64,000 nucleotides of DNA, from assembly GCA_009929775.1 (NCBI GenBank), contig RZZS01000002.1, positions 1 to 64,000 on the forward strand. The letters are read 5' to 3'. A model generated the notes under the pieces. That model saw nothing but the letters and a program-made list of their open reading frames with translations, ran no database searches and was not told where the DNA came from. Positions 1 through 64,000 of this stretch are shown here, piece by piece. Origin of the DNA: Alphaproteobacteria bacterium (lineage in GTDB: Bacteria > Pseudomonadota > Alphaproteobacteria > Micavibrionales > Micavibrionaceae). Position numbers and translations under genes: made by a program. Within the stretch, counting starts at the first letter, position 1, and the number at the start of each line of letters is the position of its first letter.

Positions 1-1547
1 AACGAGATGTTGAGCGGCACGTTTTCCCATCGCCGTCCGGCTTGCTCCGCCTTGCGCCGAAGATCGGCGCGCATGCGCTCGAACTCTTCCGGCGCGGCGC
101 GCTGGAAGCTGTATATGGATTGCTTGACGTCGCCGACGGTGAACAGGGTGCGGGCCCGGTCGTCGCGTGCTCCGGCCCCGGCGAAGAACTCGTCGCAAAG
201 TGCCTCGACGATTCGCCATTGCTCGGGGTTGGTGTCCTGCGCCTCGTCGATCAGAATGTGGTCGAGTCCCTGATCGAGCTTGTAGAGCACCCAGGCGGCC
301 GACTTGCCGAGCCCTGCCATGCTCTCGCCCTTCAGCAGCGCGAGCGTCTTGAGGATGAGGTCGTCGTAGTCGAGCACGCCCCGGCGTTCCTTGTCGGCCT
401 GATAGGCGTCGACGATTTCTCCGCCAAGCTCGAACAGGTCGCGGGTCAACGCGGCGCAACGCACCGCCTTGCAGGATTCGAGAACGGAGACGAGGCGGTC
501 GGATTCCGCGCGCAGGATCCGCTCGCAGTCGGGGAAGGCGGCCTTGACGCTTTTGGTCGGGAAATGGTGGGTGCGCGGCAGGCCGTCGGATTTTTTGATG
601 AAATTGGCGATATGCGCTTTCCAGAATTCCACCCGGTCTTCGCCGGCGCAGTCGAGCCAGACCTGAAGCATCAGGGCGCTCGTTTTGTCGGTCTGTGTGC
701 CGCAGGCGAGAGCCGTGCAGGCGCGGCGCAGATCGCTTGCCGCAAAGGCCCTTTCATCGCATGCCGCGCGGACCAGCGCATCCGCGGTGTCGGTCTGGTT
801 GACCGCGAAAAACTCGCACAGGGCGGCGTGCAGTCCTCCGGGCGACCAGAATTTTTCGAGCGCGCTCTTCATCTGGTTGCGCTCGGAGGTCAGGTTCTTC
901 AGGAGGGCCCTGAACTGCTCCTCGTTCTGGTCCCCGGCGACGCTTGCAAGCGCGGCGTGGAGCGGCGACCCGGTTTCCGCGCGCGCCCTGTCCAGCACCC
1001 GGTTCAGTGCGCCCTGAAGCAGCTTTGCCGCAAGCTCCTCGTCCAGTACCTCGGACCCGGGCGGTACGCCTGCCTCGAGCGGAAACCGCCCGAGCACCGA
1101 CTGGCAGAAGGAATGGATGGTCATGATCTTGAGACCGCCGGGCACGTCGAGGACGCGCGCGAAGAGCTTGCGGGCTTCCTCGCATTCGCGCGGGGTCGGT
1201 GCGCGGCCGAGAAGGTTTCGCTCGAGGTCGGCGCGCAGTGCGTCCTCGTCCGCCACCGCCCATCGCGACAGGCGTTTGTTGAGGCGCAGGCTCATTTCGC
1301 TGGCGGCGGCCTTCGTGAAGGTCAGGCAAAGAATTTTGTGCGGCGCGGTGCCGGGCGTGCCGTCCCGCGCGGGTAGCAGCAGGCGCAGGACGCGGTCGGT
1401 CAGGACTTTCGTTTTGCCCGTTCCCGCCGACGCACTGACCCAGGCGCACGCGGCCGGATCGGAAGCCTTGCGTTGCAGGACGTTGGGGTCGACGTCCCGG
1501 TTCGATGAGGCGTCAGATTCGGGTTGCAGATTCGGTGCGTGAACCAT
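1..1547 (-). CDS. addA: Double-strand break repair helicase AddA (UvrD-like), N-terminal part, runs off window edge
   Basis: Manual minus-strand translation from ATG at 1547: MVHAPNLQPESDASSNRDVDPNVLQRKASDPAACAWVSASAGTGKTKVLTDRVLRLLLPA..., with UvrD-type Walker A; open to window start, so absent from the ORF track; overlaps the addB stop. Confidence 0.9.
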   Translation of the reverse strand, partial: MVHAPNLQPESDASSNRDVDPNVLQRKASDPAACAWVSASAGTGKTKVLTDRVLRLLLPARDGTPGTAPHKILCLTFTKAAASEMSLRLNKRLSRWAVADEDALRADLERNLLGRAPTPRECEEARKLFARVLDVPGGLKIMTIHSFCQSVLGRFPLEAGVPPGSEVLDEELAAKLLQGALNRVLDRARAETGSPLHAALASVAGDQNEEQFRALLKNLTSERNQMKSALEKFWSPGGLHAALCEFFAVNQTDTADALVRAACDERAFAASDLRRACTALACGTQTDKTSALMLQVWLDCAGEDRVEFWKAHIANFIKKSDGLPRTHHFPTKSVKAAFPDCERILRAESDRLVSVLESCKAVRCAALTRDLFELGGEIVDAYQADKERRGVLDYDDLILKTLALLKGESMAGLGKSAAWVLYKLDQGLDHILIDEAQDTNPEQWRIVEALCDEFFAGAGARDDRARTLFTVGDVKQSIYSFQRAAPEEFERMRADLRRKAEQAGRRWENVPLNIS

Positions 1548-1548
1548 G

Positions 1549-4548
1549 TTATGCCGCCTCCTCCGTATCCCCGAGTGCGGCCCATTCCTTTACGCGCGCG
1601 AGATGTTCGAAATCGTTGAAACGCGGCGGTTTGTCCGGTCGCGGGATGCTCAGGTAAGGCGTGTCCGGATTGTCGAAGGCGGTGACGAGACCGCGCAGGC
1701 CGTCTTCAGCGCGGGCGGCGATGCTTGCGATGTCATCCGATTCCAGCACCCGGCACTCGCCCGGGGTCGTTCCCCCGGTAAGCACCCAGTAACATAGGGC
1801 TTTTACACCCATCGCCGGAACGCCCTCAAAGCCGCCCGCCTGCAGCATAGCGGCTTCCAGAGGCAATTGCGGCAAAGAGGCGTTTTCGATCGCTTTCAGG
1901 GGATAATTCCCACCTGTCTTGTAGTCAATGATCGTCGCGCCGCCTTCGTGCAGAAGGTCGATGCGGTCGGCGCGGGCGGTGAGTTCGAACCGACCGCCGG
2001 GGGCTTCAAGTGTCATCGAGCCGCTTGCCTCATTCTTCAAGGGCCGGGCGCGTTCGCGCCAGCTTTGCTCACAGGCGAGCACCCAGCTCCCGATGCGCTC
2101 GATGCGCGGCCACCAGAACGCCCAGTCGTTCGGGTCTTCGTGCGCGGCCTCGAGTTCTTCGCGGGCGATGGACAAAAACAGGCTTTCCGCGTCGGGCGTG
2201 TCCGTAAATTCAGACGTGAACCGTTCCATGACCGCATGGAGGAGCGTGCCGCGGTCGGCGGCTTCGACGGGTTTTTCAAGCGGCTCCAGCTTGCGGAGCT
2301 TCAGGACCGTGCTTGCGTAAATCTGGTACGGGTCGGAAAGCCACGGCTCGATCCTGGTAACGGAGAGCTTGCGCGGGCGGGCTTCGAGCGGCGGCCTTGG
2401 CTCCGGGCGGCGGCAGGGGGTGACGCTGTCTTGCGACTCCAGTGCCTTCGCGTAAGCGCGGTGGGGGCCTTCCTGAATAACGTCAGGGGGAAAGCCGCAG
2501 GCCTGTAGAACGGTGTCCAGCCGTTGCAGCCAGCGCGAGGGCACCGTCGGCGCGCCGTCGACCCGGGCCGAGCGGGTGAGCAGGACGCGCGGCGCACAGA
2601 AGCACTGGACGAAGTCGTGAGCGCTCTGACCCGTTCGGCGCTCGGCGGCGGGCAGGCCGAATTCCTGCTTCATCGGGCGCGACATCCATGGATCGTGGCC
2701 GGTGTCGGGCGGCCAGCATTTCTCGTTGAGCCCGCCGAGAATGACCAGGTCGGCCTGCTGCAGGCGGGCTTCCATCGTGCCCAGAATGGACAGGCGCGGG
2801 TGTGTGCCGTAGGCGGGGCGCACCGTAACCGGAATCATGAGCTGTTCGAGCAGGGCAAGGTAGTCGTCGGCATTCACAGGCGCAATCTCCGCGGCCTGCG
2901 TGCGCAGTTCGGCCAGAAACACGGCGGCGGCTTCGCCGTCTTCGCCTGTCCACAGGCGCGCCGCCCCCGCCTCGGTATCCGTCGCGGCGAGCGCTTCGGC
3001 GGTTTCGATATGCGCGTCGAGCCACGCGTCGAAAGGCGCTTGATTCTCCGCGCAGATTTCTGTGACGGGCTTCAGAATCGGTTCAAGATGGCTCACAAAT
3101 CTGTGGATATGATCCGCATCGAATTTTCCGGAGTCTTGACTTCCGACCTTCTTGATGAGCGCGCGGCGAATGCCGTCCAGTCCGCGCGGGGGCTTGAGGC
3201 CGCGCAAGGCATTTTCATCAAGCGTGCGCACGTTGGCGCGCCAGTCCTTCTGCGCCATGCCGCCCGCAGCGAGCGTATGTTTGAGAAGCGAGAGCAGGGA
3301 GACCGGCGCGTAGCCGTCGGCGCAGGCGCGGCAGACAAGGCGCAAAAATCCGCCGACGCGCGTTTGGGCAAGCGGCTGGCCGCCGGAATCGTCGATCCGG
3401 ATTCCCCAGCGCGAGCAGGCCATGGCAACGCGCCGGGCGAGCGTGCGGTCCGGTGTGACGAGGGCGGCGGTCGTGTTCGGGCCGCGTTCGAGCGTTTCGC
3501 GCATCGCGGTGGCGATCACCAGCGCTTCCTCTTGCGGGGTCTCGCAATCGGCGCGCTCGATGGTCGTCAGCGAGCGTGCGAATGTTTCCCGGCGTGCCGT
3601 GCCGGTGAGGTCGATCGTCTGCCAGGCTGCGCTTGTTGCGGCGGGGCGCATGGTCTCACGAATGAGCCTGCGGCGATCCTCAAGCCCGGCGCCGGACTCG
3701 CAGGCGGGCCAGAGCTTTACATCCGCGCGGCTTGCTTCGCATACGGCCAGCAACTGACGCAGCATGAACTGCGGATGCGACTCGTCAAGTGCGCGCCAGC
3801 TGTCTTCGTCGATCCCCGCATCGAGCCCCGGCAGGACGAGCGCGCCGTCCGGAAGATGCGCGACGACAGCGAGCAGTTCTGCGGTGGCGGGAATCGAGCC
3901 GGTCGAGCCGGCGGCGACAATACGGTGTTTCGGCGGCGCTTTTCGCCAGCTTTCCGCCTGGGCCCGGATGAGGCGGTTGCGGCGGTCGGCGGCATCGATG
4001 GCCCCGCGCTCGGCGAGAATCTCGTCCCAGTATCGCCCGACGATCTCGTCGAGAAACCGGATCGAGATTTGCCAGTGGTTCGAAAAATCCTCCGGGACCA
4101 GCTTCGAGAGGTCGCGAAGGCTGAGACCGTTGATGACGATCTCATCCATCAGCTTCCCGAGCGCGGCGGCGAGCGCCATCGCCTGCGCGGGGCGGTCTTT
4201 GTAAGTCTCCTGCGCGCCGATCAGCCTTGCGAGCAAAATCTGGCGCTCGAGCGGGGAAAAGGCGCGGGGCAGGTTCAACTCGTCGCCCGCAAGACCCCTG
4301 ATTTCAAGCTCCTCCTCCTCCACGTCTCCCACCGGCTGCATCACGGGCAGAAGCAACGGCGCGCCACCCGTCTGCCGCAGGAAAGCCTCCCGCAACGCCC
4401 GGCACGCCCGCCGCGTGGGCAGCAACACGCGGATCTTGGCAAGCTCTTCGCTCCGTCCCCCGGCTTCGGCCATAAGTCCCTTCGCCAGCGCATCGGCAAA
4501 CGGCACGCCGGAAGGGATGTTGTAAATGGTCGGGGTACGGGTGGTCAT
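1549..4548 (-). CDS. addB: Double-strand break repair protein AddB
   Basis: 999 aa ORF; C-terminal RecB-like nuclease motif (GGATIIDYKTG); adjacent to addA. Confidence 0.92.
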   Translation of the reverse strand: MTTRTPTIYNIPSGVPFADALAKGLMAEAGGRSEELAKIRVLLPTRRACRALREAFLRQTGGAPLLLPVMQPVGDVEEEELEIRGLAGDELNLPRAFSPLERQILLARLIGAQETYKDRPAQAMALAAALGKLMDEIVINGLSLRDLSKLVPEDFSNHWQISIRFLDEIVGRYWDEILAERGAIDAADRRNRLIRAQAESWRKAPPKHRIVAAGSTGSIPATAELLAVVAHLPDGALVLPGLDAGIDEDSWRALDESHPQFMLRQLLAVCEASRADVKLWPACESGAGLEDRRRLIRETMRPAATSAAWQTIDLTGTARRETFARSLTTIERADCETPQEEALVIATAMRETLERGPNTTAALVTPDRTLARRVAMACSRWGIRIDDSGGQPLAQTRVGGFLRLVCRACADGYAPVSLLSLLKHTLAAGGMAQKDWRANVRTLDENALRGLKPPRGLDGIRRALIKKVGSQDSGKFDADHIHRFVSHLEPILKPVTEICAENQAPFDAWLDAHIETAEALAATDTEAGAARLWTGEDGEAAAVFLAELRTQAAEIAPVNADDYLALLEQLMIPVTVRPAYGTHPRLSILGTMEARLQQADLVILGGLNEKCWPPDTGHDPWMSRPMKQEFGLPAAERRTGQSAHDFVQCFCAPRVLLTRSARVDGAPTVPSRWLQRLDTVLQACGFPPDVIQEGPHRAYAKALESQDSVTPCRRPEPRPPLEARPRKLSVTRIEPWLSDPYQIYASTVLKLRKLEPLEKPVEAADRGTLLHAVMERFTSEFTDTPDAESLFLSIAREELEAAHEDPNDWAFWWPRIERIGSWVLACEQSWRERARPLKNEASGSMTLEAPGGRFELTARADRIDLLHEGGATIIDYKTGGNYPLKAIENASLPQLPLEAAMLQAGGFEGVPAMGVKALCYWVLTGGTTPGECRVLESDDIASIAARAEDGLRGLVTAFDNPDTPYLSIPRPDKPPRFNDFEHLARVKEWAALGDTEEAA

Positions 4549-4728
4549 GGCGGGGTGACGTTAACCGTGAAGATCGATGGAAATTTCCTGAAAAGCCTGT
4601 TCCTGTGTCGTCCCGGCGACAGATGGAAGGTATACAATACAGGTTCGTCCGATCCTGTGAAAGTTGCGATCGCCGCGGTTCGTGATATTTCGGGCCTTCC
4701 GGCAGATTTCATGCGGCGGAAACCCGGT

Positions 4729-5463
4729 TCACGACCCGTTTTCCTGATCCGCAATCGCGCGGTTCACTTCGCTTAAGTCTTTGGCTGTGCTGATATGATG
4801 CCATGCTCCTGTGTGGATCAGTCCGTAGAGGCGGTGCTCCTTTTCGGCCTTGTCCATGAGCTGCAGGAAAGAGAAGGGGCCGTCCGGTGCGCCGGCGAAC
4901 ACGCGGGGGTGAACGATACGAATCCCGGCAAACATATGCTCACCGGACTTTTCCGGAGATCTCCGGGCCTGTCCATCCTCTAAAATGGTATAATCACCCA
5001 CGCCGGCGGTCAGGGTCATTTGCGCGACAGGCTGCAGGAGCAGAAGGATGTCCATGATCTCGGGGTTGAAGCGCTGTGCGAGGCGGTGGAAAACGCCTGA
5101 GGGACTCTTGCCGGAGTCTTCCGTCCAGAAGGCATCGCCGTTTATCAGGTAAAACGGGGCTTCCTCCATTAAAGGGAGCGCATTTTTCACACCGCCGCCG
5201 GTCTCGAGCAAATCGTTCTCGCGTGAAAAAAGTATTCGCGGTTTCTCACGGCGCTGCAGGTGCGACTCCAGAATCGATCCGAGGTGATGCAGGTTGATCA
5301 CGCAATTTTCCACGCCTGCGCCGACCAGTTTATCGAGTATGTGATCGATAATCGGCTTGCCCGCGACGGAGACCATCGGCTTCGGCAGGCGGTCGGTATG
5401 GGGTTTGAGGCGCGTGCCCTTTCCGGCGGCGAGGATGAAGGCCTGACTGGGGATCCTATCCAT
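4729..5463 (-). CDS. murU: Nucleotidyltransferase (MurU / mannose-1-phosphate guanylyltransferase-like)
   Basis: FILAAGKGTRLKPHTDRLPKPMVSVAGKPIIDH; start chosen at MDRIPSQ; addB neighbourhood. Confidence 0.75.
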   Translation of the reverse strand: MDRIPSQAFILAAGKGTRLKPHTDRLPKPMVSVAGKPIIDHILDKLVGAGVENCVINLHHLGSILESHLQRREKPRILFSRENDLLETGGGVKNALPLMEEAPFYLINGDAFWTEDSGKSPSGVFHRLAQRFNPEIMDILLLLQPVAQMTLTAGVGDYTILEDGQARRSPEKSGEHMFAGIRIVHPRVFAGAPDGPFSFLQLMDKAEKEHRLYGLIHTGAWHHISTAKDLSEVNRAIADQENGS

Positions 5464-5926
5464 TCCTGCCCCTTGCTCCGTCCTCTCCCCACGGGGGAAG
5501 GTTGCTTCGTTCGACCTCGATGAGACGCGCTTCCGGTTCATCCTTTACAGGCGAAAATGTTACGCGGCTTGCGTTCCGCGGGACATACGGGCCAAGGCGT
5601 TCGGGCCATTCGACAAGGACGATGCCGTCATGAAGCGCTTCCTCCCAGCCCAACTCAAAAATCTCTTCCGGGTCCTTAAGCCGGTAGAGGTCGAAATGAC
5701 AGAGCGGCCCGAGCGGCGTTTCATAGGTCTGGAGCAGCGTGAAGGTCGGCGAAGGGACGTCCATGTCCGGGTCGCCGCACAGCGTGCGGATCAGGCTGCG
5801 CGCGAAGACGCTTTTGCCCATACCGAGCGTGCCCTCCAGCAGGAAGGTCTCGCGCCCGCTCATACCGACGCCAAGGCGGCGGGCGAGGTTTTCGGTGTCA
5901 TTTTCGCTGTACGACCGGAACTCCAT
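5456..5926 (-). CDS. tsaE: tRNA threonylcarbamoyladenosine biosynthesis ATPase TsaE
   Basis: MEFRSYSENDTENLARRLG...LEGTLGMGKSVFARSLIR...VPSPTFTLLQTYE...HFDLYRL. Confidence 0.92.
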   Translation of the reverse strand: MEFRSYSENDTENLARRLGVGMSGRETFLLEGTLGMGKSVFARSLIRTLCGDPDMDVPSPTFTLLQTYETPLGPLCHFDLYRLKDPEEIFELGWEEALHDGIVLVEWPERLGPYVPRNASRVTFSPVKDEPEARLIEVERSNLPPWGEDGARGRNG

Positions 5927-5944
5927 ATGATTAATAAATACGCG

Positions 5945-6982
5945 ATGAGCACATTTCACAAGACCGATGTCGCGATTGTGGGCGCCGGGCCTGTGGGCCT
6001 TTTTTCGGTGTTTGAATGCGGCATGCTCGGCATGCGCGCGCATGCGATCGACGCGCTTCCCGAGATCGGCGGGCAGTGCAGCGCGCTCTATCCCGAAAAA
6101 CCCATTTACGACATTCCGGGCCTGCCCGCGGTGAGTGCGGCGGATCTGATCGCAAGCCTCGAGACGCAGGCGGCGGCGTTCGAGCCGGTTTATTCGCTGG
6201 GCCAGACCGTTCTGAAGCTTGCGCGCGCCGGGGAATTCTGGCGGCTCGAGACGTCTGCGGGAACGGTCGTCGAGGCGAAAGCCGTGATTATCGCCGCCGG
6301 GGCCGGGGCGTTCGGGCCGAACCGGCCGCCGCTCGCCGGGATCGACGGGTACGAGGGAACCTCGGTATTTTATATGGTGCGCCGCCGCGACGCGTTTGCG
6401 GGCAGGCGCATTGTGATCGCGGGAGGCGGGGACAGCGCGGTCGACTGGGCGCTCTCGCTCAGTCATGTGGCGGCAAAAATATTCGTGGTGCATCGGCGGG
6501 CCAGATTTCGCGCTGCGCCGGAGAGCGTCACGCAATTGCACAGGCTGGCCGAAGCCGGGCGGATCGAACTTGTCACACCTTTTCAGCTCAAGGCGCTTGA
6601 GGGCGATGGCTCGAGGCTGAGCGGCGTGCGGGTCGTGTCGATGGAGGGCGACGAGCGTTTAATCGAGGCGGATACGCTGCTGCCGTTTTTCGGGCTGGCG
6701 AACGATCTCGGGCCGGTTGCGCAGTGGGGCCTCTCCGTCGAGCGCCATCACGTCACAATCGACCCGGCGACTTCGGAAACGAGCGTACCGGGAATTTTTG
6801 CGGCGGGCGATGTCGCGGGGTACCCCGGCAAGCTCAAGCTGATTCTCACCGGTTTCGCCGAGGCGGCCCGCGCGGCGCACAGCGCCTACAATCTGGTCTA
6901 CCCGGGCCGGGCCCTGCATTTCGAGTATTCCACCTCGAAAGGTCTTCCGGGTGGTCCGCCCGGCGAATCCGGCGTACAATGA
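5945..6982 (+). CDS. Ferredoxin--NADP reductase, thioredoxin-reductase-like type 2
   Basis: DVAIVGAGPVGLFSVFECGMLGMRAHAIDALPEIGGQCSALYPEKPIYDIPG; an upstream in-frame ATG at 5927 is also possible. Confidence 0.85.
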   Translation: MSTFHKTDVAIVGAGPVGLFSVFECGMLGMRAHAIDALPEIGGQCSALYPEKPIYDIPGLPAVSAADLIASLETQAAAFEPVYSLGQTVLKLARAGEFWRLETSAGTVVEAKAVIIAAGAGAFGPNRPPLAGIDGYEGTSVFYMVRRRDAFAGRRIVIAGGGDSAVDWALSLSHVAAKIFVVHRRARFRAAPESVTQLHRLAEAGRIELVTPFQLKALEGDGSRLSGVRVVSMEGDERLIEADTLLPFFGLANDLGPVAQWGLSVERHHVTIDPATSETSVPGIFAAGDVAGYPGKLKLILTGFAEAARAAHSAYNLVYPGRALHFEYSTSKGLPGGPPGESGVQ

Positions 6983-6986
6983 AGCC

Positions 6987-7388
6987 ATGAGGTACATGGC
7001 GCGGGCCTTCCGGCCGCTTTCTTTGATGGGTCTTGTTTTGCTGGCGGGAATTCCGGCACGCGCGCAGAACGTCACGGCGGAACCGATTTGTTTCTCAGTG
7101 CGGAACACCGCGCCCTACATGGTTTTCGGCACCCTCGCGACGGATCTTTACACGCGCGACGACGGGATGAGGGCGCGGCACCGCTCGAATTTCCGTCTCG
7201 ACACCGGGCAGCGGGATGAGTTTTGCGCGTCGGGACCTTTTTTTCCGGGCGGCAAGCTCGAGCTGACGCTGCGCTCGCTGGTGCCGCTCTTTTCGTGCCG
7301 GACGCGCGTGGATCAGGGCGAGATCCTCGTCAAGGGCATGTTGAAACAGGACGGGACAACGCAGACCTGGGCGGAATGTTACGAGTGA
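6987..7388 (+). CDS. Small secreted protein of unknown function
   Basis: Signal peptide-like N-terminus MRYMARAFRPLSLMGLVLLAGIPARAQ followed by a Cys-containing ~110 aa domain. Confidence 0.6.
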   Translation: MRYMARAFRPLSLMGLVLLAGIPARAQNVTAEPICFSVRNTAPYMVFGTLATDLYTRDDGMRARHRSNFRLDTGQRDEFCASGPFFPGGKLELTLRSLVPLFSCRTRVDQGEILVKGMLKQDGTTQTWAECYE

Positions 7389-7398
7389 ACAAACTCCT

Positions 7399-9744
7399 CT
7401 ATGCCTTTCCGCTTTTCCCGTCGGGTTGCGGCAAACGGATGATCACGTCCGTGCCGCGGCCCGGTTCGCTCTTGATGGCGATCGTTCCGCCATGCAGTTC
7501 GATAATGTTTTTTACAAGGGACAAACCAAGGCCCGCACCACCGCGCGCCGTGACGCCGTCCTGACGGGTGACGTTCTGGACGCGTTCGAAGGGCTGGAAA
7601 ATGCGTTCCTGATCCTCCGGTTTGATACCGACTCCCGTGTCCGAAACGATGATGGTGACGACAGCGTCGTTCCGGGTGACCGCAAGCCTTATCTTGCCGC
7701 CTTGCGGCGTGAAGCTGATCGCGTTGCGAATCAGGTTCAGAAGAACCTGTTTGAGCCGTCGTTCGTCGGCGGTGATCGCACCGATATCCCGCGGGCAGTC
7801 GAGTTCGATATCGACATGTTCCTTGCGCGCCCATTCGCGCACCAGATCGAGCAGGCGCGCCAGCATCTTGCGGACCCTGATCTCCTCCAGCTCCAGAGAC
7901 AGGTATCCGGCCTCGATCGTCGAAAGATCGAGAATGTCGTTGATGAGGCCGAGGAGGCGCTCGCTGGCCTCGTACATGCTCTTCGTGTACTCCTTCTGGC
8001 GCGAATTGAGTTCACCGAAATACTCCTTGTCGAGGATTTCCGTGAACCCCATGATCGCGCTCAGGGGCGTGCGGAGCTGGTAGGAGACGTTCGCGAGGAA
8101 ATCGAGCTTGAGCCGCTCGGCCGTTTCCAGCGCGGCGTTTTTTTCGCGCAGGGCGTTTTCGACCCGCACCGTGTCCGTGACGTCGGCCCACGAAATAAGG
8201 ACGCCGCCGTCGGGGAGCGGAACGGTCGTGTAGTCAAGGACGCTGCCGTCGCGGCGGATGACGCGCCCCTCTTTCTGGCGACGTTCGAGCCCGAGCTTGA
8301 CCATTCGGTCGCGTTGCTCGTCCCAGCTCGGCGCCTCGAACAAGTTGGCGCGTTTGTCGATAATCCGGGTGATGTGCGGCTCGCCGTCGAGGTCCTCGGG
8401 ATTGAGGCCCCACATCCTCGCGTAGGAAGGGTTCCAGAGCTTGATGCGGCCGTCCGAACCGAACACGACAACGCCCTCGGCGAGATTGTCGAGCGTTTCC
8501 TTCTGAACTGCGATCAGGGTGTTGTACGAGCTTTCAAGTTCGAGGCGGCTCGTAACGTCCTCAAAGGTCATCATCAGTCCGCCCATAGGGTGCGGGATCG
8601 CCAACATGCGCAGGGCGCTGCCGTCGGGCAGGTGCAGCATGTCTTCATGAGGGTCGATCAGGCTCGTGAACATGGTGAGCCAGCTCTGCTTGTATTTGCG
8701 AAAATCAGCCTGTTCTGGCAGGCGGCGGGTTTCGCGCAGCTTCTCCATGATTTCGGAAAGGCGCGGCTGGCTGTTGAGCCACTGGTCGTTGAGGTCCCAG
8801 AGCTGGGCGAAAGCGGAGTTGTAGAATTCGAGTTTCTGGTCCGCTCCGAAGATTGAAATGGCCGTCCGGAGCTGTTCGAGCAGTTCCTTGTTGGCCGAGA
8901 CATAGCGTTTGAGTTCGCTTTCGAGTTCCTCCTCGCGGGTTACGTCCCGGCCGGTTCCGAAGCAGATCCGGAACTCGGCAATCGGTGTTTCGGTGATGTC
9001 GAGGAGGCGGCGCTTGCCTTTTATGATGCTGTGGGATCGCAGGGTTTTGGTCTCGTCGTCTTTTATCGCGTCTTTCGCCAGAGCCCTCAGCGGGCGGGAC
9101 GTGCCGCCTTTGCCTTTGCGCGCGGCTGTGGTCGATAGCTCCAGTTGCCGCGCGATGACGGTCGCCGGGGTGGAGTCGAGCGAATCGGCGTAGGCCTTGT
9201 TACACCAGACGAACTCGGTGTCCTCATTGCGCATCCATAGCGGAAAGGCGACCCGGTCGAGGGCACCCTGGAGGCGCTGAAGATCTTCGGCAGTTTTTTC
9301 GCAGCGTGTTTCGAGCCGCTTTTTCTCCCATGTCTCGTCGGTAATGTCCTCGACCCAGTAGACGTCGTAACGATCTTCGCCGGACAGATCGTAGCCGCGC
9401 GCGCCCGAGAGTTTTAACGTTTTTTCGCCATCGAATGTTTCGACGACGATGCTGAAGCCCTGACTGCGCTCTCGCAGACGTGTCGCCATGCTCTCCAGCG
9501 CGGCGGCGCTTCCCGGGGCGAGGCAGTTCTGGATGTCCTGAAGGTTCTCAATGCGGCGGAGTTTCAGGATCTCGGCAAAGCCCCGGCTGAAAGCGGGCGT
9601 GCCTTCCGCGGAGAACCCGCAATATTCGCCGGGGACGGCTGCAAGAAAGGCCTCAAGGCGAGCTCGCTCCGCCTCGGCTTGATCCGCGCCGCAGATCTGG
9701 GCCAGAAGCCTGCCAATCAATGATTTATGCTTTTTGCTCGCCAC
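7399..9744 (-). CDS. divL: PAS-domain DivL-type (tyrosine) kinase-like protein
   Basis: Multi-PAS region; DHp motif FLANVSYQLRTPLSAIMGF with Tyr in place of His; HATPase region DTGVGIKPEDQERIFQPFERV...GGAGLGLSLVKNIIELHGG. Confidence 0.8.
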   Translation of the reverse strand: MASKKHKSLIGRLLAQICGADQAEAERARLEAFLAAVPGEYCGFSAEGTPAFSRGFAEILKLRRIENLQDIQNCLAPGSAAALESMATRLRERSQGFSIVVETFDGEKTLKLSGARGYDLSGEDRYDVYWVEDITDETWEKKRLETRCEKTAEDLQRLQGALDRVAFPLWMRNEDTEFVWCNKAYADSLDSTPATVIARQLELSTTAARKGKGGTSRPLRALAKDAIKDDETKTLRSHSIIKGKRRLLDITETPIAEFRICFGTGRDVTREEELESELKRYVSANKELLEQLRTAISIFGADQKLEFYNSAFAQLWDLNDQWLNSQPRLSEIMEKLRETRRLPEQADFRKYKQSWLTMFTSLIDPHEDMLHLPDGSALRMLAIPHPMGGLMMTFEDVTSRLELESSYNTLIAVQKETLDNLAEGVVVFGSDGRIKLWNPSYARMWGLNPEDLDGEPHITRIIDKRANLFEAPSWDEQRDRMVKLGLERRQKEGRVIRRDGSVLDYTTVPLPDGGVLISWADVTDTVRVENALREKNAALETAERLKLDFLANVSYQLRTPLSAIMGFTEILDKEYFGELNSRQKEYTKSMYEASERLLGLINDILDLSTIEAGYLSLELEEIRVRKMLARLLDLVREWARKEHVDIELDCPRDIGAITADERRLKQVLLNLIRNAISFTPQGGKIRLAVTRNDAVVTIIVSDTGVGIKPEDQERIFQPFERVQNVTRQDGVTARGGAGLGLSLVKNIIELHGGTIAIKSEPGRGTDVIIRLPQPDGKSGKA

Positions 9745-9785
9745 GGTGGACCAGTGTAAAGCCAGCTTCGGGCTCGAACAAGTCT

Positions 9786-10655
9786 CTAAAGGACGATCGT
9801 CCGGCGACCCTGAAGGAAAATGCGGCGTTCGGCGAAGGCGAGAATGGCGCGAGACAGGACGCGGGCCTCGATGTCTTTGCCGAGGACCTGAAGCTTTTCA
9901 GGCGTCTTTGTATGGTCGATGCGTACGGTTTCCTGTTCGATGATCGGGCCTTCGTCAAGGTCGCTGGTCGCAAAATGGGCGGTGGCGCCGACAATTTTTA
10001 CGCCGCGCTCGTACGCTTGATGATATGGCTTCGCTCCCTTGAAACCGGGCAGGAAGGAATGGTGGATGTTAATGACGCGGCCTTCGTGCGTCCGGCAGAA
10101 CGGGTCGGACAGTATCTGCATGTAACGGGCCAGCGCTACAAGTTCGCTGTCCGTCTCGCGGATCAGGGCGGCGAGGTTTTCTTCCTGGGCCTCTTTGGTG
10201 TCCTTTGTGACGGGCAGATGCACGAAGCGCAGCCCGCGGTCCTCGACGAGCTTCCGATTGTTCTCGTGATTCGAGACGACGGCCGTGATATCGACCGGCA
10301 AGTGGCCGGTGCGCCAGCGGTAGAGGATGTCGTTGAGGCAGTGATCGGCTTTCGACACCATGACGAGCGTGCGCACTTTCCGGGCGCAATCGTGCAGGGA
10401 CCAGCGCATGGCGTATTTGTCGGCGAGCGGCTCGAGCGCCTTGCGGAGTCGTTCAATGCTCGCGCCGTCCTCGTATGGACGTACGACCGTACGCATGAAA
10501 AAATGCCCGGAAAGCTTGTCGTTGAACTGGGAGGATTCGTCGATATTGCATCCGTAGTCGCGCAGCGTTCCCGCCACGGCGGCGACAATGCCGGGCTGGT
10601 CGGGGCAGTCGATGCACAAAATATGTTCGCCGCATTCGGTCATGAAGGCATGCAT
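9786..10655 (-). CDS. purU: Formyltetrahydrofolate deformylase
   Basis: ACT domain start ILCIDCPDQPGIVAAVAG; hydrolase motif INIHHSFLPGFKGAKPYHQAYERGVKIVGATAHF. Confidence 0.92.
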   Translation of the reverse strand: MHAFMTECGEHILCIDCPDQPGIVAAVAGTLRDYGCNIDESSQFNDKLSGHFFMRTVVRPYEDGASIERLRKALEPLADKYAMRWSLHDCARKVRTLVMVSKADHCLNDILYRWRTGHLPVDITAVVSNHENNRKLVEDRGLRFVHLPVTKDTKEAQEENLAALIRETDSELVALARYMQILSDPFCRTHEGRVINIHHSFLPGFKGAKPYHQAYERGVKIVGATAHFATSDLDEGPIIEQETVRIDHTKTPEKLQVLGKDIEARVLSRAILAFAERRIFLQGRRTIVL

Positions 10656-10675
10656 AACCCGATCCGGTGCCGCCG

Positions 10676-11674
10676 TCAATTGCCGGGAGGGGAATCGCGG
10701 GTTGTTTCGTCCATGTCGATCGACGGGTGGATCGCGCGCGTCGGCGTTGCGGAAATGTCGTACTGGAGAAACGAGAGTAAAAGCTGTACGCCGATCAGAA
10801 CGGGAAGCGCGCTGAGCATCACCGTGCCGGGAGTGGCCGGGACTCCTTCGGCCAGCGACACGTTCCAACTCGCAAGGCCGAAGACGAGGCCGAATGTCAG
10901 GAGCAGCGTGCCGAGCACGAGCTCGAGCGAGGCGATGGAAAAATTCCTCAGGAAATAGTTGTAAACGATCCGCTTGTGGAAGTTTCTCATATGGCCGGTG
11001 AAAAAGGGAAGCAGGATGTTGCCGATCCTGAGGTTGCTTCTCTCGTCCGCGTACACGGCCTGCATCGGAATGTCGCGGACGCAGGCATGCACGGTGTTGA
11101 GGCGAAAGAGAATGTCGCTTTCGAAGAAGTAGCGTTCGCTGAGCTTTTCAAGCGGAAGGGCGCGCAGGACGGAGGCATGAATCGCCGTGTAGCCGTTCGT
11201 CGAGTCGAACAGATGCCAGTACCCGCTCGAGAGCTTTGTCATGAAGCTCAGGACCGCGTTGCCGAAGATCCGTACGGGCGGCATGCCGCGTACGTCCTCG
11301 ATGCGGTAGAAACGGTTGCCTTTCGTGTAGTCGGCTTCGCCCGCGAGAATCGGCCGGACGAAGGCGGAAATGAGCGCCGGGTCCATTTGTCCGTCGCCGT
11401 CGATCTTGACCACGATGTCCGCTCTGTCTTCGAGCGCGGCGCGGTAACCGGTGACGACCGCGCCGCCAACGCCCTTGTTGACTTCGTGGGAGAGCAGGCG
11501 TACGCGCGGATCGGACAGCGCCCGGATCGCCTCGCCCGACCCGTCGGGACAGGCGTCATCGACGCAATAGATTCGCTTGATCTGCGGCGGGATCGCGGAC
11601 ACGACCTCCGCGATCTTCTCTCTGACGCGAAAGCACGGGATGACGACCGCGATGTCGGGTTTCCGGGCGCTCAT
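10676..11674 (-). CDS. GT2 glycosyltransferase, GtrB/polyprenyl-phosphate mannosyltransferase-like with C-terminal TM helices
   Basis: IAVVIPCFRVREKIAEVVSAIP...DDACPDGSGE...KIDGDGQMDPALI; start MSARKPD. Confidence 0.85.
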   Translation of the reverse strand: MSARKPDIAVVIPCFRVREKIAEVVSAIPPQIKRIYCVDDACPDGSGEAIRALSDPRVRLLSHEVNKGVGGAVVTGYRAALEDRADIVVKIDGDGQMDPALISAFVRPILAGEADYTKGNRFYRIEDVRGMPPVRIFGNAVLSFMTKLSSGYWHLFDSTNGYTAIHASVLRALPLEKLSERYFFESDILFRLNTVHACVRDIPMQAVYADERSNLRIGNILLPFFTGHMRNFHKRIVYNYFLRNFSIASLELVLGTLLLTFGLVFGLASWNVSLAEGVPATPGTVMLSALPVLIGVQLLLSFLQYDISATPTRAIHPSIDMDETTRDSPPGN

Positions 11675-12030
11675 TTGGCGGACGCGGTAATCAGGCCGAG
11701 GCCGAGAATGATGAACCCGACACCTGCCGCGTAGCCGAGCGTCAGGGTTTCTTTGAAGAACAGCCACGAGGCAAGCGGCACGAGGACAAACCCGAGCGCC
11801 ATGAACGGGTAGGCAAGCGAAAGCGGCACGGTCTGGAGGATCATGATCCACAGAAGCGTCGCCGCGCCGTAGAGCATGAGCGCCAGCCAGAACCACGGGT
11901 TAAAGGCAAGCGCCGTCAGCCCCTCGATCGAGGCAAGGGGCGCAGAGAGCGTTGACGCGGTCTGTTTGAAGAGAATCTGGCCCGTCGCCAGAAGAAAGGC
12001 AAAGCCGGTCAGATGGAAGACCTGAATCAT
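11671..12030 (-). CDS. Small EamA/SMR-like membrane protein (putative lipid-linked sugar flippase)
   Basis: Four hydrophobic segments; ...LLWIMILQTVPLSLAYPFMALGFVLVPLASWLFFKETLTLGYAAGVGFIILGL; 4-nt overlap with downstream GT2. Confidence 0.65.
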   Translation of the reverse strand: MIQVFHLTGFAFLLATGQILFKQTASTLSAPLASIEGLTALAFNPWFWLALMLYGAATLLWIMILQTVPLSLAYPFMALGFVLVPLASWLFFKETLTLGYAAGVGFIILGLGLITASAK

Positions 12031-12044
12031 CGAAAGAGCGTTCG

Positions 12045-13463
12045 TCACTGCACCCCGTCCTGTTTCCTGAAGCGCCTTGCGGCCAGATCGTACGCCCAGA
12101 GTAACGCGACCGACGCGCCGATGGCAAGGCAGGGAACGAGAATCAGGTTGTAACGCACGACGCCCACGCTCGTAAACGCATGGAAGCCCGCCATGTACCA
12201 TCCGGGCAGCGAATAGAGGATGAAGGATCCCCATCGCCGGCGCAGGGCGGCGAAGAAAACCGCCAGAAACAGCGGAATGGCGACCATGCCCCAATACTTG
12301 CTGACCCACACACCCCGCCAGAGCAGCGAAAAGGTGACGGCAATATGCTTGCCGGGATTGCCGAGGACTTCCTTTTCGATCAGATAACCGAGAAGCCTGT
12401 CCTCGTCGCCGGCTTCCTCAAGCATGTCGTCGCGGAAAGCGCGGTTGCCAAGCTGGTAATAACCCTCGGGATTGGCATAGTCCAGGCGCTCGAATCGCTC
12501 TGGCGGGAAAAGATCCCCGGCGAGCGAGTCTCCGAAATCGGGCAGGCCGTAGATGAATGAAGCGCGCCATTCGTCCCAGCTCATCCGGTTGAAGGAGGCG
12601 CGCTGGACGAAAATGTAGCCGGCATAGCCTTTCGATATGGCGAGGTCGCCAAATGTCACGAAGTTCCGGATCATCCACGGGCCCGCCGCCAGCCCGTAGC
12701 CGACGAGAAACAGAAGCGGAATTAAGGCGCGCCTGCGCCAGTCGAGAGTTCTCAAAAAAGCCATGGCGACAATCAGAGCGGGCAGAGCGCCATAAAGAAG
12801 ATAGGCAAAGCCGGGTCGTGTCAGGGCGGCGGCACCAAGAAGAACGCCTGCCAGCATCCAGAGGGCGGGGCTTTTGCGTTTCCAGCCCGCGGCAGCGGCA
12901 AGGCTTGCGCCCGTAAAAAACAGAAAGGTCAGGGTCTCGGTCATCATGATGCCGGCGAAATAAGCGTACGCTTCGGCGCCGAGCGCCAGGATCATGGCAA
13001 GCCATGCGGCGACCTTGCGTTCGGTGATGACAGTCGCCGACAGCCATACGAGAAAAGCGGTGATCGCCGCAAGAACCGCCTGCGTATAAACAAGGGCGGA
13101 AAACGGTCCGCAGGAATCCCAGCCCCGATCGAACAGCACGCAACGCGCCGATTCCGCAAACGGTTCGCTCACGACCATCAGCCCGGCGAGAAACGCCGGA
13201 AAGACGGGGGCAAAGAACATGCCCTTGCCATTTTCGTCCGTCATACCCCCGTCGGTAAATACGCCGTCCGTATAAAGTTCATAACCGACGCGAAGATACT
13301 CGTCCGAATCCTCGTCAAGCGTCGGCGGCGGGGCGAGGTGCAATTGCAGGACAACGACGCCAAGCGCGACCAGGAAAACAAAAATAGGGACAGTTACTTT
13401 TTCCTTCAAAAAGTAACTGTCCCGGGTTAATGTAAATTTTTTAGAATTAGGAAAAAGCCTCAT
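12045..13463 (-). CDS. Polytopic glycosyltransferase (GT39/ArnT-like family)
   Basis: Multiple TM segments; periplasmic acidic motif DEDSDEYLRVGYELYTDGVF; N-terminal ~30 codons overlap the REP hairpin. Confidence 0.65.
   Translation of the reverse strand: MRLFPNSKKFTLTRDSYFLKEKVTVPIFVFLVALGVVVLQLHLAPPPTLDEDSDEYLRVGYELYTDGVFTDGGMTDENGKGMFFAPVFPAFLAGLMVVSEPFAESARCVLFDRGWDSCGPFSALVYTQAVLAAITAFLVWLSATVITERKVAAWLAMILALGAEAYAYFAGIMMTETLTFLFFTGASLAAAAGWKRKSPALWMLAGVLLGAAALTRPGFAYLLYGALPALIVAMAFLRTLDWRRRALIPLLFLVGYGLAAGPWMIRNFVTFGDLAISKGYAGYIFVQRASFNRMSWDEWRASFIYGLPDFGDSLAGDLFPPERFERLDYANPEGYYQLGNRAFRDDMLEEAGDEDRLLGYLIEKEVLGNPGKHIAVTFSLLWRGVWVSKYWGMVAIPLFLAVFFAALRRRWGSFILYSLPGWYMAGFHAFTSVGVVRYNLILVPCLAIGASVALLWAYDLAARRFRKQDGVQ
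13387..13423. repeat. REP-like palindrome, family A, left copy: GGGACAGTTACTTTTT-CCTTC-AAAAAGTAACTGTCCC
   Basis: Perfect 16-bp inverted arms, 5-nt loop; followed by (C)GGGTTAA. Confidence 0.95.
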
Positions 13464-14094
13464 GCCCCGCTCGTCCAGACTGGTCGTTCCCGGTTATCCG
13501 CATCATGTCATACAAAGGGGAAACCGCCGTCAACAGACTTTTTTTAACGACAATGATTACCGGTATTATCTCGACCTTCTCGACGAATGGTGTCAGGCCG
13601 GAAAGACAAGCCTTTGGGCGTATTGCCTGATGCCGAATCACGTACATCTCGTCATGGTCCCTGAAACGGAGGACTCCTTGCGCCTGACCGTTTCCCAGAT
13701 TCACAGACGCTATACGATGATGGTGAACAAACGGGAAGGCTGGACGGGGCATCTGTGGCAGGCGCGTTTCGCCTCTTATGTGATGGACGAGGCATATACG
13801 CTGGCCGCTGTCCGGTATATCGAGATGAATCCGGTCGCGTCCGGAATCGTGGGGAATCCGGGGGATTACAGGTGGAGCAGCGCAGCGGCGCATCTCGGCC
13901 TGTATCATCCCGATGTCCGTCTTGCGATGTCGCCTTTAACGGACATGATTCCCTGCTGGGCGGAGTTTCTGGGACGGGAAGTCAAACCTGGAATCATTGA
14001 GGATATAAGGAAGAGCGAATCGTCCGGCCATCCGCTCGGCAGCAAAGCATTTGTCGATAATCTTGGGACAGTTACTTTTTCGTCGAAAAAGTAA
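13462..14094 (+). mobile_element. REP-associated tyrosine transposase (RAYT / Y1_Tnp, TnpA_REP)
   Basis: MPRSSRLVVPGYPHHVIQRGNRRQQTFFNDNDY...YCLMPNHVHLVMVP (HUH)...GHLWQARFASYVMDEAYTLAAVRYIEMNPVASGIV. Confidence 0.93.
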
Positions 14095-14101
14095 CTGTCC
14101 C
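14065..14101. repeat. REP-like palindrome, family A, right copy: GGGACAGTTACTTTTT-CGTCG-AAAAAGTAACTGTCCC
   Basis: Perfect 16-bp inverted arms; same GGTTAA tail as left copy, so direct orientation; overlaps the transposase 3' end. Confidence 0.95.
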
Positions 14102-14110
14102 AGGTTAAGA

Positions 14111-15421
14111 TCAATATCTGTAGAGGTCGCTCTTGAACGGGCCTTTAACGTCCACGCCGATATAGTCGGCCTGTTTCCGGCTGAGTTGTTCCAGTTTGAC
14201 GCCGAGTTTTTCAAGGTGGAGCCTTGCGACTTTTTCGTCGAGGTGTTTGGGGAGGACGTACACCTGATTCTCGTATTTGTCGTGGTTCTTCCAGAGTTCG
14301 ATTTGCGCGAGCACCTGATTGGTGAAAGACGCGCTCATCACGAAGCTCGGGTGGCCGGTGGCGCAGCCGAGATTGACGAGGCGGCCCTCGGCCAGAAGGA
14401 TAATCCGCTTGCCGTCCGGGAATTCGATTTCGTCGACCTGCGGTTTGACGTTGTGCCATTTCATGTTGCGTAGCGGCTCGACCTGAATTTCGTTGTCGAA
14501 ATGGCCGATATTGCACACGATCGCACCGTCCTTCATCGCGCGCATGTGGTCGACCGTGATGACGTCGACGTTCCCGGTCGTGGTCACGAAGATATCACCG
14601 CGCGGCGCGGCCTCGGTCATTGTCGTGACTTCGAAGCCTTCCATGGCGGCCTGAAGCGCGCAGATCGGGTCGATTTCGGTGACGAGGACGCGCGCGCCCG
14701 CGTTGCGCAGCGATTCGGCGCTGCCCTTGCCGACATCCCCGAAGCCGGCGCAGACCGCGACCTTGCCCGCCATCATAACGTCGGTGGCGCGGCGGATGCC
14801 GTCGACGAGGCTCTCGCGGCAGCCGTATTTGTTGTCGAATTTGGACTTGGTGACGCTGTCGTTGACGTTGATCGCCGGGACCTTGAGCGTGCCTTTTTTC
14901 GCCATTTCATACAGGCGGTGGACGCCGGTCGTGGTCTCTTCGGAAATGCCTTTCACGTCTTTGAGGAGTTCCGGATATTTCTCGTGCATCCGCAGCGTCA
15001 GGTCGCCCCCGTCGTCGAGGATCATGTTCGGTGTCCAGCCGTTCGGGCCTTTGATCGTCATATCGATCGCCCACCAGAATTCCTCTTCGTTCATGCCTTT
15101 CCATGCATAGACGGGGATCCCGGCGGCGGCGATGGCCGCGGCGGCGTGGTCCTGAGTCGAGAAGATATTGCACGAGCTCCAGCGGACCTCCGCGCCCAGC
15201 TCGACCAGCGTTTCGATCAGCACGGCCGTCTGGATCGTCATGTGCAGACAGCCCGCGATGCGCGCGCCCTTGAGCGGCTGTTCCTTTGTGTACTCATCGC
15301 GCGTGGCCATCAGGCCCGGCATTTCCTTTTCGGCGAGGACGATCTCCTTACGCCCCCATTCCGCAAGGGCAATATCCTTAACTTTGTGGTCATTCTCAAC
15401 GACTTGCGGAGAAGTTGGCAT
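14111..15421 (-). CDS. ahcY: Adenosylhomocysteinase
   Basis: [41 protein letters not shown]...[10 protein letters not shown]...C-terminus DLYRY. Confidence 0.95.
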
Positions 15422-15464
15422 TTTGAATTCCTCTTCCTGTATAATGTGCTTAATCGGATCTTCA

Positions 15465-15492
15465 CCTTTCCGTGCGAGTGTTATCGGAAAGG
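15465..15492 (-). promoter_or_regulatory. Stem-loop in the ahcY 5' leader
   Basis: Perfect 8-bp stem CCTTTCCG/CGGAAAGG, 12-nt loop, 43 nt upstream of the ahcY start. Confidence 0.4.
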
Positions 15493-15557
15493 AAAAGAGA
15501 AAAAGCAAGGTAAAGCTTCCGCGAAGATCGTACAAGGATCAAGGTCGAGACGAAGGC

Positions 15558-15935
15558 ATGAGCAACGCTGATTTTAACGAAGAGGCCGTCCGGCCGAAAT
15601 ACGCGTTTCGGAAGGACGCCGCGAACCCGAAATCGTTCTGGATTTTGCAGTGGAGCGATGCGGTTTCCGATTACGCTCCCTTCGGCGAATATGTGGTGGT
15701 CGATGCGGAAGAGAGCGAAAACCTGTCCGAAAAGCGCGTGGCGAATCTTGTTGGTGCGCTGAACGAAAAGCGGCGGCTTGAGGATCTCTCGGACGAGACG
15801 AAGTCGCGCACGCTTTACCACGTCACGCCCGAAAAAGACGCGGACGGACGCTCGAAAGTTGTCTTCCGCACCTTTACGGGCGAGGGTGTGTCGAAGGAAA
15901 ATGCACTTTTTACATTTGAGGGTGATGTAGAATGA
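15558..15935 (+). CDS. Uncharacterised 125-aa protein
   Basis: MSNADFNEEAVRPKYAFRKDAANPKSFWILQWSDAVSDYAPFGEYVVVD...; divergent from ahcY. Confidence 0.6.
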   Translation: MSNADFNEEAVRPKYAFRKDAANPKSFWILQWSDAVSDYAPFGEYVVVDAEESENLSEKRVANLVGALNEKRRLEDLSDETKSRTLYHVTPEKDADGRSKVVFRTFTGEGVSKENALFTFEGDVE

Positions 15936-16045
15936 CAACGCTTAGCAAGTCAGTATTTGGTTTGGCTGCCGCCGCCGCTTCCGCGCCGGTCGCATCGCAA
16001 ATGGTGACACCCGGATATAGCGGGCCGAAAACGCCGGGCCTGTAA
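15932..16045 (+). CDS. Small 37-aa peptide, translationally coupled to upstream ORF
   Basis: ATGA overlap; MTTLSKSVFGLAAAAASAPVASQMVTPGYSGPKTPGL*; below the ORF track size cutoff. Confidence 0.4.
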   Translation: MTTLSKSVFGLAAAAASAPVASQMVTPGYSGPKTPGL

Positions 16046-16046
16046 C

Positions 16047-16895
16047 TTAAGCCGGCATATCCCGGTGCACGATATGCACCGGCAGTTTCCTATGTTCGAG
16101 CCACTCGGCCAGACGTTCCGCGACATAAACCGACCGGTGTTTGCCGCCGGTGCAGCCGATGGCGATCGTGAGATAGGTTTTTCCCTCGTGGGCGTAGCGC
16201 GGCAGCGCGACCGCCAGCGTTTTTTTCAGATTTTCGATGAAAGGGGCAAAATTTTCGTCCTCTTCGATATAAGCCCCCACTTTCTTTTGTTTTCCGGTCA
16301 GTGGTTTCAGTTTCGGGTCCCAGTGCGGGTTGCGCAGGAAGCGTACGTCCATGACGATATCGGCCTCGCGCGGCAGGCCGTTGCGGTAACCGAAGGACAT
16401 GATCGTGGTCGTAAGCCGTCCTTCGGGCGAGCCGTAATACCCCTCCATCATGCGCCGCAGATCGTGGATTGACAGGCCGCTCGTGTCGATGACGAGATGC
16501 GCCCGGGCCTGGACCGGTTCGAGCAGCGTGTGCTCCAGCCGGATGCCGTCCTTGACGGGCTTGTCTTTGGCCATCGGGTGTTTGCGGCGCGTTTCGGTGA
16601 AGCGCTTTTGCAGCACGGCGTCGTCGCAGGTCATGAAAAGAAGCTCCGCGCCGCGGCGGTCGACCGTGTCGATGAGCGCGACAGGGCTGAAGCCGCGCGT
16701 GCGCGAGTCGATCCCGACGGCGATACGCCTTCCTTCCGTTTCCTCCTGATCGAGCAGCGGGTCGAGCAGCGGTATCGGAAAATTGTCGAGGACCTCGTAG
16801 CCGAAATCCTCGAGGCTTTTGAGTGCCGACGACATACCAGCCCCGGACAGGCCGGTGACGATGAGAAGTTTTTCCGGATGCTGGCTGGCCGACAT
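16047..16895 (-). CDS. rapZ: RNase adapter protein RapZ (nucleotide-binding)
   Basis: LLIVTGLSGAGMSSALKSLEDFGYEVLDNFP...IGCTGGKHRSVYVAERLAEWL. Confidence 0.92.
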   Translation of the reverse strand: MSASQHPEKLLIVTGLSGAGMSSALKSLEDFGYEVLDNFPIPLLDPLLDQEETEGRRIAVGIDSRTRGFSPVALIDTVDRRGAELLFMTCDDAVLQKRFTETRRKHPMAKDKPVKDGIRLEHTLLEPVQARAHLVIDTSGLSIHDLRRMMEGYYGSPEGRLTTTIMSFGYRNGLPREADIVMDVRFLRNPHWDPKLKPLTGKQKKVGAYIEEDENFAPFIENLKKTLAVALPRYAHEGKTYLTIAIGCTGGKHRSVYVAERLAEWLEHRKLPVHIVHRDMPA

Positions 16896-17116
16896 ATCTT
16901 CTCCTCTGCGGGACGTATTCGGGCGTAGGGAACCCGGACCAATCATAAGCCGTTTGCAAAGTGCGTCCAGTGGGTAAATCCGGTCGCAGGTTTATCCCCG
17001 TTATTATTGGTGGCGCAAGGCCCTTTATGTGGACCTTCGCGGTCGACCTTCCTACCCTGATCCTTGAAATTCCGTTGTTTCGAAATTGGCGCAGAGCCAA
17101 GAACAGGGGTACGGGC

Positions 17117-17857
17117 ATGAAGCGACCGGGTCTGACATCCGAGCTCGGCTATTTACGGAACTACGATCCCGAGCGTTACGCGCGACCGAACGTCCGCGTG
17201 GAAGTGGCTGTTTTCACCATCTTTGATGGGGCGTTGCATGTGCTGCTGCGCAAGCGACAAAGCCTCCCGTTTCTCGGGGCGTGGTCTTTGGCTGGTGGAT
17301 TTGTCGATATGGAGAGGGATTTTAACCTTGAGGGCGCCGCACGGCGTGCGGTTACGGAAAAATGCGGGCTTCGGCCGACCTATATCGAGCAGCTTTTCAC
17401 GGCGGGGGACGCGGGGCGGGATCCCCGGTACTGGACCGTCTCCTGTCTTTATATGGCGCTGAGCCCTGATTCGGTGCTTCCTCCTCCTGCCGCGAACGTA
17501 GCGCCGCTTCGCTGGATCCGTGTTCAGGACGGAGGAATCGACGGTGCGCTCGCCTTCGATCATGCGGAGATTCTGGCAAAAGCGTGCGGGAGGCTCAGGG
17601 AGCGTGCTCTCACGACGAGTTCGCCGCTCTTTCTTCTGCCGGAGGTCTTCTCGCTCGGCGACGCGCAAGTCGTTTACGAGATCGTTCTGGGTCAGCGGCT
17701 CGACGCGAAGTCGTTCCGGCGGCGTATGCTCTCGGCGAATGTCGTTGAAGAAACGGGCGCGTTTCGAGACAGCGGGCGCAGACCCGCGAAGCTGTACCGG
17801 CTCGTGAACCGCGAAAATCCGCATCTGTTCTTGCGCGCGATCGAGGGGGTCGGATGA
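17117..17857 (+). CDS. NUDIX-domain winged-helix regulator (NrtR-like)
   Basis: VRVEVAVFTIFDGALHVLLRKRQSLPFLGAWSLAGGFVDMERDFNLEGAARRAVTEKCGL plus C-terminal wHTH-like segment; degenerate Nudix box. Confidence 0.75.
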   Translation: MKRPGLTSELGYLRNYDPERYARPNVRVEVAVFTIFDGALHVLLRKRQSLPFLGAWSLAGGFVDMERDFNLEGAARRAVTEKCGLRPTYIEQLFTAGDAGRDPRYWTVSCLYMALSPDSVLPPPAANVAPLRWIRVQDGGIDGALAFDHAEILAKACGRLRERALTTSSPLFLLPEVFSLGDAQVVYEIVLGQRLDAKSFRRRMLSANVVEETGAFRDSGRRPAKLYRLVNRENPHLFLRAIEGVG

Positions 17858-17943
17858 ACGTCGGGATTCAAAGGGTTGCTGTGTCTCCGTTGTTCCCGTC
17901 TTTTCTGTTGACATAGTGCGTGCCGCATGGTCTTTGCCTGGTC

Positions 17944-18567
17944 ATGTCGCACGATTTTGCACAAAGTGAGAAATTCTTGCTCGTCGACCATGCCTCGACT
18001 CCGGAATTGCGGCACCTCGTTCATGCATTTCGGAAAGCGGAATTCATCGACCGGCAAGGGTACGAGGCTGACGACATCCGGGTCGAGGACGGGGGTGAGT
18101 ATGATAGCGCCGACCATGACGCTACAATGCACATTGTCAGTTTCCGCGAGGACCGGATTGTCGGATGTTTGCGTCTTGTACCAACGACACGTCGTTATCT
18201 TCTCGAGATGTTTCCGTCGCTCACGAGATCGGTGGATTACAGGAATGGCAACGTCTGGGACATAAGCCGTCTGGGGACGGGGGGTGAGGAAAGGCTCGGC
18301 GAAAAGATCCTCTGTGCGTGCTTTGAACTCGCGCAGAACCGAGGCATAGAGGCCCTTGTCACATTTACAACCGACGCACGAAGGGACGTTCTGCGCGGCA
18401 TCGGACTGGAGGTCGAACAACTCGGAGCGGAACAGGTCGTGTCTGGCCGCGACGACGAATTCTGGACGGCCGTCGGCTTGCGGATGAGGGTTAACGACCA
18501 TCAGCACAAAGCTCTTCAAACTTACATCCGGGATGATCGAACGTTCTGGCCCGAGCTCAGCCGATAA
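17944..18567 (+). CDS. LuxI-family acyl-homoserine-lactone synthase-like protein
   Basis: FRKAEFIDRQGYE...GGEYDSADHDATMHIVSFREDRIVGCLRLVPTTRRYLLEMFPSL...VWDISRLG; matches the conserved Arg/Phe/E-x-D/Arg pattern of LuxI enzymes. Confidence 0.75.
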   Translation: MSHDFAQSEKFLLVDHASTPELRHLVHAFRKAEFIDRQGYEADDIRVEDGGEYDSADHDATMHIVSFREDRIVGCLRLVPTTRRYLLEMFPSLTRSVDYRNGNVWDISRLGTGGEERLGEKILCACFELAQNRGIEALVTFTTDARRDVLRGIGLEVEQLGAEQVVSGRDDEFWTAVGLRMRVNDHQHKALQTYIRDDRTFWPELSR

Positions 18568-18589
18568 CGGCTTTCCATGGGGACCCGCC

Positions 18590-18651
18590 GGGGACACAAT
18601 AACTTTATGTGTCCCCACTGCAATGGGGACACATAAAGTTATTGTGTCCCC
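18590..18651. repeat. Paired REP-like palindromes, family B: GGGGACACAATAACTTTATGTGTCCCC-ACTGCAAT-GGGGACACATAAAGTTATTGTGTCCCC
   Basis: Two 27-nt imperfect palindromes in inverted orientation (exact reverse complements), 8-nt spacer (BIME-like). Confidence 0.95.
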
Positions 18652-18672
18652 GATGAGGGCGGGGATGGAATC

Positions 18673-20430
18673 TCAGGCGGGGTGGAGGATGACGGTGAAG
18701 CGGGCGCCTTTGACGGCCTTGTCGTCGCCGATGATGTTGGAGGCGAAGATCTCGCCGCCGTGATTGTCAACGATCTGACGGGCGATGGAGAGACCGAGAC
18801 CGGAGTGGCTGCCGTATTTCTCGTGTTGCGGGCGTTCGGTGTAAAACCGGTCGAAGATCGAGCTCAGTTTGCTTTCCGGTATGCCGGGTCCCTGATCCTC
18901 GATGTGAACCGCGACGGTCAGCTTGTTTGGCTCGACCCGGATCGTCACAATGCCGCCGGGCGGCGAAAAGGACAGGGCGTTGGTGATCAGATTTCGGAAA
19001 ACTTGCGCAAGGCGGCTCTGGTTGCCCTTGACGAGGAACGACTCGTTTTCCGGAATGTCGAGAACGATATTTTGTCTCTCGAGGTCGACATTGGTTGCTT
19101 CCTTGCTGTTGTCGGCGCGCTCGAGCGGGGTACGCATTGCGTCCAGAAGCTGGAGCAATATGGCGCGCAGATCGACCGTCCCAAGTTCCTCGCGCGACAG
19201 CTCCGCGTCCAGCCGCGAGGCGTTGGAGATGTCGCTGATCAGTCGGTCGAGCCGCTGCACGTCATGAAGGACGATCTCCATCAGCCTGTCGCGCTTCCCG
19301 GGGTCCGTGAGGCGGGCTGCGGTCTCGACAGCGCTCCGCAGCGAGGTCAGCGGGTTCTTGATCTCGTGCGAGACGTCGGCGGCAAAGCGCTCGATCGTAT
19401 CCATCCGGCTCCAGAGCGCGTTGGTCATTTCCCGCAGGGCGGTTGACAGTTCGCCGATCTCGTCGCGGCGTTCGGAGAGGTCGGGAATCTGGGTGTCCCG
19501 GCCCTTGCCGAGTCGCACGGCTTCCGCCGCAACGGCAAGCTTTTTCAGCGGGCGGCCGATGACGCTGGAGAGGTACAGCGACAAAAGCACGGTAATCGAC
19601 AGGGTTCCGAAAAAGACGCGCAGGATATCCATCCGCACGCGGGCAATCGCGGCCTCGATGTTCGTGCCGTCGCGGGTCAGCAGGACGACGCCGAGAACCT
19701 GCTTGATCTTCTGCACCGGTGCGGCGGCCGAGAGGGTGATCGACCCGTCGGCGTTACGCCACGCGGAGGCGGCGATGTTGCCTTCCATGGCTGCCCGGGC
19801 GTCGGGATAGGCTTGTGCCTTGCCGGTCCGGTTTTGCGGCCAGTTCGGCAGGGTAATGTTTTGCGGCAGCAGCGCCGTGAAAACGCGCGTAATGTTCTCT
19901 GCCAGTTTTTCGGCCGTGAAACCGGTTTCGGGGGCGTCCAGCGGGATGATCTGGACGATTCCGCCCGGACCCATGAGCTGATGGGAATCGCCGATCAGAT
20001 TGCCCTTCGAGTCGAACAGCCTTGTGCGGGCCTGCGTCGTCTCCGAGAGACGCCGGACCATGCGGCGGGAAAGCTCGGGGATCAGGGCTTCGGTTTCGGA
20101 CGGGTCCTGAAAGATGATCGCCTCGGCCGACACGGCGGGGCGAACCGCGCCTTCCGCAATGGCTCCGGCGAAGAGCTGGGACTGTGCCTTCAGGGTCTCA
20201 AGCTCCGCCTGTACGAGGCTTTCCTTGTACTGACCGAGATAGAGGATCGAAAAGCCGAGAATGAGGATCGGTACGACATTGACGCCGAGTATCCGCGGCG
20301 CAAGACCGACCGGGCTGCGCCCCGCGCGGGTCCAGCGTTTCCTGAGGGCGGGCGACAACTCGTCCGTTCCGGCCTTTCGGTTCCGTTTGCGGAAAATGTT
20401 ACGCGTCCTTGTAGCGATACCCCACGCCAT
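18673..20430 (-). CDS. chvG: Stimulus-sensing histidine kinase ChvG/ExoS
   Basis: N-terminal [27 protein letters not shown], HATPase; overlaps chvI. Confidence 0.85.
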
Positions 20431-21097
20431 AGAGCGTTTCGATCTGGTTGAATTCCTCGTCGACGGCCTTGAACTTCTTCCGAACCCGCTTAATGTGCGA
20501 ATCGATCGTCCGGTCATCGACATAGATATTCTCACCATAGGCCATATCAATCAACTGATCCCGGTTCTTGACGTGTCCGGGACGCTGGGCGAGCGATTTG
20601 ACGAGCAGATATTCCGTTACAGTCAGGTTGACCGGCTCACCTTTCCAGGTGCACAGGTGCCGCGCGTCGTCAAGTTCGAGCTGGCCGCGGACGACCTTTT
20701 CACCGCTTTCGGGCTCGGACGGCTGGTTGCGGAGCGATTCGCGGCGCAGCAGGGCGCGGATGCGCTCGATCAGGAGGCGCTGTGAGAACGGTTTGGTGAT
20801 GTAGTCGTCGGCGCCCATGCGAAGACCCAGAACCTCATCGATCTCGTCGTCCTTGGAGGTCAGAAAGATGACCGGTACGGCGCTCTTTTCGCGCAGTTTG
20901 GTCAGAACCTCCATTCCGTCCATGCGCGGCATCTTGATGTCGAGAACGACCAGATCCGGCGTCCTTTCCATGATGCCGAGATAGCCTTCCTCGCCGTCAT
21001 TGTAGGTGCGCACGTCATAGCCTTCTGCGTCGAGCGCCATGGAGACGGAGGTGGTAATATTCTGGTCGTCGTCGACGAGAACGATTTGCTGGGTCAT
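20399..21097 (-). CDS. chvI: Response regulator ChvI (OmpR family)
   Basis: [38 protein letters not shown]...[35 protein letters not shown]. Confidence 0.92.
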
Positions 21098-21184
21098 GTG
21101 GGTCTGCTCGTTTGTAAGAAATTATTCTTTGTCTTGAAGACTATAACGCGGTTTACGGCAATTTTTCGCCCGCAATGTTGCAAA

Positions 21185-22573
21185 TTAGGGAAGAAAATCT
21201 GTTTTTTCAATTTTTTCCATACCTTCGGTAGCGAGAACGTCTCCGGCAAGGTAGAGCGAGCCGCAGATCAGCAGTCGTCCCGGCCCGTCATGCCGTGCGA
21301 AGAAGGCGGAAAGGCCCGCGCCAATTGTTTTTTCGTCAAGCGAGTCGACCGGTGTTCCGAGTTTGGCCGCAAGCTCCCCGGGCGTGAACGACTCGTCCGC
21401 GGCGCAGGGTATGGTCATGGCCGAAAGGGTGGCGGCGTGGGGGACCAGCGGCTGCAGGAAAGGACGCGGATCCTTTTTCTTCAGCATCCCGGCGAGGATG
21501 TGCAGCGGCAGGCCGTCGCGCGCGCTCCAGTTCCGGGCTTGTGCGGCGAGGACGTCACCGGCCGAGTCGTTGTGGCCGCCATCGACATAGACCTCCCAGC
21601 CGGGCGGTATCACGTTTTTGAGGGCGCCATCGCCGATCCTTTGCAAACGCGCCGGCCAGCGAACGGACAGAAGGCCTTTACTGACAGCCTCTCCTCCGAA
21701 AATCCGGACCTGAAGGGCGGGCGGGAGAACGTGTAACGTGGCAAGTGCCGCGCCCGCGTTGAGAACCTGATGGTCTCCGGCGAGGTTCGGGCGAGGAAGA
21801 GAAATCATCCTCTCTCCGAACCGAAAACGCATCCGGTTATCCTCGCCGGATTCGCACGACCAGTCGCTACCCGCCTTGTACAGGGGAATCCCGCGGTCCC
21901 GCGCCTTGCTTTCGAACACGGGGACGACGCCGCTCCGAAGGCCTTCCCCGGTCTGGTAACCGAGAACGGCCGGGGAGCCTGGCTTGAAGATCCCGGCCTT
22001 TTCTCCGGCGATGTCGGTGAGGCTCTCACCGAGAAATTCCTGGTGGTCTCGGGATATCGTCGTAATCACGGTGGCGAGCGGGCGCGTTACGACATTCGTA
22101 CAGTCGAGCCGCCCGCCCAGGCCGACCTCAAGCAGGCAGATATCGGCAGGCGACCGCGCGAATGCCGCAAAGGCGATGGCGGTCGTGATTTCGAAGAAGG
22201 TGATCGCGCCGTCGCCGTTTTTCTCCAGCGCCTCGTCGATCAGTGCTTCAAGCGGGCCGTCGCCGATTTCCTCACCGGCAAGAACAATCCGTTCGTTGAA
22301 GCGGATCAGATGCGGCGAGGTATAGACGTGAACGCGCAGTCCGGCGGCTTCGAGAATCGCGCGCAGGGTGGCGATCACCGATCCCTTGCCGTTCGTGCCC
22401 GCGACATGGATGACAGGCGGCAGTTTTTCGTGGGGATTGCCGAACGCGGCCAACAGATCGAGATAGGGTCTCCGGAAACCGAGATCGACCGTCTTGTCGC
22501 GGTTAAGAACGTACAGGGTCCGGAGCTTGTCTTCCAGCGTACGGTTCGGGTGGTGCAGGTCCGCCGCGTGCAT
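21185..22573 (-). CDS. folC: Bifunctional folylpolyglutamate/dihydrofolate synthase
   Basis: HVAGTNGKGSVIATLRAILEAAGLRVHVYTSPHLIRFNERI. Confidence 0.93.
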   Translation of the reverse strand: MHAADLHHPNRTLEDKLRTLYVLNRDKTVDLGFRRPYLDLLAAFGNPHEKLPPVIHVAGTNGKGSVIATLRAILEAAGLRVHVYTSPHLIRFNERIVLAGEEIGDGPLEALIDEALEKNGDGAITFFEITTAIAFAAFARSPADICLLEVGLGGRLDCTNVVTRPLATVITTISRDHQEFLGESLTDIAGEKAGIFKPGSPAVLGYQTGEGLRSGVVPVFESKARDRGIPLYKAGSDWSCESGEDNRMRFRFGERMISLPRPNLAGDHQVLNAGAALATLHVLPPALQVRIFGGEAVSKGLLSVRWPARLQRIGDGALKNVIPPGWEVYVDGGHNDSAGDVLAAQARNWSARDGLPLHILAGMLKKKDPRPFLQPLVPHAATLSAMTIPCAADESFTPGELAAKLGTPVDSLDEKTIGAGLSAFFARHDGPGRLLICGSLYLAGDVLATEGMEKIEKTDFLP

Positions 22574-23659
22574 CTAGCCGCCAGCGGCAGACTTGCGCGG
22601 GCGCGCCGTGTTTTCGGCTTGTTCTGCCACTACCGCCGTCTTGCGGGTGCGCTCTTTCTTTTTGTCTTCGAGTGAGGCGACCGTTCCGGCCGTACGTGCG
22701 GCGCTTGCATAATCGATCGGGGCGGATCTGTAGACTTTGGACGGGCCGGATTTTTTCCCGTTGCCGTTCCTGTTCTTGCGTCCGCCGCCGCCGTTTCCGT
22801 TCTCTTTCCGGACGTTCATCAGCAGATCGAGAATACGGCCGATGGTGGCCTTGAGGTCCTTGCGCTCCACGACCATGTCGATCATGCCGTGTTCGAGCAG
22901 GTATTCCGCTGTCTGGAAGCCTTCGGGAAGTTTTTCGCGAATGGTTTCCTCGATGACGCGCTTGCCCGCGAAGCCGATCATGGCGCCGGGCTCGGAAATG
23001 TGGATGTCGCCGACCATGGCGAAGGAGGCGCTGACCCCCCCGGTCGTCGGGTCTGTGAGGAGAACGAGATAAGGCAGGCCCGCTTCCTTGACCATGTCGA
23101 CCGCGATGATCGAGCGCGGCATCTGGATCAGCGAGAGCATGCCTTCCTGCATGCGCGCCCCGCCCGAAGCCGGGATGACGAGCAGAGCGGCGTGCTCGCG
23201 TACAGCGGTTTCGGCTGCGCGTACGAGGCCTTCCCCGACGGCCGTTCCCATCGATCCGCCCATGAAGGAGAAATCGAATCCGGCGATGACGACGGGAGCG
23301 CCTTCGATGGTTCCTTTTGCGACGATAATGGCTTCGTCCCGTCCTGTCCTGCTCTGGGTTTCCTTCAGGCGGTCGGCGTACTTCTTCCTGTCTTTGAACT
23401 TGAGCGGATCGTGCGGAACGTCAGGCAGGGCAATTTTCTCGTACCGGCCCTCGTCAAAAAGCAGTTCGAGGCGCTTGAAGATATCGATTTTCAGGTGGTG
23501 GCCGCAGTGATAGCAGACATTGAGGCTGTTTTCGAGGTCGCGGTGAAACAGCATGCCTTCGCAGCCCGGGCATTTTTGCCACAAATTGTCCGGTACCTCT
23601 TTTTGCTGGTGCACGAAGGAGCGGATTTTCGGGCGGATAATGTTGCTTATCCAGTTCAT
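22574..23659 (-). CDS. accD: Acetyl-CoA carboxylase carboxyltransferase subunit beta
   Basis: Zn-finger CPGC...CYHCGHH; DPTTGGVSASFAMVGDIHISEPGAMIGFAGKRVIEETI; Gly/Asn/Lys-rich C-terminal extension. Confidence 0.93.
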   Translation of the reverse strand: MNWISNIIRPKIRSFVHQQKEVPDNLWQKCPGCEGMLFHRDLENSLNVCYHCGHHLKIDIFKRLELLFDEGRYEKIALPDVPHDPLKFKDRKKYADRLKETQSRTGRDEAIIVAKGTIEGAPVVIAGFDFSFMGGSMGTAVGEGLVRAAETAVREHAALLVIPASGGARMQEGMLSLIQMPRSIIAVDMVKEAGLPYLVLLTDPTTGGVSASFAMVGDIHISEPGAMIGFAGKRVIEETIREKLPEGFQTAEYLLEHGMIDMVVERKDLKATIGRILDLLMNVRKENGNGGGGRKNRNGNGKKSGPSKVYRSAPIDYASAARTAGTVASLEDKKKERTRKTAVVAEQAENTARPRKSAAGG

Positions 23660-23691
23660 TTTTCTCTCCTGGGAAGGGGCGGGTGACGCTC

Positions 23692-24507
23692 TTAAGACAT
23701 TGTCTCCTGGTCGAGCGCTTCACGCAGTGCTTTTACCTGTTCCAATACCTTTTGTGGCATGTCCGGGGCATCGAGGTGGTCAGCGATCGTTGTAACGATG
23801 GCCGAACCGACCACCACCGCGTCTGCCGCTTTCGCCATTTCAGCGGCATCGCCGGGCGTCTTTATACCAAAACCGACGGCAACAGGCAAATCGCTCGATT
23901 GCCGCAGGCGCGCGACGCTCACCGCCACTTTTGAGGCGTCGGCGCTGGCCGTGCCGGTGACGCCCGTGATCGAGACGAAATAGAGGAAACCTCCCGCCCC
24001 TTTCAGAACGACGGGCAGGCGCGCGTCGTCGGTTGTCGGGGCGACGAGACGGATGATATGGATGTCCCGCTCTCTGGCCAGCACGCGGATGTCCACGTCT
24101 TCCTCCGGCGGCAGATCGACGATGATGAGTCCGTCCACGCCGGATTCGGCGGCCTCGTCCATGAAGGCCAGCGGCCCGAAGGCGAGAACCGGGTTGAGAT
24201 AGCCCATCAGCACGAGCGGTGTCTTCTTGTGCCCCTCGCGAAAGGCGCGGACCATCTGGAACGTCTGTTTCATGTTCGCGCCGCTTTTGAGGGCGCGCTG
24301 GCTTGCCGCCTGAATCGCCGGTCCGTCGGCCATCGGGTCGGAAAACGGCATGCCCAGTTCGATCAGATCGGCCCCTGCGCCGGGCAGCGCGTTCAAAATC
24401 TCAAGGCTGCGCGCGTAATCCGGGTCGCCAGCCGTGACAAAGGTCACAAGTCCGGAGCGGCCCTTGGTCTTGAGCGAATTGAAACGTCTGTCGATGCGGT
24501 TTGTCAT
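23692..24507 (-). CDS. trpA: Tryptophan synthase alpha chain
   Basis: LVTFVTAGDPDY...DLIELGMPFSDPMADGPAIQAASQRAL. Confidence 0.95.
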   Translation of the reverse strand: MTNRIDRRFNSLKTKGRSGLVTFVTAGDPDYARSLEILNALPGAGADLIELGMPFSDPMADGPAIQAASQRALKSGANMKQTFQMVRAFREGHKKTPLVLMGYLNPVLAFGPLAFMDEAAESGVDGLIIVDLPPEEDVDIRVLARERDIHIIRLVAPTTDDARLPVVLKGAGGFLYFVSITGVTGTASADASKVAVSVARLRQSSDLPVAVGFGIKTPGDAAEMAKAADAVVVGSAIVTTIADHLDAPDMPQKVLEQVKALREALDQETMS

Positions 24508-24556
24508 GATCAGCGCCTTTATAACCGGGAAGCGGCGTTCGGCGAAAGGGTTTTCA

Positions 24557-25771
24557 TCAGATCGTTACCCCCAGCTTCTCCGCCACCGTGAATATGTCCT
24601 TGTCCCCCCGGCCGCTCATGTTGAGGACGATGATGTGGTCCTTTGGCAACTCCGGGGCCATACGCATGACATGGGCGAAGGCGTGGGCAGGTTCGAGGGC
24701 GGGGATGATGCCCTCGAGCTTCGCGCAAAGCTGGAAAGCCTCCATCGCTTCGTCGTCCGTGACAGAGACGTACTGTACGCGTTTGCGGTCGAACAGCCAG
24801 GCGTGTTCGGGGCCGATGCCGGGATAGTCGAGTCCGGCGGAGATTGAGTGGGCTTCCTGTATCTGCCCGTCCTCGTCCTGAAGAAAATAGCTTTGCATGC
24901 CGTGCAGTACACCCGCCTTGCCGCCGTTCAGCGAGGCGGCGTGCTTGCCGGTTTCGATGCCGTACCCGGCAGCCTCGACGCCGAACATCTTTACGTCGGA
25001 ATCGTCCAGGAACGGATGGAACAGGCCGATGGCGTTCGAGCCGCCGCCGATACAGGCGACGAGGCTGTCGGGCAGGCGGCGCTCGCGTTCCAGTATCTGC
25101 GTACGCGTTTCCTTGCCGATCACCGACTGGAAATCGCGAACCATGGCCGGATACGGGTGCGGCCCCCCGACCGTGCCAATCAGGTAGTACGTGTCCTCGA
25201 CATTGGCGACCCAGTCCCGCAAGGCCTCGTTCATCGCGTCTTTCAGGGTGGAGGAGCCGCTTGTAACCGGGCGGACTTCGGCGCCCAGGAGCTTCATGCG
25301 AAAGACGTTGGGTTTCTGGCGCTCGATATCGGTCGCGCCCATGAAGACGGTGCAAGGCAGGTCGAACAGCGCGCAGACGGTGGCCGTCGCCACGCCGTGC
25401 TGGCCCGCGCCGGTTTCAGCGATGATGCGGGTCTTGCCCATACGTTTGGCGAGCAGGATCTGCCCGAGGCAATGGTTGATCTTGTGCGCGCCGGTGTGGT
25501 TGAGCTCTTCGCGCTTGAAATAAATTTTCGCGCCGCCGAAATGGCGCGTTGTCGCCTCGGCGAAATAGAGAGGGCTCGGCCGGCCGATATAATCGCGCGC
25601 AAGCCCCTCGAATTCCGCCCAGAAACCGGGATCGTTGCGTGCCTCTCCCCATGCCTTCTCGACGCTCAGGATCAAGGGCATCAGCGTTTCCGCGACATAG
25701 CGCCCGCCATAGGGGCCGAAATGGCCCTTCTCGTCGGGTCCGGCGCGGTAGGTGTTGGGTTTGAGCGTCAT
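24557..25771 (-). CDS. trpB: Tryptophan synthase beta chain
   Basis: [19 protein letters not shown]...[41 protein letters not shown]. Confidence 0.95.
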
Positions 25772-25857
25772 GATCGTTCTCCGGGCGTTGCAGCCTTCAT
25801 AGGTACCGACTCGCGCGCGCAGGGGCAAGATTCAAATGTGTCCGCCAGTGGTGGACG

Positions 25858-26532
25858 CTATGTCGCCTTGAGATAATTCGGCTTGAATCGGCGCGTCCGT
25901 TTCATCACGTCGAAGAACTCGGCGATTTTTTCGGGGGATTTGCGTCCCGGTTCGTCCTCGACGCCGCTCGCGAGGTCGACGACGTCGGGAGCGAGGGTCT
26001 CTAGGGCCTGCTCGATATTGGCGGCGTTCAGGCCGCCTGAGAGCATCCATGGTTTCGGGCACTCATAGCCCGCGAGAATATTCCAGTCGAAGCTTTGGCC
26101 GGTGCCGCCCGGAAGCGCTGCGTCCGCAGGCCGCGCGTCGAACAGGAACCAGTCGGCGACGGACTCGAAATCGCGCGTTGCAGCGAGATCTTCCGGAGCG
26201 GCCAGACGAAAAGCCTTGATGACCGGAACGCCGAATTTTTCCCGAATCGCCCGTACGCGTTCCGGGCTCTCGCCTCCGTGGAGCTGGATAAGGTCGAGCC
26301 ATGCGTACTCCACGGGACCCGCGAGGTCGTCGTCGGTCGGGTCGACGAACAAGCCGACGACCTTGACCTGATCCGGGCACAGGCCCGACAGCGTTACGGC
26401 CGTTTCAATGGGTACGAAGCGCGGTGACGGCGGATAGAAATTCAGCCCGATATAATTCGTTCCGCCCCTGACAGCAGCTTTGAGCGCGTACGGATCGTTA
26501 ATGCCGCAAATCTTGACATCGACCGGGGTCAA
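25858..26532 (-). CDS. trpF: Phosphoribosylanthranilate isomerase
   Basis: VKICGINDPYALKAAVRGG...GLFVDPTDDD; probable TTG start overlapping the pyrF stop. Confidence 0.88.
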   Translation of the reverse strand: MTPVDVKICGINDPYALKAAVRGGTNYIGLNFYPPSPRFVPIETAVTLSGLCPDQVKVVGLFVDPTDDDLAGPVEYAWLDLIQLHGGESPERVRAIREKFGVPVIKAFRLAAPEDLAATRDFESVADWFLFDARPADAALPGGTGQSFDWNILAGYECPKPWMLSGGLNAANIEQALETLAPDVVDLASGVEDEPGRKSPEKIAEFFDVMKRTRRFKPNYLKAT

Positions 26533-27236
26533 GGCAGTTCGTCCAGAATCGCGCGCGCCGCCGCGCCGGGGTCGCCGGCTTTTGTGATCGGGCGGCCGAT
26601 GACGAGGTGGGTGGCACCTTTGGCCAGTGCCTCGCGCGGCGTCATGACGCGTTTCTGGTCCTGTACGTCCGCGCCCGCCGGGCGAATGCCGGGGACCATT
26701 AGCGCAAAATCGTTTCCGCACGCTTTTCGGAGCGTTTCGATCTCGTGGCTCGAACAGACGACGCCGTCCAGATCCGCTTCCCGGGCGAGGAGCGCGAGCC
26801 GCTCGACCTGCGCGGCGGCAGGGCGGTTTTGGCCGACTTGCTCGAGACTGGTGTCGTCGAGGCTGGTGAGTACCGTGACGGCCAGAAGCTTCGTTCCCGG
26901 CGCGCAGGAATCGCGTGCCGCGCGCATCATCTCAAGGCCGCCTGACGCGTGGACGTTGATGTACGCTGGATGCAGGCGGTTCGAAACGGCATGTACGGCC
27001 CCCGCTACCGTATTTGGAATGTCGTGGAATTTCAGGTCGAGGAACAGACGTGCGTCCGCGCGATTCTCAAGAAGCCGTTCAATTCCGTCCGTACCGCGGG
27101 CGCTGAAAAATTCCAGACCGCACTTGATACCGATTCGATCCAGAGGAAGCGAATCGACGAGTGTCCGGGCGACCGTAAGGTCCGGCGTGTCGATGGCACA
27201 GAATATCCGGGGAAGGGAGTTCGTCGTTGTCGTCAT
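26529..27236 (-). CDS. pyrF: Orotidine 5'-phosphate decarboxylase
   Basis: FCAIDTPDLTVARTLVDSL...LFLDLKFHDIPNTVAGAV. Confidence 0.93.
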   Translation of the reverse strand: MTTTTNSLPRIFCAIDTPDLTVARTLVDSLPLDRIGIKCGLEFFSARGTDGIERLLENRADARLFLDLKFHDIPNTVAGAVHAVSNRLHPAYINVHASGGLEMMRAARDSCAPGTKLLAVTVLTSLDDTSLEQVGQNRPAAAQVERLALLAREADLDGVVCSSHEIETLRKACGNDFALMVPGIRPAGADVQDQKRVMTPREALAKGATHLVIGRPITKAGDPGAAARAILDELP

Positions 27237-27577
27237 TGAAGCGTCCTGGGGCCCTCAAGCTGATAGGGCGGGGCGGTGGATTCGCCGCCGGAAGAACCGG
27301 CAAGAGCGCTTTCCGATTCCAGCTCACGCTCGAGTTTGCGGATCGCTTTTTGTTGCTTCCTGCGCTCGCGGCGGATGGGAAAATGGTCGATCCAGACGAT
27401 AAAACTGCCTGCCACAAAGCCGATAACGAGCGCGGCAAGGCAGACGAGCGAGAGCGGCATCGTCATATCGGGATGGAACGGGCTCCAGGTCACAGGAACT
27501 GGCGCGGAGTTGGCGACCGCGAAGGAGACCGCCAGAAAACCGAGCAGAGCGCCTGAAACCCAGCGGATAACGCGCAT
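27233..27577 (-). CDS. LapA domain-containing (DUF1049) membrane protein
   Basis: Two TM segments, FLAVSFAVANSAPVPVTWSPF; located next to ihfB. Confidence 0.75.
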   Translation of the reverse strand: MRVIRWVSGALLGFLAVSFAVANSAPVPVTWSPFHPDMTMPLSLVCLAALVIGFVAGSFIVWIDHFPIRRERRKQQKAIRKLERELESESALAGSSGGESTAPPYQLEGPRTLQ

Positions 27578-27581
27578 TGAT

Positions 27582-27866
27582 TTATTCTTCGTCGTTCAGC
27601 CGTTCGCGCAGGGCTTTTCCTGTTTTGAAAAAGGGTAGTCGCTTGGCTTCGACTTCGACAGTATCGCCGGTGCGCGGGTTGCGTCCTGTACGGGCCTCGC
27701 GTTCCTTGACCGAGAATGCGCCAAAGCCACGCAGTTCGACGCGGTTTCCTTCAGCCAGCGCGCGCGTGATTTCCTCGAACACGGTGTCGACGATTTTTTC
27801 AACGTCGCGCATGTAGAGGTGTGGGTTTCGCTCGGCGAGGCGCTGGACGAGTTCTGACTTGGTCAT
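27582..27866 (-). CDS. ihfB: Integration host factor subunit beta
   Basis: [67 protein letters not shown]. Confidence 0.95.
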
Positions 27867-28012
27867 GCAGTCTCCTCTTGAAAATCCTTTTTGATGAGGC
27901 CTTTACCTAACAACGGCAGCAAGGCGATAAAGTTCAATTCGTCTGAGTTACCGGATAACTTGCAATAGTTGACGCCCGTTCGTCAAGTGAAAGTCATTGA
28001 TCGTAAAGCATA

Positions 28013-28055
28013 TTTCAAAAAAAGCGAAGGCCGGTGCGGAAACCGCACCGGCCTT
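28013..28055 (-). terminator. Rho-independent terminator downstream of rpsA
   Basis: Minus strand: AAGGCCGGTGCGG-TTT-CCGCACCGGCCTT followed by CGCTTTTTTT. Confidence 0.85.
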
Positions 28056-28104
28056 GTCCTGTGGATATCGCTGAAGGCGGTGAATCGCCGCGCCTAACTT
28101 GGGA

Positions 28105-29898
28105 TTATTCGCCTTTTTCGTTCGACTCGTCCGATTCGGCTTTCGCCTTCTTCGCCCTGGGCTTCTTTTCCGCCTTCTCTTCCCTGGTGGCGGCATCTCC
28201 GCCGCTCTGAAGGGCGGCGCCGAGAATGTCGCCGAGGGACGCGCCGCTTTCCGTGGAGCCGAAGGCTTCCATGGCGGCTTTGTCTTCCTCGATTTCACGG
28301 GCCTTGATCGACAAACCCAGTTTGCGGGTTTTCTTCTCGATCGACACGACTTTGGCGTCGACTTTTTCGCCGACAGCGAAGCGGTCCGGACGCTGCTCGG
28401 AGCGTTCGCGAGAGAGATCCGACTTCTTGATGAAGCCCGTCACACCATCGGCGACCTCGACCTCGATACCGCCCGAGGTGATCTCGGTGACGGTTCCGGT
28501 GACGACCGCACCCTTGGCGATTCCACTCATCGCGCCTTCGAACGGGTCTTCGGTCAGTTGCTTGATACCGAGTCCAATCCGTTCCTTTTCAGGCTCCAGA
28601 TCGAGGATTTTCGCCTTGACGATGTCGCCCTTGTTGAAGGCCTTGAGCGCGTCTTCGCTCTGATCTTCCCAGGAAACGTCTGACAGGTGAACCATGCCAT
28701 CGATTTCGTCGGTGAGGCCCACGAAGATCCCGAATTCCGTGACGTTGCGGACTTCGCCTTCGATGAGGTCGCCGGGCTTGTGTTCAGAGGCATATTTCTC
28801 CCACGGATTTTCCTGCGTTTGCTTGAGTCCGAGAGAGATACGGCGCTTGTCGGTGTCGACGTCCAGGATCTTGACTTCCACTTCCTGCGACGTGGAAACG
28901 ATCTTGCCGGGCGGCACGTTCTTCTTTGTCCACGACATTTCCGAAACGTGCACGAGGCCTTCGATGCCGGGCTCGAGCTCGACGAACGCGCCGTAGTCGG
29001 TGATGTTCGTGACGCGGCCCGTGAAGTTGACGCCGATCGGGAAGCGCGCTTCGACGCCTTCCCACGGATCGCTCTCAAGCTGCTTCATGCCGAGGGAGAT
29101 GCGCTGGTTTTCCTCGTTGTAGCGGATAACCTGAACTTCGACGTTCTGGCCGATTTGCAGGGCCTCGGTCGGGTGGTTGATGCGCTTCCACGAAATGTCC
29201 GTGACGTGCAGGAGACCGTCAACGCCGCCGAGGTCGACGAACGCGCCGTAATCGGTGATGTTCTTGACGACGCCGGTGAGAACCTGGCCTTCCTTGAGGT
29301 TTTCGAGCAGGTCGCTCCGCGCCTCTTCGCGGCTTTCCTCGAGAACTGCGCGGCGAGAGACGACGATGTTGCCCCGGCTGCGGTCCATTTTGAGAATGTG
29401 GAACGGCTGCGGCGTGCCCATCAGCGGGGAAACGTCGCGGATCGGGCGGATATCGACCTGGCTTCCGGGCAGGAACGCCACCGCTCCACCAAGATCGACC
29501 GTGAAGCCGCCCTTGACGCGCCCAAAAATGACGCCGGTGACCCGTTCGCCCTTCTCGCGGCTCTTTTCGAGTTCGATCCAGACTTCTTCGCGGCGGGCTT
29601 TCTCGCGGGACAGCATGGCTTCGCCCTGGCGATTTTCCATGCGCTCAACGAACACTTCGACCTTGTCGCCAACGCGAAGTTCCGTTTCCTGACCCGGAGT
29701 ATTAAATTCTTTCAGGGCAACCCGACCTTCGCTCTTGAGGCCAACGTCGACGACGACATGATCGTCCTCGACCGCGATGATGCGGCCCTCGACAACCTTG
29801 CCTTCGAAATTCCCTCTTTGCTGCATCTGTTCATCGAGGAGGGCAGCGAACTCCTGCGAATTGTCTCTGTCTTGTAGGTTTGCGGCTGCGTGTGCCAT
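28105..29898 (-). CDS. rpsA: 30S ribosomal protein S1
   Basis: Repeated S1 domains (GAFVDLGGVDGLLHVTDISWKRINHP..., GAFVELEPGIEGLVHVSEMSWTKKN...). Confidence 0.96.
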   Translation of the reverse strand: MAHAAANLQDRDNSQEFAALLDEQMQQRGNFEGKVVEGRIIAVEDDHVVVDVGLKSEGRVALKEFNTPGQETELRVGDKVEVFVERMENRQGEAMLSREKARREEVWIELEKSREKGERVTGVIFGRVKGGFTVDLGGAVAFLPGSQVDIRPIRDVSPLMGTPQPFHILKMDRSRGNIVVSRRAVLEESREEARSDLLENLKEGQVLTGVVKNITDYGAFVDLGGVDGLLHVTDISWKRINHPTEALQIGQNVEVQVIRYNEENQRISLGMKQLESDPWEGVEARFPIGVNFTGRVTNITDYGAFVELEPGIEGLVHVSEMSWTKKNVPPGKIVSTSQEVEVKILDVDTDKRRISLGLKQTQENPWEKYASEHKPGDLIEGEVRNVTEFGIFVGLTDEIDGMVHLSDVSWEDQSEDALKAFNKGDIVKAKILDLEPEKERIGLGIKQLTEDPFEGAMSGIAKGAVVTGTVTEITSGGIEVEVADGVTGFIKKSDLSRERSEQRPDRFAVGEKVDAKVVSIEKKTRKLGLSIKAREIEEDKAAMEAFGSTESGASLGDILGAALQSGGDAATREEKAEKKPRAKKAKAESDESNEKGE

Positions 29899-29986
29899 GT
29901 TTACGTACTTCCTTTCGAGATGAAATCACCGCAACGCCATCCCTTTTTACAGGCGGTAAGCCCAGGGAAGCGAAGGATGTTCGTGT

Positions 29987-30643
29987 TTAAGCGGAGTGAA
30001 CGATTTCCAGCGCTTTTTCAAGCACTTCATCCGGATCCATCGTCGACGTGTCAAGAATGACCGCATCGTCAGCCGGTTTCAGCGGGGCTGCGGCCCTGCC
30101 GGAATCTCGTGCGTCACGCTTGCGCATGTCCGCCAAAACGGCCTCATATGTAACGTCTATGCCCTTGGATTGCAACTCCTTATATCGGCGCTCGGCCCTC
30201 ACTTCCGTGTCGGCGATGACAAAGAGCTTTACCTTCGCGTTCGGACAAACAACTGTGCCAATGTCGCGCCCGTCCAGAACCGCGCCCTTGCGTCCGGCGG
30301 GAGGCTCGGCGGCGAAGTCCTGTTGCAGGGCGAGCAGCGCTGCGCGCACCTCCGGAAAGACGGAAACCTTCGAGGCCGCCTCGCCGACATCGTCGCGGGT
30401 CAGGTCCGGGTTGGCCAGCATGTCGAGCGAGAACACCTCGCGTACGTCTCTGGCGGCTTTTACGGCGGTGGTTTCATCGCCAGGATCGCCCTCGTCCCGC
30501 AGCACCCGCCATCCCACAACGCGGTAGAGCTTGCCGGTATCGAGATAGGCGTAATCCAGCTTCTCCGCCAGATTGCGCGCCAGCGTTCCCTTCCCGCTGG
30601 CGGCGGGGCCGTCGATGGCGACTACGTTATCTTTGCAGGTCAC
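29987..30643 (-). CDS. cmk: Cytidylate kinase
   Basis: VVAIDGPAASGKGTLARNLAEKLDYAYLDTGKLYR...DGRDIGTVVCPNAKVKLFV. Confidence 0.95.
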   Translation of the reverse strand: MTCKDNVVAIDGPAASGKGTLARNLAEKLDYAYLDTGKLYRVVGWRVLRDEGDPGDETTAVKAARDVREVFSLDMLANPDLTRDDVGEAASKVSVFPEVRAALLALQQDFAAEPPAGRKGAVLDGRDIGTVVCPNAKVKLFVIADTEVRAERRYKELQSKGIDVTYEAVLADMRKRDARDSGRAAAPLKPADDAVILDTSTMDPDEVLEKALEIVHSA

Positions 30644-30690
30644 TCGGTTTCCTCTTCCTTCATGATCGTCTTCCCGAGCGAGGCCGCAAG

Positions 30691-30760
30691 GCCGACGAGG
30701 GATCTCCAGACGCCTTCGCTCTGCAACGTGAGATCCCTCACATGCGTTCGGGATGACAGC
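30691..30760. repeat. Candidate dispersed extragenic element with inverted repeat GAGGGATCTC...GAGATCCCTC
   Basis: 10-bp perfect inverted arms (30697-30706 / 30730-30739); minus strand reads CTGTCATCCCGAACGCATGTGAGGGATCTC; single copy seen in window. Confidence 0.5.
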
Positions 30761-30766
30761 CTTATA

Positions 30767-32113
30767 TTAACCGTCCCCTTCAATCTCCGCCCCCAGACCA
30801 TTCATCAATTCCACGAAGCCGGGGAAGCTGGTGGCGATGGGGCGGTGGTCGTCGATTTCGATAGGCTCTTCGGATGCGCACCCAAGCACGAGGAAGCTCA
30901 TCGCGATACGGTGATCGAGCTCGGTGGCGATAGCCGGGCCGCCGTTTGGCGGTTTGCCGGTGCCGTGGATGGTCAGGCTGTCTTCGCCCATTTCAACGTT
31001 TACGCCGCATTCCTTCAATCCCTCGGCCACGAGCAGCAGGCGGTCGCTTTCCTTGACGCGCAGTTCGGCAAGGCCGCTCATGCGGGTTGTGCCTTGTGCG
31101 CAGGCGGCGGCCATGGCCAGCACAGGGAATTCGTCGACCATGCGCGGGACGATGGAGGCCGGAACGTCGATGCCTTTGAGGGGGCCGGTGCCTCGGGCGG
31201 TGATCGTGGCGATCGGCTCGCCCGCGTCCGTCCTTTGGCCGGACAATTCAATGTCGGCTCCCATTTCCCGAAGGACCTCGATCAGGCCGGTGCGCAAGGG
31301 GTTCATGCCGACGCGCGGCAGGGTTACTTCCGATCCTTCGGTGATCAGGGCGGCAACAAGCGGAAAGGCGGCGGAGCTGATGTCGGCGGGGACGTCAATT
31401 GCGCAGGGCTGAAGCTCCAGCTGACCAGTCACGGAAATGGCAGTTGCGCCATCCTCGAGCGTCTCCGTTGTTACTTCAACGCCGAAATGGCGCAGCATAT
31501 TTTCGGTATGATCGCGTGTCGGGTGGGCTTCGATGACGGTCGTCCGGCCGCGTGCGGACAGCCCTGCGAGCAGAACCGCGCTTTTGACCTGTGCCGAGGC
31601 GACGGGCAGGCGGTATTCGATCTGCAGCACCTCTTTCGCGCCCATCACGCCGAGCGGCAGGCGTCCTTCACTGCGGGTCATGAAGCTTGCGCCCATGTCG
31701 GTGAGCGGCGCAATCACCCTCTTCATCGGGCGCTTGATGAGTGATTTGTCGCCGGTAAAAAAGGCCGTGATGTTATGTCCCGCGACGAGCCCGATCAGCA
31801 GACGGGTCGAGGTGCCGCTGTTGCCCATGTCGAGGACTTCGGCGGGCTCGTGCAGTCCGCCAATGCCAACGCCGTAGGTATGCCAGAGGCCGTCGTCGGA
31901 CTTGTATATTCTCGCGCCCATCGCTTTCATCGCGGCGGCGGTGGCGAGCACGTCCTCGCCTTCGAGCAGGCCGGAAATAATTGTTTCCCCCACGGTCATG
32001 CCGCCGAGCATCAGCGCGCGGTGCGAAATGGACTTGTCGCCGGGGATGCGGGCGGATCCGGAAAGCGCGCCAGCTTTTTTCGATTTCAATGCATATGGAC
32101 CAGACATGCCCAT
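30767..32113 (-). CDS. aroA: 3-phosphoshikimate 1-carboxyvinyltransferase
   Basis: ARIPGDKSISHRALMLGGMTVGETIISGLLEGEDVLATAAAMKAMGA...DMGNSGTSTRLL. Confidence 0.94.
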   Translation of the reverse strand: MGMSGPYALKSKKAGALSGSARIPGDKSISHRALMLGGMTVGETIISGLLEGEDVLATAAAMKAMGARIYKSDDGLWHTYGVGIGGLHEPAEVLDMGNSGTSTRLLIGLVAGHNITAFFTGDKSLIKRPMKRVIAPLTDMGASFMTRSEGRLPLGVMGAKEVLQIEYRLPVASAQVKSAVLLAGLSARGRTTVIEAHPTRDHTENMLRHFGVEVTTETLEDGATAISVTGQLELQPCAIDVPADISSAAFPLVAALITEGSEVTLPRVGMNPLRTGLIEVLREMGADIELSGQRTDAGEPIATITARGTGPLKGIDVPASIVPRMVDEFPVLAMAAACAQGTTRMSGLAELRVKESDRLLLVAEGLKECGVNVEMGEDSLTIHGTGKPPNGGPAIATELDHRIAMSFLVLGCASEEPIEIDDHRPIATSFPGFVELMNGLGAEIEGDG

Positions 32114-32159
32114 AGAAGTAACGCGAGGGCTGGAAAAGGGCAACGAAAAGAAGAAGCCG

Positions 32160-34322
32160 TCAATCGAAACTGGACAGGTCGCCGTTATATCCTTTAACGA
32201 ACTCCACAAACTGGTCGGCAGGAACCGGCCTTGAGTATCGAAATCCCTGTACCTCGTCGCATCCCTCGGTCACCAGGAAGCGCTCGTGATCCTGCGTTTC
32301 AACGCCTTCAGCGATGACCTTGAGGTTCAGCGAATGGCCGAGACCGACAATCGTGCGGGCGATCGAGGCATCGTCGGGATTGTTCAGCGCGTTGCGGATG
32401 AAGGATTGGTCGATCTTGAGGCGATCGATCGGAAATTGCCGCAGATAGGACAGCGACGAGTATCCGGTGCCAAAGTCGTCAATCGCAAGTTCCACGCCAA
32501 TCGAGTGGAGGTGCTGGAGCACCTGGATTGTATGGTTGATATCGTCCATGAAGACGCTTTCCGTGACTTCCATCTCGAGCTGCCGGGCCGGAAGGCCGGT
32601 CTCTTCGAGCACCTGCTCGACGAGCGCGCAGAGATCGCTCTGGTGGAACTGGGCGCCTGATACGTTGACGGCGACGCGCACCGGATGTTCGGAGTGTTCG
32701 CGCCATGTCATGGCTTTTTCGCAGGCCTCGCGCAGGACCCACTCGCCGATGGGCACGATTAAACCGGATTGCTCGGCGATCGGGATGAATTCGACGGGTG
32801 GAATAAAGTGGCCGCCCTCTTTGCTGTTGTCGGGCTTCCACCAGCGAAGAAGCGCTTCGGCGCCGATCAGCCTGCCGGTGCGAAGGTCGAGTTGAGGCTG
32901 GTAATAAAGCGAGAGCTGACCGTGTTCGAGCGCGTCGCGCAGGTCCCGCAGCATCTGGAAACGCAACTGGACCGCAATGTCGAAGTCCTCCGAATATTCC
33001 TTCAGACAATCCCGCCCTTCTTCCTTGGCGCGGTTCAGAGCAATGTCCGCGTTTTTGAGGACCTGGTCGGGGTCGATGCCGTCGTCCGGATATGTCGCGA
33101 CACCGATGGAGGCGCGAACCTGGAAGTTTTCGTTGAAGACCTTGAACGGTTCCGAGCGGATGACGCCGAGGATCCTCTCGCCAACATCCCGCGCGGTCGT
33201 TACATCGGAGTTCAGCGGCATCATGATGGCAAACTCGTCCTCTCCCGCCTTGGCGACAATGGCCGTCGGGGGCAGGGCAGCCCGCAGTCGTTTGCCGACG
33301 GCACGGAGGATGGCGTCGCCTACATTGTGGCCCATCGAGTCGTTGATGTCCTTGAAGTGGTCGAGGTCCATTGTGATGACGGCGAAATGCGAGTTGGACC
33401 GGTCTTCAGTGAGGCGGGCCTGTTCCGAGAGTTTTTGAACGAACAGTGTGCGGTTCGGCAGGCCGGTGAGCGTGTCGTAATAGGCGAGCTTGTGAATCTG
33501 GTCCTCGGCAGCGGCCTTGATCCGGCGGATGTTGTCGGCGTTTTGGCGGATCAGGCGCTGGGCAATCGAGATCGCGCCGCCGATTTCGTCGTTCGGGTTG
33601 TAGGGCGAATCCTGAATATTCGGATTTTCGGGGTCTTCCGAGGCCGAAAGGAGGTTGTCGCGCATAAAAAGAATCGGTTCGAGCAGCCAGTGGCCAAGCG
33701 CAAGCATCAGGACACTGGTGACGAAAGCAGACATGAGCAGCATGACGAGAATCGTCTGTTCGACGTAGGCATTTACAATATCGCCGATTTCGTCCGAGTT
33801 CAGGCGCGCCACGACAATGTACGGGCGCTGCAGATCGTTCGGGCGGAAGACCACTTCGTAGGAACTCCCGTCCACCGTCCGGTAGGTTTGGGCGAGACTC
33901 TCGCGGTCGAGCATCGTCAGAACGATTGGTTCGCCATAGGTCCGAATCAGATTCAGTTCGGCGGAATACACGGCGATGCCGTTAACGAGGGTTGTCGAAA
34001 TGAGCCGGTTGGCGTCCTCGTCGTTGATCGGCGAAACGAACTGGCTCGTTGTGCGCGGATCGATCAGCGGGACGATCGCAGAGCGACCCGCTTCCACGAG
34101 CTCGCCAAGGCGGGCCTGTTCGTAGTCCCGCAGGGTCAGGGCCATAATGCCCGCCTGAACCGCCATGATGGTGAGGAACACGGCGAGCGTAATACGCCAG
34201 CTCAGCCGGCTCTTCCATATCTGGGCAGGAGCCGACGACAGCCCGAGAATCGTTTTCAGTTTCGTTGACTGGGACACGCTGGAAGACCACTCCGGGTTTA
34301 TGCGTTTTGAATCCGAGTTCAT
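32160..34322 (-). CDS. GGDEF/EAL domain protein (degenerate GGDEF, intact EAL)
   Basis: KAGEDEFAIMMP in place of RxGGDEF; EAL motifs GAEALLRWW, VTESVFMDD, AIDDFGTGYSSLSYLRQFPIDRLKID; N-terminal TM sensor region. Confidence 0.9.
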   Translation of the reverse strand: MNSDSKRINPEWSSSVSQSTKLKTILGLSSAPAQIWKSRLSWRITLAVFLTIMAVQAGIMALTLRDYEQARLGELVEAGRSAIVPLIDPRTTSQFVSPINDEDANRLISTTLVNGIAVYSAELNLIRTYGEPIVLTMLDRESLAQTYRTVDGSSYEVVFRPNDLQRPYIVVARLNSDEIGDIVNAYVEQTILVMLLMSAFVTSVLMLALGHWLLEPILFMRDNLLSASEDPENPNIQDSPYNPNDEIGGAISIAQRLIRQNADNIRRIKAAAEDQIHKLAYYDTLTGLPNRTLFVQKLSEQARLTEDRSNSHFAVITMDLDHFKDINDSMGHNVGDAILRAVGKRLRAALPPTAIVAKAGEDEFAIMMPLNSDVTTARDVGERILGVIRSEPFKVFNENFQVRASIGVATYPDDGIDPDQVLKNADIALNRAKEEGRDCLKEYSEDFDIAVQLRFQMLRDLRDALEHGQLSLYYQPQLDLRTGRLIGAEALLRWWKPDNSKEGGHFIPPVEFIPIAEQSGLIVPIGEWVLREACEKAMTWREHSEHPVRVAVNVSGAQFHQSDLCALVEQVLEETGLPARQLEMEVTESVFMDDINHTIQVLQHLHSIGVELAIDDFGTGYSSLSYLRQFPIDRLKIDQSFIRNALNNPDDASIARTIVGLGHSLNLKVIAEGVETQDHERFLVTEGCDEVQGFRYSRPVPADQFVEFVKGYNGDLSSFD

Positions 34323-34533
34323 TCAGCCCATGATATCTTAGGTTTCGCTGACCGAAGCTGCAATCCCTCTTCCTTCCCGAAAAATGGAAAAAGCGGTCAT
34401 AGGCCGCATTTTCCCTTCAATATTAGCTAAAAGTTATTAAGAAGGAATTTAAAATTTATGAAAAGAGCTAGCCCCCCGGCGACATCCACTCCAGTATGGA
34501 TTCGATGGTTCGGGAAGTAAAAAGAAAAAACGC

Positions 34534-34908
34534 CTATTCGGAAAAAATCAGGCTCCGTCCGTCCGAATTAAGAGTGCGATAAAAACAGGTTCTCCGCCCG
34601 GTATGGCATGCACCGGATCCGGTTTGCTCTGCCTTGACGAGAAGCGCGTCCTGGTCGCAGTCGGTGCGTATCTCGCGAACGATCTGAATGTTGCCGCTCT
34701 CCTCGCCTTTAAGCCAAAGGCGGTTTCGCGATCGGCTCCAGTAATAAACTTTTCCGGTCTCAAGCGTTTTCGCAAGTGCTTCTGCGTTCATCCAGGCGAG
34801 CATCAGCACCTCGCCCGTTCCGGCATCCGTCGTCACGACGGGAATAAGCCCCGATTCATTGAATCGGGGTTCGAACGACGTCGTTTCCTCGGTTTCGGGG
34901 TTGTGCAT
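34534..34908 (-). CDS. hisI: Phosphoribosyl-AMP cyclohydrolase
   Basis: [40 protein letters not shown]...[15 protein letters not shown]. Confidence 0.93.
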
Positions 34909-34938
34909 GAAAGGGAAAGACCTTATGCCGGTGTATTC

Positions 34939-35088
34939 CTATTTTGGGTCTTTATCCTTCTCGGCGCCGGGGGCATCGCCCTTGATCTTCTTGAGCGCCT
35001 GCTCATTCAGCTTCGTGAAGTAGTCTTCCTCGTTCAGGCTTGCGCCGCCTTTTTTGGATTTATTGCCGTCGTCGCGCCGTGTAACCAT
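34939..35088 (-). CDS. Small charged 49-aa protein of unknown function
   Basis: Strong RBS AAGGAGG upstream of ATG; MVTRRDDGNKSKKGGASLNEEDYFTKLNEQALKKIKGDAPGAEKDKDPK*; not in ORF track. Confidence 0.6.
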   Translation of the reverse strand: MVTRRDDGNKSKKGGASLNEEDYFTKLNEQALKKIKGDAPGAEKDKDPK

Positions 35089-35248
35089 GGGCAACCTCCT
35101 TATTACCTACTAGAAGAATAGCATGAGCGTATTAACATTTCCATTTAAATGACCGGACCGATTTCGCCCTGGTTTTGCTCCCGGCGTTGCGAATTGCCGC
35201 ATTTTGTGGGAAAATGATCAAAGCGCGCGTCAAAACAGGCTGTTCTTT

Positions 35249-36643
35249 ATGAAATTTCCTCGTTTCGGTTTTTTCGCCTTTTGTCTTTTGGTCTTCTCGC
35301 CACAAACCTCGACAGCCCAGCTCGCCGGGAGCGATACCGCGCCGGGTGCTTCCTGCGCGGGGTTCCCGACGGGCGCAACCCGTCTGGTGGCCGATGCGGA
35401 CGGCAACGGCGCAGATGTCACGCTCGTCTGTGACGGGACTAACTGGCAGGCTGCCGGGGTCAGGGTGGGAAACGATACGGCGTCTTGCGTAGCCGCCAAG
35501 GAGGGAACGATCCGCTATACCGGAGGTTCTCCGGCCTGGGAGTATTGTGACGGGAGTGGCTGGCTCCCTTTTGAGTCAGCCGGGGGCGGCGGATGTTCGG
35601 CCCCGGCTGACTGCCCCGACCCCGGAGACACTTGCACGGACGGGAGTAAATTCGCGGGCTTCGTGAACATCGGAGAAGCGTGCGAGGTTCTTTATGTTGC
35701 TGCGGCAGATCAGGTCAGCGATCAAACTGACGCCTGGGGCCTTACGGGCGATACTGGCGCGGATGACTGGGAGAACGGGGTTACCAATCACCGGTGGATC
35801 GTCGCGAACAGAACGCTAAGCAGCTATCCGGCATTTGAGACCTGCGCCAATCTCTCTCTTCATACCCATGACGACTGGTATCTGCCGGCCTATCAGGAAT
35901 TCTTTACGCTGACGCAAAACAGCAGCGCGATCACCGGTTTCGAGTTTAGCGAGGATTACTGGATCTCCACGGAGTACAATGGCATTAACGGCAATGCCTT
36001 CATGGGAAAAGCTGGTCCGCCGGGGGGCTCGAATACTGTAAAGACGGCGACGAACAATGTGCGTTGCGTCCGCCGCGAAGGGGCGTGCCCGGACGTGGGA
36101 AATGTGTGCGGGGACGGAACGGTTTACGCCGGGTTCAGCCCGGACGGGGATGTGCCGATGTTTACGATGCCCGCGGATGCGGGGCAGATCGACTGGAATA
36201 ACGGCACCGGCAATCTGATAGACACATCAATGGTGAATTGCGCAAATGCAACGCCGGGTACCTCGCCTAGCTGCCAGACGGGGGAAGATAACACGACCTT
36301 CCTGGTAGGTCTGTCCAATGCGGACGCGCCTTACGAGGCGGCTCTTTTTTGCCATTGTCTTGGGAAAGATACGACGGGCGTTTGCGCGAGCGATCCCGCA
36401 AGCGGTTTCAATGCCTATGGTTACAGCGACTGGTATCTTCCTGCGCAGGACGAACTGTACGAGCTTAGGGTCAACAGAACGGCGATCGGCGGATTCGACG
36501 TAACGGGTGCCTGGCCCTCCGGATTTTACTGGTCGTCTTCCGAAAGCGGTGCTTCGGGCGCTGCGCGGCAGCGGTTTGATAACGGTACGCAGGGAACGAC
36601 CAACAAGAATAATACGCTCTCTGTCCGCTGTGTCCGGAAGTGA
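35249..36643 (+). CDS. Secreted protein with two DUF1566 (Lcl C-terminal-like) domains
   Basis: Signal peptide MKFPRFGFFAFCLLVFSPQTSTAQ; repeated DWYLPAYQEF...VRCVRR and DWYLPAQDEL...YWSSSESG...VRCVRK. Confidence 0.8.
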   Translation: MKFPRFGFFAFCLLVFSPQTSTAQLAGSDTAPGASCAGFPTGATRLVADADGNGADVTLVCDGTNWQAAGVRVGNDTASCVAAKEGTIRYTGGSPAWEYCDGSGWLPFESAGGGGCSAPADCPDPGDTCTDGSKFAGFVNIGEACEVLYVAAADQVSDQTDAWGLTGDTGADDWENGVTNHRWIVANRTLSSYPAFETCANLSLHTHDDWYLPAYQEFFTLTQNSSAITGFEFSEDYWISTEYNGINGNAFMGKAGPPGGSNTVKTATNNVRCVRREGACPDVGNVCGDGTVYAGFSPDGDVPMFTMPADAGQIDWNNGTGNLIDTSMVNCANATPGTSPSCQTGEDNTTFLVGLSNADAPYEAALFCHCLGKDTTGVCASDPASGFNAYGYSDWYLPAQDELYELRVNRTAIGGFDVTGAWPSGFYWSSSESGASGAARQRFDNGTQGTTNKNNTLSVRCVRK

Positions 36644-36711
36644 TACCTGACATCCGGGGCGGGCTTTGGAACATGGAATGTGACAAGTTGAAAACCGAAC
36701 TCGAGGCCGCT

Positions 36712-38049
36712 ATGCGAAACGTGTCGAAATACTCTCTCGCAGTCGCGATTTTCGCGTGCGCGGTTCTGCCGACCAGCGCTCTCGCCCAGCTTGCCGGGAC
36801 CGACACAGCGCCGGGAGCGTCTTGCGCCGGGTTTCCGACGGGTGCAACCCGCGTGGTGGCCGACGCAGACGGAAACGGGGCGGAGGTAACGCTTGTCTGC
36901 GATGGCACGAACTGGCAGGCGGCCGGGGTCAGGGTCGGTGCGGATAGCGCTGCATGCGGCTCGGCTAATGAGGGGACGATTCGCTACACCGGAGGGACGC
37001 CTCCCTTCGAATATTGCGACGGCAGCGACTGGACCGAATTTGACGAGACGGGCGGCGGTGGATGCACCGCCCCGGTGGATTGTTCCACGCCCGGGGCCAC
37101 ATGTTCGGACGGCAGCAAGTTCGCGGGATTCGTCATTGACGGGACATCCTGCGCAGCCCTCTATGTCGCCGCGTCCGACCAGGTTAGCGACCAGTCGGAT
37201 GCGTGGGGTCCGGGATCAACCGATACCGGTGCCGACGACTGGGAAAACGGGGCAGCCAATCACCGATGGATCGTCGCGAACACAACGCTCAGTAGTTATC
37301 CGGCCTTCGAGACCTGCGCGAACCTGTCGCTGCACAGCAAGACCGACTGGTATCTGCCCTCAGGCCACGAGATGATCGTTCTGGTGAAAAACCGCAGCGC
37401 TATCGGAGGTTTCGAGGGGGGAGAAGACTATTGGACGTCGACGGAGCTTATAGCGAACAATGGCATCGAAGGTGTGTTTGGTCCGGTCGGGTTCTCCAAT
37501 GACCTCAAGACGAGGACGAATAACGTCCGCTGCGTCCGCCGCGAAGGCGCGTGTCCGGACGTGGGAAATGTGTGCGAGGACGGAACGGTTTACGCCGGGT
37601 TCAGCCCGGATGGTAATGTGCCGATGTTTACGACGCCGGCTGACCAAAGTTCAGGCGCTGCTTGGGGGACATACAATTTCCCGACGGGTTCAACCTCTAC
37701 GATTACAGGGGCCACCAACACCGCGGATATCTATGCCCATGTCTCGAACGGCGATGGTCTTTACAATCCCGGGGACGGCACGACGTCTAACGCCTTTGTT
37801 GTTTGTGCGGAACTAGGTGCCTACAGGCATTCCGACTGGTATGTTCCCGCGCTCGACGAGCTTGAGGTTTTGGTAACAAACCGAAGCGCCATCGGCGGGT
37901 TTGACACGACGTCGGGTTACCCCGTTAGCTACTACTGGTCTTCCTCGGAGAGCAGCGGCGACGTTGCACAGCGTTGGGACTTCGGAACGCCATGGCCCGG
38001 TACCAATAACAAGAACATAATGTTGTCCGTGCGCTGTGTCAGAAAATAG
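36712..38049 (+). CDS. Secreted protein with two DUF1566 (Lcl C-terminal-like) domains, paralog of preceding gene
   Basis: MRNVSKYSLAVAIFACAVLPTSALAQLAGTDTAPGASCAGFPTGATRVVADADGNGAEVTLVCDGTNWQAAGVRVG..., near-parallel architecture. Confidence 0.8.
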   Translation: MRNVSKYSLAVAIFACAVLPTSALAQLAGTDTAPGASCAGFPTGATRVVADADGNGAEVTLVCDGTNWQAAGVRVGADSAACGSANEGTIRYTGGTPPFEYCDGSDWTEFDETGGGGCTAPVDCSTPGATCSDGSKFAGFVIDGTSCAALYVAASDQVSDQSDAWGPGSTDTGADDWENGAANHRWIVANTTLSSYPAFETCANLSLHSKTDWYLPSGHEMIVLVKNRSAIGGFEGGEDYWTSTELIANNGIEGVFGPVGFSNDLKTRTNNVRCVRREGACPDVGNVCEDGTVYAGFSPDGNVPMFTTPADQSSGAAWGTYNFPTGSTSTITGATNTADIYAHVSNGDGLYNPGDGTTSNAFVVCAELGAYRHSDWYVPALDELEVLVTNRSAIGGFDTTSGYPVSYYWSSSESSGDVAQRWDFGTPWPGTNNKNIMLSVRCVRK

Positions 38050-38082
38050 TTATGAAGCGCGATGTTTGACCCAGGGGATATT

Positions 38083-38636
38083 ATGCGATTCGCCTTTCAG
38101 CTGTCCGGATTTATCATTGTTGGCAACCTCTCCTCTGTATGGCGGCCTTTTTCCCGCTTTCGCTCAGCTTGCGGGGACCGACACGGCGCTGGGAGCTTCC
38201 TGTGCAGGGTTTCCTGTGGGGGCAAGCCGTGTCGTCGCGGATGCGGACGGGAACGGCCTCGTCGTGCCGGACGGGGGAAGCGAACACGACCTATCTGGTT
38301 TGGCTGTCGGATACGGCCTCGCCTTACGAGGCGGCGCTGTACTGTTACTGCCTTGGCAAGCCTGCGACGGGGACCTGTTCGAGCGACCCGACAGGCGGAG
38401 CCGACGGTTACGGTTATAGCGACTGGTATCTGCCGGCTCAGGACGAAATTGATGTGATGTACGACAACAAGACGTCTATTGGCGGATTTAACACGACCGG
38501 ATTTCCGCCCGCTGGCAATTACTGGTCGTCGTCAGAGGTGTCTTCCATGGCGGCAAAGCACCAGCCCTTCAGTAGCGGCCTTCAAAGCGGTTCTCCCAAG
38601 TCAAACGCGGCATCCGTGCGCTGCGTCCGGCGATGA
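38083..38636 (+). pseudogene. Decayed third DUF1566 paralog (internal deletion plus frameshifts)
   Basis: Signal peptide, N-domain (FAQLAGTDTALGASCAGFPVGASRVVADADGNG) and C-domain (SCRTGEANTTYLVWLSDTASPYEAALYCYCLGK...DWYLPAQDEI...VRCVRR) lie in three different frames; central ~200 aa missing. Confidence 0.8.
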
Positions 38637-38773
38637 TGAGATTTTCCGCTATTCTCGATGTTTTCCGGATGTTGAATCTCTCGCTGTCCTTGCAACGATA
38701 AAAAGAAAATTAATCATTTCATTCAATAATATGTTCGGGGCGATCTATCGTCCCGTTCTTTAACGAGGATGAA

Positions 38774-39679
38774 ATGAAGGTCATACAGGAAAGTTCCGAA
38801 CACCATTTCCTGACCTGTCTGGAGAGTCTCAAGGCCGATCCGTCCGGGTGGGTCACGATGCATTTCAGTTTTTCGCGGCGTCTCGACCACGATTCGATCA
38901 TTGAAGATCCCGAGCGGATTAGCGAGAAGCTTGCAAAAATGCGGACGGCGAGCGAGGCGTTTTTGGCGGACCTGCTGCGCTGCGCGCGGTCGTATGAGGA
39001 TGGCCTGCTCTACCTCTTTGCCGACAATGACGTGTTGCTGCTTGCAAAAGCCGCAAACACCGACAAACAGGCGCGCGCCCGGGAAATTTTCAGATGCGCG
39101 ACCGACAGGTTCGGCGGGAAGCAGGCCGATTACGGGCATCTGTCCGACGATCTTTACCTGTTTCAGAGGCTGGCGGACGAGAAGTTCCTGACCGCGAGGC
39201 GGCTCGCCGCGTACCGCATGATGGCCGAAGTCAATACGGTTGCCAGCATCGGCGTCCGCCGAAAGCGGCGCGAAGATCCGCTGGTCCTGATTGTTGAAGA
39301 TGATCGCTTTACGGCGTCGTACGCCTCTAACATTCTGAACAAGCAGTATGACGTACTTCTGGCCAGAACGGGCGAGGAGGGCATCATCTATTATATCGAA
39401 AGCGCCCCGGACATCGTCTTTCTCGATATCCACCTGCCCGGTCTCACGGGGCACCAGACCTTGAACGCGATCAAAAAGGCAGATCCGGAAGCCTTTGCGA
39501 TTATGCTGAGCGTCGACACGGAGAAGACCAACGTTCTGAACGCGCACGTCAACGGCGCGCACGGGTTTCTCAAGAAGCCGTTCTCCAAAGACCGGTTGCT
39601 CGCAACCGTCCAGAAATCACCCTTCATCCGCCGCGTGAAGGCAGCGGGCCATCCTTCGCAGACAGATTTCTACAGCTAG
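38774..39679 (+). CDS. Response-regulator receiver-domain protein with uncharacterised N-terminal domain
   Basis: C-terminal REC: VLIVEDDRFTASYASNILNKQYDVLLARTGEEG...DIVFLDIHLPGLTGHQTL...GFLKKPFSKDRL. Confidence 0.8.
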   Translation: MKVIQESSEHHFLTCLESLKADPSGWVTMHFSFSRRLDHDSIIEDPERISEKLAKMRTASEAFLADLLRCARSYEDGLLYLFADNDVLLLAKAANTDKQARAREIFRCATDRFGGKQADYGHLSDDLYLFQRLADEKFLTARRLAAYRMMAEVNTVASIGVRRKRREDPLVLIVEDDRFTASYASNILNKQYDVLLARTGEEGIIYYIESAPDIVFLDIHLPGLTGHQTLNAIKKADPEAFAIMLSVDTEKTNVLNAHVNGAHGFLKKPFSKDRLLATVQKSPFIRRVKAAGHPSQTDFYS

Positions 39680-39799
39680 TCTCCCGGGGGGGGGCGATTC
39701 CGGCGCGGTTATTCTCCGCCCAAATTCGACAAGCGGTTCGGATATTTTTAATAATTATGGCGTAACTTATGTATAACCATAAGTCAGGGCGAGGGTGTT

Positions 39800-41473
39800 A
39801 TGCCAGAAGAGAGAGCAGGAACAGGAGGCGAGGACGCGGCTGCCGAGTATCTTGTTCGCGGTGGCGACAACCTGTCCGAAATCGCCCGAAGGCATGGCGT
39901 TGCGGATTGGCAGGCGCTTGTCAAACTGAACAAGGACAGGTATCCGGGGCTTGAAGAGAATCCTGGCAATATCCAGCCCGGATGGGTTCTTCGGCTGAGG
40001 GATGGCGAACCTCTCGGCAACGCGCAAAATATCATGCCTCAGGGCGATCACGCGGAGACAACTGAAACCTATACAGTTAAGGGCGGCGACAATCTGTCGA
40101 CTATTGCGGCAAAAAACGGAATCAGCGACTGGCAAAGCCTTGTCGAATGGAACCGCGACCGATATCCAGGCCTCGTCGACAGGCCGGAGGAGATCAAGGC
40201 AGGTTGGGAGTTGAGACTTGAAGGTACCGCGCCGCGGGGGCATGCTGCGGCACCTCGTCCGGATTTGCGCGCAGATCTTCCGAGGCCTGCGGAACATTTC
40301 GCTGTGGCGGCCCTCCAGCAGCCACGTCCGCCGGATTCCGTCGAAACGTATACTGTCGAAGGCGGCGACAGCCTGTCGACTATTGCGGCAAAAAACGGGA
40401 TTAGCGACTGGCGCGAACTTGTTGCCCTCAACAAGGACACGTATCCCGGTCTGGTTGATGATCCGGGGAATATCCAAAAAGGATGGAAACTGAAACTTCG
40501 GGAAGCTGCGGGACCAGCCGTGGGTAACGGTATGGTGGCAGAGGATCCGGGCGTTGCCGGAGGTGCAGAGGAAGAATTCCTCGCGGATGTTCGGCAAAAC
40601 GTTGAGGAAGCGCTTGATGTTGCCGGTGTGGGCGCTCCAGCGGAAGGCATCTCTGGAGGTAGTGGCAACCCATTCCGTCTAAGGGGTAAGCTGGCCGAGC
40701 TGGCCGGGGCACTCGAAGGTGTCGATCCCGTGCGGGCCGCAATCGTGCTTCAAGGAGCGTCCCACCTGGGGGTGAAGGAAACCGGGGAGAACAGGGGCCC
40801 CGACGTTGATCGGTATATCACGCAAGCGGATGGGCGGATGCGCTCAGGTGTTCCCTGGTGCGCGGTTTACGGCAGTTGGTCCATCGACCAGGTTGAGCGC
40901 TTCGCGGGAATTGGCAAAGACGAGTTCGTTAAGGGAAGTATGAGAAATCATGAAGTTATGGGCTGGATTCGAAAGAACCATCCCGATGCGATCCGGTCGT
41001 TGTCGGAATATACGCCTCAGCCCGGAGACTTCGCCATTATCGATCGTGTCGATCCCGAGAAGCCGGATCACTTTACCCTTTTTGCCTATGCGAAACGCGG
41101 CGAGGGCGGAACGATCGAAGCGGTTACCATCGACGGGAACTCGGACGACAGCGTTGCGAGCACCGAGCGGACGATTGATACGACAAAGTCCGTTGGTGGC
41201 GGGAAGGGCGTTGAATATGACGAAGGCGAGAACATGTATGTTGTCGATATCAGTCGACTGCCAAATTATGACCGGTTGCAAAGCCGGTTCAACGCAAGGG
41301 CCGCGAGCTTCCAACCGGTTGCTCCGATCGATGCCGGTTATCAGCCTGATGCGGGTTCGTTCCAAAAAGTCTTCGATTTCATCGCATCGGCAAGGCAGCC
41401 GCCCCTTCCGGAAGGGATCGCCGATGCAGGTCCCGGCGCTGTCAGAACGAATACGATGACACCGCCGCTTTAG
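39800..41473 (+). CDS. Triple-LysM protein with C-terminal CHAP-like peptidase/amidase domain
   Basis: Three repeats GGDNLSEIARRHGVADWQALVKLNKDRYPGL...GWVLRL; C-terminal GVPWCAVYGSW...YTPQPGDFAIIDR...DHFTLFAYA. Confidence 0.75.
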   Translation: MPEERAGTGGEDAAAEYLVRGGDNLSEIARRHGVADWQALVKLNKDRYPGLEENPGNIQPGWVLRLRDGEPLGNAQNIMPQGDHAETTETYTVKGGDNLSTIAAKNGISDWQSLVEWNRDRYPGLVDRPEEIKAGWELRLEGTAPRGHAAAPRPDLRADLPRPAEHFAVAALQQPRPPDSVETYTVEGGDSLSTIAAKNGISDWRELVALNKDTYPGLVDDPGNIQKGWKLKLREAAGPAVGNGMVAEDPGVAGGAEEEFLADVRQNVEEALDVAGVGAPAEGISGGSGNPFRLRGKLAELAGALEGVDPVRAAIVLQGASHLGVKETGENRGPDVDRYITQADGRMRSGVPWCAVYGSWSIDQVERFAGIGKDEFVKGSMRNHEVMGWIRKNHPDAIRSLSEYTPQPGDFAIIDRVDPEKPDHFTLFAYAKRGEGGTIEAVTIDGNSDDSVASTERTIDTTKSVGGGKGVEYDEGENMYVVDISRLPNYDRLQSRFNARAASFQPVAPIDAGYQPDAGSFQKVFDFIASARQPPLPEGIADAGPGAVRTNTMTPPL

Positions 41474-42084
41474 GCGATTGTTCTCGTTGCATCCAGAAAG
41501 CGCTGTCTTGCGTCCAGATTCGCTAGGAAGATCCCTGTAAACTTTGTCGTGAGGGTCGAGGAGTCGATTTTTTGCGCGCCGCGCGTGCTCATGCACTGGT
41601 GGTTGGCGTCGATCAGGACAGCAACGCCTTTCGGGGAGAGGGTCTGATCGATTGCTTCCGCGATCTCGCGGGTCATGTTTTCCTGGGATACAAGGCGCTT
41701 TGCGAAAATATCGACGACGCGCGCGAGCTTGGATATGCCGACGATCCTCTCGCCCGGCCAGTAGGCGACGTGCGCCTTGCCGATGATAGGCACGATGTGG
41801 TGCTCGCAATGGGCGACGAAATCGATGTTCTTCACGAGGACCATGTCGTCATAGCCCGTGATGTCCTCGAACGTTTTGCCCAGGATCTTTGCCGGGTCTT
41901 CATCATAGCCTGAAAAAAACTCGTCGAAAGCGCGTACGAAGCGGGCCGGAGTTTCAATCAGGCCGTCCCGCATCGGGTCCTCGCCGATATAGCGCAGCAG
42001 CGTGCGCACGGCTTCCTCGGCCTCTTCGCGCGAAGGGGTCTCGTCATTCCTGTTTACAGGCATCTTGACAGCTTCTATGGTCAT
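41470..42084 (-). CDS. folE: GTP cyclohydrolase I
   Basis: [55 protein letters not shown]. Confidence 0.95.
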
Positions 42085-42132
42085 GGCTTCCGTAATACTG
42101 AACTCAATGCGAAAAGCCAAGTTTATTCCGCC

Positions 42133-43515
42133 ATGAACGACTTAAGTCTCTATAACAGCCTGACCCGTCGGAAAGAGGTCTTTACGCCGATCGATGGAAG
42201 TCATGTCCGCATGTATGCCTGCGGGCCGACCGTTTACAACTACGCCCATATCGGCAACGCGCGGATGGCGGTGGTGTTCGATCTGTTCGCGCGGTTGCTC
42301 CGTACGCTGTACCCGAAGGTGACGTACGTCTCGAACATTACGGATATCGAGGACAAAATTATCGCGGCGGCGGAGGCGTCCGGCGAGACGGTCGAAACCA
42401 TCACCCGCCGCTATGCCGGTATCTACAACAGCGATATGGCCGCGCTCGGCGTTCGCGAGCCGGATTTCCAGCCGCGCGCGACCGAGACGATTCCCGAAAT
42501 GCTGAACCTGATCGGGTCGTTGATTCAACAGGGGCATGCGTACGCCGCCGAGGGGCATGTCCTCTTCCACGTGCCCTCCTTTGCCAATTACGGCGGGTTG
42601 TCGGGCCGTCCACGCGACGAGCAGATCGCCGGCGCGCGGGTCGAGGTGGCCCCCTACAAGCGGGACCCCGCCGATTTCGTCCTCTGGAAGCCGAGCGCGC
42701 CGCACCAGCCGGGCTGGGACAGCCCCTGGGGACGCGGTCGCCCGGGCTGGCACATCGAGTGTTCGGCGATGAGCGAGAAGCTTCTCGGCCTGCCCTTCGA
42801 CGTCCATGGTGGCGGCGCGGACCTGAAGTTTCCGCACCACGAAAACGAGATCGCCCAGAGCTGTTGCGCCCACGGAACCGAAGACGACCTGGCGTCCTTC
42901 GCAAAGATCTGGGTTCATAACGGTTTTCTCACGGTCGAGGGTGAGAAGATGTCGAAGTCGCTTGGCAATGTGATCCTTGCGCATGACGTGTTAAAGCGCA
43001 TGCCCGGCGAAGCGATCCGCTACATGCTCCTGACCGCCCATTACCGCCAGCCGCTCGACTGGACCGAAGACGGGCTGCAGCAATCGAAACGTACGCTCGA
43101 CCGGATGTATCAGCGCCTGCGCGAACTGAAAGGCGCTGATGTGCCGGAGAATCTGGCGGTTCCGGAAACGGTGCTGGAGGCGCTGTGCGACGACCTCAAC
43201 ACACCAAGGGCGCTTGCGGCGCTGAACGCACTGGTGAGGAGTGACGAAGACCCGTCGGTTCTGAAAGGCCGCATCGTCGCCGCGGGAGGTCTTCTCGGTT
43301 TGTTGCAGCAGGACCCGGACGCATGGCTCGGTTACGGGCAGGCCGACGCGGGCGACACCGTGGACGCAGAGCGGATCGGCAAGCTGCTCGAAGAGCGTCA
43401 ACAGGCCCGCAAGGACCGCAACTTCGCCCGCGCCGACGAGATTCGGGACCAGCTCGCCTCAGAGGGCATTGCCATTGAGGACACGCCGCAAGGGTCGCAG
43501 TGGAAGAAGGCTTGA
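42133..43515 (+). CDS. cysS: Cysteine--tRNA ligase
   Basis: [30 protein letters not shown]...[18 protein letters not shown]...EKMSKSLGN. Confidence 0.96.
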
Positions 43516-43521
43516 TTGGCG

Positions 43522-44229
43522 CTACCGCGCGATCAACACATGAAAGTAGTGGTACGTATTGGCCGGGGGCGTGGTCGTTCCCTCGAAACAGGCGGCGCGC
43601 GCGCCGCGGACGGAGGCCGGGAGGTCGAGGGTTTCGACGGGCGTGGGGTTTCCGTAGGCTCCGGTGAAGATATTCGCGTAGCTCTTGATTGTGTCGGCTT
43701 CCTCGGGAGGCTCGCCTGACGGGTTGGTCACGCCGAGATGGTCGTTGATCGCCTTGCATATTTCCTGTCGGACGTAGGGAAGAAACAGAATGAGATCCGG
43801 CGTGGCGTCGTCGCCGATCTGTTCGGCGGTGTTGTTGCCGGAGACGACCCATACGCCATAGCCCGGGTTGCCTGTCTGCGTCGTATCGAGCCATTCGGCC
43901 GGGGGCGTCTTGTAGATCACCGCGCCGCCGTCGATATGGAAGATTTTGCAGATATCGTCGGTGCAATTCGCGTTGGCATAGCCGCCGGCGAAGTCGTTCT
44001 CGAAGCTGACGGCCGTATCGGCAAAGCCCCGCAGGCGAATCTGGCCTGTTGCCGCGCCGACGGTGTTGGCGAACTCGATGATTTCGGCGGCGGCAAGTTT
44101 GGAGCGTTCGGAGGTAAGGGCAAGATTGTTGCCCCGGTTGCTTTGCGAGACGGCGAAACCGAGCGCCGCAAACAGGGTTACGCCGATCAGAATGTAGATA
44201 AGGGCGTTTCCGCTTTCAGAGCTTCTCAT
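43522..44229 (-). CDS. Single-pass, pseudopilin-like N-terminal membrane protein of unknown function
   Basis: MRSSESGNALIYILIGVTLFAALGFAVSQSNRGNNLALTSERSKLAAAEIIEFANTVGAA... Confidence 0.55.
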   Translation of the reverse strand: MRSSESGNALIYILIGVTLFAALGFAVSQSNRGNNLALTSERSKLAAAEIIEFANTVGAATGQIRLRGFADTAVSFENDFAGGYANANCTDDICKIFHIDGGAVIYKTPPAEWLDTTQTGNPGYGVWVVSGNNTAEQIGDDATPDLILFLPYVRQEICKAINDHLGVTNPSGEPPEEADTIKSYANIFTGAYGNPTPVETLDLPASVRGARAACFEGTTTPPANTYHYFHVLIAR

Positions 44230-44236
44230 CGCCCTA

Positions 44237-44632
44237 CTATACGCCATCGGCGAAATGTTTGAAATCCCCGGCGTGAGCCGCCGGAATATGGACCGGAATG
44301 GTTTCGGCGCCAAGGGCCGCAAGGGTCAGGAACAAGGCCTTTCCGCTGCCGATTTCGACGTTGTCGAGAAGGCCGATGCCGAGGATGGGAATTTCCAGCG
44401 AGCGGCCGTTTTTTATATCCGCTTCGATCGCCTGTCTTTTGAGGCGTTCTCCCTCCGGCAGGTCTTCGGGTGCCCGGATGGAGAGGTCGGGCTGCAGCCA
44501 TTCAAAGCTGAACAACGAGTCCCGCCAGCTTTTCAGGACGGGCTTGACCCGGACGCGGACGGTCACGTAATGGTGCTCGCGTCCCTCGATGACAGGGTTG
44601 TCTATGAATGTAAGGTCCATAGGCGCGGACAT
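44237..44632 (-). CDS. Uncharacterised protein (cytoplasmic, ~130 aa)
   Basis: MSAPMDLTFIDNPVIEGREHHYVTVRVRVKPVLKSWRDSLFSFEWLQPDLSIRAPEDLPEGERLKRQAIEADI...; co-oriented with 43522-44229. Confidence 0.6.
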   Translation of the reverse strand: MSAPMDLTFIDNPVIEGREHHYVTVRVRVKPVLKSWRDSLFSFEWLQPDLSIRAPEDLPEGERLKRQAIEADIKNGRSLEIPILGIGLLDNVEIGSGKALFLTLAALGAETIPVHIPAAHAGDFKHFADGV

Positions 44633-44719
44633 GGCACGACTTTCGCTGAAGGGCAATGGACTTGCACCCATTCAGTTATATTTGTAGAAAGATAAGAAAA
44701 CCTTAAAGTCAGAAGAGCC

Positions 44720-44890
44720 ATGCGAGCGGACGCGCCCGAAAAAATCCTCGTCGACCGGAATGCCGATGAAGTGAGCTGCGATGGCGGTCTGGGACCGCTC
44801 GGACATCCGGTGGTCTTTTATGCGTTCGCCGGGGCCGACACGGTTCGCTGCGGCTATTGCGACCGGATGTTTATTCGGAAGCCGGACTGA
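44720..44890 (+). CDS. zf-CHCC type zinc-finger protein (NDUFS6-like)
   Basis: 56 aa: MRADAPEKILVDRNADEVSCDGGLGPLGHPVVFYAFAGADTVRCGYCDRMFIRKPD*; C...H...CxxC pattern; below ORF track cutoff. Confidence 0.8.
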   Translation: MRADAPEKILVDRNADEVSCDGGLGPLGHPVVFYAFAGADTVRCGYCDRMFIRKPD

Positions 44891-45033
44891 CGGGTTTCCG
44901 TGGAGAGAACCTCTCTCCAGCAATTTCAAACCGCGCCTTCCGCCCTGTATTCGTGTGAATTGGTGTTCATTCGTGGTTCGAATCGTTCCGGTTTCGAGAG
45001 GACGTTTTATCGGAGAGACGGCCGGGGGCAACT

Positions 45034-45060
45034 GGGGACACAATAACTTATTGTGTCCCC
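45034..45060. repeat. REP-like palindrome, family B: GGGGACACAATAACTTATTGTGTCCCC
   Basis: Perfect 13-bp inverted arms around one central base. Confidence 0.95.
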
Positions 45061-45263
45061 GGTGGTGCAATGCCGAAAGTCCCCTCACCACTGCGGCTAA
45101 CGCCTTGCTTCCCTGCGAGGCGGATCCTCGTTGCCTTTCCCGGGGAGTAACAACCCCTCTCGCCGACACTTGAAAACCCGCAATATAGGGCGATATAATA
45201 AGGGTGCGGTGCCGCAATCAGGTGGGCCGCAATGACATAGAAACTTGCTCAAAGGAGGAGTTT

Positions 45264-45764
45264 ATGAATACGACCAGATTGTCCCTGTTCGACAGCCCGT
45301 TGTTCCTTGGATTCGACCAGTTCGAAAAGACGTTCGACCGTATGCGAAAGGCTGCGGCTGATGGTTACCCGCCTTACAATATCGAGCAAACCGGCGAGAA
45401 CGGTCTGCGTATTACGCTTGCGGTCGCCGGGTTTTCGATGGACGATCTCGAAATCGAAATCGATAACAACCAGCTTACGATCCGGGGACGCCAGCAGGAA
45501 GACGAGGGCGAGCGGATTTACCTGCATCGCGGCATTGCTGCGCGTCAGTTCCAGCGCTCGTTCGTGCTTGCCGACGGAATCGAGATCCGTGGCGCGGTAC
45601 TCGATAATGGTCTTCTGCACATCGATATGGAACGCGTTCAGCCGGAATCGCGGGCCCGCAAGATTGAGATTTCCGCGCCTGCGGGCGTGGAAAACGGCGG
45701 TTCGCATCCAAAGGCAATCGATGTCGAGGACGCGGGCGAGGCTTCTGAAAGGCGCAGGAAGTAA
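45264..45764 (+). CDS. Hsp20 family small heat-shock protein
   Basis: PPYNIEQTGENGLRITLAVAGFSMDDLEIEIDNNQLTIRGRQQEDEGERIYLHRGIAARQFQRSFVLADGIEIRGAVLDNGLLHIDMER; RBS AAAGGAGGAG. Confidence 0.93.
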   Translation: MNTTRLSLFDSPLFLGFDQFEKTFDRMRKAAADGYPPYNIEQTGENGLRITLAVAGFSMDDLEIEIDNNQLTIRGRQQEDEGERIYLHRGIAARQFQRSFVLADGIEIRGAVLDNGLLHIDMERVQPESRARKIEISAPAGVENGGSHPKAIDVEDAGEASERRRK

Positions 45765-45811
45765 GCGCTTTTTACCCTTTGTTAAGGCGAAATTAGCCTC
45801 TTCAATGCAAT

Positions 45812-46066
45812 ATGGCTATTATGGGACTTATGATTATGACCGATAATGGAGTTTCCGCTCGCGAAATCCTGAAGAATCTCTCGGCCCGGGATTTCCTGAG
45901 CTTTGGTGTACAACAGATCGCCTACGTTCGTCCGGTTCGCGTGGACGAAAAAACGGCCTGGTCTGTGCACGCGGCTGATGGAACGCCTTTGACGGTGCTC
46001 GACTCGCTCGATATCGCCGAGGCCCTCATCCGTCATAACGAGCTCGAGCCGGTTACCGTTCAGTAG
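45812..46066 (+). CDS. DUF1150 family protein
   Basis: MTDNGVSAREILKNLSARDFLSFGVQQIAYVRPV...; adjacent to hsp20 as is common in alphaproteobacteria; alternative start at 45836. Confidence 0.8.
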   Translation: MAIMGLMIMTDNGVSAREILKNLSARDFLSFGVQQIAYVRPVRVDEKTAWSVHAADGTPLTVLDSLDIAEALIRHNELEPVTVQ

Positions 46067-46094
46067 GGGTTACCGGACCGGCAGGAACAACAAG

Positions 46095-46124
46095 AAGGGC
46101 AGGCGCGAGACCTGCCCTTTTTCG
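46095..46124. terminator. Rho-independent terminator after DUF1150 gene (possibly bidirectional with ptsN)
   Basis: AAGGGCAGG-CGCGAGA-CCTGCCCTT followed by TTTCGTTT. Confidence 0.8.
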
Positions 46125-46142
46125 TTTGATTCCTGACGCATC

Positions 46143-46604
46143 TTACGCCGCATGGTGCAGGATGTCCGGCGAGCTGATTACATCGCGGATTGTATTGTCG
46201 TTTTTTGCGGCTCTCAGGCGGCGACAGACGGAAGCGTCGCGGAAGAGGCGTGTGGCGCGGGAGAGGCGGCGCAGGTGATAGGGGCCATCCTCTTCGGGCG
46301 ACAGAAGGAAATAAACCAGGTCGACCGGCTGGTTGTCTACAGCGTCGAAGTCCACCGGTTCCGGCAGCCGGGCGAAGATCGAGAAGGGTGCTGGAACACC
46401 GGGTAGGCGCAGGTGTGGGATCGCCACGCCGTCGCCGATACCCGAAGGAAGTTCCCGCTCGAATTTAGTCATGAGCGAGAAGATCATGTCCTGGCAGATG
46501 CTGAGGTTGGCGGCAGCCTTCCTGGACAGGAAGCGTAGAACCTGCTTTTTGTTCGCGGCTTTGAGGTCCGGGTAAATCGAATTCACAGGAATGGGGTATG
46601 TCAT
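46143..46604 (-). CDS. ptsN: PTS IIA-like nitrogen regulatory protein PtsN
   Basis: GIGDGVAIPHLRLPGVPAPFSIFARLPEPVDFDAVDNQPVDLVYFLLSPEEDGPYHLRRLSRATRLFRD; active-site His present. Confidence 0.9.
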   Translation of the reverse strand: MTYPIPVNSIYPDLKAANKKQVLRFLSRKAAANLSICQDMIFSLMTKFERELPSGIGDGVAIPHLRLPGVPAPFSIFARLPEPVDFDAVDNQPVDLVYFLLSPEEDGPYHLRRLSRATRLFRDASVCRRLRAAKNDNTIRDVISSPDILHHAA

Positions 46605-46675
46605 TGAAAGCCTCGCTTGCTATTCGTAGCGATTAAATACGCGAAATGCTTTCCCGGTTCCATAGTTTTTTTTAT

Positions 46676-46714
46676 AAAAAGTACCAAGCAAGGCCTAAAT
46701 ATGACAGCCTTGCT
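46676..46714 (-). terminator. Candidate terminator downstream of hpf
   Basis: Minus strand AGCAAGGC-12 nt-GCCTTGCT followed by TGGTACTTTTT. Confidence 0.5.
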
Positions 46715-46747
46715 ATAATATAAAGTTCCTGTTTGGAAAAGTCCGGC

Positions 46748-47350
46748 CTAGGCCGTTTCCGCAAGATCGACCCAGCCGACATTGCCGTCGGGGCGGCGGT
46801 AGACGAGATTGAGGCCGCTATGTTTCGCATTACGAAACAGGAGCGCGTTCTCGCCGGCGAGATCCATACGCATGACGGCGTCCGACACGCTCAAGGTCTC
46901 GATATTCTTCGCAGTCTCCGCGATGATGGCCGGATCGTCTCCAAGCGGCACGCCGTCAGAGTCGTTTTCATCGGTCTCCGGCGATGAGGCGAGGAGGAAG
47001 TCGCGGGCCTTGAGAATTTCGGCTTCGGGCGATTGTTCCTGACGCTCGTGGTGATCGCGGAGCTTGCGCTTGTAGCGGCGAAGCTGTTTGGCGATTTTGT
47101 CGGCGGCGACGTCAAAGCTGGCGTAAGGATCGCTGGTTTCATTTTCGGCAACGACCATGATGTTCCGGCCGACGCGTATCGAAATCTGGCAGCGGAACTG
47201 TCCGTGACCGTGTCCCTCTTTCGAGAAGGATACCGTTGCGTCGATGGCGCGGTTGAAGTACTTGCTGTTGATGTCTTCGAGTTTTTCGCCCACATGCGTG
47301 CGCAGCGCGTCGCCGACATCCATCTGTTTGCCTTGTACGGTCAATTGCAT
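46748..47350 (-). CDS. hpf: Ribosome hibernation-promoting factor (long form)
   Basis: MQLTVQGKQMDVGDALRTHVGEKLEDINSKYFNRAIDATVSFSKEGHGHGQFRCQISIRVGRNIMV...C-terminal long-HPF domain. Confidence 0.92.
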   Translation of the reverse strand: MQLTVQGKQMDVGDALRTHVGEKLEDINSKYFNRAIDATVSFSKEGHGHGQFRCQISIRVGRNIMVVAENETSDPYASFDVAADKIAKQLRRYKRKLRDHHERQEQSPEAEILKARDFLLASSPETDENDSDGVPLGDDPAIIAETAKNIETLSVSDAVMRMDLAGENALLFRNAKHSGLNLVYRRPDGNVGWVDLAETA

Positions 47351-47585
47351 GCTATTTCTACCTTGTGTTTTCAGTTCCGAAAGAAGCCGTTAGGTTTTAC
47401 CGCTTCCCTATGGCTCTTGCAAGGGTAATCCGGTCTCCCTTCGGCCCCGGTTGCGGGAACGCCGGGCTTTTGAAAGAGTTTATCCCAAGGCGGAAGATAG
47501 TTGAATTTTCGAACAGTCCTTTCCGCAGGCCTCGAAATTTGCTAAACAATTCTGTTATCCATTTTTCCGCAGACAGGAGATCGCG

Positions 47586-47783
47586 ATGGCCGACCCCGAG
47601 ATGAAGGACACCAAGGACACCGGAGACACCAAGGCGCGCAAGACCAAAGTATCTGCCGAATCCGGCAGCGGCTTTGATGTTGAGAGCGCCAAGGCCTTTA
47701 TGCTCAAGGAAGTGACGATCAACGCGCCGATGTGGGCTCTGGTCCTGATCGGTATTCTTGTGCTGGGTCTGCTGCTCAGTTAG
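47586..47783 (+). CDS. Small single-TM membrane protein of unknown function
   Basis: MADPEMKDTKDTGDTKARKTKVSAESGSGFDVESAKAFMLKEVTINAPMWALVLIGILVLGLLLS. Confidence 0.6.
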   Translation: MADPEMKDTKDTGDTKARKTKVSAESGSGFDVESAKAFMLKEVTINAPMWALVLIGILVLGLLLS

Positions 47784-49237
47784 TCGGCATTCCGCTTTCG
47801 TTTGCGTCGCTGTACGCTTGAGGGGATGTGCAAGGCCTCGCGATATTTGGCGACAGTCCGCCGGGCGATGTCGATTCCGTCTTTTTGAAGCATTTCCGCG
47901 ATTGTGTCATCCGACAGGATCTTTTGTGGATCCTCAGCATCGACCAGCGATTTGATGCGGGCTTTGACGGCTTCAGAGGAATGGCTTATCCCCCCTTCGC
48001 CGCCGAGCGAGGAGGAAAAGAAGTACTTCAGTTCGAACAGGCCCCGCGGCGTGCCGATATATTTGTTTGTCGTCACGCGGCTGACGGTGCTTTCATGCAT
48101 GTCGATCTTTTCGGCTATGTCGCGCAGCGTCATGGGGCGCAGGAATTCGATACCGTAAAGGAAAAAGCCGTTCTGTTCCTCGACGATTTCGCTGGCCACC
48201 TTCAGGATCGTCTGGGCCCGCTGGTCGAGCGCTCTGGCCAGCCAGTTGGCGTTGGAGAGCTGGTGCTCGATATATTGCCGGTCTTTCCCGTCCCGCGCGC
48301 CCGAGGCGACTTCGGCGTAGTAGCTGTTGTTAACGAGCACTTTGGGCAACGTCTCGCTGTTCAACTCCACCCGCCAGCCGCCTCCGACATGTTTGGGGAG
48401 TGGCTTCATGACGACGTCGGGGATGACCGTCTGAACGACAAAATGGTCGAACTTGCTGGCGGGCTTTGGATTGAGCTCCCGAAGTTCGGAGACCATGTCC
48501 ACAAGATAGGCGTCGTTCACGCCGCACACGTCCGCCAGCTTCTTCATGTCGCGATCGGCCAGAAGATCGAGATGGTCGAGCAACGCATTCATCGGTGCAT
48601 CGAGACGCCCCTGCTCGGCAAGTTGCAGGGCGAGGCATTCCTCAAGGTTGGCAGCGAAGACGCCGGTCGGGTCGAAGCCCTTGAGCGTTCGAAGGAGGTT
48701 GTTCAGCCGTTCTCCGGAACAGAAGAGTCGCTCGCGCAGCTCCTGAGTTGACGAGCGCAGATAGCCGTTTTCGTCCAGCATGTCGATCAGAAGCGTGCCG
48801 AGCATACGGTCGCGCCCATCGTCGAACGCGACATGGAGCTGGTCGAGCAAATGTTCACGCAGGGTCTGCTCGCGGGTGAGCGTGTTCTCAAGGCCCCCGT
48901 CCGGTCCTTCAAAGCTGAGGCTGCCGCCCTTGCCGTACTGCGTGGCGCCAACGTCGAAAGCGACCGTCGCTTCATTGCCGGTCCAGGCCTCGTCGAATTC
49001 GGCGGTCATTTCGTCTTTGTCTTCGCGGGGAGTTGATTCCTTTTCGTCGGAAGCGGGGTCGGAGTCCGGCTGGCGCTCGTCTTTTTCAAGCAGGGGATTT
49101 TGCGCGAGTTCACCCTCGATGTATTCGGCGAGCTCGACATTATTGAGCTGCAGCAACTTGATCGCCTGCTGCAGTTGCGGGGTCATGACGAGATTTTGGG
49201 ACTGGCGGAGGTCGAGCCGCTGGGACAACTTGGTCAT
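47780..49237 (-). CDS. rpoN: RNA polymerase sigma-54 factor
   Basis: LRQSQNLVMTPQLQQAIKLLQLNNVELAEYIEGELAQNPLLE...RPMTLRDIAEKIDMHESTVSRVTTNKYIGTPRG...RRTVAKYREALHIPSSVQRR. Confidence 0.96.
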   Translation of the reverse strand: MTKLSQRLDLRQSQNLVMTPQLQQAIKLLQLNNVELAEYIEGELAQNPLLEKDERQPDSDPASDEKESTPREDKDEMTAEFDEAWTGNEATVAFDVGATQYGKGGSLSFEGPDGGLENTLTREQTLREHLLDQLHVAFDDGRDRMLGTLLIDMLDENGYLRSSTQELRERLFCSGERLNNLLRTLKGFDPTGVFAANLEECLALQLAEQGRLDAPMNALLDHLDLLADRDMKKLADVCGVNDAYLVDMVSELRELNPKPASKFDHFVVQTVIPDVVMKPLPKHVGGGWRVELNSETLPKVLVNNSYYAEVASGARDGKDRQYIEHQLSNANWLARALDQRAQTILKVASEIVEEQNGFFLYGIEFLRPMTLRDIAEKIDMHESTVSRVTTNKYIGTPRGLFELKYFFSSSLGGEGGISHSSEAVKARIKSLVDAEDPQKILSDDTIAEMLQKDGIDIARRTVAKYREALHIPSSVQRRKRKRNAD

Positions 49238-49288
49238 GAATCGATTCTATCAGAAGAACCGGGAGTTTTCAGCGCCGTTTTTGAGTCC

Positions 49289-50113
49289 CTAGCCGTTGCT
49301 TGCGGGCCCGATCCGGTGACGGACGTGAAGGGCGCCGACCGGCAGGTCCACGAGCTCGACCGCGATTTTTACATCGCTCATGCCCGAGCGAAGAAGATCG
49401 TCGATTTTGGCCAGTGATTCCGCGAAACGGTTTGCGGCTTCGAGCGGTTCGGTTTCGTATTGCGGGCGTTGCAGCAGAAGGGCGTATTCCGACTTGCCGG
49501 TCTGACCGATGATATCGCTCTGGCGGCGCAGACGCACAAGGTTCTGGGATAGTTTGGCGACCGCAAAATCGGCAGCGTACGGTCCGTCGTTCTCAAATAT
49601 GTCTCCGTAATTGGCGACAGAGATGAACAGCAGGAAGGTGCGCTCGCCATAGCGGTCGGCGCGATCCATGGCGGAAAGGAAGAGCTGGTTGAAAGCAGAC
49701 TTGGCGATCACGCCGCCTGCGCTCGGATAGTCCTCGGAGTCGTCGCCGATGCGCGTGACCAGAGAAACAAGGCGCTTTGCATTGTCGACACATTTCTCAA
49801 GGTCTTCGCCGTTGAGCGGCTTGGAAACAACGTCATTCGTTCCGGCGCGAATGGCTTCCTCCTGATTGGCTTCGGTCGCCATCAGGACAATATAGGGGTA
49901 ACGACGGATCGAACGGCGGATGCCGAGGATGATCGGGCGCGGATTTGTGAGCGGCGAGGGATCGATGAAAACGGCATCGAACTCTTCTCGTCCAATGCGC
50001 TCGAGCGCTTCGTTTTTTACGGCTTCCTCGATAATGGTATGGCCCTTGGGGGCAAGCCTTGAGGCAAACATCTGGGTGGAGAGGCGGTCACGATCGACGA
50101 CTAGAATTTTCAT
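49289..50113 (-). CDS. Receiver domain protein with degenerate GGDEF-like C-terminal domain
   Basis: MKILVVDRDRLSTQMFASRLAPKGH...DAVFIDPSP...VSKPLNGEDL; C-terminal RLRRQSDIIGQTGKSEYALLLQ (GKSEY at GGDEF position). Confidence 0.75.
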   Translation of the reverse strand: MKILVVDRDRLSTQMFASRLAPKGHTIIEEAVKNEALERIGREEFDAVFIDPSPLTNPRPIILGIRRSIRRYPYIVLMATEANQEEAIRAGTNDVVSKPLNGEDLEKCVDNAKRLVSLVTRIGDDSEDYPSAGGVIAKSAFNQLFLSAMDRADRYGERTFLLFISVANYGDIFENDGPYAADFAVAKLSQNLVRLRRQSDIIGQTGKSEYALLLQRPQYETEPLEAANRFAESLAKIDDLLRSGMSDVKIAVELVDLPVGALHVRHRIGPASNG

Positions 50114-50276
50114 GGGGTCCCCGGAAATCGGATTGTCAAACTAGTTAAAACGGTACAACCAATGTTGTACCATCATCGTTAAGATTCGTAAAAAAAGCCA
50201 GCCCCGTAAAGCGGAAAATGCATTTTTAACCGATGAACCCTGTCCTGAAGAGATCGTCTGGCACGGAGACCGTTCT

Positions 50277-50456
50277 GTGGCGTTGGCCGGGACGGAGGAG
50301 AAAAGAAAGAGAGGGACCAAGGTGCAGCCGCCGTTTAAGGGATTTCGTCGCCGGGCGGTGAACGAGCAGTTTAACGAAAGCAGTCTTCTATTCGAGTCCG
50401 ACGACCACGAACCCGCCATCCGGAAATATCTGAGGGCAAAAGGAGATTTGCGGTAG
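50277..50456 (+). CDS. Possible small basic ORF (59 aa), GTG start, unknown
   Basis: MALAGTEEKRKRGTKVQPPFKGFRRRAVNEQFNESSLLFESDDHEPAIRKYLRAKGDLR*; protein-like composition but weak start signals. Confidence 0.3.
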   Translation: MALAGTEEKRKRGTKVQPPFKGFRRRAVNEQFNESSLLFESDDHEPAIRKYLRAKGDLR

Positions 50457-50480
50457 AACAGTGGCCTGGACAGGTTTGCG

Positions 50481-51230
50481 CTAACGCGCGGCGGGTACCT
50501 TCTCGCCTTCTTCCCATTCCAGCCCGAACCCGAAGGCCCGGTCCATTTCAGCGTGCCCGGGATAGTATTCGGTGTAGTTGGACAAACGCAAGCCGCCGCG
50601 TACGTTCTCGATGCCGGCCAGCGCGCACAGGGCAAGCTCGGAGCGGCTCGTGCGGAGTGTGACAATCATCGGATTTTCGCCGGGGATGCGCACGTGAATT
50701 TGCGGTCTGAGGGAGGCCCAGTGCGGCGCGCCGTCATAAATATAGACATAAAAAACAACGCGCTTGATCCGGTCCCAGTTCTTCCCGGAGATCGTCATGC
50801 ATTCGTCATCGCCCTCTTCGTCGCCCTCGCGTTCGTCGCCCGAAAGCTGGATGAAGGGCGGCGCGTCGAGCGCGCCGAAGGTTCTGCCGAAAGGCTGCAG
50901 CGCCCCGCGCGTTCCGTCTGCAAGTTCATAAAGACAGCCGAGATCGAGATCGACATTTTGCAGCTTCTTCGTCCGGAGAAGACCGAACAGCGACTCTTTT
51001 TCGACCACCATCTGGTCCCAGGCGAGACCGATCGTGAAATCCGGAAAGCCGCCTTCCGGCCTGTTCACCGAAAGGCCGCACCCGCTTTCGGTCAGAAAAT
51101 CGCACTGGATCGTCGCCGCATCGGGATCCTGATATCCGGCCGCGCCTTTTGAATTGCCATGGCCCGAAAAGCGGGCCCGGCTGCGCGTTGCCTCGGCGAG
51201 GGAGTCGGTGGAATTGCTCTGGCGCACCAT
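50481..51230 (-). CDS. TerD/TerA-like stress protein
   Basis: [79 protein letters not shown]. Confidence 0.75.
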
Positions 51231-51554
51231 TGTTGCGGTCCTTCTTGTGTTCACGATGCTAGTAATCTAGACCGATTTCGAGCGGAAGGCCAATCCGAAC
51301 CTGATCGTCCAGCAATTCTAAACCGGGCCGATTCTGAGGTTCATTTTCTAACACGAAATCACGAGGGCACGAGGTTCACAAAAAAAGCGCGCCGCCAGGC
51401 GCTTAAATATGTTGAAACGGAACCGGTTCGGACCACCTCTTGTAGCAATTCTGAAATCGAAGGAAAGGGGCGCCGTCACCGCGCCTTTGCATTCGGGGGA
51501 CGCTTCCTTTATAAAGTCCGCTCGTTCCGTTTTTCGCAAGAAGGAAGAGAAGAT

Positions 51555-53234
51555 ATGGCCTCCTACCAGTATGTTTACGTCATGAACGGTCTTTCCAAGA
51601 CGTATCCCGGCGGCAAGAAGGTGCTGGAAAACGTCACGCTCAGCTTCTTTCCCGGCGCGAAGATCGGCGTGCTCGGGCCGAACGGGGCGGGGAAATCGAC
51701 CTTGCTGCGGATCATGGCGGGGCAGGACAAGGAATACACGGGCGAGGCCTGGGCCGCCGAAGGCGCGCGCGTCGGCTATCTGCCGCAGGAGCCGCAACTC
51801 GACGACAGCAAGACGGTTCATGAAAACGTCGTCAAGGGTCTTGCGGAAACCAAGGCGATGGTCGACCGCTACAACCAGATCAGCGCCGAAATGGCCGACC
51901 CCGAAGCCGACATGGACAAGCTCATGGAGGAAATGGGAGATTTGCAGGAGAAGATTGATGCCGCCGACGGCTGGGAGCTGGACCGGACAGTCGAGATCGC
52001 CATGGACGCGCTGCGCTGCCCGCCGGGCGACGCGCCGGTCAAAAGCCTTTCCGGGGGCGAGCGTCGCCGCGTTGCGCTCTGCCGCCTGCTGCTCGAAAAG
52101 CCGGACCTTTTGCTGCTCGACGAACCGACGAACCACCTTGACGCTGAAAGCGTGGCGTGGCTGCAGCGCTTTCTGGCCGATTATCACGGCACGGTCGTCA
52201 TGGTTACGCACGACCGCTATTTCCTCGACAATGTGACGGGCTGGATTCTCGAACTCGACCGCGGGCAGGGCATTCCGTACGAAGGCAATTATTCCGCCTA
52301 TCTCGAGAAGAAGGCCAAGCGCCTTGAGCAGGAGGCCAGACAGGAGCAATCGCGCCAGAAGACGCTCGAAAGAGAACTGGAATGGATCCGCCAGTCCCCG
52401 GAGGGTCGCCGCAAGAAGTCGAAGGCGCGCGTCTCCGCCTATGACCAGCTTTTGGCCGACTCGCAAAAACAGACGAACCGCAGCACCCAGATTGTCATCC
52501 CCACCCCCCCGCGTCTTGGCGATCTTGTGATTACAGCCGAGAACCTCCGCAAGGGTTTCGGCGACCGCCTGCTTGTCGAGGACCTGTCCTTCAAGCTGCC
52601 GCCGGGCGGCATCGTCGGGGTCATCGGCCCGAACGGGGCAGGGAAAACCACGCTTTTCCGGATGATCACGGGGCAGGAACAGCCCGACGAGGGCTCGTTT
52701 GCAGTCAGCGAAACCGTCAAGCTCGGCTATGTGGACCAGAGCCGCGACTCCCTCGATGGCAGCAAGACTGTCTGGGAGGAAATCTCGGACGGGCTCGATA
52801 TCCTCAAACTCGGCAAGGTTGAGGTGCAGAGCCGGGCCTATGTGGCCTCCTTCGGCTTCCGCGGTCCCGATCAGCAACAGAAAGTCGGGCTGCTCTCGGG
52901 CGGGCAGCGAAACCGTGTGCATCTGGCTAAAATGCTTAAGAGCGGCGCGAACGTCCTGCTGCTCGACGAGCCGACCAACGACCTCGATACGGAGACGCTG
53001 GCCGCGCTGGAGGAAGCGCTCGAAGTTTTCCCGGGCTGTGCGGTTGTCATCAGCCACGACCGCGCCTTCCTCGACCGTCTCGCCACGCACATTCTCGCCT
53101 TCGAAGGCAACTCGCATGTCGAGTGGTTCGAGGGGAATTACGAGGAGTACGAAAAGGACTACAAGCGCCGGATGGGCCACGACGCCGACCAGCCTCACCG
53201 GATCAAATACAAACCGCTGCGCCGCGCCGGTTGA
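51555..53234 (+). CDS. ettA: Energy-dependent translational throttle protein EttA (ABC-F)
   Basis: [83 protein letters not shown]; two ABC domains. Confidence 0.95.
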
Positions 53235-53450
53235 CGGCTTCGACGGGAAATAGCCACAATTCCGCCACTTCCGCGCCCCGTTAATCCGGAAATTCGTATT
53301 TTCCGGTAACGCTTGGTATTATGCTCTAAGAGGGAAATATGTGTCTGGAAATTGGCGTAAAATGTCCGAAGCATGGTATTTTTAATTAATTTTGGGAGAA
53401 TGTGAGCTATCCTGAAATAAGACGGGCTATGAAGGGGCGGTGTATCCAGA

Positions 53451-56345
53451 GTGTACAGCATTAGTGCAAAGAAAGTAGCAGGTTATGTACTCCTGCCCGG
53501 GATTGTTCCGCGGCTGAGGGCGTTCAGCACCAGCGGGTTCGGCTATCTCGCGTTCCTTATCGCATCCCTTTACGTTATGGTCCGGATTCTTCCAGTCAGC
53601 CATCCCTACAACAATCCGCAGAACATGGGGAAATTCGGCATTCGGCACGTCATTGCCGAAGCGGCCAATCACATTACCTTCAACCGCAAGAACGCGGACC
53701 AGATTTTCATTTTCTTTGTATCGATTGCGGCGTTCCTGCTTCTGGCCGCGCAAATCGCTGTCCTGCTCTTCGGGCTTTTCTTCCAGACGGCGACGGCCGG
53801 AGGCATTCCCTATGCCGGACTTTTCGAAACGCCCGATCCGGAAAACGATATCGCGTTCCTCCTGCTCGATCAGGTTTTTGGCGTTCCTCAGTTTTTCTGC
53901 AATACGTCCGGTACCTGCACGTCGATCCAGGGCGAATTGCCGTGGCCGTTCCACAGCGCACTGCACACGATGTTCGAGTTTTACTCGCTGGCGATCCTGC
54001 TTTTTGCTGTCATCATTTTCCTCTACTATGTTCTCGTCGTCGTCGCCGAAACGGCCATGACGGGGACGCCCTTCGGGCGCCGGTTCAATCACATCTGGGC
54101 TCCGCTTCGTCTGGTTATCGCGGTCGGCGCTCTCGTCCCGCTCAATTACGGCCTGAATTCCGGCCAGTACATCGCGCTGGCCGCCGCAAAATACGGGTCG
54201 AGCGTCGCCACAAACGGCTGGCTGACCTATAACCGCACCGTTCAGGCCTCGATGGGCGGCAATTACAATCCGATCGGCGAGCGTCCAAACGGCGAATCTC
54301 TCGCTGCCTATCCGAACGCTCCGGATATCCAGCCCCTCGTCTCGTTCATGACGGTGGTGGTAACGTGCCGCCGGGCCTATGAAGAAAACGCGAACCTGCA
54401 GACTGGCGAGACCATTGAGATAGAACCGTATCTCGTCAAGCACGAAAATAATGCTGAGCGGCAACTGGTAGGCGCGGGGACTGATTTCCTTGACGCTCTG
54501 GCTTTCTACAATAACGGCGATGTCGTCATCCGGTTCGGCGAACACGACGACCTGGAGCATCTGGAGGAAAAGGGCCACGTGGAGCCCTATTGCGGCGAAC
54601 TCCTGTTTCACACAACGGAGATCAACCAGCAGGAAGGCTCCTTCGAAATGCAGGAAGCCTACTGGGACATGGTTCTCGATCTCTGGGATGACGACCAGAT
54701 CAACGAAATTGCCAGGGGCTTTACCTGGGCCCACGACATTCGCCAGGAAGATACGAACGGTTGCGATGCCAATATCAACCCCGGTGAAAATCCGTCCTGT
54801 GCAGACCCCACCGACGGTACCTTCAAGCCGCCGCTCTCGGAGTCTCGTCAGGAGCTCATCAACTGGTATCAAGCGCTGACCGAATTCGAGCTGGAATTCG
54901 CCTGGGAACAGATGCGCGCCAGCGACATTTTCGAAATGAGCGACGATATTATCGAGCGGGGCTGGGGCGGCGCAGGTATCTGGTACAACAAGATCGCGCA
55001 GATGAACGGTTCGTGGATTGCCGCGGTCCATATGCTTCCTTCGCCGAGCAAGCTCCCGATCGTGATGGAGAAGGTCCGGGACTCCGCGGCTGCGCATGAC
55101 GGGGAGGCGACGGGAGCCGACGTTTACAGGCCGCGCCAGTCCAACGAAACGCCTTTCCAGCCGGACGGCGCCCAGTACCATATCGCCAAGACGCTGTATG
55201 AAGTTACGAAATGGTTCATGGACGACGATCCGAACCAGGCTTCGCTTGAGATAACCGACGATCCGAACATCATTTTCAAGACGATGAACGTCCTGTTCGG
55301 TACCTACAGTCTGTTCAATATCCGCAACGAGCAAAACGAATTTATCCATCCGCTTGCCCAGCTTGTCGGGATCGGAAAAGGGCTTGTCGACAGCGCGATT
55401 CGCAACCTTGCTTTCTCTGTCCTGTTCGCCGTGGGCGAAGGTGCTGCCGGATCGCTGGGTTATACCGGGTTCGGCGCTGTCTTTCAGGCGCTCAGCGGCA
55501 TGATGCTTTCGATTACGATGATCGGTATGGTCGCCGGGTTTATTCTCTATTACATTCTGCCTTTCCTGCCGTTCATGTACTTTTACTTTGCTGTGGCGGG
55601 CTGGGTTAAGAGCGTTTTCGAGGCCATGGTCGGCGTTCCGCTCTGGGCGCTTGCGCATCTGCGGATTGACGGGAACGGGTTCCCGGGCGATCAGGCCGCG
55701 AATGGCTACTTCCTGATTCTCGAGATATTTATCCGGCCGATCCTGTGCGTTTTCGGACTTCTGGCGGGGATCGCCATCTTTGCCGCGCAGGCCCGCGTTC
55801 TTCACGATGTCTTCAGTCTCGTAATCGATAACCTCACCGGCTTTGACGACCGGTCCTACAATGTCGAGGGCCAGCTTGCCACCGACCGCACCGACCTTGG
55901 CGACGAAATTGACAACCTCATCGGTCTCAACACCTTCAAGCGGGATGTCGTGGACGAGTTTTTCTTTACGATCCTCTACACCATTGTCCTATGGATGATG
56001 GCGACGGCGTCCTTCAAGCTTATCGACGCTATTCCGAACAGCATTCTGCGCTGGATTGGTTCGGGTGTTTCGTCGTTCGGCGACAACCGGGACGACCCGA
56101 CTGACGGTCTCGTTCGCTACGCGGCCATCGGCGGCGCGACGATCGGTAGCCAGGTCGCCGGCGGTCTGCAGCAAATGGGCAAGACGATGGGCATGGTCGG
56201 GGGCGCCGGTCTCAAGGGCCTCGGCCTTGGCAAGACGGGCGGAGGGACCGTGACGTCGCCGAATCCACCCGGTCAGGGGGCAAGGACAGTGACCGACCAA
56301 TCGGGCAGGATAACGGCTACAATAAACAATCCCAGGGGAGACTAG
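53451..56345 (+). CDS. DotA/TraY-family polytopic membrane protein, paralog 1
   Basis: GTG start; TGTPFGRRFNHIWAPLRLVIAVGALVPLNYGLNSGQYIALAAAKYGSSVATNGW; GWGGAGIWYNKIAQMNG; FEAMVGVPLWALAHLRIDGNGFPGDQAANGYFLILEIFIRPIL. Confidence 0.85.
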   Translation: MYSISAKKVAGYVLLPGIVPRLRAFSTSGFGYLAFLIASLYVMVRILPVSHPYNNPQNMGKFGIRHVIAEAANHITFNRKNADQIFIFFVSIAAFLLLAAQIAVLLFGLFFQTATAGGIPYAGLFETPDPENDIAFLLLDQVFGVPQFFCNTSGTCTSIQGELPWPFHSALHTMFEFYSLAILLFAVIIFLYYVLVVVAETAMTGTPFGRRFNHIWAPLRLVIAVGALVPLNYGLNSGQYIALAAAKYGSSVATNGWLTYNRTVQASMGGNYNPIGERPNGESLAAYPNAPDIQPLVSFMTVVVTCRRAYEENANLQTGETIEIEPYLVKHENNAERQLVGAGTDFLDALAFYNNGDVVIRFGEHDDLEHLEEKGHVEPYCGELLFHTTEINQQEGSFEMQEAYWDMVLDLWDDDQINEIARGFTWAHDIRQEDTNGCDANINPGENPSCADPTDGTFKPPLSESRQELINWYQALTEFELEFAWEQMRASDIFEMSDDIIERGWGGAGIWYNKIAQMNGSWIAAVHMLPSPSKLPIVMEKVRDSAAAHDGEATGADVYRPRQSNETPFQPDGAQYHIAKTLYEVTKWFMDDDPNQASLEITDDPNIIFKTMNVLFGTYSLFNIRNEQNEFIHPLAQLVGIGKGLVDSAIRNLAFSVLFAVGEGAAGSLGYTGFGAVFQALSGMMLSITMIGMVAGFILYYILPFLPFMYFYFAVAGWVKSVFEAMVGVPLWALAHLRIDGNGFPGDQAANGYFLILEIFIRPILCVFGLLAGIAIFAAQARVLHDVFSLVIDNLTGFDDRSYNVEGQLATDRTDLGDEIDNLIGLNTFKRDVVDEFFFTILYTIVLWMMATASFKLIDAIPNSILRWIGSGVSSFGDNRDDPTDGLVRYAAIGGATIGSQVAGGLQQMGKTMGMVGGAGLKGLGLGKTGGGTVTSPNPPGQGARTVTDQSGRITATINNPRGD

Positions 56346-56376
56346 GCCGGGTTGAAAGCGGCATATAGGGAATGAA

Positions 56377-59037
56377 ATGAACATAACAGCGAAACGCATA
56401 TTCAAATATACGGTGATGCCGGGAGTGGTCCCGATGTTTCGCGATCTCGCGCAATCGGGGTTCTCGAATGTTGCCTTTTTGATGGCGCAAATACTGAATA
56501 TGGCGAAGCTTCTTCCGGCCGGTCACCCGTATTTGCGCGCCGTCAATATGGGCCGGTTCGGCATCCGGCACGTCCTCGCGGAATCCGGGCGCAATCTGAC
56601 CTTCGATCGGTCGCATATCGATCAGATTGTGATCTATTTCGCGATTCTGCTTGCCTTCGTCCTGCTGGTGGTTCAATGCGCGCTGCTGCTGCTTTCCCTT
56701 CTTGTACAGCCGGCTCTTGCCGCGATGCCCGCCAACTACGGTGAATTCTTCGTCACGGACAACCCGCTTTACGACATTGCATTTATTTTGCTGGACAGCG
56801 TCTTTGGCGTGCCGGACATGTTTGAGTCCTGTGTTGAGCAAATGGTCGCCTGCAACCACAATCCGCTTGACGGCAACCCTGGCATGGATGCTTCCGGCCC
56901 GGTATATACATCGTTCCCGTCGGCATTCCATCTCGGTCTACAGCAGCTTTTCCGGCTTTACAGCATAACGCTGATGATTATTGCCGTGCTGATTTTCTGC
57001 TATTTCATCGTAACGATGATCGGGGAGACGGCGCAGGACGGTACGCCTTTCGGTCGCCGGTTCAACCATGTCTGGGCTCCTTTGCGCATGGTCGTGGCTC
57101 TTGGCCTTTTGGTCCCGATTGGAACCTTTGGTCTTAATTCCGGGCAGTACATTACCCTGTTTGCGGCCAAATGGGGTTCCGGTTTCGCGACCAACGCCTG
57201 GATTCTGTTCAACGATACCCTGACCGGCACCTATCTCGGCGATCAGGAGGATCTTATTGCCCAGCCCAAAATCCCGGATCTGGATCAACTGATCAAGTTC
57301 ATGCTTGTGGCGCAGACCTGTAGGCACGCCTATGCAAATGTTCACGAGGACATGGCCATAGGCCAGACCAACGAAATCCGACCCTACCTCGTCCGGGATC
57401 CCTTGATGGCTCCGATAGCACAGCTCTGGATTGGAACGACCTGGGATCAGGGCGTCAGGTGGAGTCAAAACCGAACGATGGTCGTTCATTGGGGTTACCA
57501 AAATCCGGAGGGGGCGCCCGGTGTCAAAGGCAACGTTGCTCCTCTCTGCGGTGCCTTGAATCTTCCGATGGTCGACATGGACGAGCCGGGCGCTGTCTAC
57601 CTTCAGCGTTTTTATTACACCTTTCTACAAAATCTTTATCAAGCCTTTGATAACGATGGGCGAATCATCGCCAGACGTAATGCGGCCACTATCAATGACC
57701 CCCAGCAAGCTGCGGCGGAAACCGACCGTTACCAGCGCATTGAAATGTATTATGCGCAAATGCGCATTGCTCTCGAGAATGGTGTCGCTATACAGCGCGC
57801 CTCTGCTGAAGTGGAGGCCGATGCGCTCGAACTTTACGGCTGGGCAGGGGCTTCGATATGGTACAACAAGGTCGCCCAGATGAACGGGGCTGTGACAAAT
57901 GCGGTCTTCAACATTCCCCGCCCGAAATTATGGCCTCATGTGCTTGAGAAGGTGTTGAAGGAGAAGCAGCAGACCGACTCGTCCTTTACAGAGGCAACGA
58001 AATTTGATCGCCGACTCGGTGGTGACAAGGACACCGTTGATTTCTCCGAATTCGAGCACGACCTGTACGAAGCGACGAGCGACGCATATAAAATTCTTAA
58101 GGAAGACGGCGGCCGCTTGATGGACGAGCATTCGAGCACGACCGGTAACTGGCTGGTCGACATGATTAATTTTCTTCTGGGCACAGAAGGGCTGATGAAT
58201 ATCCGCGAAAATGTGGACGTCCACCCGCTGGCGCAGCTCTCGGCCATAGGCAAGTCGCTTATCGAAAGCACGATCCGCAATCTGGCGCTTGCAACGGGTG
58301 CCGGTATCGTAACCGTGGCGACCAGCTCGGGCGTGACCCAGGTCGCCAGCAGCCTTCTGGTCACGTTCGCGATGATCGGTCTTACGGCGGGGTTCGCCTT
58401 GCACTACGTCATTCCGTTCCTGCCGTTCCTTTACTTCTTCTTTTCCGTCGGCGGTTGGATCAAGGGGATTTTTGAAGCGATGGTCGGCGTTCCGCTATGG
58501 GCGCTCGCGCACATTCGCATCGATGGGCAGGGGCTTCCGGGGGATGCCGCCGTCAACGGGTACTTCCTGATTTTTGAAGTGTTCCTGCGGCCTATCCTCA
58601 TGCTCTTCGGTCTTCTGGGCAGTATCCTGATTTTCGCGGCCGCCGTGCGCGTACTCAACGACATCTGGGACCTTGTGATCCATAACGTCGGTGGCTTCGA
58701 CCTCGAGAATCAGGCCGATCCCGATCTCACGGATATTGAGTTCTATCGCAACGCGATCGATCAGTTCTTCTTCCTGATTATTTACACGATCATGGTCTAC
58801 CTGCTCGGTATTTCGAGCTTCAAGATGGTCTATCTCGTGCCGAACAACATCCTGCGCTGGATGGGCGCGAGCGTTGCGACCTTCGGCGACCAAAGCCAGG
58901 ATCCGACCGAAGGTCTGATGCAAACCGTCGCGATCGGCGGCGGCAGTGTTTCCAGCCAGCTTTCCGGAGCAGCCAAACAGGGTGGTGCGGCAGCCCAGGG
59001 TCTGGCCGATATGGCAACCGGTCGCAAGCCGACTTAA
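56377..59037 (+). CDS. DotA/TraY-family polytopic membrane protein, paralog 2
   Basis: DGTPFGRRFNHVWAPLRMVVALGLLVPIGTFGLNSGQYITLFAAKWGSGFATNAW; GWAGASIWYNKVAQMNG; FEAMVGVPLWALAHIRIDGQGLPGDAAVNGYFLIFEVFLRPIL. Confidence 0.85.
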   Translation: MNITAKRIFKYTVMPGVVPMFRDLAQSGFSNVAFLMAQILNMAKLLPAGHPYLRAVNMGRFGIRHVLAESGRNLTFDRSHIDQIVIYFAILLAFVLLVVQCALLLLSLLVQPALAAMPANYGEFFVTDNPLYDIAFILLDSVFGVPDMFESCVEQMVACNHNPLDGNPGMDASGPVYTSFPSAFHLGLQQLFRLYSITLMIIAVLIFCYFIVTMIGETAQDGTPFGRRFNHVWAPLRMVVALGLLVPIGTFGLNSGQYITLFAAKWGSGFATNAWILFNDTLTGTYLGDQEDLIAQPKIPDLDQLIKFMLVAQTCRHAYANVHEDMAIGQTNEIRPYLVRDPLMAPIAQLWIGTTWDQGVRWSQNRTMVVHWGYQNPEGAPGVKGNVAPLCGALNLPMVDMDEPGAVYLQRFYYTFLQNLYQAFDNDGRIIARRNAATINDPQQAAAETDRYQRIEMYYAQMRIALENGVAIQRASAEVEADALELYGWAGASIWYNKVAQMNGAVTNAVFNIPRPKLWPHVLEKVLKEKQQTDSSFTEATKFDRRLGGDKDTVDFSEFEHDLYEATSDAYKILKEDGGRLMDEHSSTTGNWLVDMINFLLGTEGLMNIRENVDVHPLAQLSAIGKSLIESTIRNLALATGAGIVTVATSSGVTQVASSLLVTFAMIGLTAGFALHYVIPFLPFLYFFFSVGGWIKGIFEAMVGVPLWALAHIRIDGQGLPGDAAVNGYFLIFEVFLRPILMLFGLLGSILIFAAAVRVLNDIWDLVIHNVGGFDLENQADPDLTDIEFYRNAIDQFFFLIIYTIMVYLLGISSFKMVYLVPNNILRWMGASVATFGDQSQDPTEGLMQTVAIGGGSVSSQLSGAAKQGGAAAQGLADMATGRKPT

Positions 59038-59046
59038 GGAATATGA

Positions 59047-61845
59047 ATGCAGGTCACGAAAGGGCAAATCGCACGCTACACGCTTCTCCCCGGAATTCTG
59101 CCTCGATTTTTCGAGATGTTCGGTCCGGGGCAGGGCCTTATTGCCTCCTGGATGGCGCTGATTTACGGTTCCGTCCGGCTTCTTCCCCCGGCGCACCCGT
59201 ATCTTCGACCCTCCAGCCGCGGCAAGTTCGGCGTTCGCCATGTGATTGGCGAAGCGGGTCGGAACCTGATCTGGGACCTGAAGCATGTAGACCAGATTAT
59301 CGTCTATTTTACGTTGCTTGCCGGGTTTCTCATGCTTCTCTTGCAGTTCCTGTTCTTTGCCGGGGCACTCTTCATTCTTCCTGCCTTCGCGATCGAGAAT
59401 TACATCGGGATTGATATTCCGACGTCGCCGCTGGAAATTTTCGTGACGGACAACCCGCAGCAGGACATCGCTTTCATCCTTCTGGATCTTGTCTTCGGCG
59501 TCCCGGATTCGGGTGGCGGGGCATCCAGCTTTTTCGGTTCGTGCATCGGGACGGGAGGCACGGGTTGTACCGATACTCAAGGCAACGTTTTGCCCCATGA
59601 CGGATCGGCGTTTCCGTTTCCTTTCCATGAAGCGCTTCGGGAAGTCTGGGCTCTTTACAGCTACGGACTGTTCCTCGTTGGCTGCCTGATCATTATTTAT
59701 CTCGTCATTACGACGGCGGGCGAAATGGCCGCGAGCGGTACGCCGTTCGGGCGCCGCTTTAACCGGGTCTGGGCGCCCATCCGGTTGATGTTTTTCTTTT
59801 TCCTGATCGTTCCGATCGTCCACAATCTGAACATTGCGCAAATGGCAACGCTGCACATCGCGAAGTTCGGGTCGAGCATGGCGACGAATGCGTGGATAGT
59901 TTTCAATGAGGCGCTGGTAACGGGGAACACGACTATCCTTTCGGGGAATACGGGCACTATGGGAGAACGATGGATTGTGGACCCCAACGTCCCCGAACCG
60001 GGAACGTCTTTCCAGTTTCTCCATACGGCCATGACCTGTAAGTATGCCGAACGCCTACTTCATAACCGGTATATCCAGCCGTATCTGGTTAAAGGCTCGC
60101 CAAATCCGGAAGCGCGATATTTTGCCAAGTACCCGGCAGATGATCACGTGACAGACGGAATAGAGCCGGCTGGAGCAACGCGTATAAATCTCGACGAGGC
60201 GCTAGCATTTTTCGACAATGGTGACATCGTCATTCGTTTCGGGGAATACAACCCGGATCTATACACAGATCATGCCGGCTATGTTTATCCTTGGTGCGGA
60301 GAACTTGTCCTGAGAAATCCGGGGCTCGCCTCTACGGACTATGGCGTTCCAGAAAAGACCGGAATCTGGATTGCGTTCATGGTCGGGTGGGATCTTCTTC
60401 AGCAAGTCTGGGCAACCGGAGGCCTTGCGCCTACCCTTCACGGTTCGGGATCCAATATTGCACGGAATTTCCTGTTGAGAGAAGGAAACGAGGTTTTGGC
60501 GTCGGATGATCTGCGCCAGATGATCGAGGTCTACAGGACGATCGCAAGCGGCTACATTGCCACTGCTGTAAGAAATCACAGAACAAGGCCAGAGTTCGTT
60601 GTGCCGGACGTCCTGATCGAAAAAGGATGGGCGGGGGCCGCAATATGGTACAGCCGGATCGCTCAGCTCAACGGCCAACTCATCGACGCGTCCAGTGCGG
60701 TGCCAGCTCCGAAGCTCTGGCCCTCGGCGCTTGAGCAGATCATGGAAGCGCGTCGCGCGAACAATATGAACAACACAGGCACGGATCGTTTCGACCCGAA
60801 CCTTGCAGACGGGAAACGGGTCCAGTTCGAGCGGGAGGAAGAAGTCGATGTGGCACGGGCGGAACGGTTTACGCACAATCTGTGGCTGGATGAAGTGAGT
60901 GAGGTTATCGCGGACGGACGCCCAAGTCGGTCTCACACTGTCATCCATAACCCGCTCATCGACTCCATTAATGCCATTTTCGGCACGCAAGGCCTGTTCG
61001 ATATGCGCGAAAATGCGGACGTCCATCCGCTGGCCCAGCTGACGGGGGCCGGGAAGATGCTTGTCGACAAGGCGTTTGTCGCTTTCGGCTTTTCGGCTGG
61101 CATGTCTCTGGGCGGAGGATTATGGGGAATCCTGAGTGGCAACCCGAGTCCGATGATTGCTTCCATGGCGTCCATTGCCAAGTATGTCGGGGTGGCGGGC
61201 CTGCTGTCCGGTATTATCCTGTATTACGTCGTGCCGTTCATGCCGTTCATCTATTTCTTCTTTGCCGTCATGGGCTGGGTCAAGGCGATTTTTGAGGCCA
61301 TGGTCGGGGTGCCGCTCTGGGCGCTCGCGCACCTGCGAATTGACGGGGACGGTTTGCCGGGGCCCACGGGGATGAACGGCTATTTCCTGCTCTTTGAAAT
61401 CTTTGTACGACCGGTCCTGATCGTGTTCGGGCTGGTGGCGTCTGTATCGGTGCTTGGCGCGGTCGTTTCCGTTCTGAACGAGATTTTCGAGCTTGTTGTG
61501 GTTAACCTTACAGGGAGGGACCCGAATGACGTTCAGGCCGACGATCCGACCCAGCTGGAGTTTTACCGCAACGCCGTCGACCAGTTTTTCTACACGATCA
61601 TCTATGTCATCATCGTTTATATGATGGCGCTCTCCTGCTTCAAGCTGATCGACCTCGTGCCGGGCAACATCATGCGCTGGCTCGGCGCAAGCATCGCGGT
61701 CTTCGGCGATGCCGAGAAGAACGCGGCCGGTCAGATCACCCGCCTGACCTCGATGGGAACGACGAGCGCGGGCATGCAGGTGAACGAAGGACTGAGCGGT
61801 CTCCAGCAAGGGGCCTTCATGGGCCACTTCTTCGGCGGGAAATGA
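59047..61845 (+). CDS. DotA/TraY-family polytopic membrane protein, paralog 3
   Basis: SGTPFGRRFNRVWAPIRLMFFFFLIVPIVHNLNIAQMATLHIAKFGSSMATNAW; GWAGAAIWYSRIAQLNG; FEAMVGVPLWALAHLRIDGDGLPGPTGMNGYFLLFEIFVRPVL. Confidence 0.85.
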   Translation: MQVTKGQIARYTLLPGILPRFFEMFGPGQGLIASWMALIYGSVRLLPPAHPYLRPSSRGKFGVRHVIGEAGRNLIWDLKHVDQIIVYFTLLAGFLMLLLQFLFFAGALFILPAFAIENYIGIDIPTSPLEIFVTDNPQQDIAFILLDLVFGVPDSGGGASSFFGSCIGTGGTGCTDTQGNVLPHDGSAFPFPFHEALREVWALYSYGLFLVGCLIIIYLVITTAGEMAASGTPFGRRFNRVWAPIRLMFFFFLIVPIVHNLNIAQMATLHIAKFGSSMATNAWIVFNEALVTGNTTILSGNTGTMGERWIVDPNVPEPGTSFQFLHTAMTCKYAERLLHNRYIQPYLVKGSPNPEARYFAKYPADDHVTDGIEPAGATRINLDEALAFFDNGDIVIRFGEYNPDLYTDHAGYVYPWCGELVLRNPGLASTDYGVPEKTGIWIAFMVGWDLLQQVWATGGLAPTLHGSGSNIARNFLLREGNEVLASDDLRQMIEVYRTIASGYIATAVRNHRTRPEFVVPDVLIEKGWAGAAIWYSRIAQLNGQLIDASSAVPAPKLWPSALEQIMEARRANNMNNTGTDRFDPNLADGKRVQFEREEEVDVARAERFTHNLWLDEVSEVIADGRPSRSHTVIHNPLIDSINAIFGTQGLFDMRENADVHPLAQLTGAGKMLVDKAFVAFGFSAGMSLGGGLWGILSGNPSPMIASMASIAKYVGVAGLLSGIILYYVVPFMPFIYFFFAVMGWVKAIFEAMVGVPLWALAHLRIDGDGLPGPTGMNGYFLLFEIFVRPVLIVFGLVASVSVLGAVVSVLNEIFELVVVNLTGRDPNDVQADDPTQLEFYRNAVDQFFYTIIYVIIVYMMALSCFKLIDLVPGNIMRWLGASIAVFGDAEKNAAGQITRLTSMGTTSAGMQVNEGLSGLQQGAFMGHFFGGK

Positions 61846-61948
61846 TGCACGCCGATAAGGAAGAAAGGCTCTTCGACAGGGCGAATGGAATTGCGGCAAT
61901 TCCAGGCCGGCTTTCGTGAACGAAATCCGTGCAAACGCCGTCTCCTTC

Positions 61949-61975
61949 GGGGACACAACAAGTTATTGTGTCCCC
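61949..61975. repeat. REP-like palindrome, family B: GGGGACACAACAAGTTATTGTGTCCCC
   Basis: 10-bp perfect outer arms, near-identical to the 45034 copy. Confidence 0.93.
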
Positions 61976-62129
61976 ATTGCCCACGGCAATCGCTTGATCG
62001 CCGGTCCCACCCCCTTTTCAAGAGGTGGAGAGGTGTGGCGGCTCCTTTCTCCGCTCATCCGGGGGCGTCGTCAATTCCAATGGAAACGTCGAAGAGCCGA
62101 AAGAAAAAGGCCGGGTTACCGGCCATTTT

Positions 62130-62819
62130 TCATTCGCCGGCCTGCGAGCGCAAATGCTCGAGCAGAACCTCGACCCGTCCGCCGCCTCGCTGGATGATCG
62201 AGGAAAAGTCCGAACGTTGCGTGATCGACATGCTGACGCCTTCGACGATGACGTCGACAATGCGGTAGCGTCCGTCCTTGTAGCGCACAAGCCAGTCGAC
62301 CCGGACTTCCGGATCACCCTGCGGCACGATATGGGATGTGACGAGAACGTCGCGTTTTCCTTCGGGCCGGTAGCTGCGGACCTCAAAGTTCTGGCCTTCA
62401 TAATCCTCGAATCGACGGGAATAGACATTGACGATCATGTCGTTAAAGAGCTTCGAATACTCATCCCGCTGTTGCGGCGTAGCCACCCGCCAGTAGGTGC
62501 CCAAAGCGAAGCGTCCAACGGTATTCATGTCGAAACTGTCTTCGAGGAGCTTCCGGAATTCGGTCTTCCGCTCCTTCTGGCTCATTGAGGCGTCGGATAG
62601 AAAACCTATGGCGCGCTTTCCAAGGCTATCGATGAAGTTCCGTGCTCCAGCAGCTTCTTCGTTCGAAACTCCGGCTTCGCTTGAGACCGTTATTGCAAGG
62701 GATGAAGCCGGAACGGTTGCCCTTTCCGCAGCGACGAAGGCATCGGAATCTGTCACCGCAAAGAACGTAAGAAGGAGGGAAATCGCCGTGCCGCAGGCGA
62801 ACTTTTTTCTGAATTTCAT
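62130..62819 (-). CDS. mlaC: MlaC/Ttg2D-family phospholipid-binding ABC transport protein
   Basis: Signal peptide; RKLLEDSFDMNTVGRFALGTYWRVATPQQRDEYSKLFNDMIVNVYSRRFEDYEGQ...VRVDWLVRYKDGRYRIVDVIVEGVSMSITQRSDFSSII. Confidence 0.9.
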   Translation of the reverse strand: MKFRKKFACGTAISLLLTFFAVTDSDAFVAAERATVPASSLAITVSSEAGVSNEEAAGARNFIDSLGKRAIGFLSDASMSQKERKTEFRKLLEDSFDMNTVGRFALGTYWRVATPQQRDEYSKLFNDMIVNVYSRRFEDYEGQNFEVRSYRPEGKRDVLVTSHIVPQGDPEVRVDWLVRYKDGRYRIVDVIVEGVSMSITQRSDFSSIIQRGGGRVEVLLEHLRSQAGE

Positions 62820-62885
62820 AAAACTCACTTTCTAATACCGAACAATCGGGACAGTGATATCTGTGTCCTGTCCCGCAAATCAAGC

Positions 62886-63632
62886 CTATTCGAAATCGTC
62901 ATAGTCCGGAATTTCAGGGACGAAGGACTGATTGTCCGCCTGATCGCGCGTCAGCGATTCGCGGTGCTGGTAATGGGCACTGCGTAACGTTGCGTAATAA
63001 TCGAGCGAATTTTCCCTCAGGTCCTCAAGCGTGTCCAGAAGCTCCGCACGCTTGTCGATGCCCGTCATGACGAGACGGCCGTAATACAGTTCCTCCTGTT
63101 CCGTGTTGAACAGGTAAAGGCGAAGCGGGTCCGCGTAGGCGTCGATCGCCATGCCCGTATGATCCCGCAGGGAATTCGGACCCAGGACCGGAAGGACGAC
63201 GTACGGACCGTGGGGAACGCCCCAGACCGCAAGGGTCTGGCCGAAATCCTCCTGTTCGTATTCAAGCCGGGCCGCGCTCGCGACGTCGACAAGACCGAGA
63301 ACGCCGAACGTCACGTTGACGAGGCCGCGCGTGACGTCGCTCGCAAACCCCTCAATGTCGCCCTGAAGAAGCTGGTTCGCCGCGTTGACCGGTGTGCGCA
63401 GCGTCCGGAGCACGTTCGTGACGCCTTTGCGGGCCGGTCTGGGTACGACCGCCACGTACCCTTCGGCGACCGGTTTGGCAACCGCTTTGTCGAGTACGTC
63501 GTTGAATTCAAAAACAGCCCGGTTTACCGGTTCGAACGGGTCGTTATATCCAGTTTGGGCCGTCGTCGCCGCGCAGGCAGAGAGCCCGAGACACAGCGTC
63601 CCGAGTGTCAGGTATCTCAGCGTGTCTCTCAT
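62886..63632 (-). CDS. mlaA: MlaA/VacJ family lipoprotein
   Basis: Lipobox LSAC; NDPFEPVNRAVFEFNDVLDKAVAKPVAEGYVAVVPRPARKGVTNVLRTLRTPVNAANQLLQGD. Confidence 0.92.
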   Translation of the reverse strand: MRDTLRYLTLGTLCLGLSACAATTAQTGYNDPFEPVNRAVFEFNDVLDKAVAKPVAEGYVAVVPRPARKGVTNVLRTLRTPVNAANQLLQGDIEGFASDVTRGLVNVTFGVLGLVDVASAARLEYEQEDFGQTLAVWGVPHGPYVVLPVLGPNSLRDHTGMAIDAYADPLRLYLFNTEQEELYYGRLVMTGIDKRAELLDTLEDLRENSLDYYATLRSAHYQHRESLTRDQADNQSFVPEIPDYDDFE

Positions 63633-63838
63633 GCGTGAGGAAATCGCCTTGCCTTTAAATTCGTCCGTCATTGCCTCCCACTCCTTATCGGCAATTATTA
63701 TGCAGTCCCAAGTAAAGCAGTTTGTCGTTACCAGTTGGTTAAAAGAACATCCTGTCTTTTCAACCTGCTTGAAAACCGGCGATCACTATGCGCTTCCCGG
63801 TCCGGGCGGTCAACTGGCGACCGGCACCTTGCGCGTAT

Positions 63839-64000
63839 CTATCCATCCTCAAGATTGAGCATCACCCCGAGGCCGAGAAGAAACGCCATCATCGGTGCCG
63901 ACCAGGCGGCCAGAATGACGGGAATCTGGCCGGACGCGCCCAGAGCTTGCAGGTAGCTGGACACGAAAAAAATCACGAAGCCGAGCAGGATCCCACCCGA
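63839..64000 (-). CDS. lptG: LPS export permease LptG, C-terminal end (truncated by window)
   Basis: Manual minus-strand translation: SGGILLGFVIFFVSSYLQALGASGQIPVILAAWSAPMMAFLLGLGVMLNLEDG*. Confidence 0.7.
   Translation of the reverse strand, partial: SGGILLGFVIFFVSSYLQALGASGQIPVILAAWSAPMMAFLLGLGVMLNLEDG

Follow-up and report, generated by a model that had tools for sequence, protein, structure and literature searches.

Three consecutive genes in the window, by which we mean the whole 64-kb stretch of DNA that was analysed, encode diverged members of the DotA/TraY family. Very probably they supply the inner-membrane and periplasmic channel subunit (the position of DotA, TraY and VirB6) of a single T4BSS whose genes are scattered over the chromosome and whose channel gene was tripled in an ancestor. 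What we observe is that the three proteins are DotA homologs, that the rest of the machine is encoded elsewhere in the genome, that no other DotA accompanies it, that the triplet shares its locus with the DotA of a sister family, that it has been retained family-wide, and that genes of the IcmX/TraW type are amplified as well.

Table 1. Positions in the window of the three DotA/TraY genes, the gaps between them and their conserved neighbours
Feature	Position	Strand	Remarks
DotA/TraY paralog, copy 1	53451..56345	+	964 aa, GTG start; TIGR04346 265 bits
DotA/TraY paralog, copy 2	56377..59037	+	886 aa; TIGR04346 250 bits
DotA/TraY paralog, copy 3	59047..61845	+	932 aa; TIGR04346 225 bits
Gap between copies 1 and 2	56346..56376	+	31 bp; without + strand terminator
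Gap between copies 2 and 3	59038..59046	+	9 bp; AGGA ahead of ATG
Terminator-like two-way hairpin	62109..62124	.	closes the DotA operon on one side and the convergent mla genes on the other; from a consensus match only
ABC-F ATPase (EttA-like), within ORF	51159..53234	+	conserved upstream neighbour; syntenic marker, outside the machine
MlaC	62130..62828	-	PF05494 145 bits; conserved convergent neighbour, syntenic marker
MlaA	62886..63671	-	PF04333 237 bits; conserved neighbour, syntenic marker

A sequence-only reading of this DNA had described three same-strand ORFs with the lengths and gaps of Table 1, which agrees exactly with the sequence, and the conserved blocks that it quoted are indeed present and keep their order in an alignment of the three copies. 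Its assignment to DotA/TraY is also confirmed, since the HMM search gave 225-265 bits against the curated cut-off of 100 bits of TIGR04346 (DotA_TraY; E-values of 1.7e-78, 5.8e-74 and 2.4e-66 for copies 1 to 3). Copy 3 further finds Legionella DotA (PDB 9ngy) with an E-value of 1.9e-10 in phmmer, while Pfam has no fitting model for the three ORFs. With NF033886, the model of the Legionella DotA equivalog, the copies score 178, 159 and 137 bits, well under the cut-off of 500; by sequence they are members of the DotA family and not the Legionella equivalog. Identity to copy 1 is 43% for copy 2 and 39% for copy 3, so the proposal that these are diverged paralogs is correct and near-identical duplicates are ruled out. 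A scan of viral contigs gave no relatives of DotA.

The copies resemble Legionella Dot/Icm DotA and IncI TraY in family, membrane layout, C-terminal block and partner machine. Each has 7-8 hydrophobic segments in a Kyte-Doolittle scan and a conserved C-terminal membrane block that can be aligned with both R64 TraY and Legionella DotA. They differ from R64 TraY at the other end, where about 100 residues, through the first strong hydrophobic segment, are present in each window copy and have no counterpart in the plasmid protein. The first conserved block (LPGxxPR...GKFGIRHV...DQI) precedes the region covered by the family model and is missing in R64 TraY, whose homology begins near profile position 184; it is common to single-copy DotAs of the same order. 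An AlphaFold DotA model built from the three window sequences had a pLDDT of 33 and was unusable.

Conservation was compared between copy groups in the 13 genomes whose orthology is cleanest. The three groups share the same conserved positions, and conserved copy-specific residues are nearly absent: only 3 sites are conserved within copies and different between them. Because the shared core is the same and copy-specific sites are so few, any of the copies can take the same place in the structure. Two parts vary freely, the middle segment (about 280-620 of copy 1, minus the GWxGAxIWY block) and the C-terminal tail, and copy 3 has the lowest conservation of the three. The sequence-only reading saw in the middle segment a hint of distinct periplasmic specificities. 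The segment does vary between copies, as that reading noted, and the suggestion of specificity gains little from our comparison: the segment is the least conserved part inside each copy group too, hence its variation looks like fast evolution, not like conserved differences between copies.

With regard to expression, a scan of the + strand found no intrinsic terminator in either gap between the DotA copies, and a terminator-like hairpin follows copy 3. For these reasons a single transcription unit is plausible for the triplet, as the one-operon proposal had it.

Contig C67, whose first 64 kb make up the window, belongs to a genome of 2.99 Mb (190 contigs, rated 100% complete). In the rest of the window we recognised no T4BSS gene by eye, and to that extent the earlier statement that the triplet lacks visible T4BSS partners is right; genome-wide it is not, for the partners lie on other contigs. 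Contig C132 carries in one run DotI (NF038072, 206 bits, cut-off 175), DotH (284 bits), DotG (NF033900, 147 bits, below the equivalog cut-off of 750), a DotF-like gene (weak, 40 bits), a TraQ-like gene, IcmJ/DotN (88 bits) and the start of DotO. This DotO is cut off by the contig end after its N-terminal part, and it is named from gene order and from its likeness to the full gene of a relative, G022, which itself has weak scores with VirB4 models. On contig C105 are DotB (379 bits, under the equivalog cut-off), DotC (261 bits), IcmT (81 bits, cut-off 40) and a DotD-like ORF, assigned by its likeness to a TcpQ-domain protein of G022. Contig C151 has the DotL/TrbC coupling protein (398 bits, under the equivalog cut-off). 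By gene content, then, the genome has the T4BSS core of DotC, DotG and DotH, the ATPases DotB and DotO, DotL, and the inner-membrane components DotI and IcmT. No DotA exists in the whole genome beyond the window triplet. One of the observations that by its own account would refute the sequence-only reading was a full T4BSS locus elsewhere with its own DotA, the triplet being recent near-identical duplicates; the T4BSS set is there, a second DotA is not. The system is therefore an unusual version of a known T4BSS machine, and the view that it is an undescribed one has to be given up.

Other parts of the machine were counted in relatives of this bacterium. DotH is single-copy in 36/39 and DotC in 13/14, so DotA stands apart from the parts counted in this way, which occur once per genome. 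DotA itself was found in 56/59 relatives. In G024 (a single contig, 89% complete) DotH, DotC and 5 IcmX-like genes were found and no DotA match.

The position of the triplet in the chromosome ties it to this machine. Two genomes of the sister family f3 (G026 and G032) have a single DotA beside mlaC-mlaA-lpt, convergent with it, and directly 3' of DotI-DotH-DotG-DotF. In the window's own family, f1, the DotA array has the ettA-like ABC-F gene upstream in G022 and G003, and convergent mla neighbours in G022 and G023; the array of the window has both. The ABC-F neighbour recurs in G036. The DotI-H-G-F block is at a different location in f1. As the mlaC-mlaA neighbourhood is common to f3 and f1, the triplet occupies the chromosomal place of the single DotA of the sister family. 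Given this shared locus and a T4BSS set with no other DotA, the triplet is best regarded as the DotA of the dispersed chromosomal T4BSS.

Tripled DotA is a family trait. All 24 f1 genomes fetched, from different genera, have three tandem, full-length, co-directional DotAs (four in G040), altogether 73 intact ORFs, and these form one clade against those of f2 and f3 (support 100). In the free tree copy 1 falls into two groups. When copy 1 of all 24 genomes was constrained together, the log-likelihood was 2.6 higher and p-AU was 0.53, which is compatible with copy 1 as one orthologous lineage. For copies 2 and 3, orthology mostly follows position: window copy 2 clusters with its counterparts in 11 other genera, and window copy 3 with those in 12 others. 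Re-duplication or conversion has affected these two copies in certain lineages (G022, G009/G013, G040/G044/G048), hence a strict rule of one copy, one role is not universal. The trees suggest that a single triplication took place in the ancestor from which the Micavibrio family descends, after which every copy was kept.

DotA is usually one gene per system, and in this the Legionella and IncI systems differ from the three diverged tandem copies described here. The claim that the copies exceed the usual number is borne out by a sample of 399 genomes of the phylum, where nearly all of the 12 other genomes with DotA have a single copy. Within the order, separate extra DotAs occur in f6 (two, in G052/G055/G058) and in f4 (four, in G051). 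Elsewhere in the class, DotA was found in 14 further genomes of 395, among which are a few tandem pairs; those of G123, G282 and G371 belong to other families, which makes DotA duplication a recurrent event in Alphaproteobacteria.

A second family of T4BSS genes is multiplied in the same bacteria. In G022 two tandem genes of this family adjoin T4BSS core genes, and from sequence profiles and a structural model we identify the family as IcmX/TraW, the presumed partner of DotA. One member matches NF033888 (TraW, NCBIfam) with an E-value of 1.9e-6, below the cut-off. In hhalign the family profile and an alignment of 11 plasmid TraW-family proteins match at 93.6% (E 2e-7); the 297 columns are colinear and their cysteines line up. 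An unrelated control scored 0.1%. The alignment of 11 was needed, as the single R64 TraW sequence gave no confident match with the profile. An AlphaFold model (pLDDT 79) was searched with Foldseek against 350,542 PDB chains, and the best match was 9ngy_AP1, from the entry of the Legionella DotA-IcmX protochannel (E 1.7e-3, prob 1.00; the next has E 1.4), with low TM-scores of 0.23-0.25 that amount to fold-family evidence, not close superposition. Since the DotA chain of 9ngy is FP1 (1048 residues), we infer that AP1 (417 residues) is IcmX. Sequence searches of the PDB with the IcmX-like and TraW profiles returned nothing meaningful, and it was the fold search alone that led to 9ngy.

IcmX-like genes are found in 2-6 tandem copies in 34/37 f1 genomes, in 4-8 in most of f4 and f6, and in 0-2 in f2 and f3; the window's genome has three, on contig C12. 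In public contigs we found 65 loci with such genes, in which arrays of mostly 3-5 copies recur; they are labelled Micavibrio, Micavibrionaceae, Alphaproteobacteria or Pseudomonadota MAGs, and in one case Verrucomicrobia. What sets the family apart from known IcmX/TraW is its occurrence in tandem arrays, mostly of 3-6 copies; some copies are extended by a long N-terminal addition, and one has a phage-lysozyme domain. Many arrays include at least one copy whose N-terminus is longer by about 200-680 residues. The lysozyme fusion is on C12 (L130:15432-17363, 643 aa, N-terminal PF00959 at 40.8 bits, cut-off 22.3), and would place a predicted wall-cutting domain on a presumed secretion-tip protein. 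In the N-terminal extensions of other long IcmX-like copies Pfam found nothing significant; one of these copies (L188:9143-11278, no significant Pfam match) has an N-terminal part that to the eye resembles an M23-type peptidase (HxxxD, HxH). In the window's genome (L130:7686-11435) and in G022 (end of L047, start of L048) the array adjoins genes that by eye resemble flgK/flgL, of the flagellar hook-associated type.

The numbers of DotA and IcmX copies do not rise together: order-wide the Spearman coefficient is 0.00, and genomes of f4 and f6, with 5-8 IcmX-like genes, often have one DotA. Two genomes, G043 and G046, have three DotAs and no IcmX-like match with the family profile, which may be too narrow for them.

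Several other genes of the window deserve a short record. At 35204-38636 two tandem related secreted Lcl_C (PF07603) proteins share an N-terminal repeat and are followed by a third similar ORF. The ORF at 43522-44322 has a pilin-like N-terminus (GNALIYILIGVTLFAALGF) and no Pfam match; a similar protein adjoins the DotL gene in G022 (L133:3433-4206). The ORF at 39800-41473 has several LysM repeats and a C-terminal half without assignment, and possibly encodes a wall-acting enzyme.

How would three DotAs be used? TraW, IcmX and VirB5 correspond to each other, as do TraY, DotA and VirB6, and both proteins form pentamers (PMC12624023, PMC12857230). By analogy with Legionella, DotA and IcmX would form a central five-fold protochannel, and here we infer that channel and tip would be assembled from a set of non-identical subunits. 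The closest precedent is the tandem VirB6 of the Rickettsiales T4ASS. In the rvh system, also of Alphaproteobacteria and also with scattered machine genes, the VirB6-position channel protein is encoded by tandem, co-directional, diverged copies, 4-5 paralogs that are co-transcribed (PMC7648143), and in Ehrlichia the VirB6 paralogs interact, according to the title of Bao 2009 as cited in PMC12857230. The differences are that rvh is a T4ASS whereas here we deal with a T4BSS, and that Anaplasma lacks VirB5 (PMC7648143) while here the VirB5-position protein is multiplied. In our opinion, mixed DotA rings in one machine are the most likely assembly, to which we give roughly even credence; they are favoured by the tight linkage of the genes, their shared core and the Rickettsiales precedent.

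The main alternative, which we hold to be rather less likely, is that each DotA makes its own homopentamer with one or more IcmX-like tips, which would yield versions of the machine that differ by time, cargo or prey. The copies are indeed kept and positionally stable, the IcmX-like partners are several, some with extra N-terminal domains, and other families have acquired extra DotAs independently (four in G051, two in G052/G055/G058). However, a single tight array without terminators in its gaps favours joint production, and DotA and IcmX numbers show no one-to-one match. We consider it improbable that only one copy serves as the channel while the others do a different job, for example as a secreted or surface-exposed DotA. 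Legionella DotA itself was found secreted (PMC12981334), and a job of that kind would suit the large middle segment and the C-terminal tail, which vary freely, as well as the low conservation of copy 3; yet all three copies have the same membrane segments and conserved C-terminal block, with nearly no conserved copy-specific change.

The sequence-only reading had proposed, beside a hetero-oligomeric channel, a repurposed machine for secretion or for the envelope that would stand alone, with no further T4BSS components. The rest of the window, in which no T4BSS gene was recognised by eye, fits this idea of a stand-alone machine, but the T4BSS set elsewhere in the genome without another DotA, and the membership of the same-locus single DotA of relatives in a DotI-H-G-F operon, contradict it, and we now hold it to be very improbable. 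Still less credence, practically none, can be given to a recent amplification or an assembly artefact, considering the 43% and 39% identity of copies 2 and 3 to copy 1 and an arrangement common to 24 genomes of different genera.

To return to one T4BSS with a tripled DotA, it would serve to make contact with other cells (prey), not to conjugate, a suggestion we make with more reserve, on the ground that most family members lack a MOB-P relaxase. In a search with PF03432 only, such relaxases had matches in 11/39 relatives; the match in the window's own genome is weak, below the cut-off, and lies beside a distinct TrwB-like coupling protein on contig C160. The scarcity of MOB-P relaxases is a weak argument that the main job of the machine is something other than conjugation.

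The presence of a T4BSS in this order is not new. When the first Micavibrio genome was published, its authors reported that they saw no evidence for type IV secretion (PMC3189940); pT4SSi, a T4BSS without relaxase, has been noted in seven Micavibrionales genomes (PMC9418006), in passages of that work where multiplication of DotA or IcmX goes unmentioned. Titles and abstract openings in a limited literature collection held nothing relevant on tandem DotA paralogs. What is new is the tripled DotA together with multiplied IcmX/TraW in the same genomes.

The significance of this should be seen against the fact that DotA and IcmX were recognised only recently as a five-fold protochannel. Three DotAs and several IcmX-like proteins, long and stably kept, constitute a natural test of whether the channel must be uniform, and the array parallels the tandem VirB6 of Rickettsiales in another class of T4SS. 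Our tentative speculation, which may well prove wrong, is that the T4BSS protochannel could be non-uniform at both levels, with a mixed DotA ring and interchangeable IcmX-like tips, some with wall-cutting domains, and that it could have evolved in epibiotic bacterial predators for breaching other bacteria. The findings place a T4BSS in relatives of Micavibrio, and since Micavibrio is culturable on laboratory prey, gene removals should be feasible.
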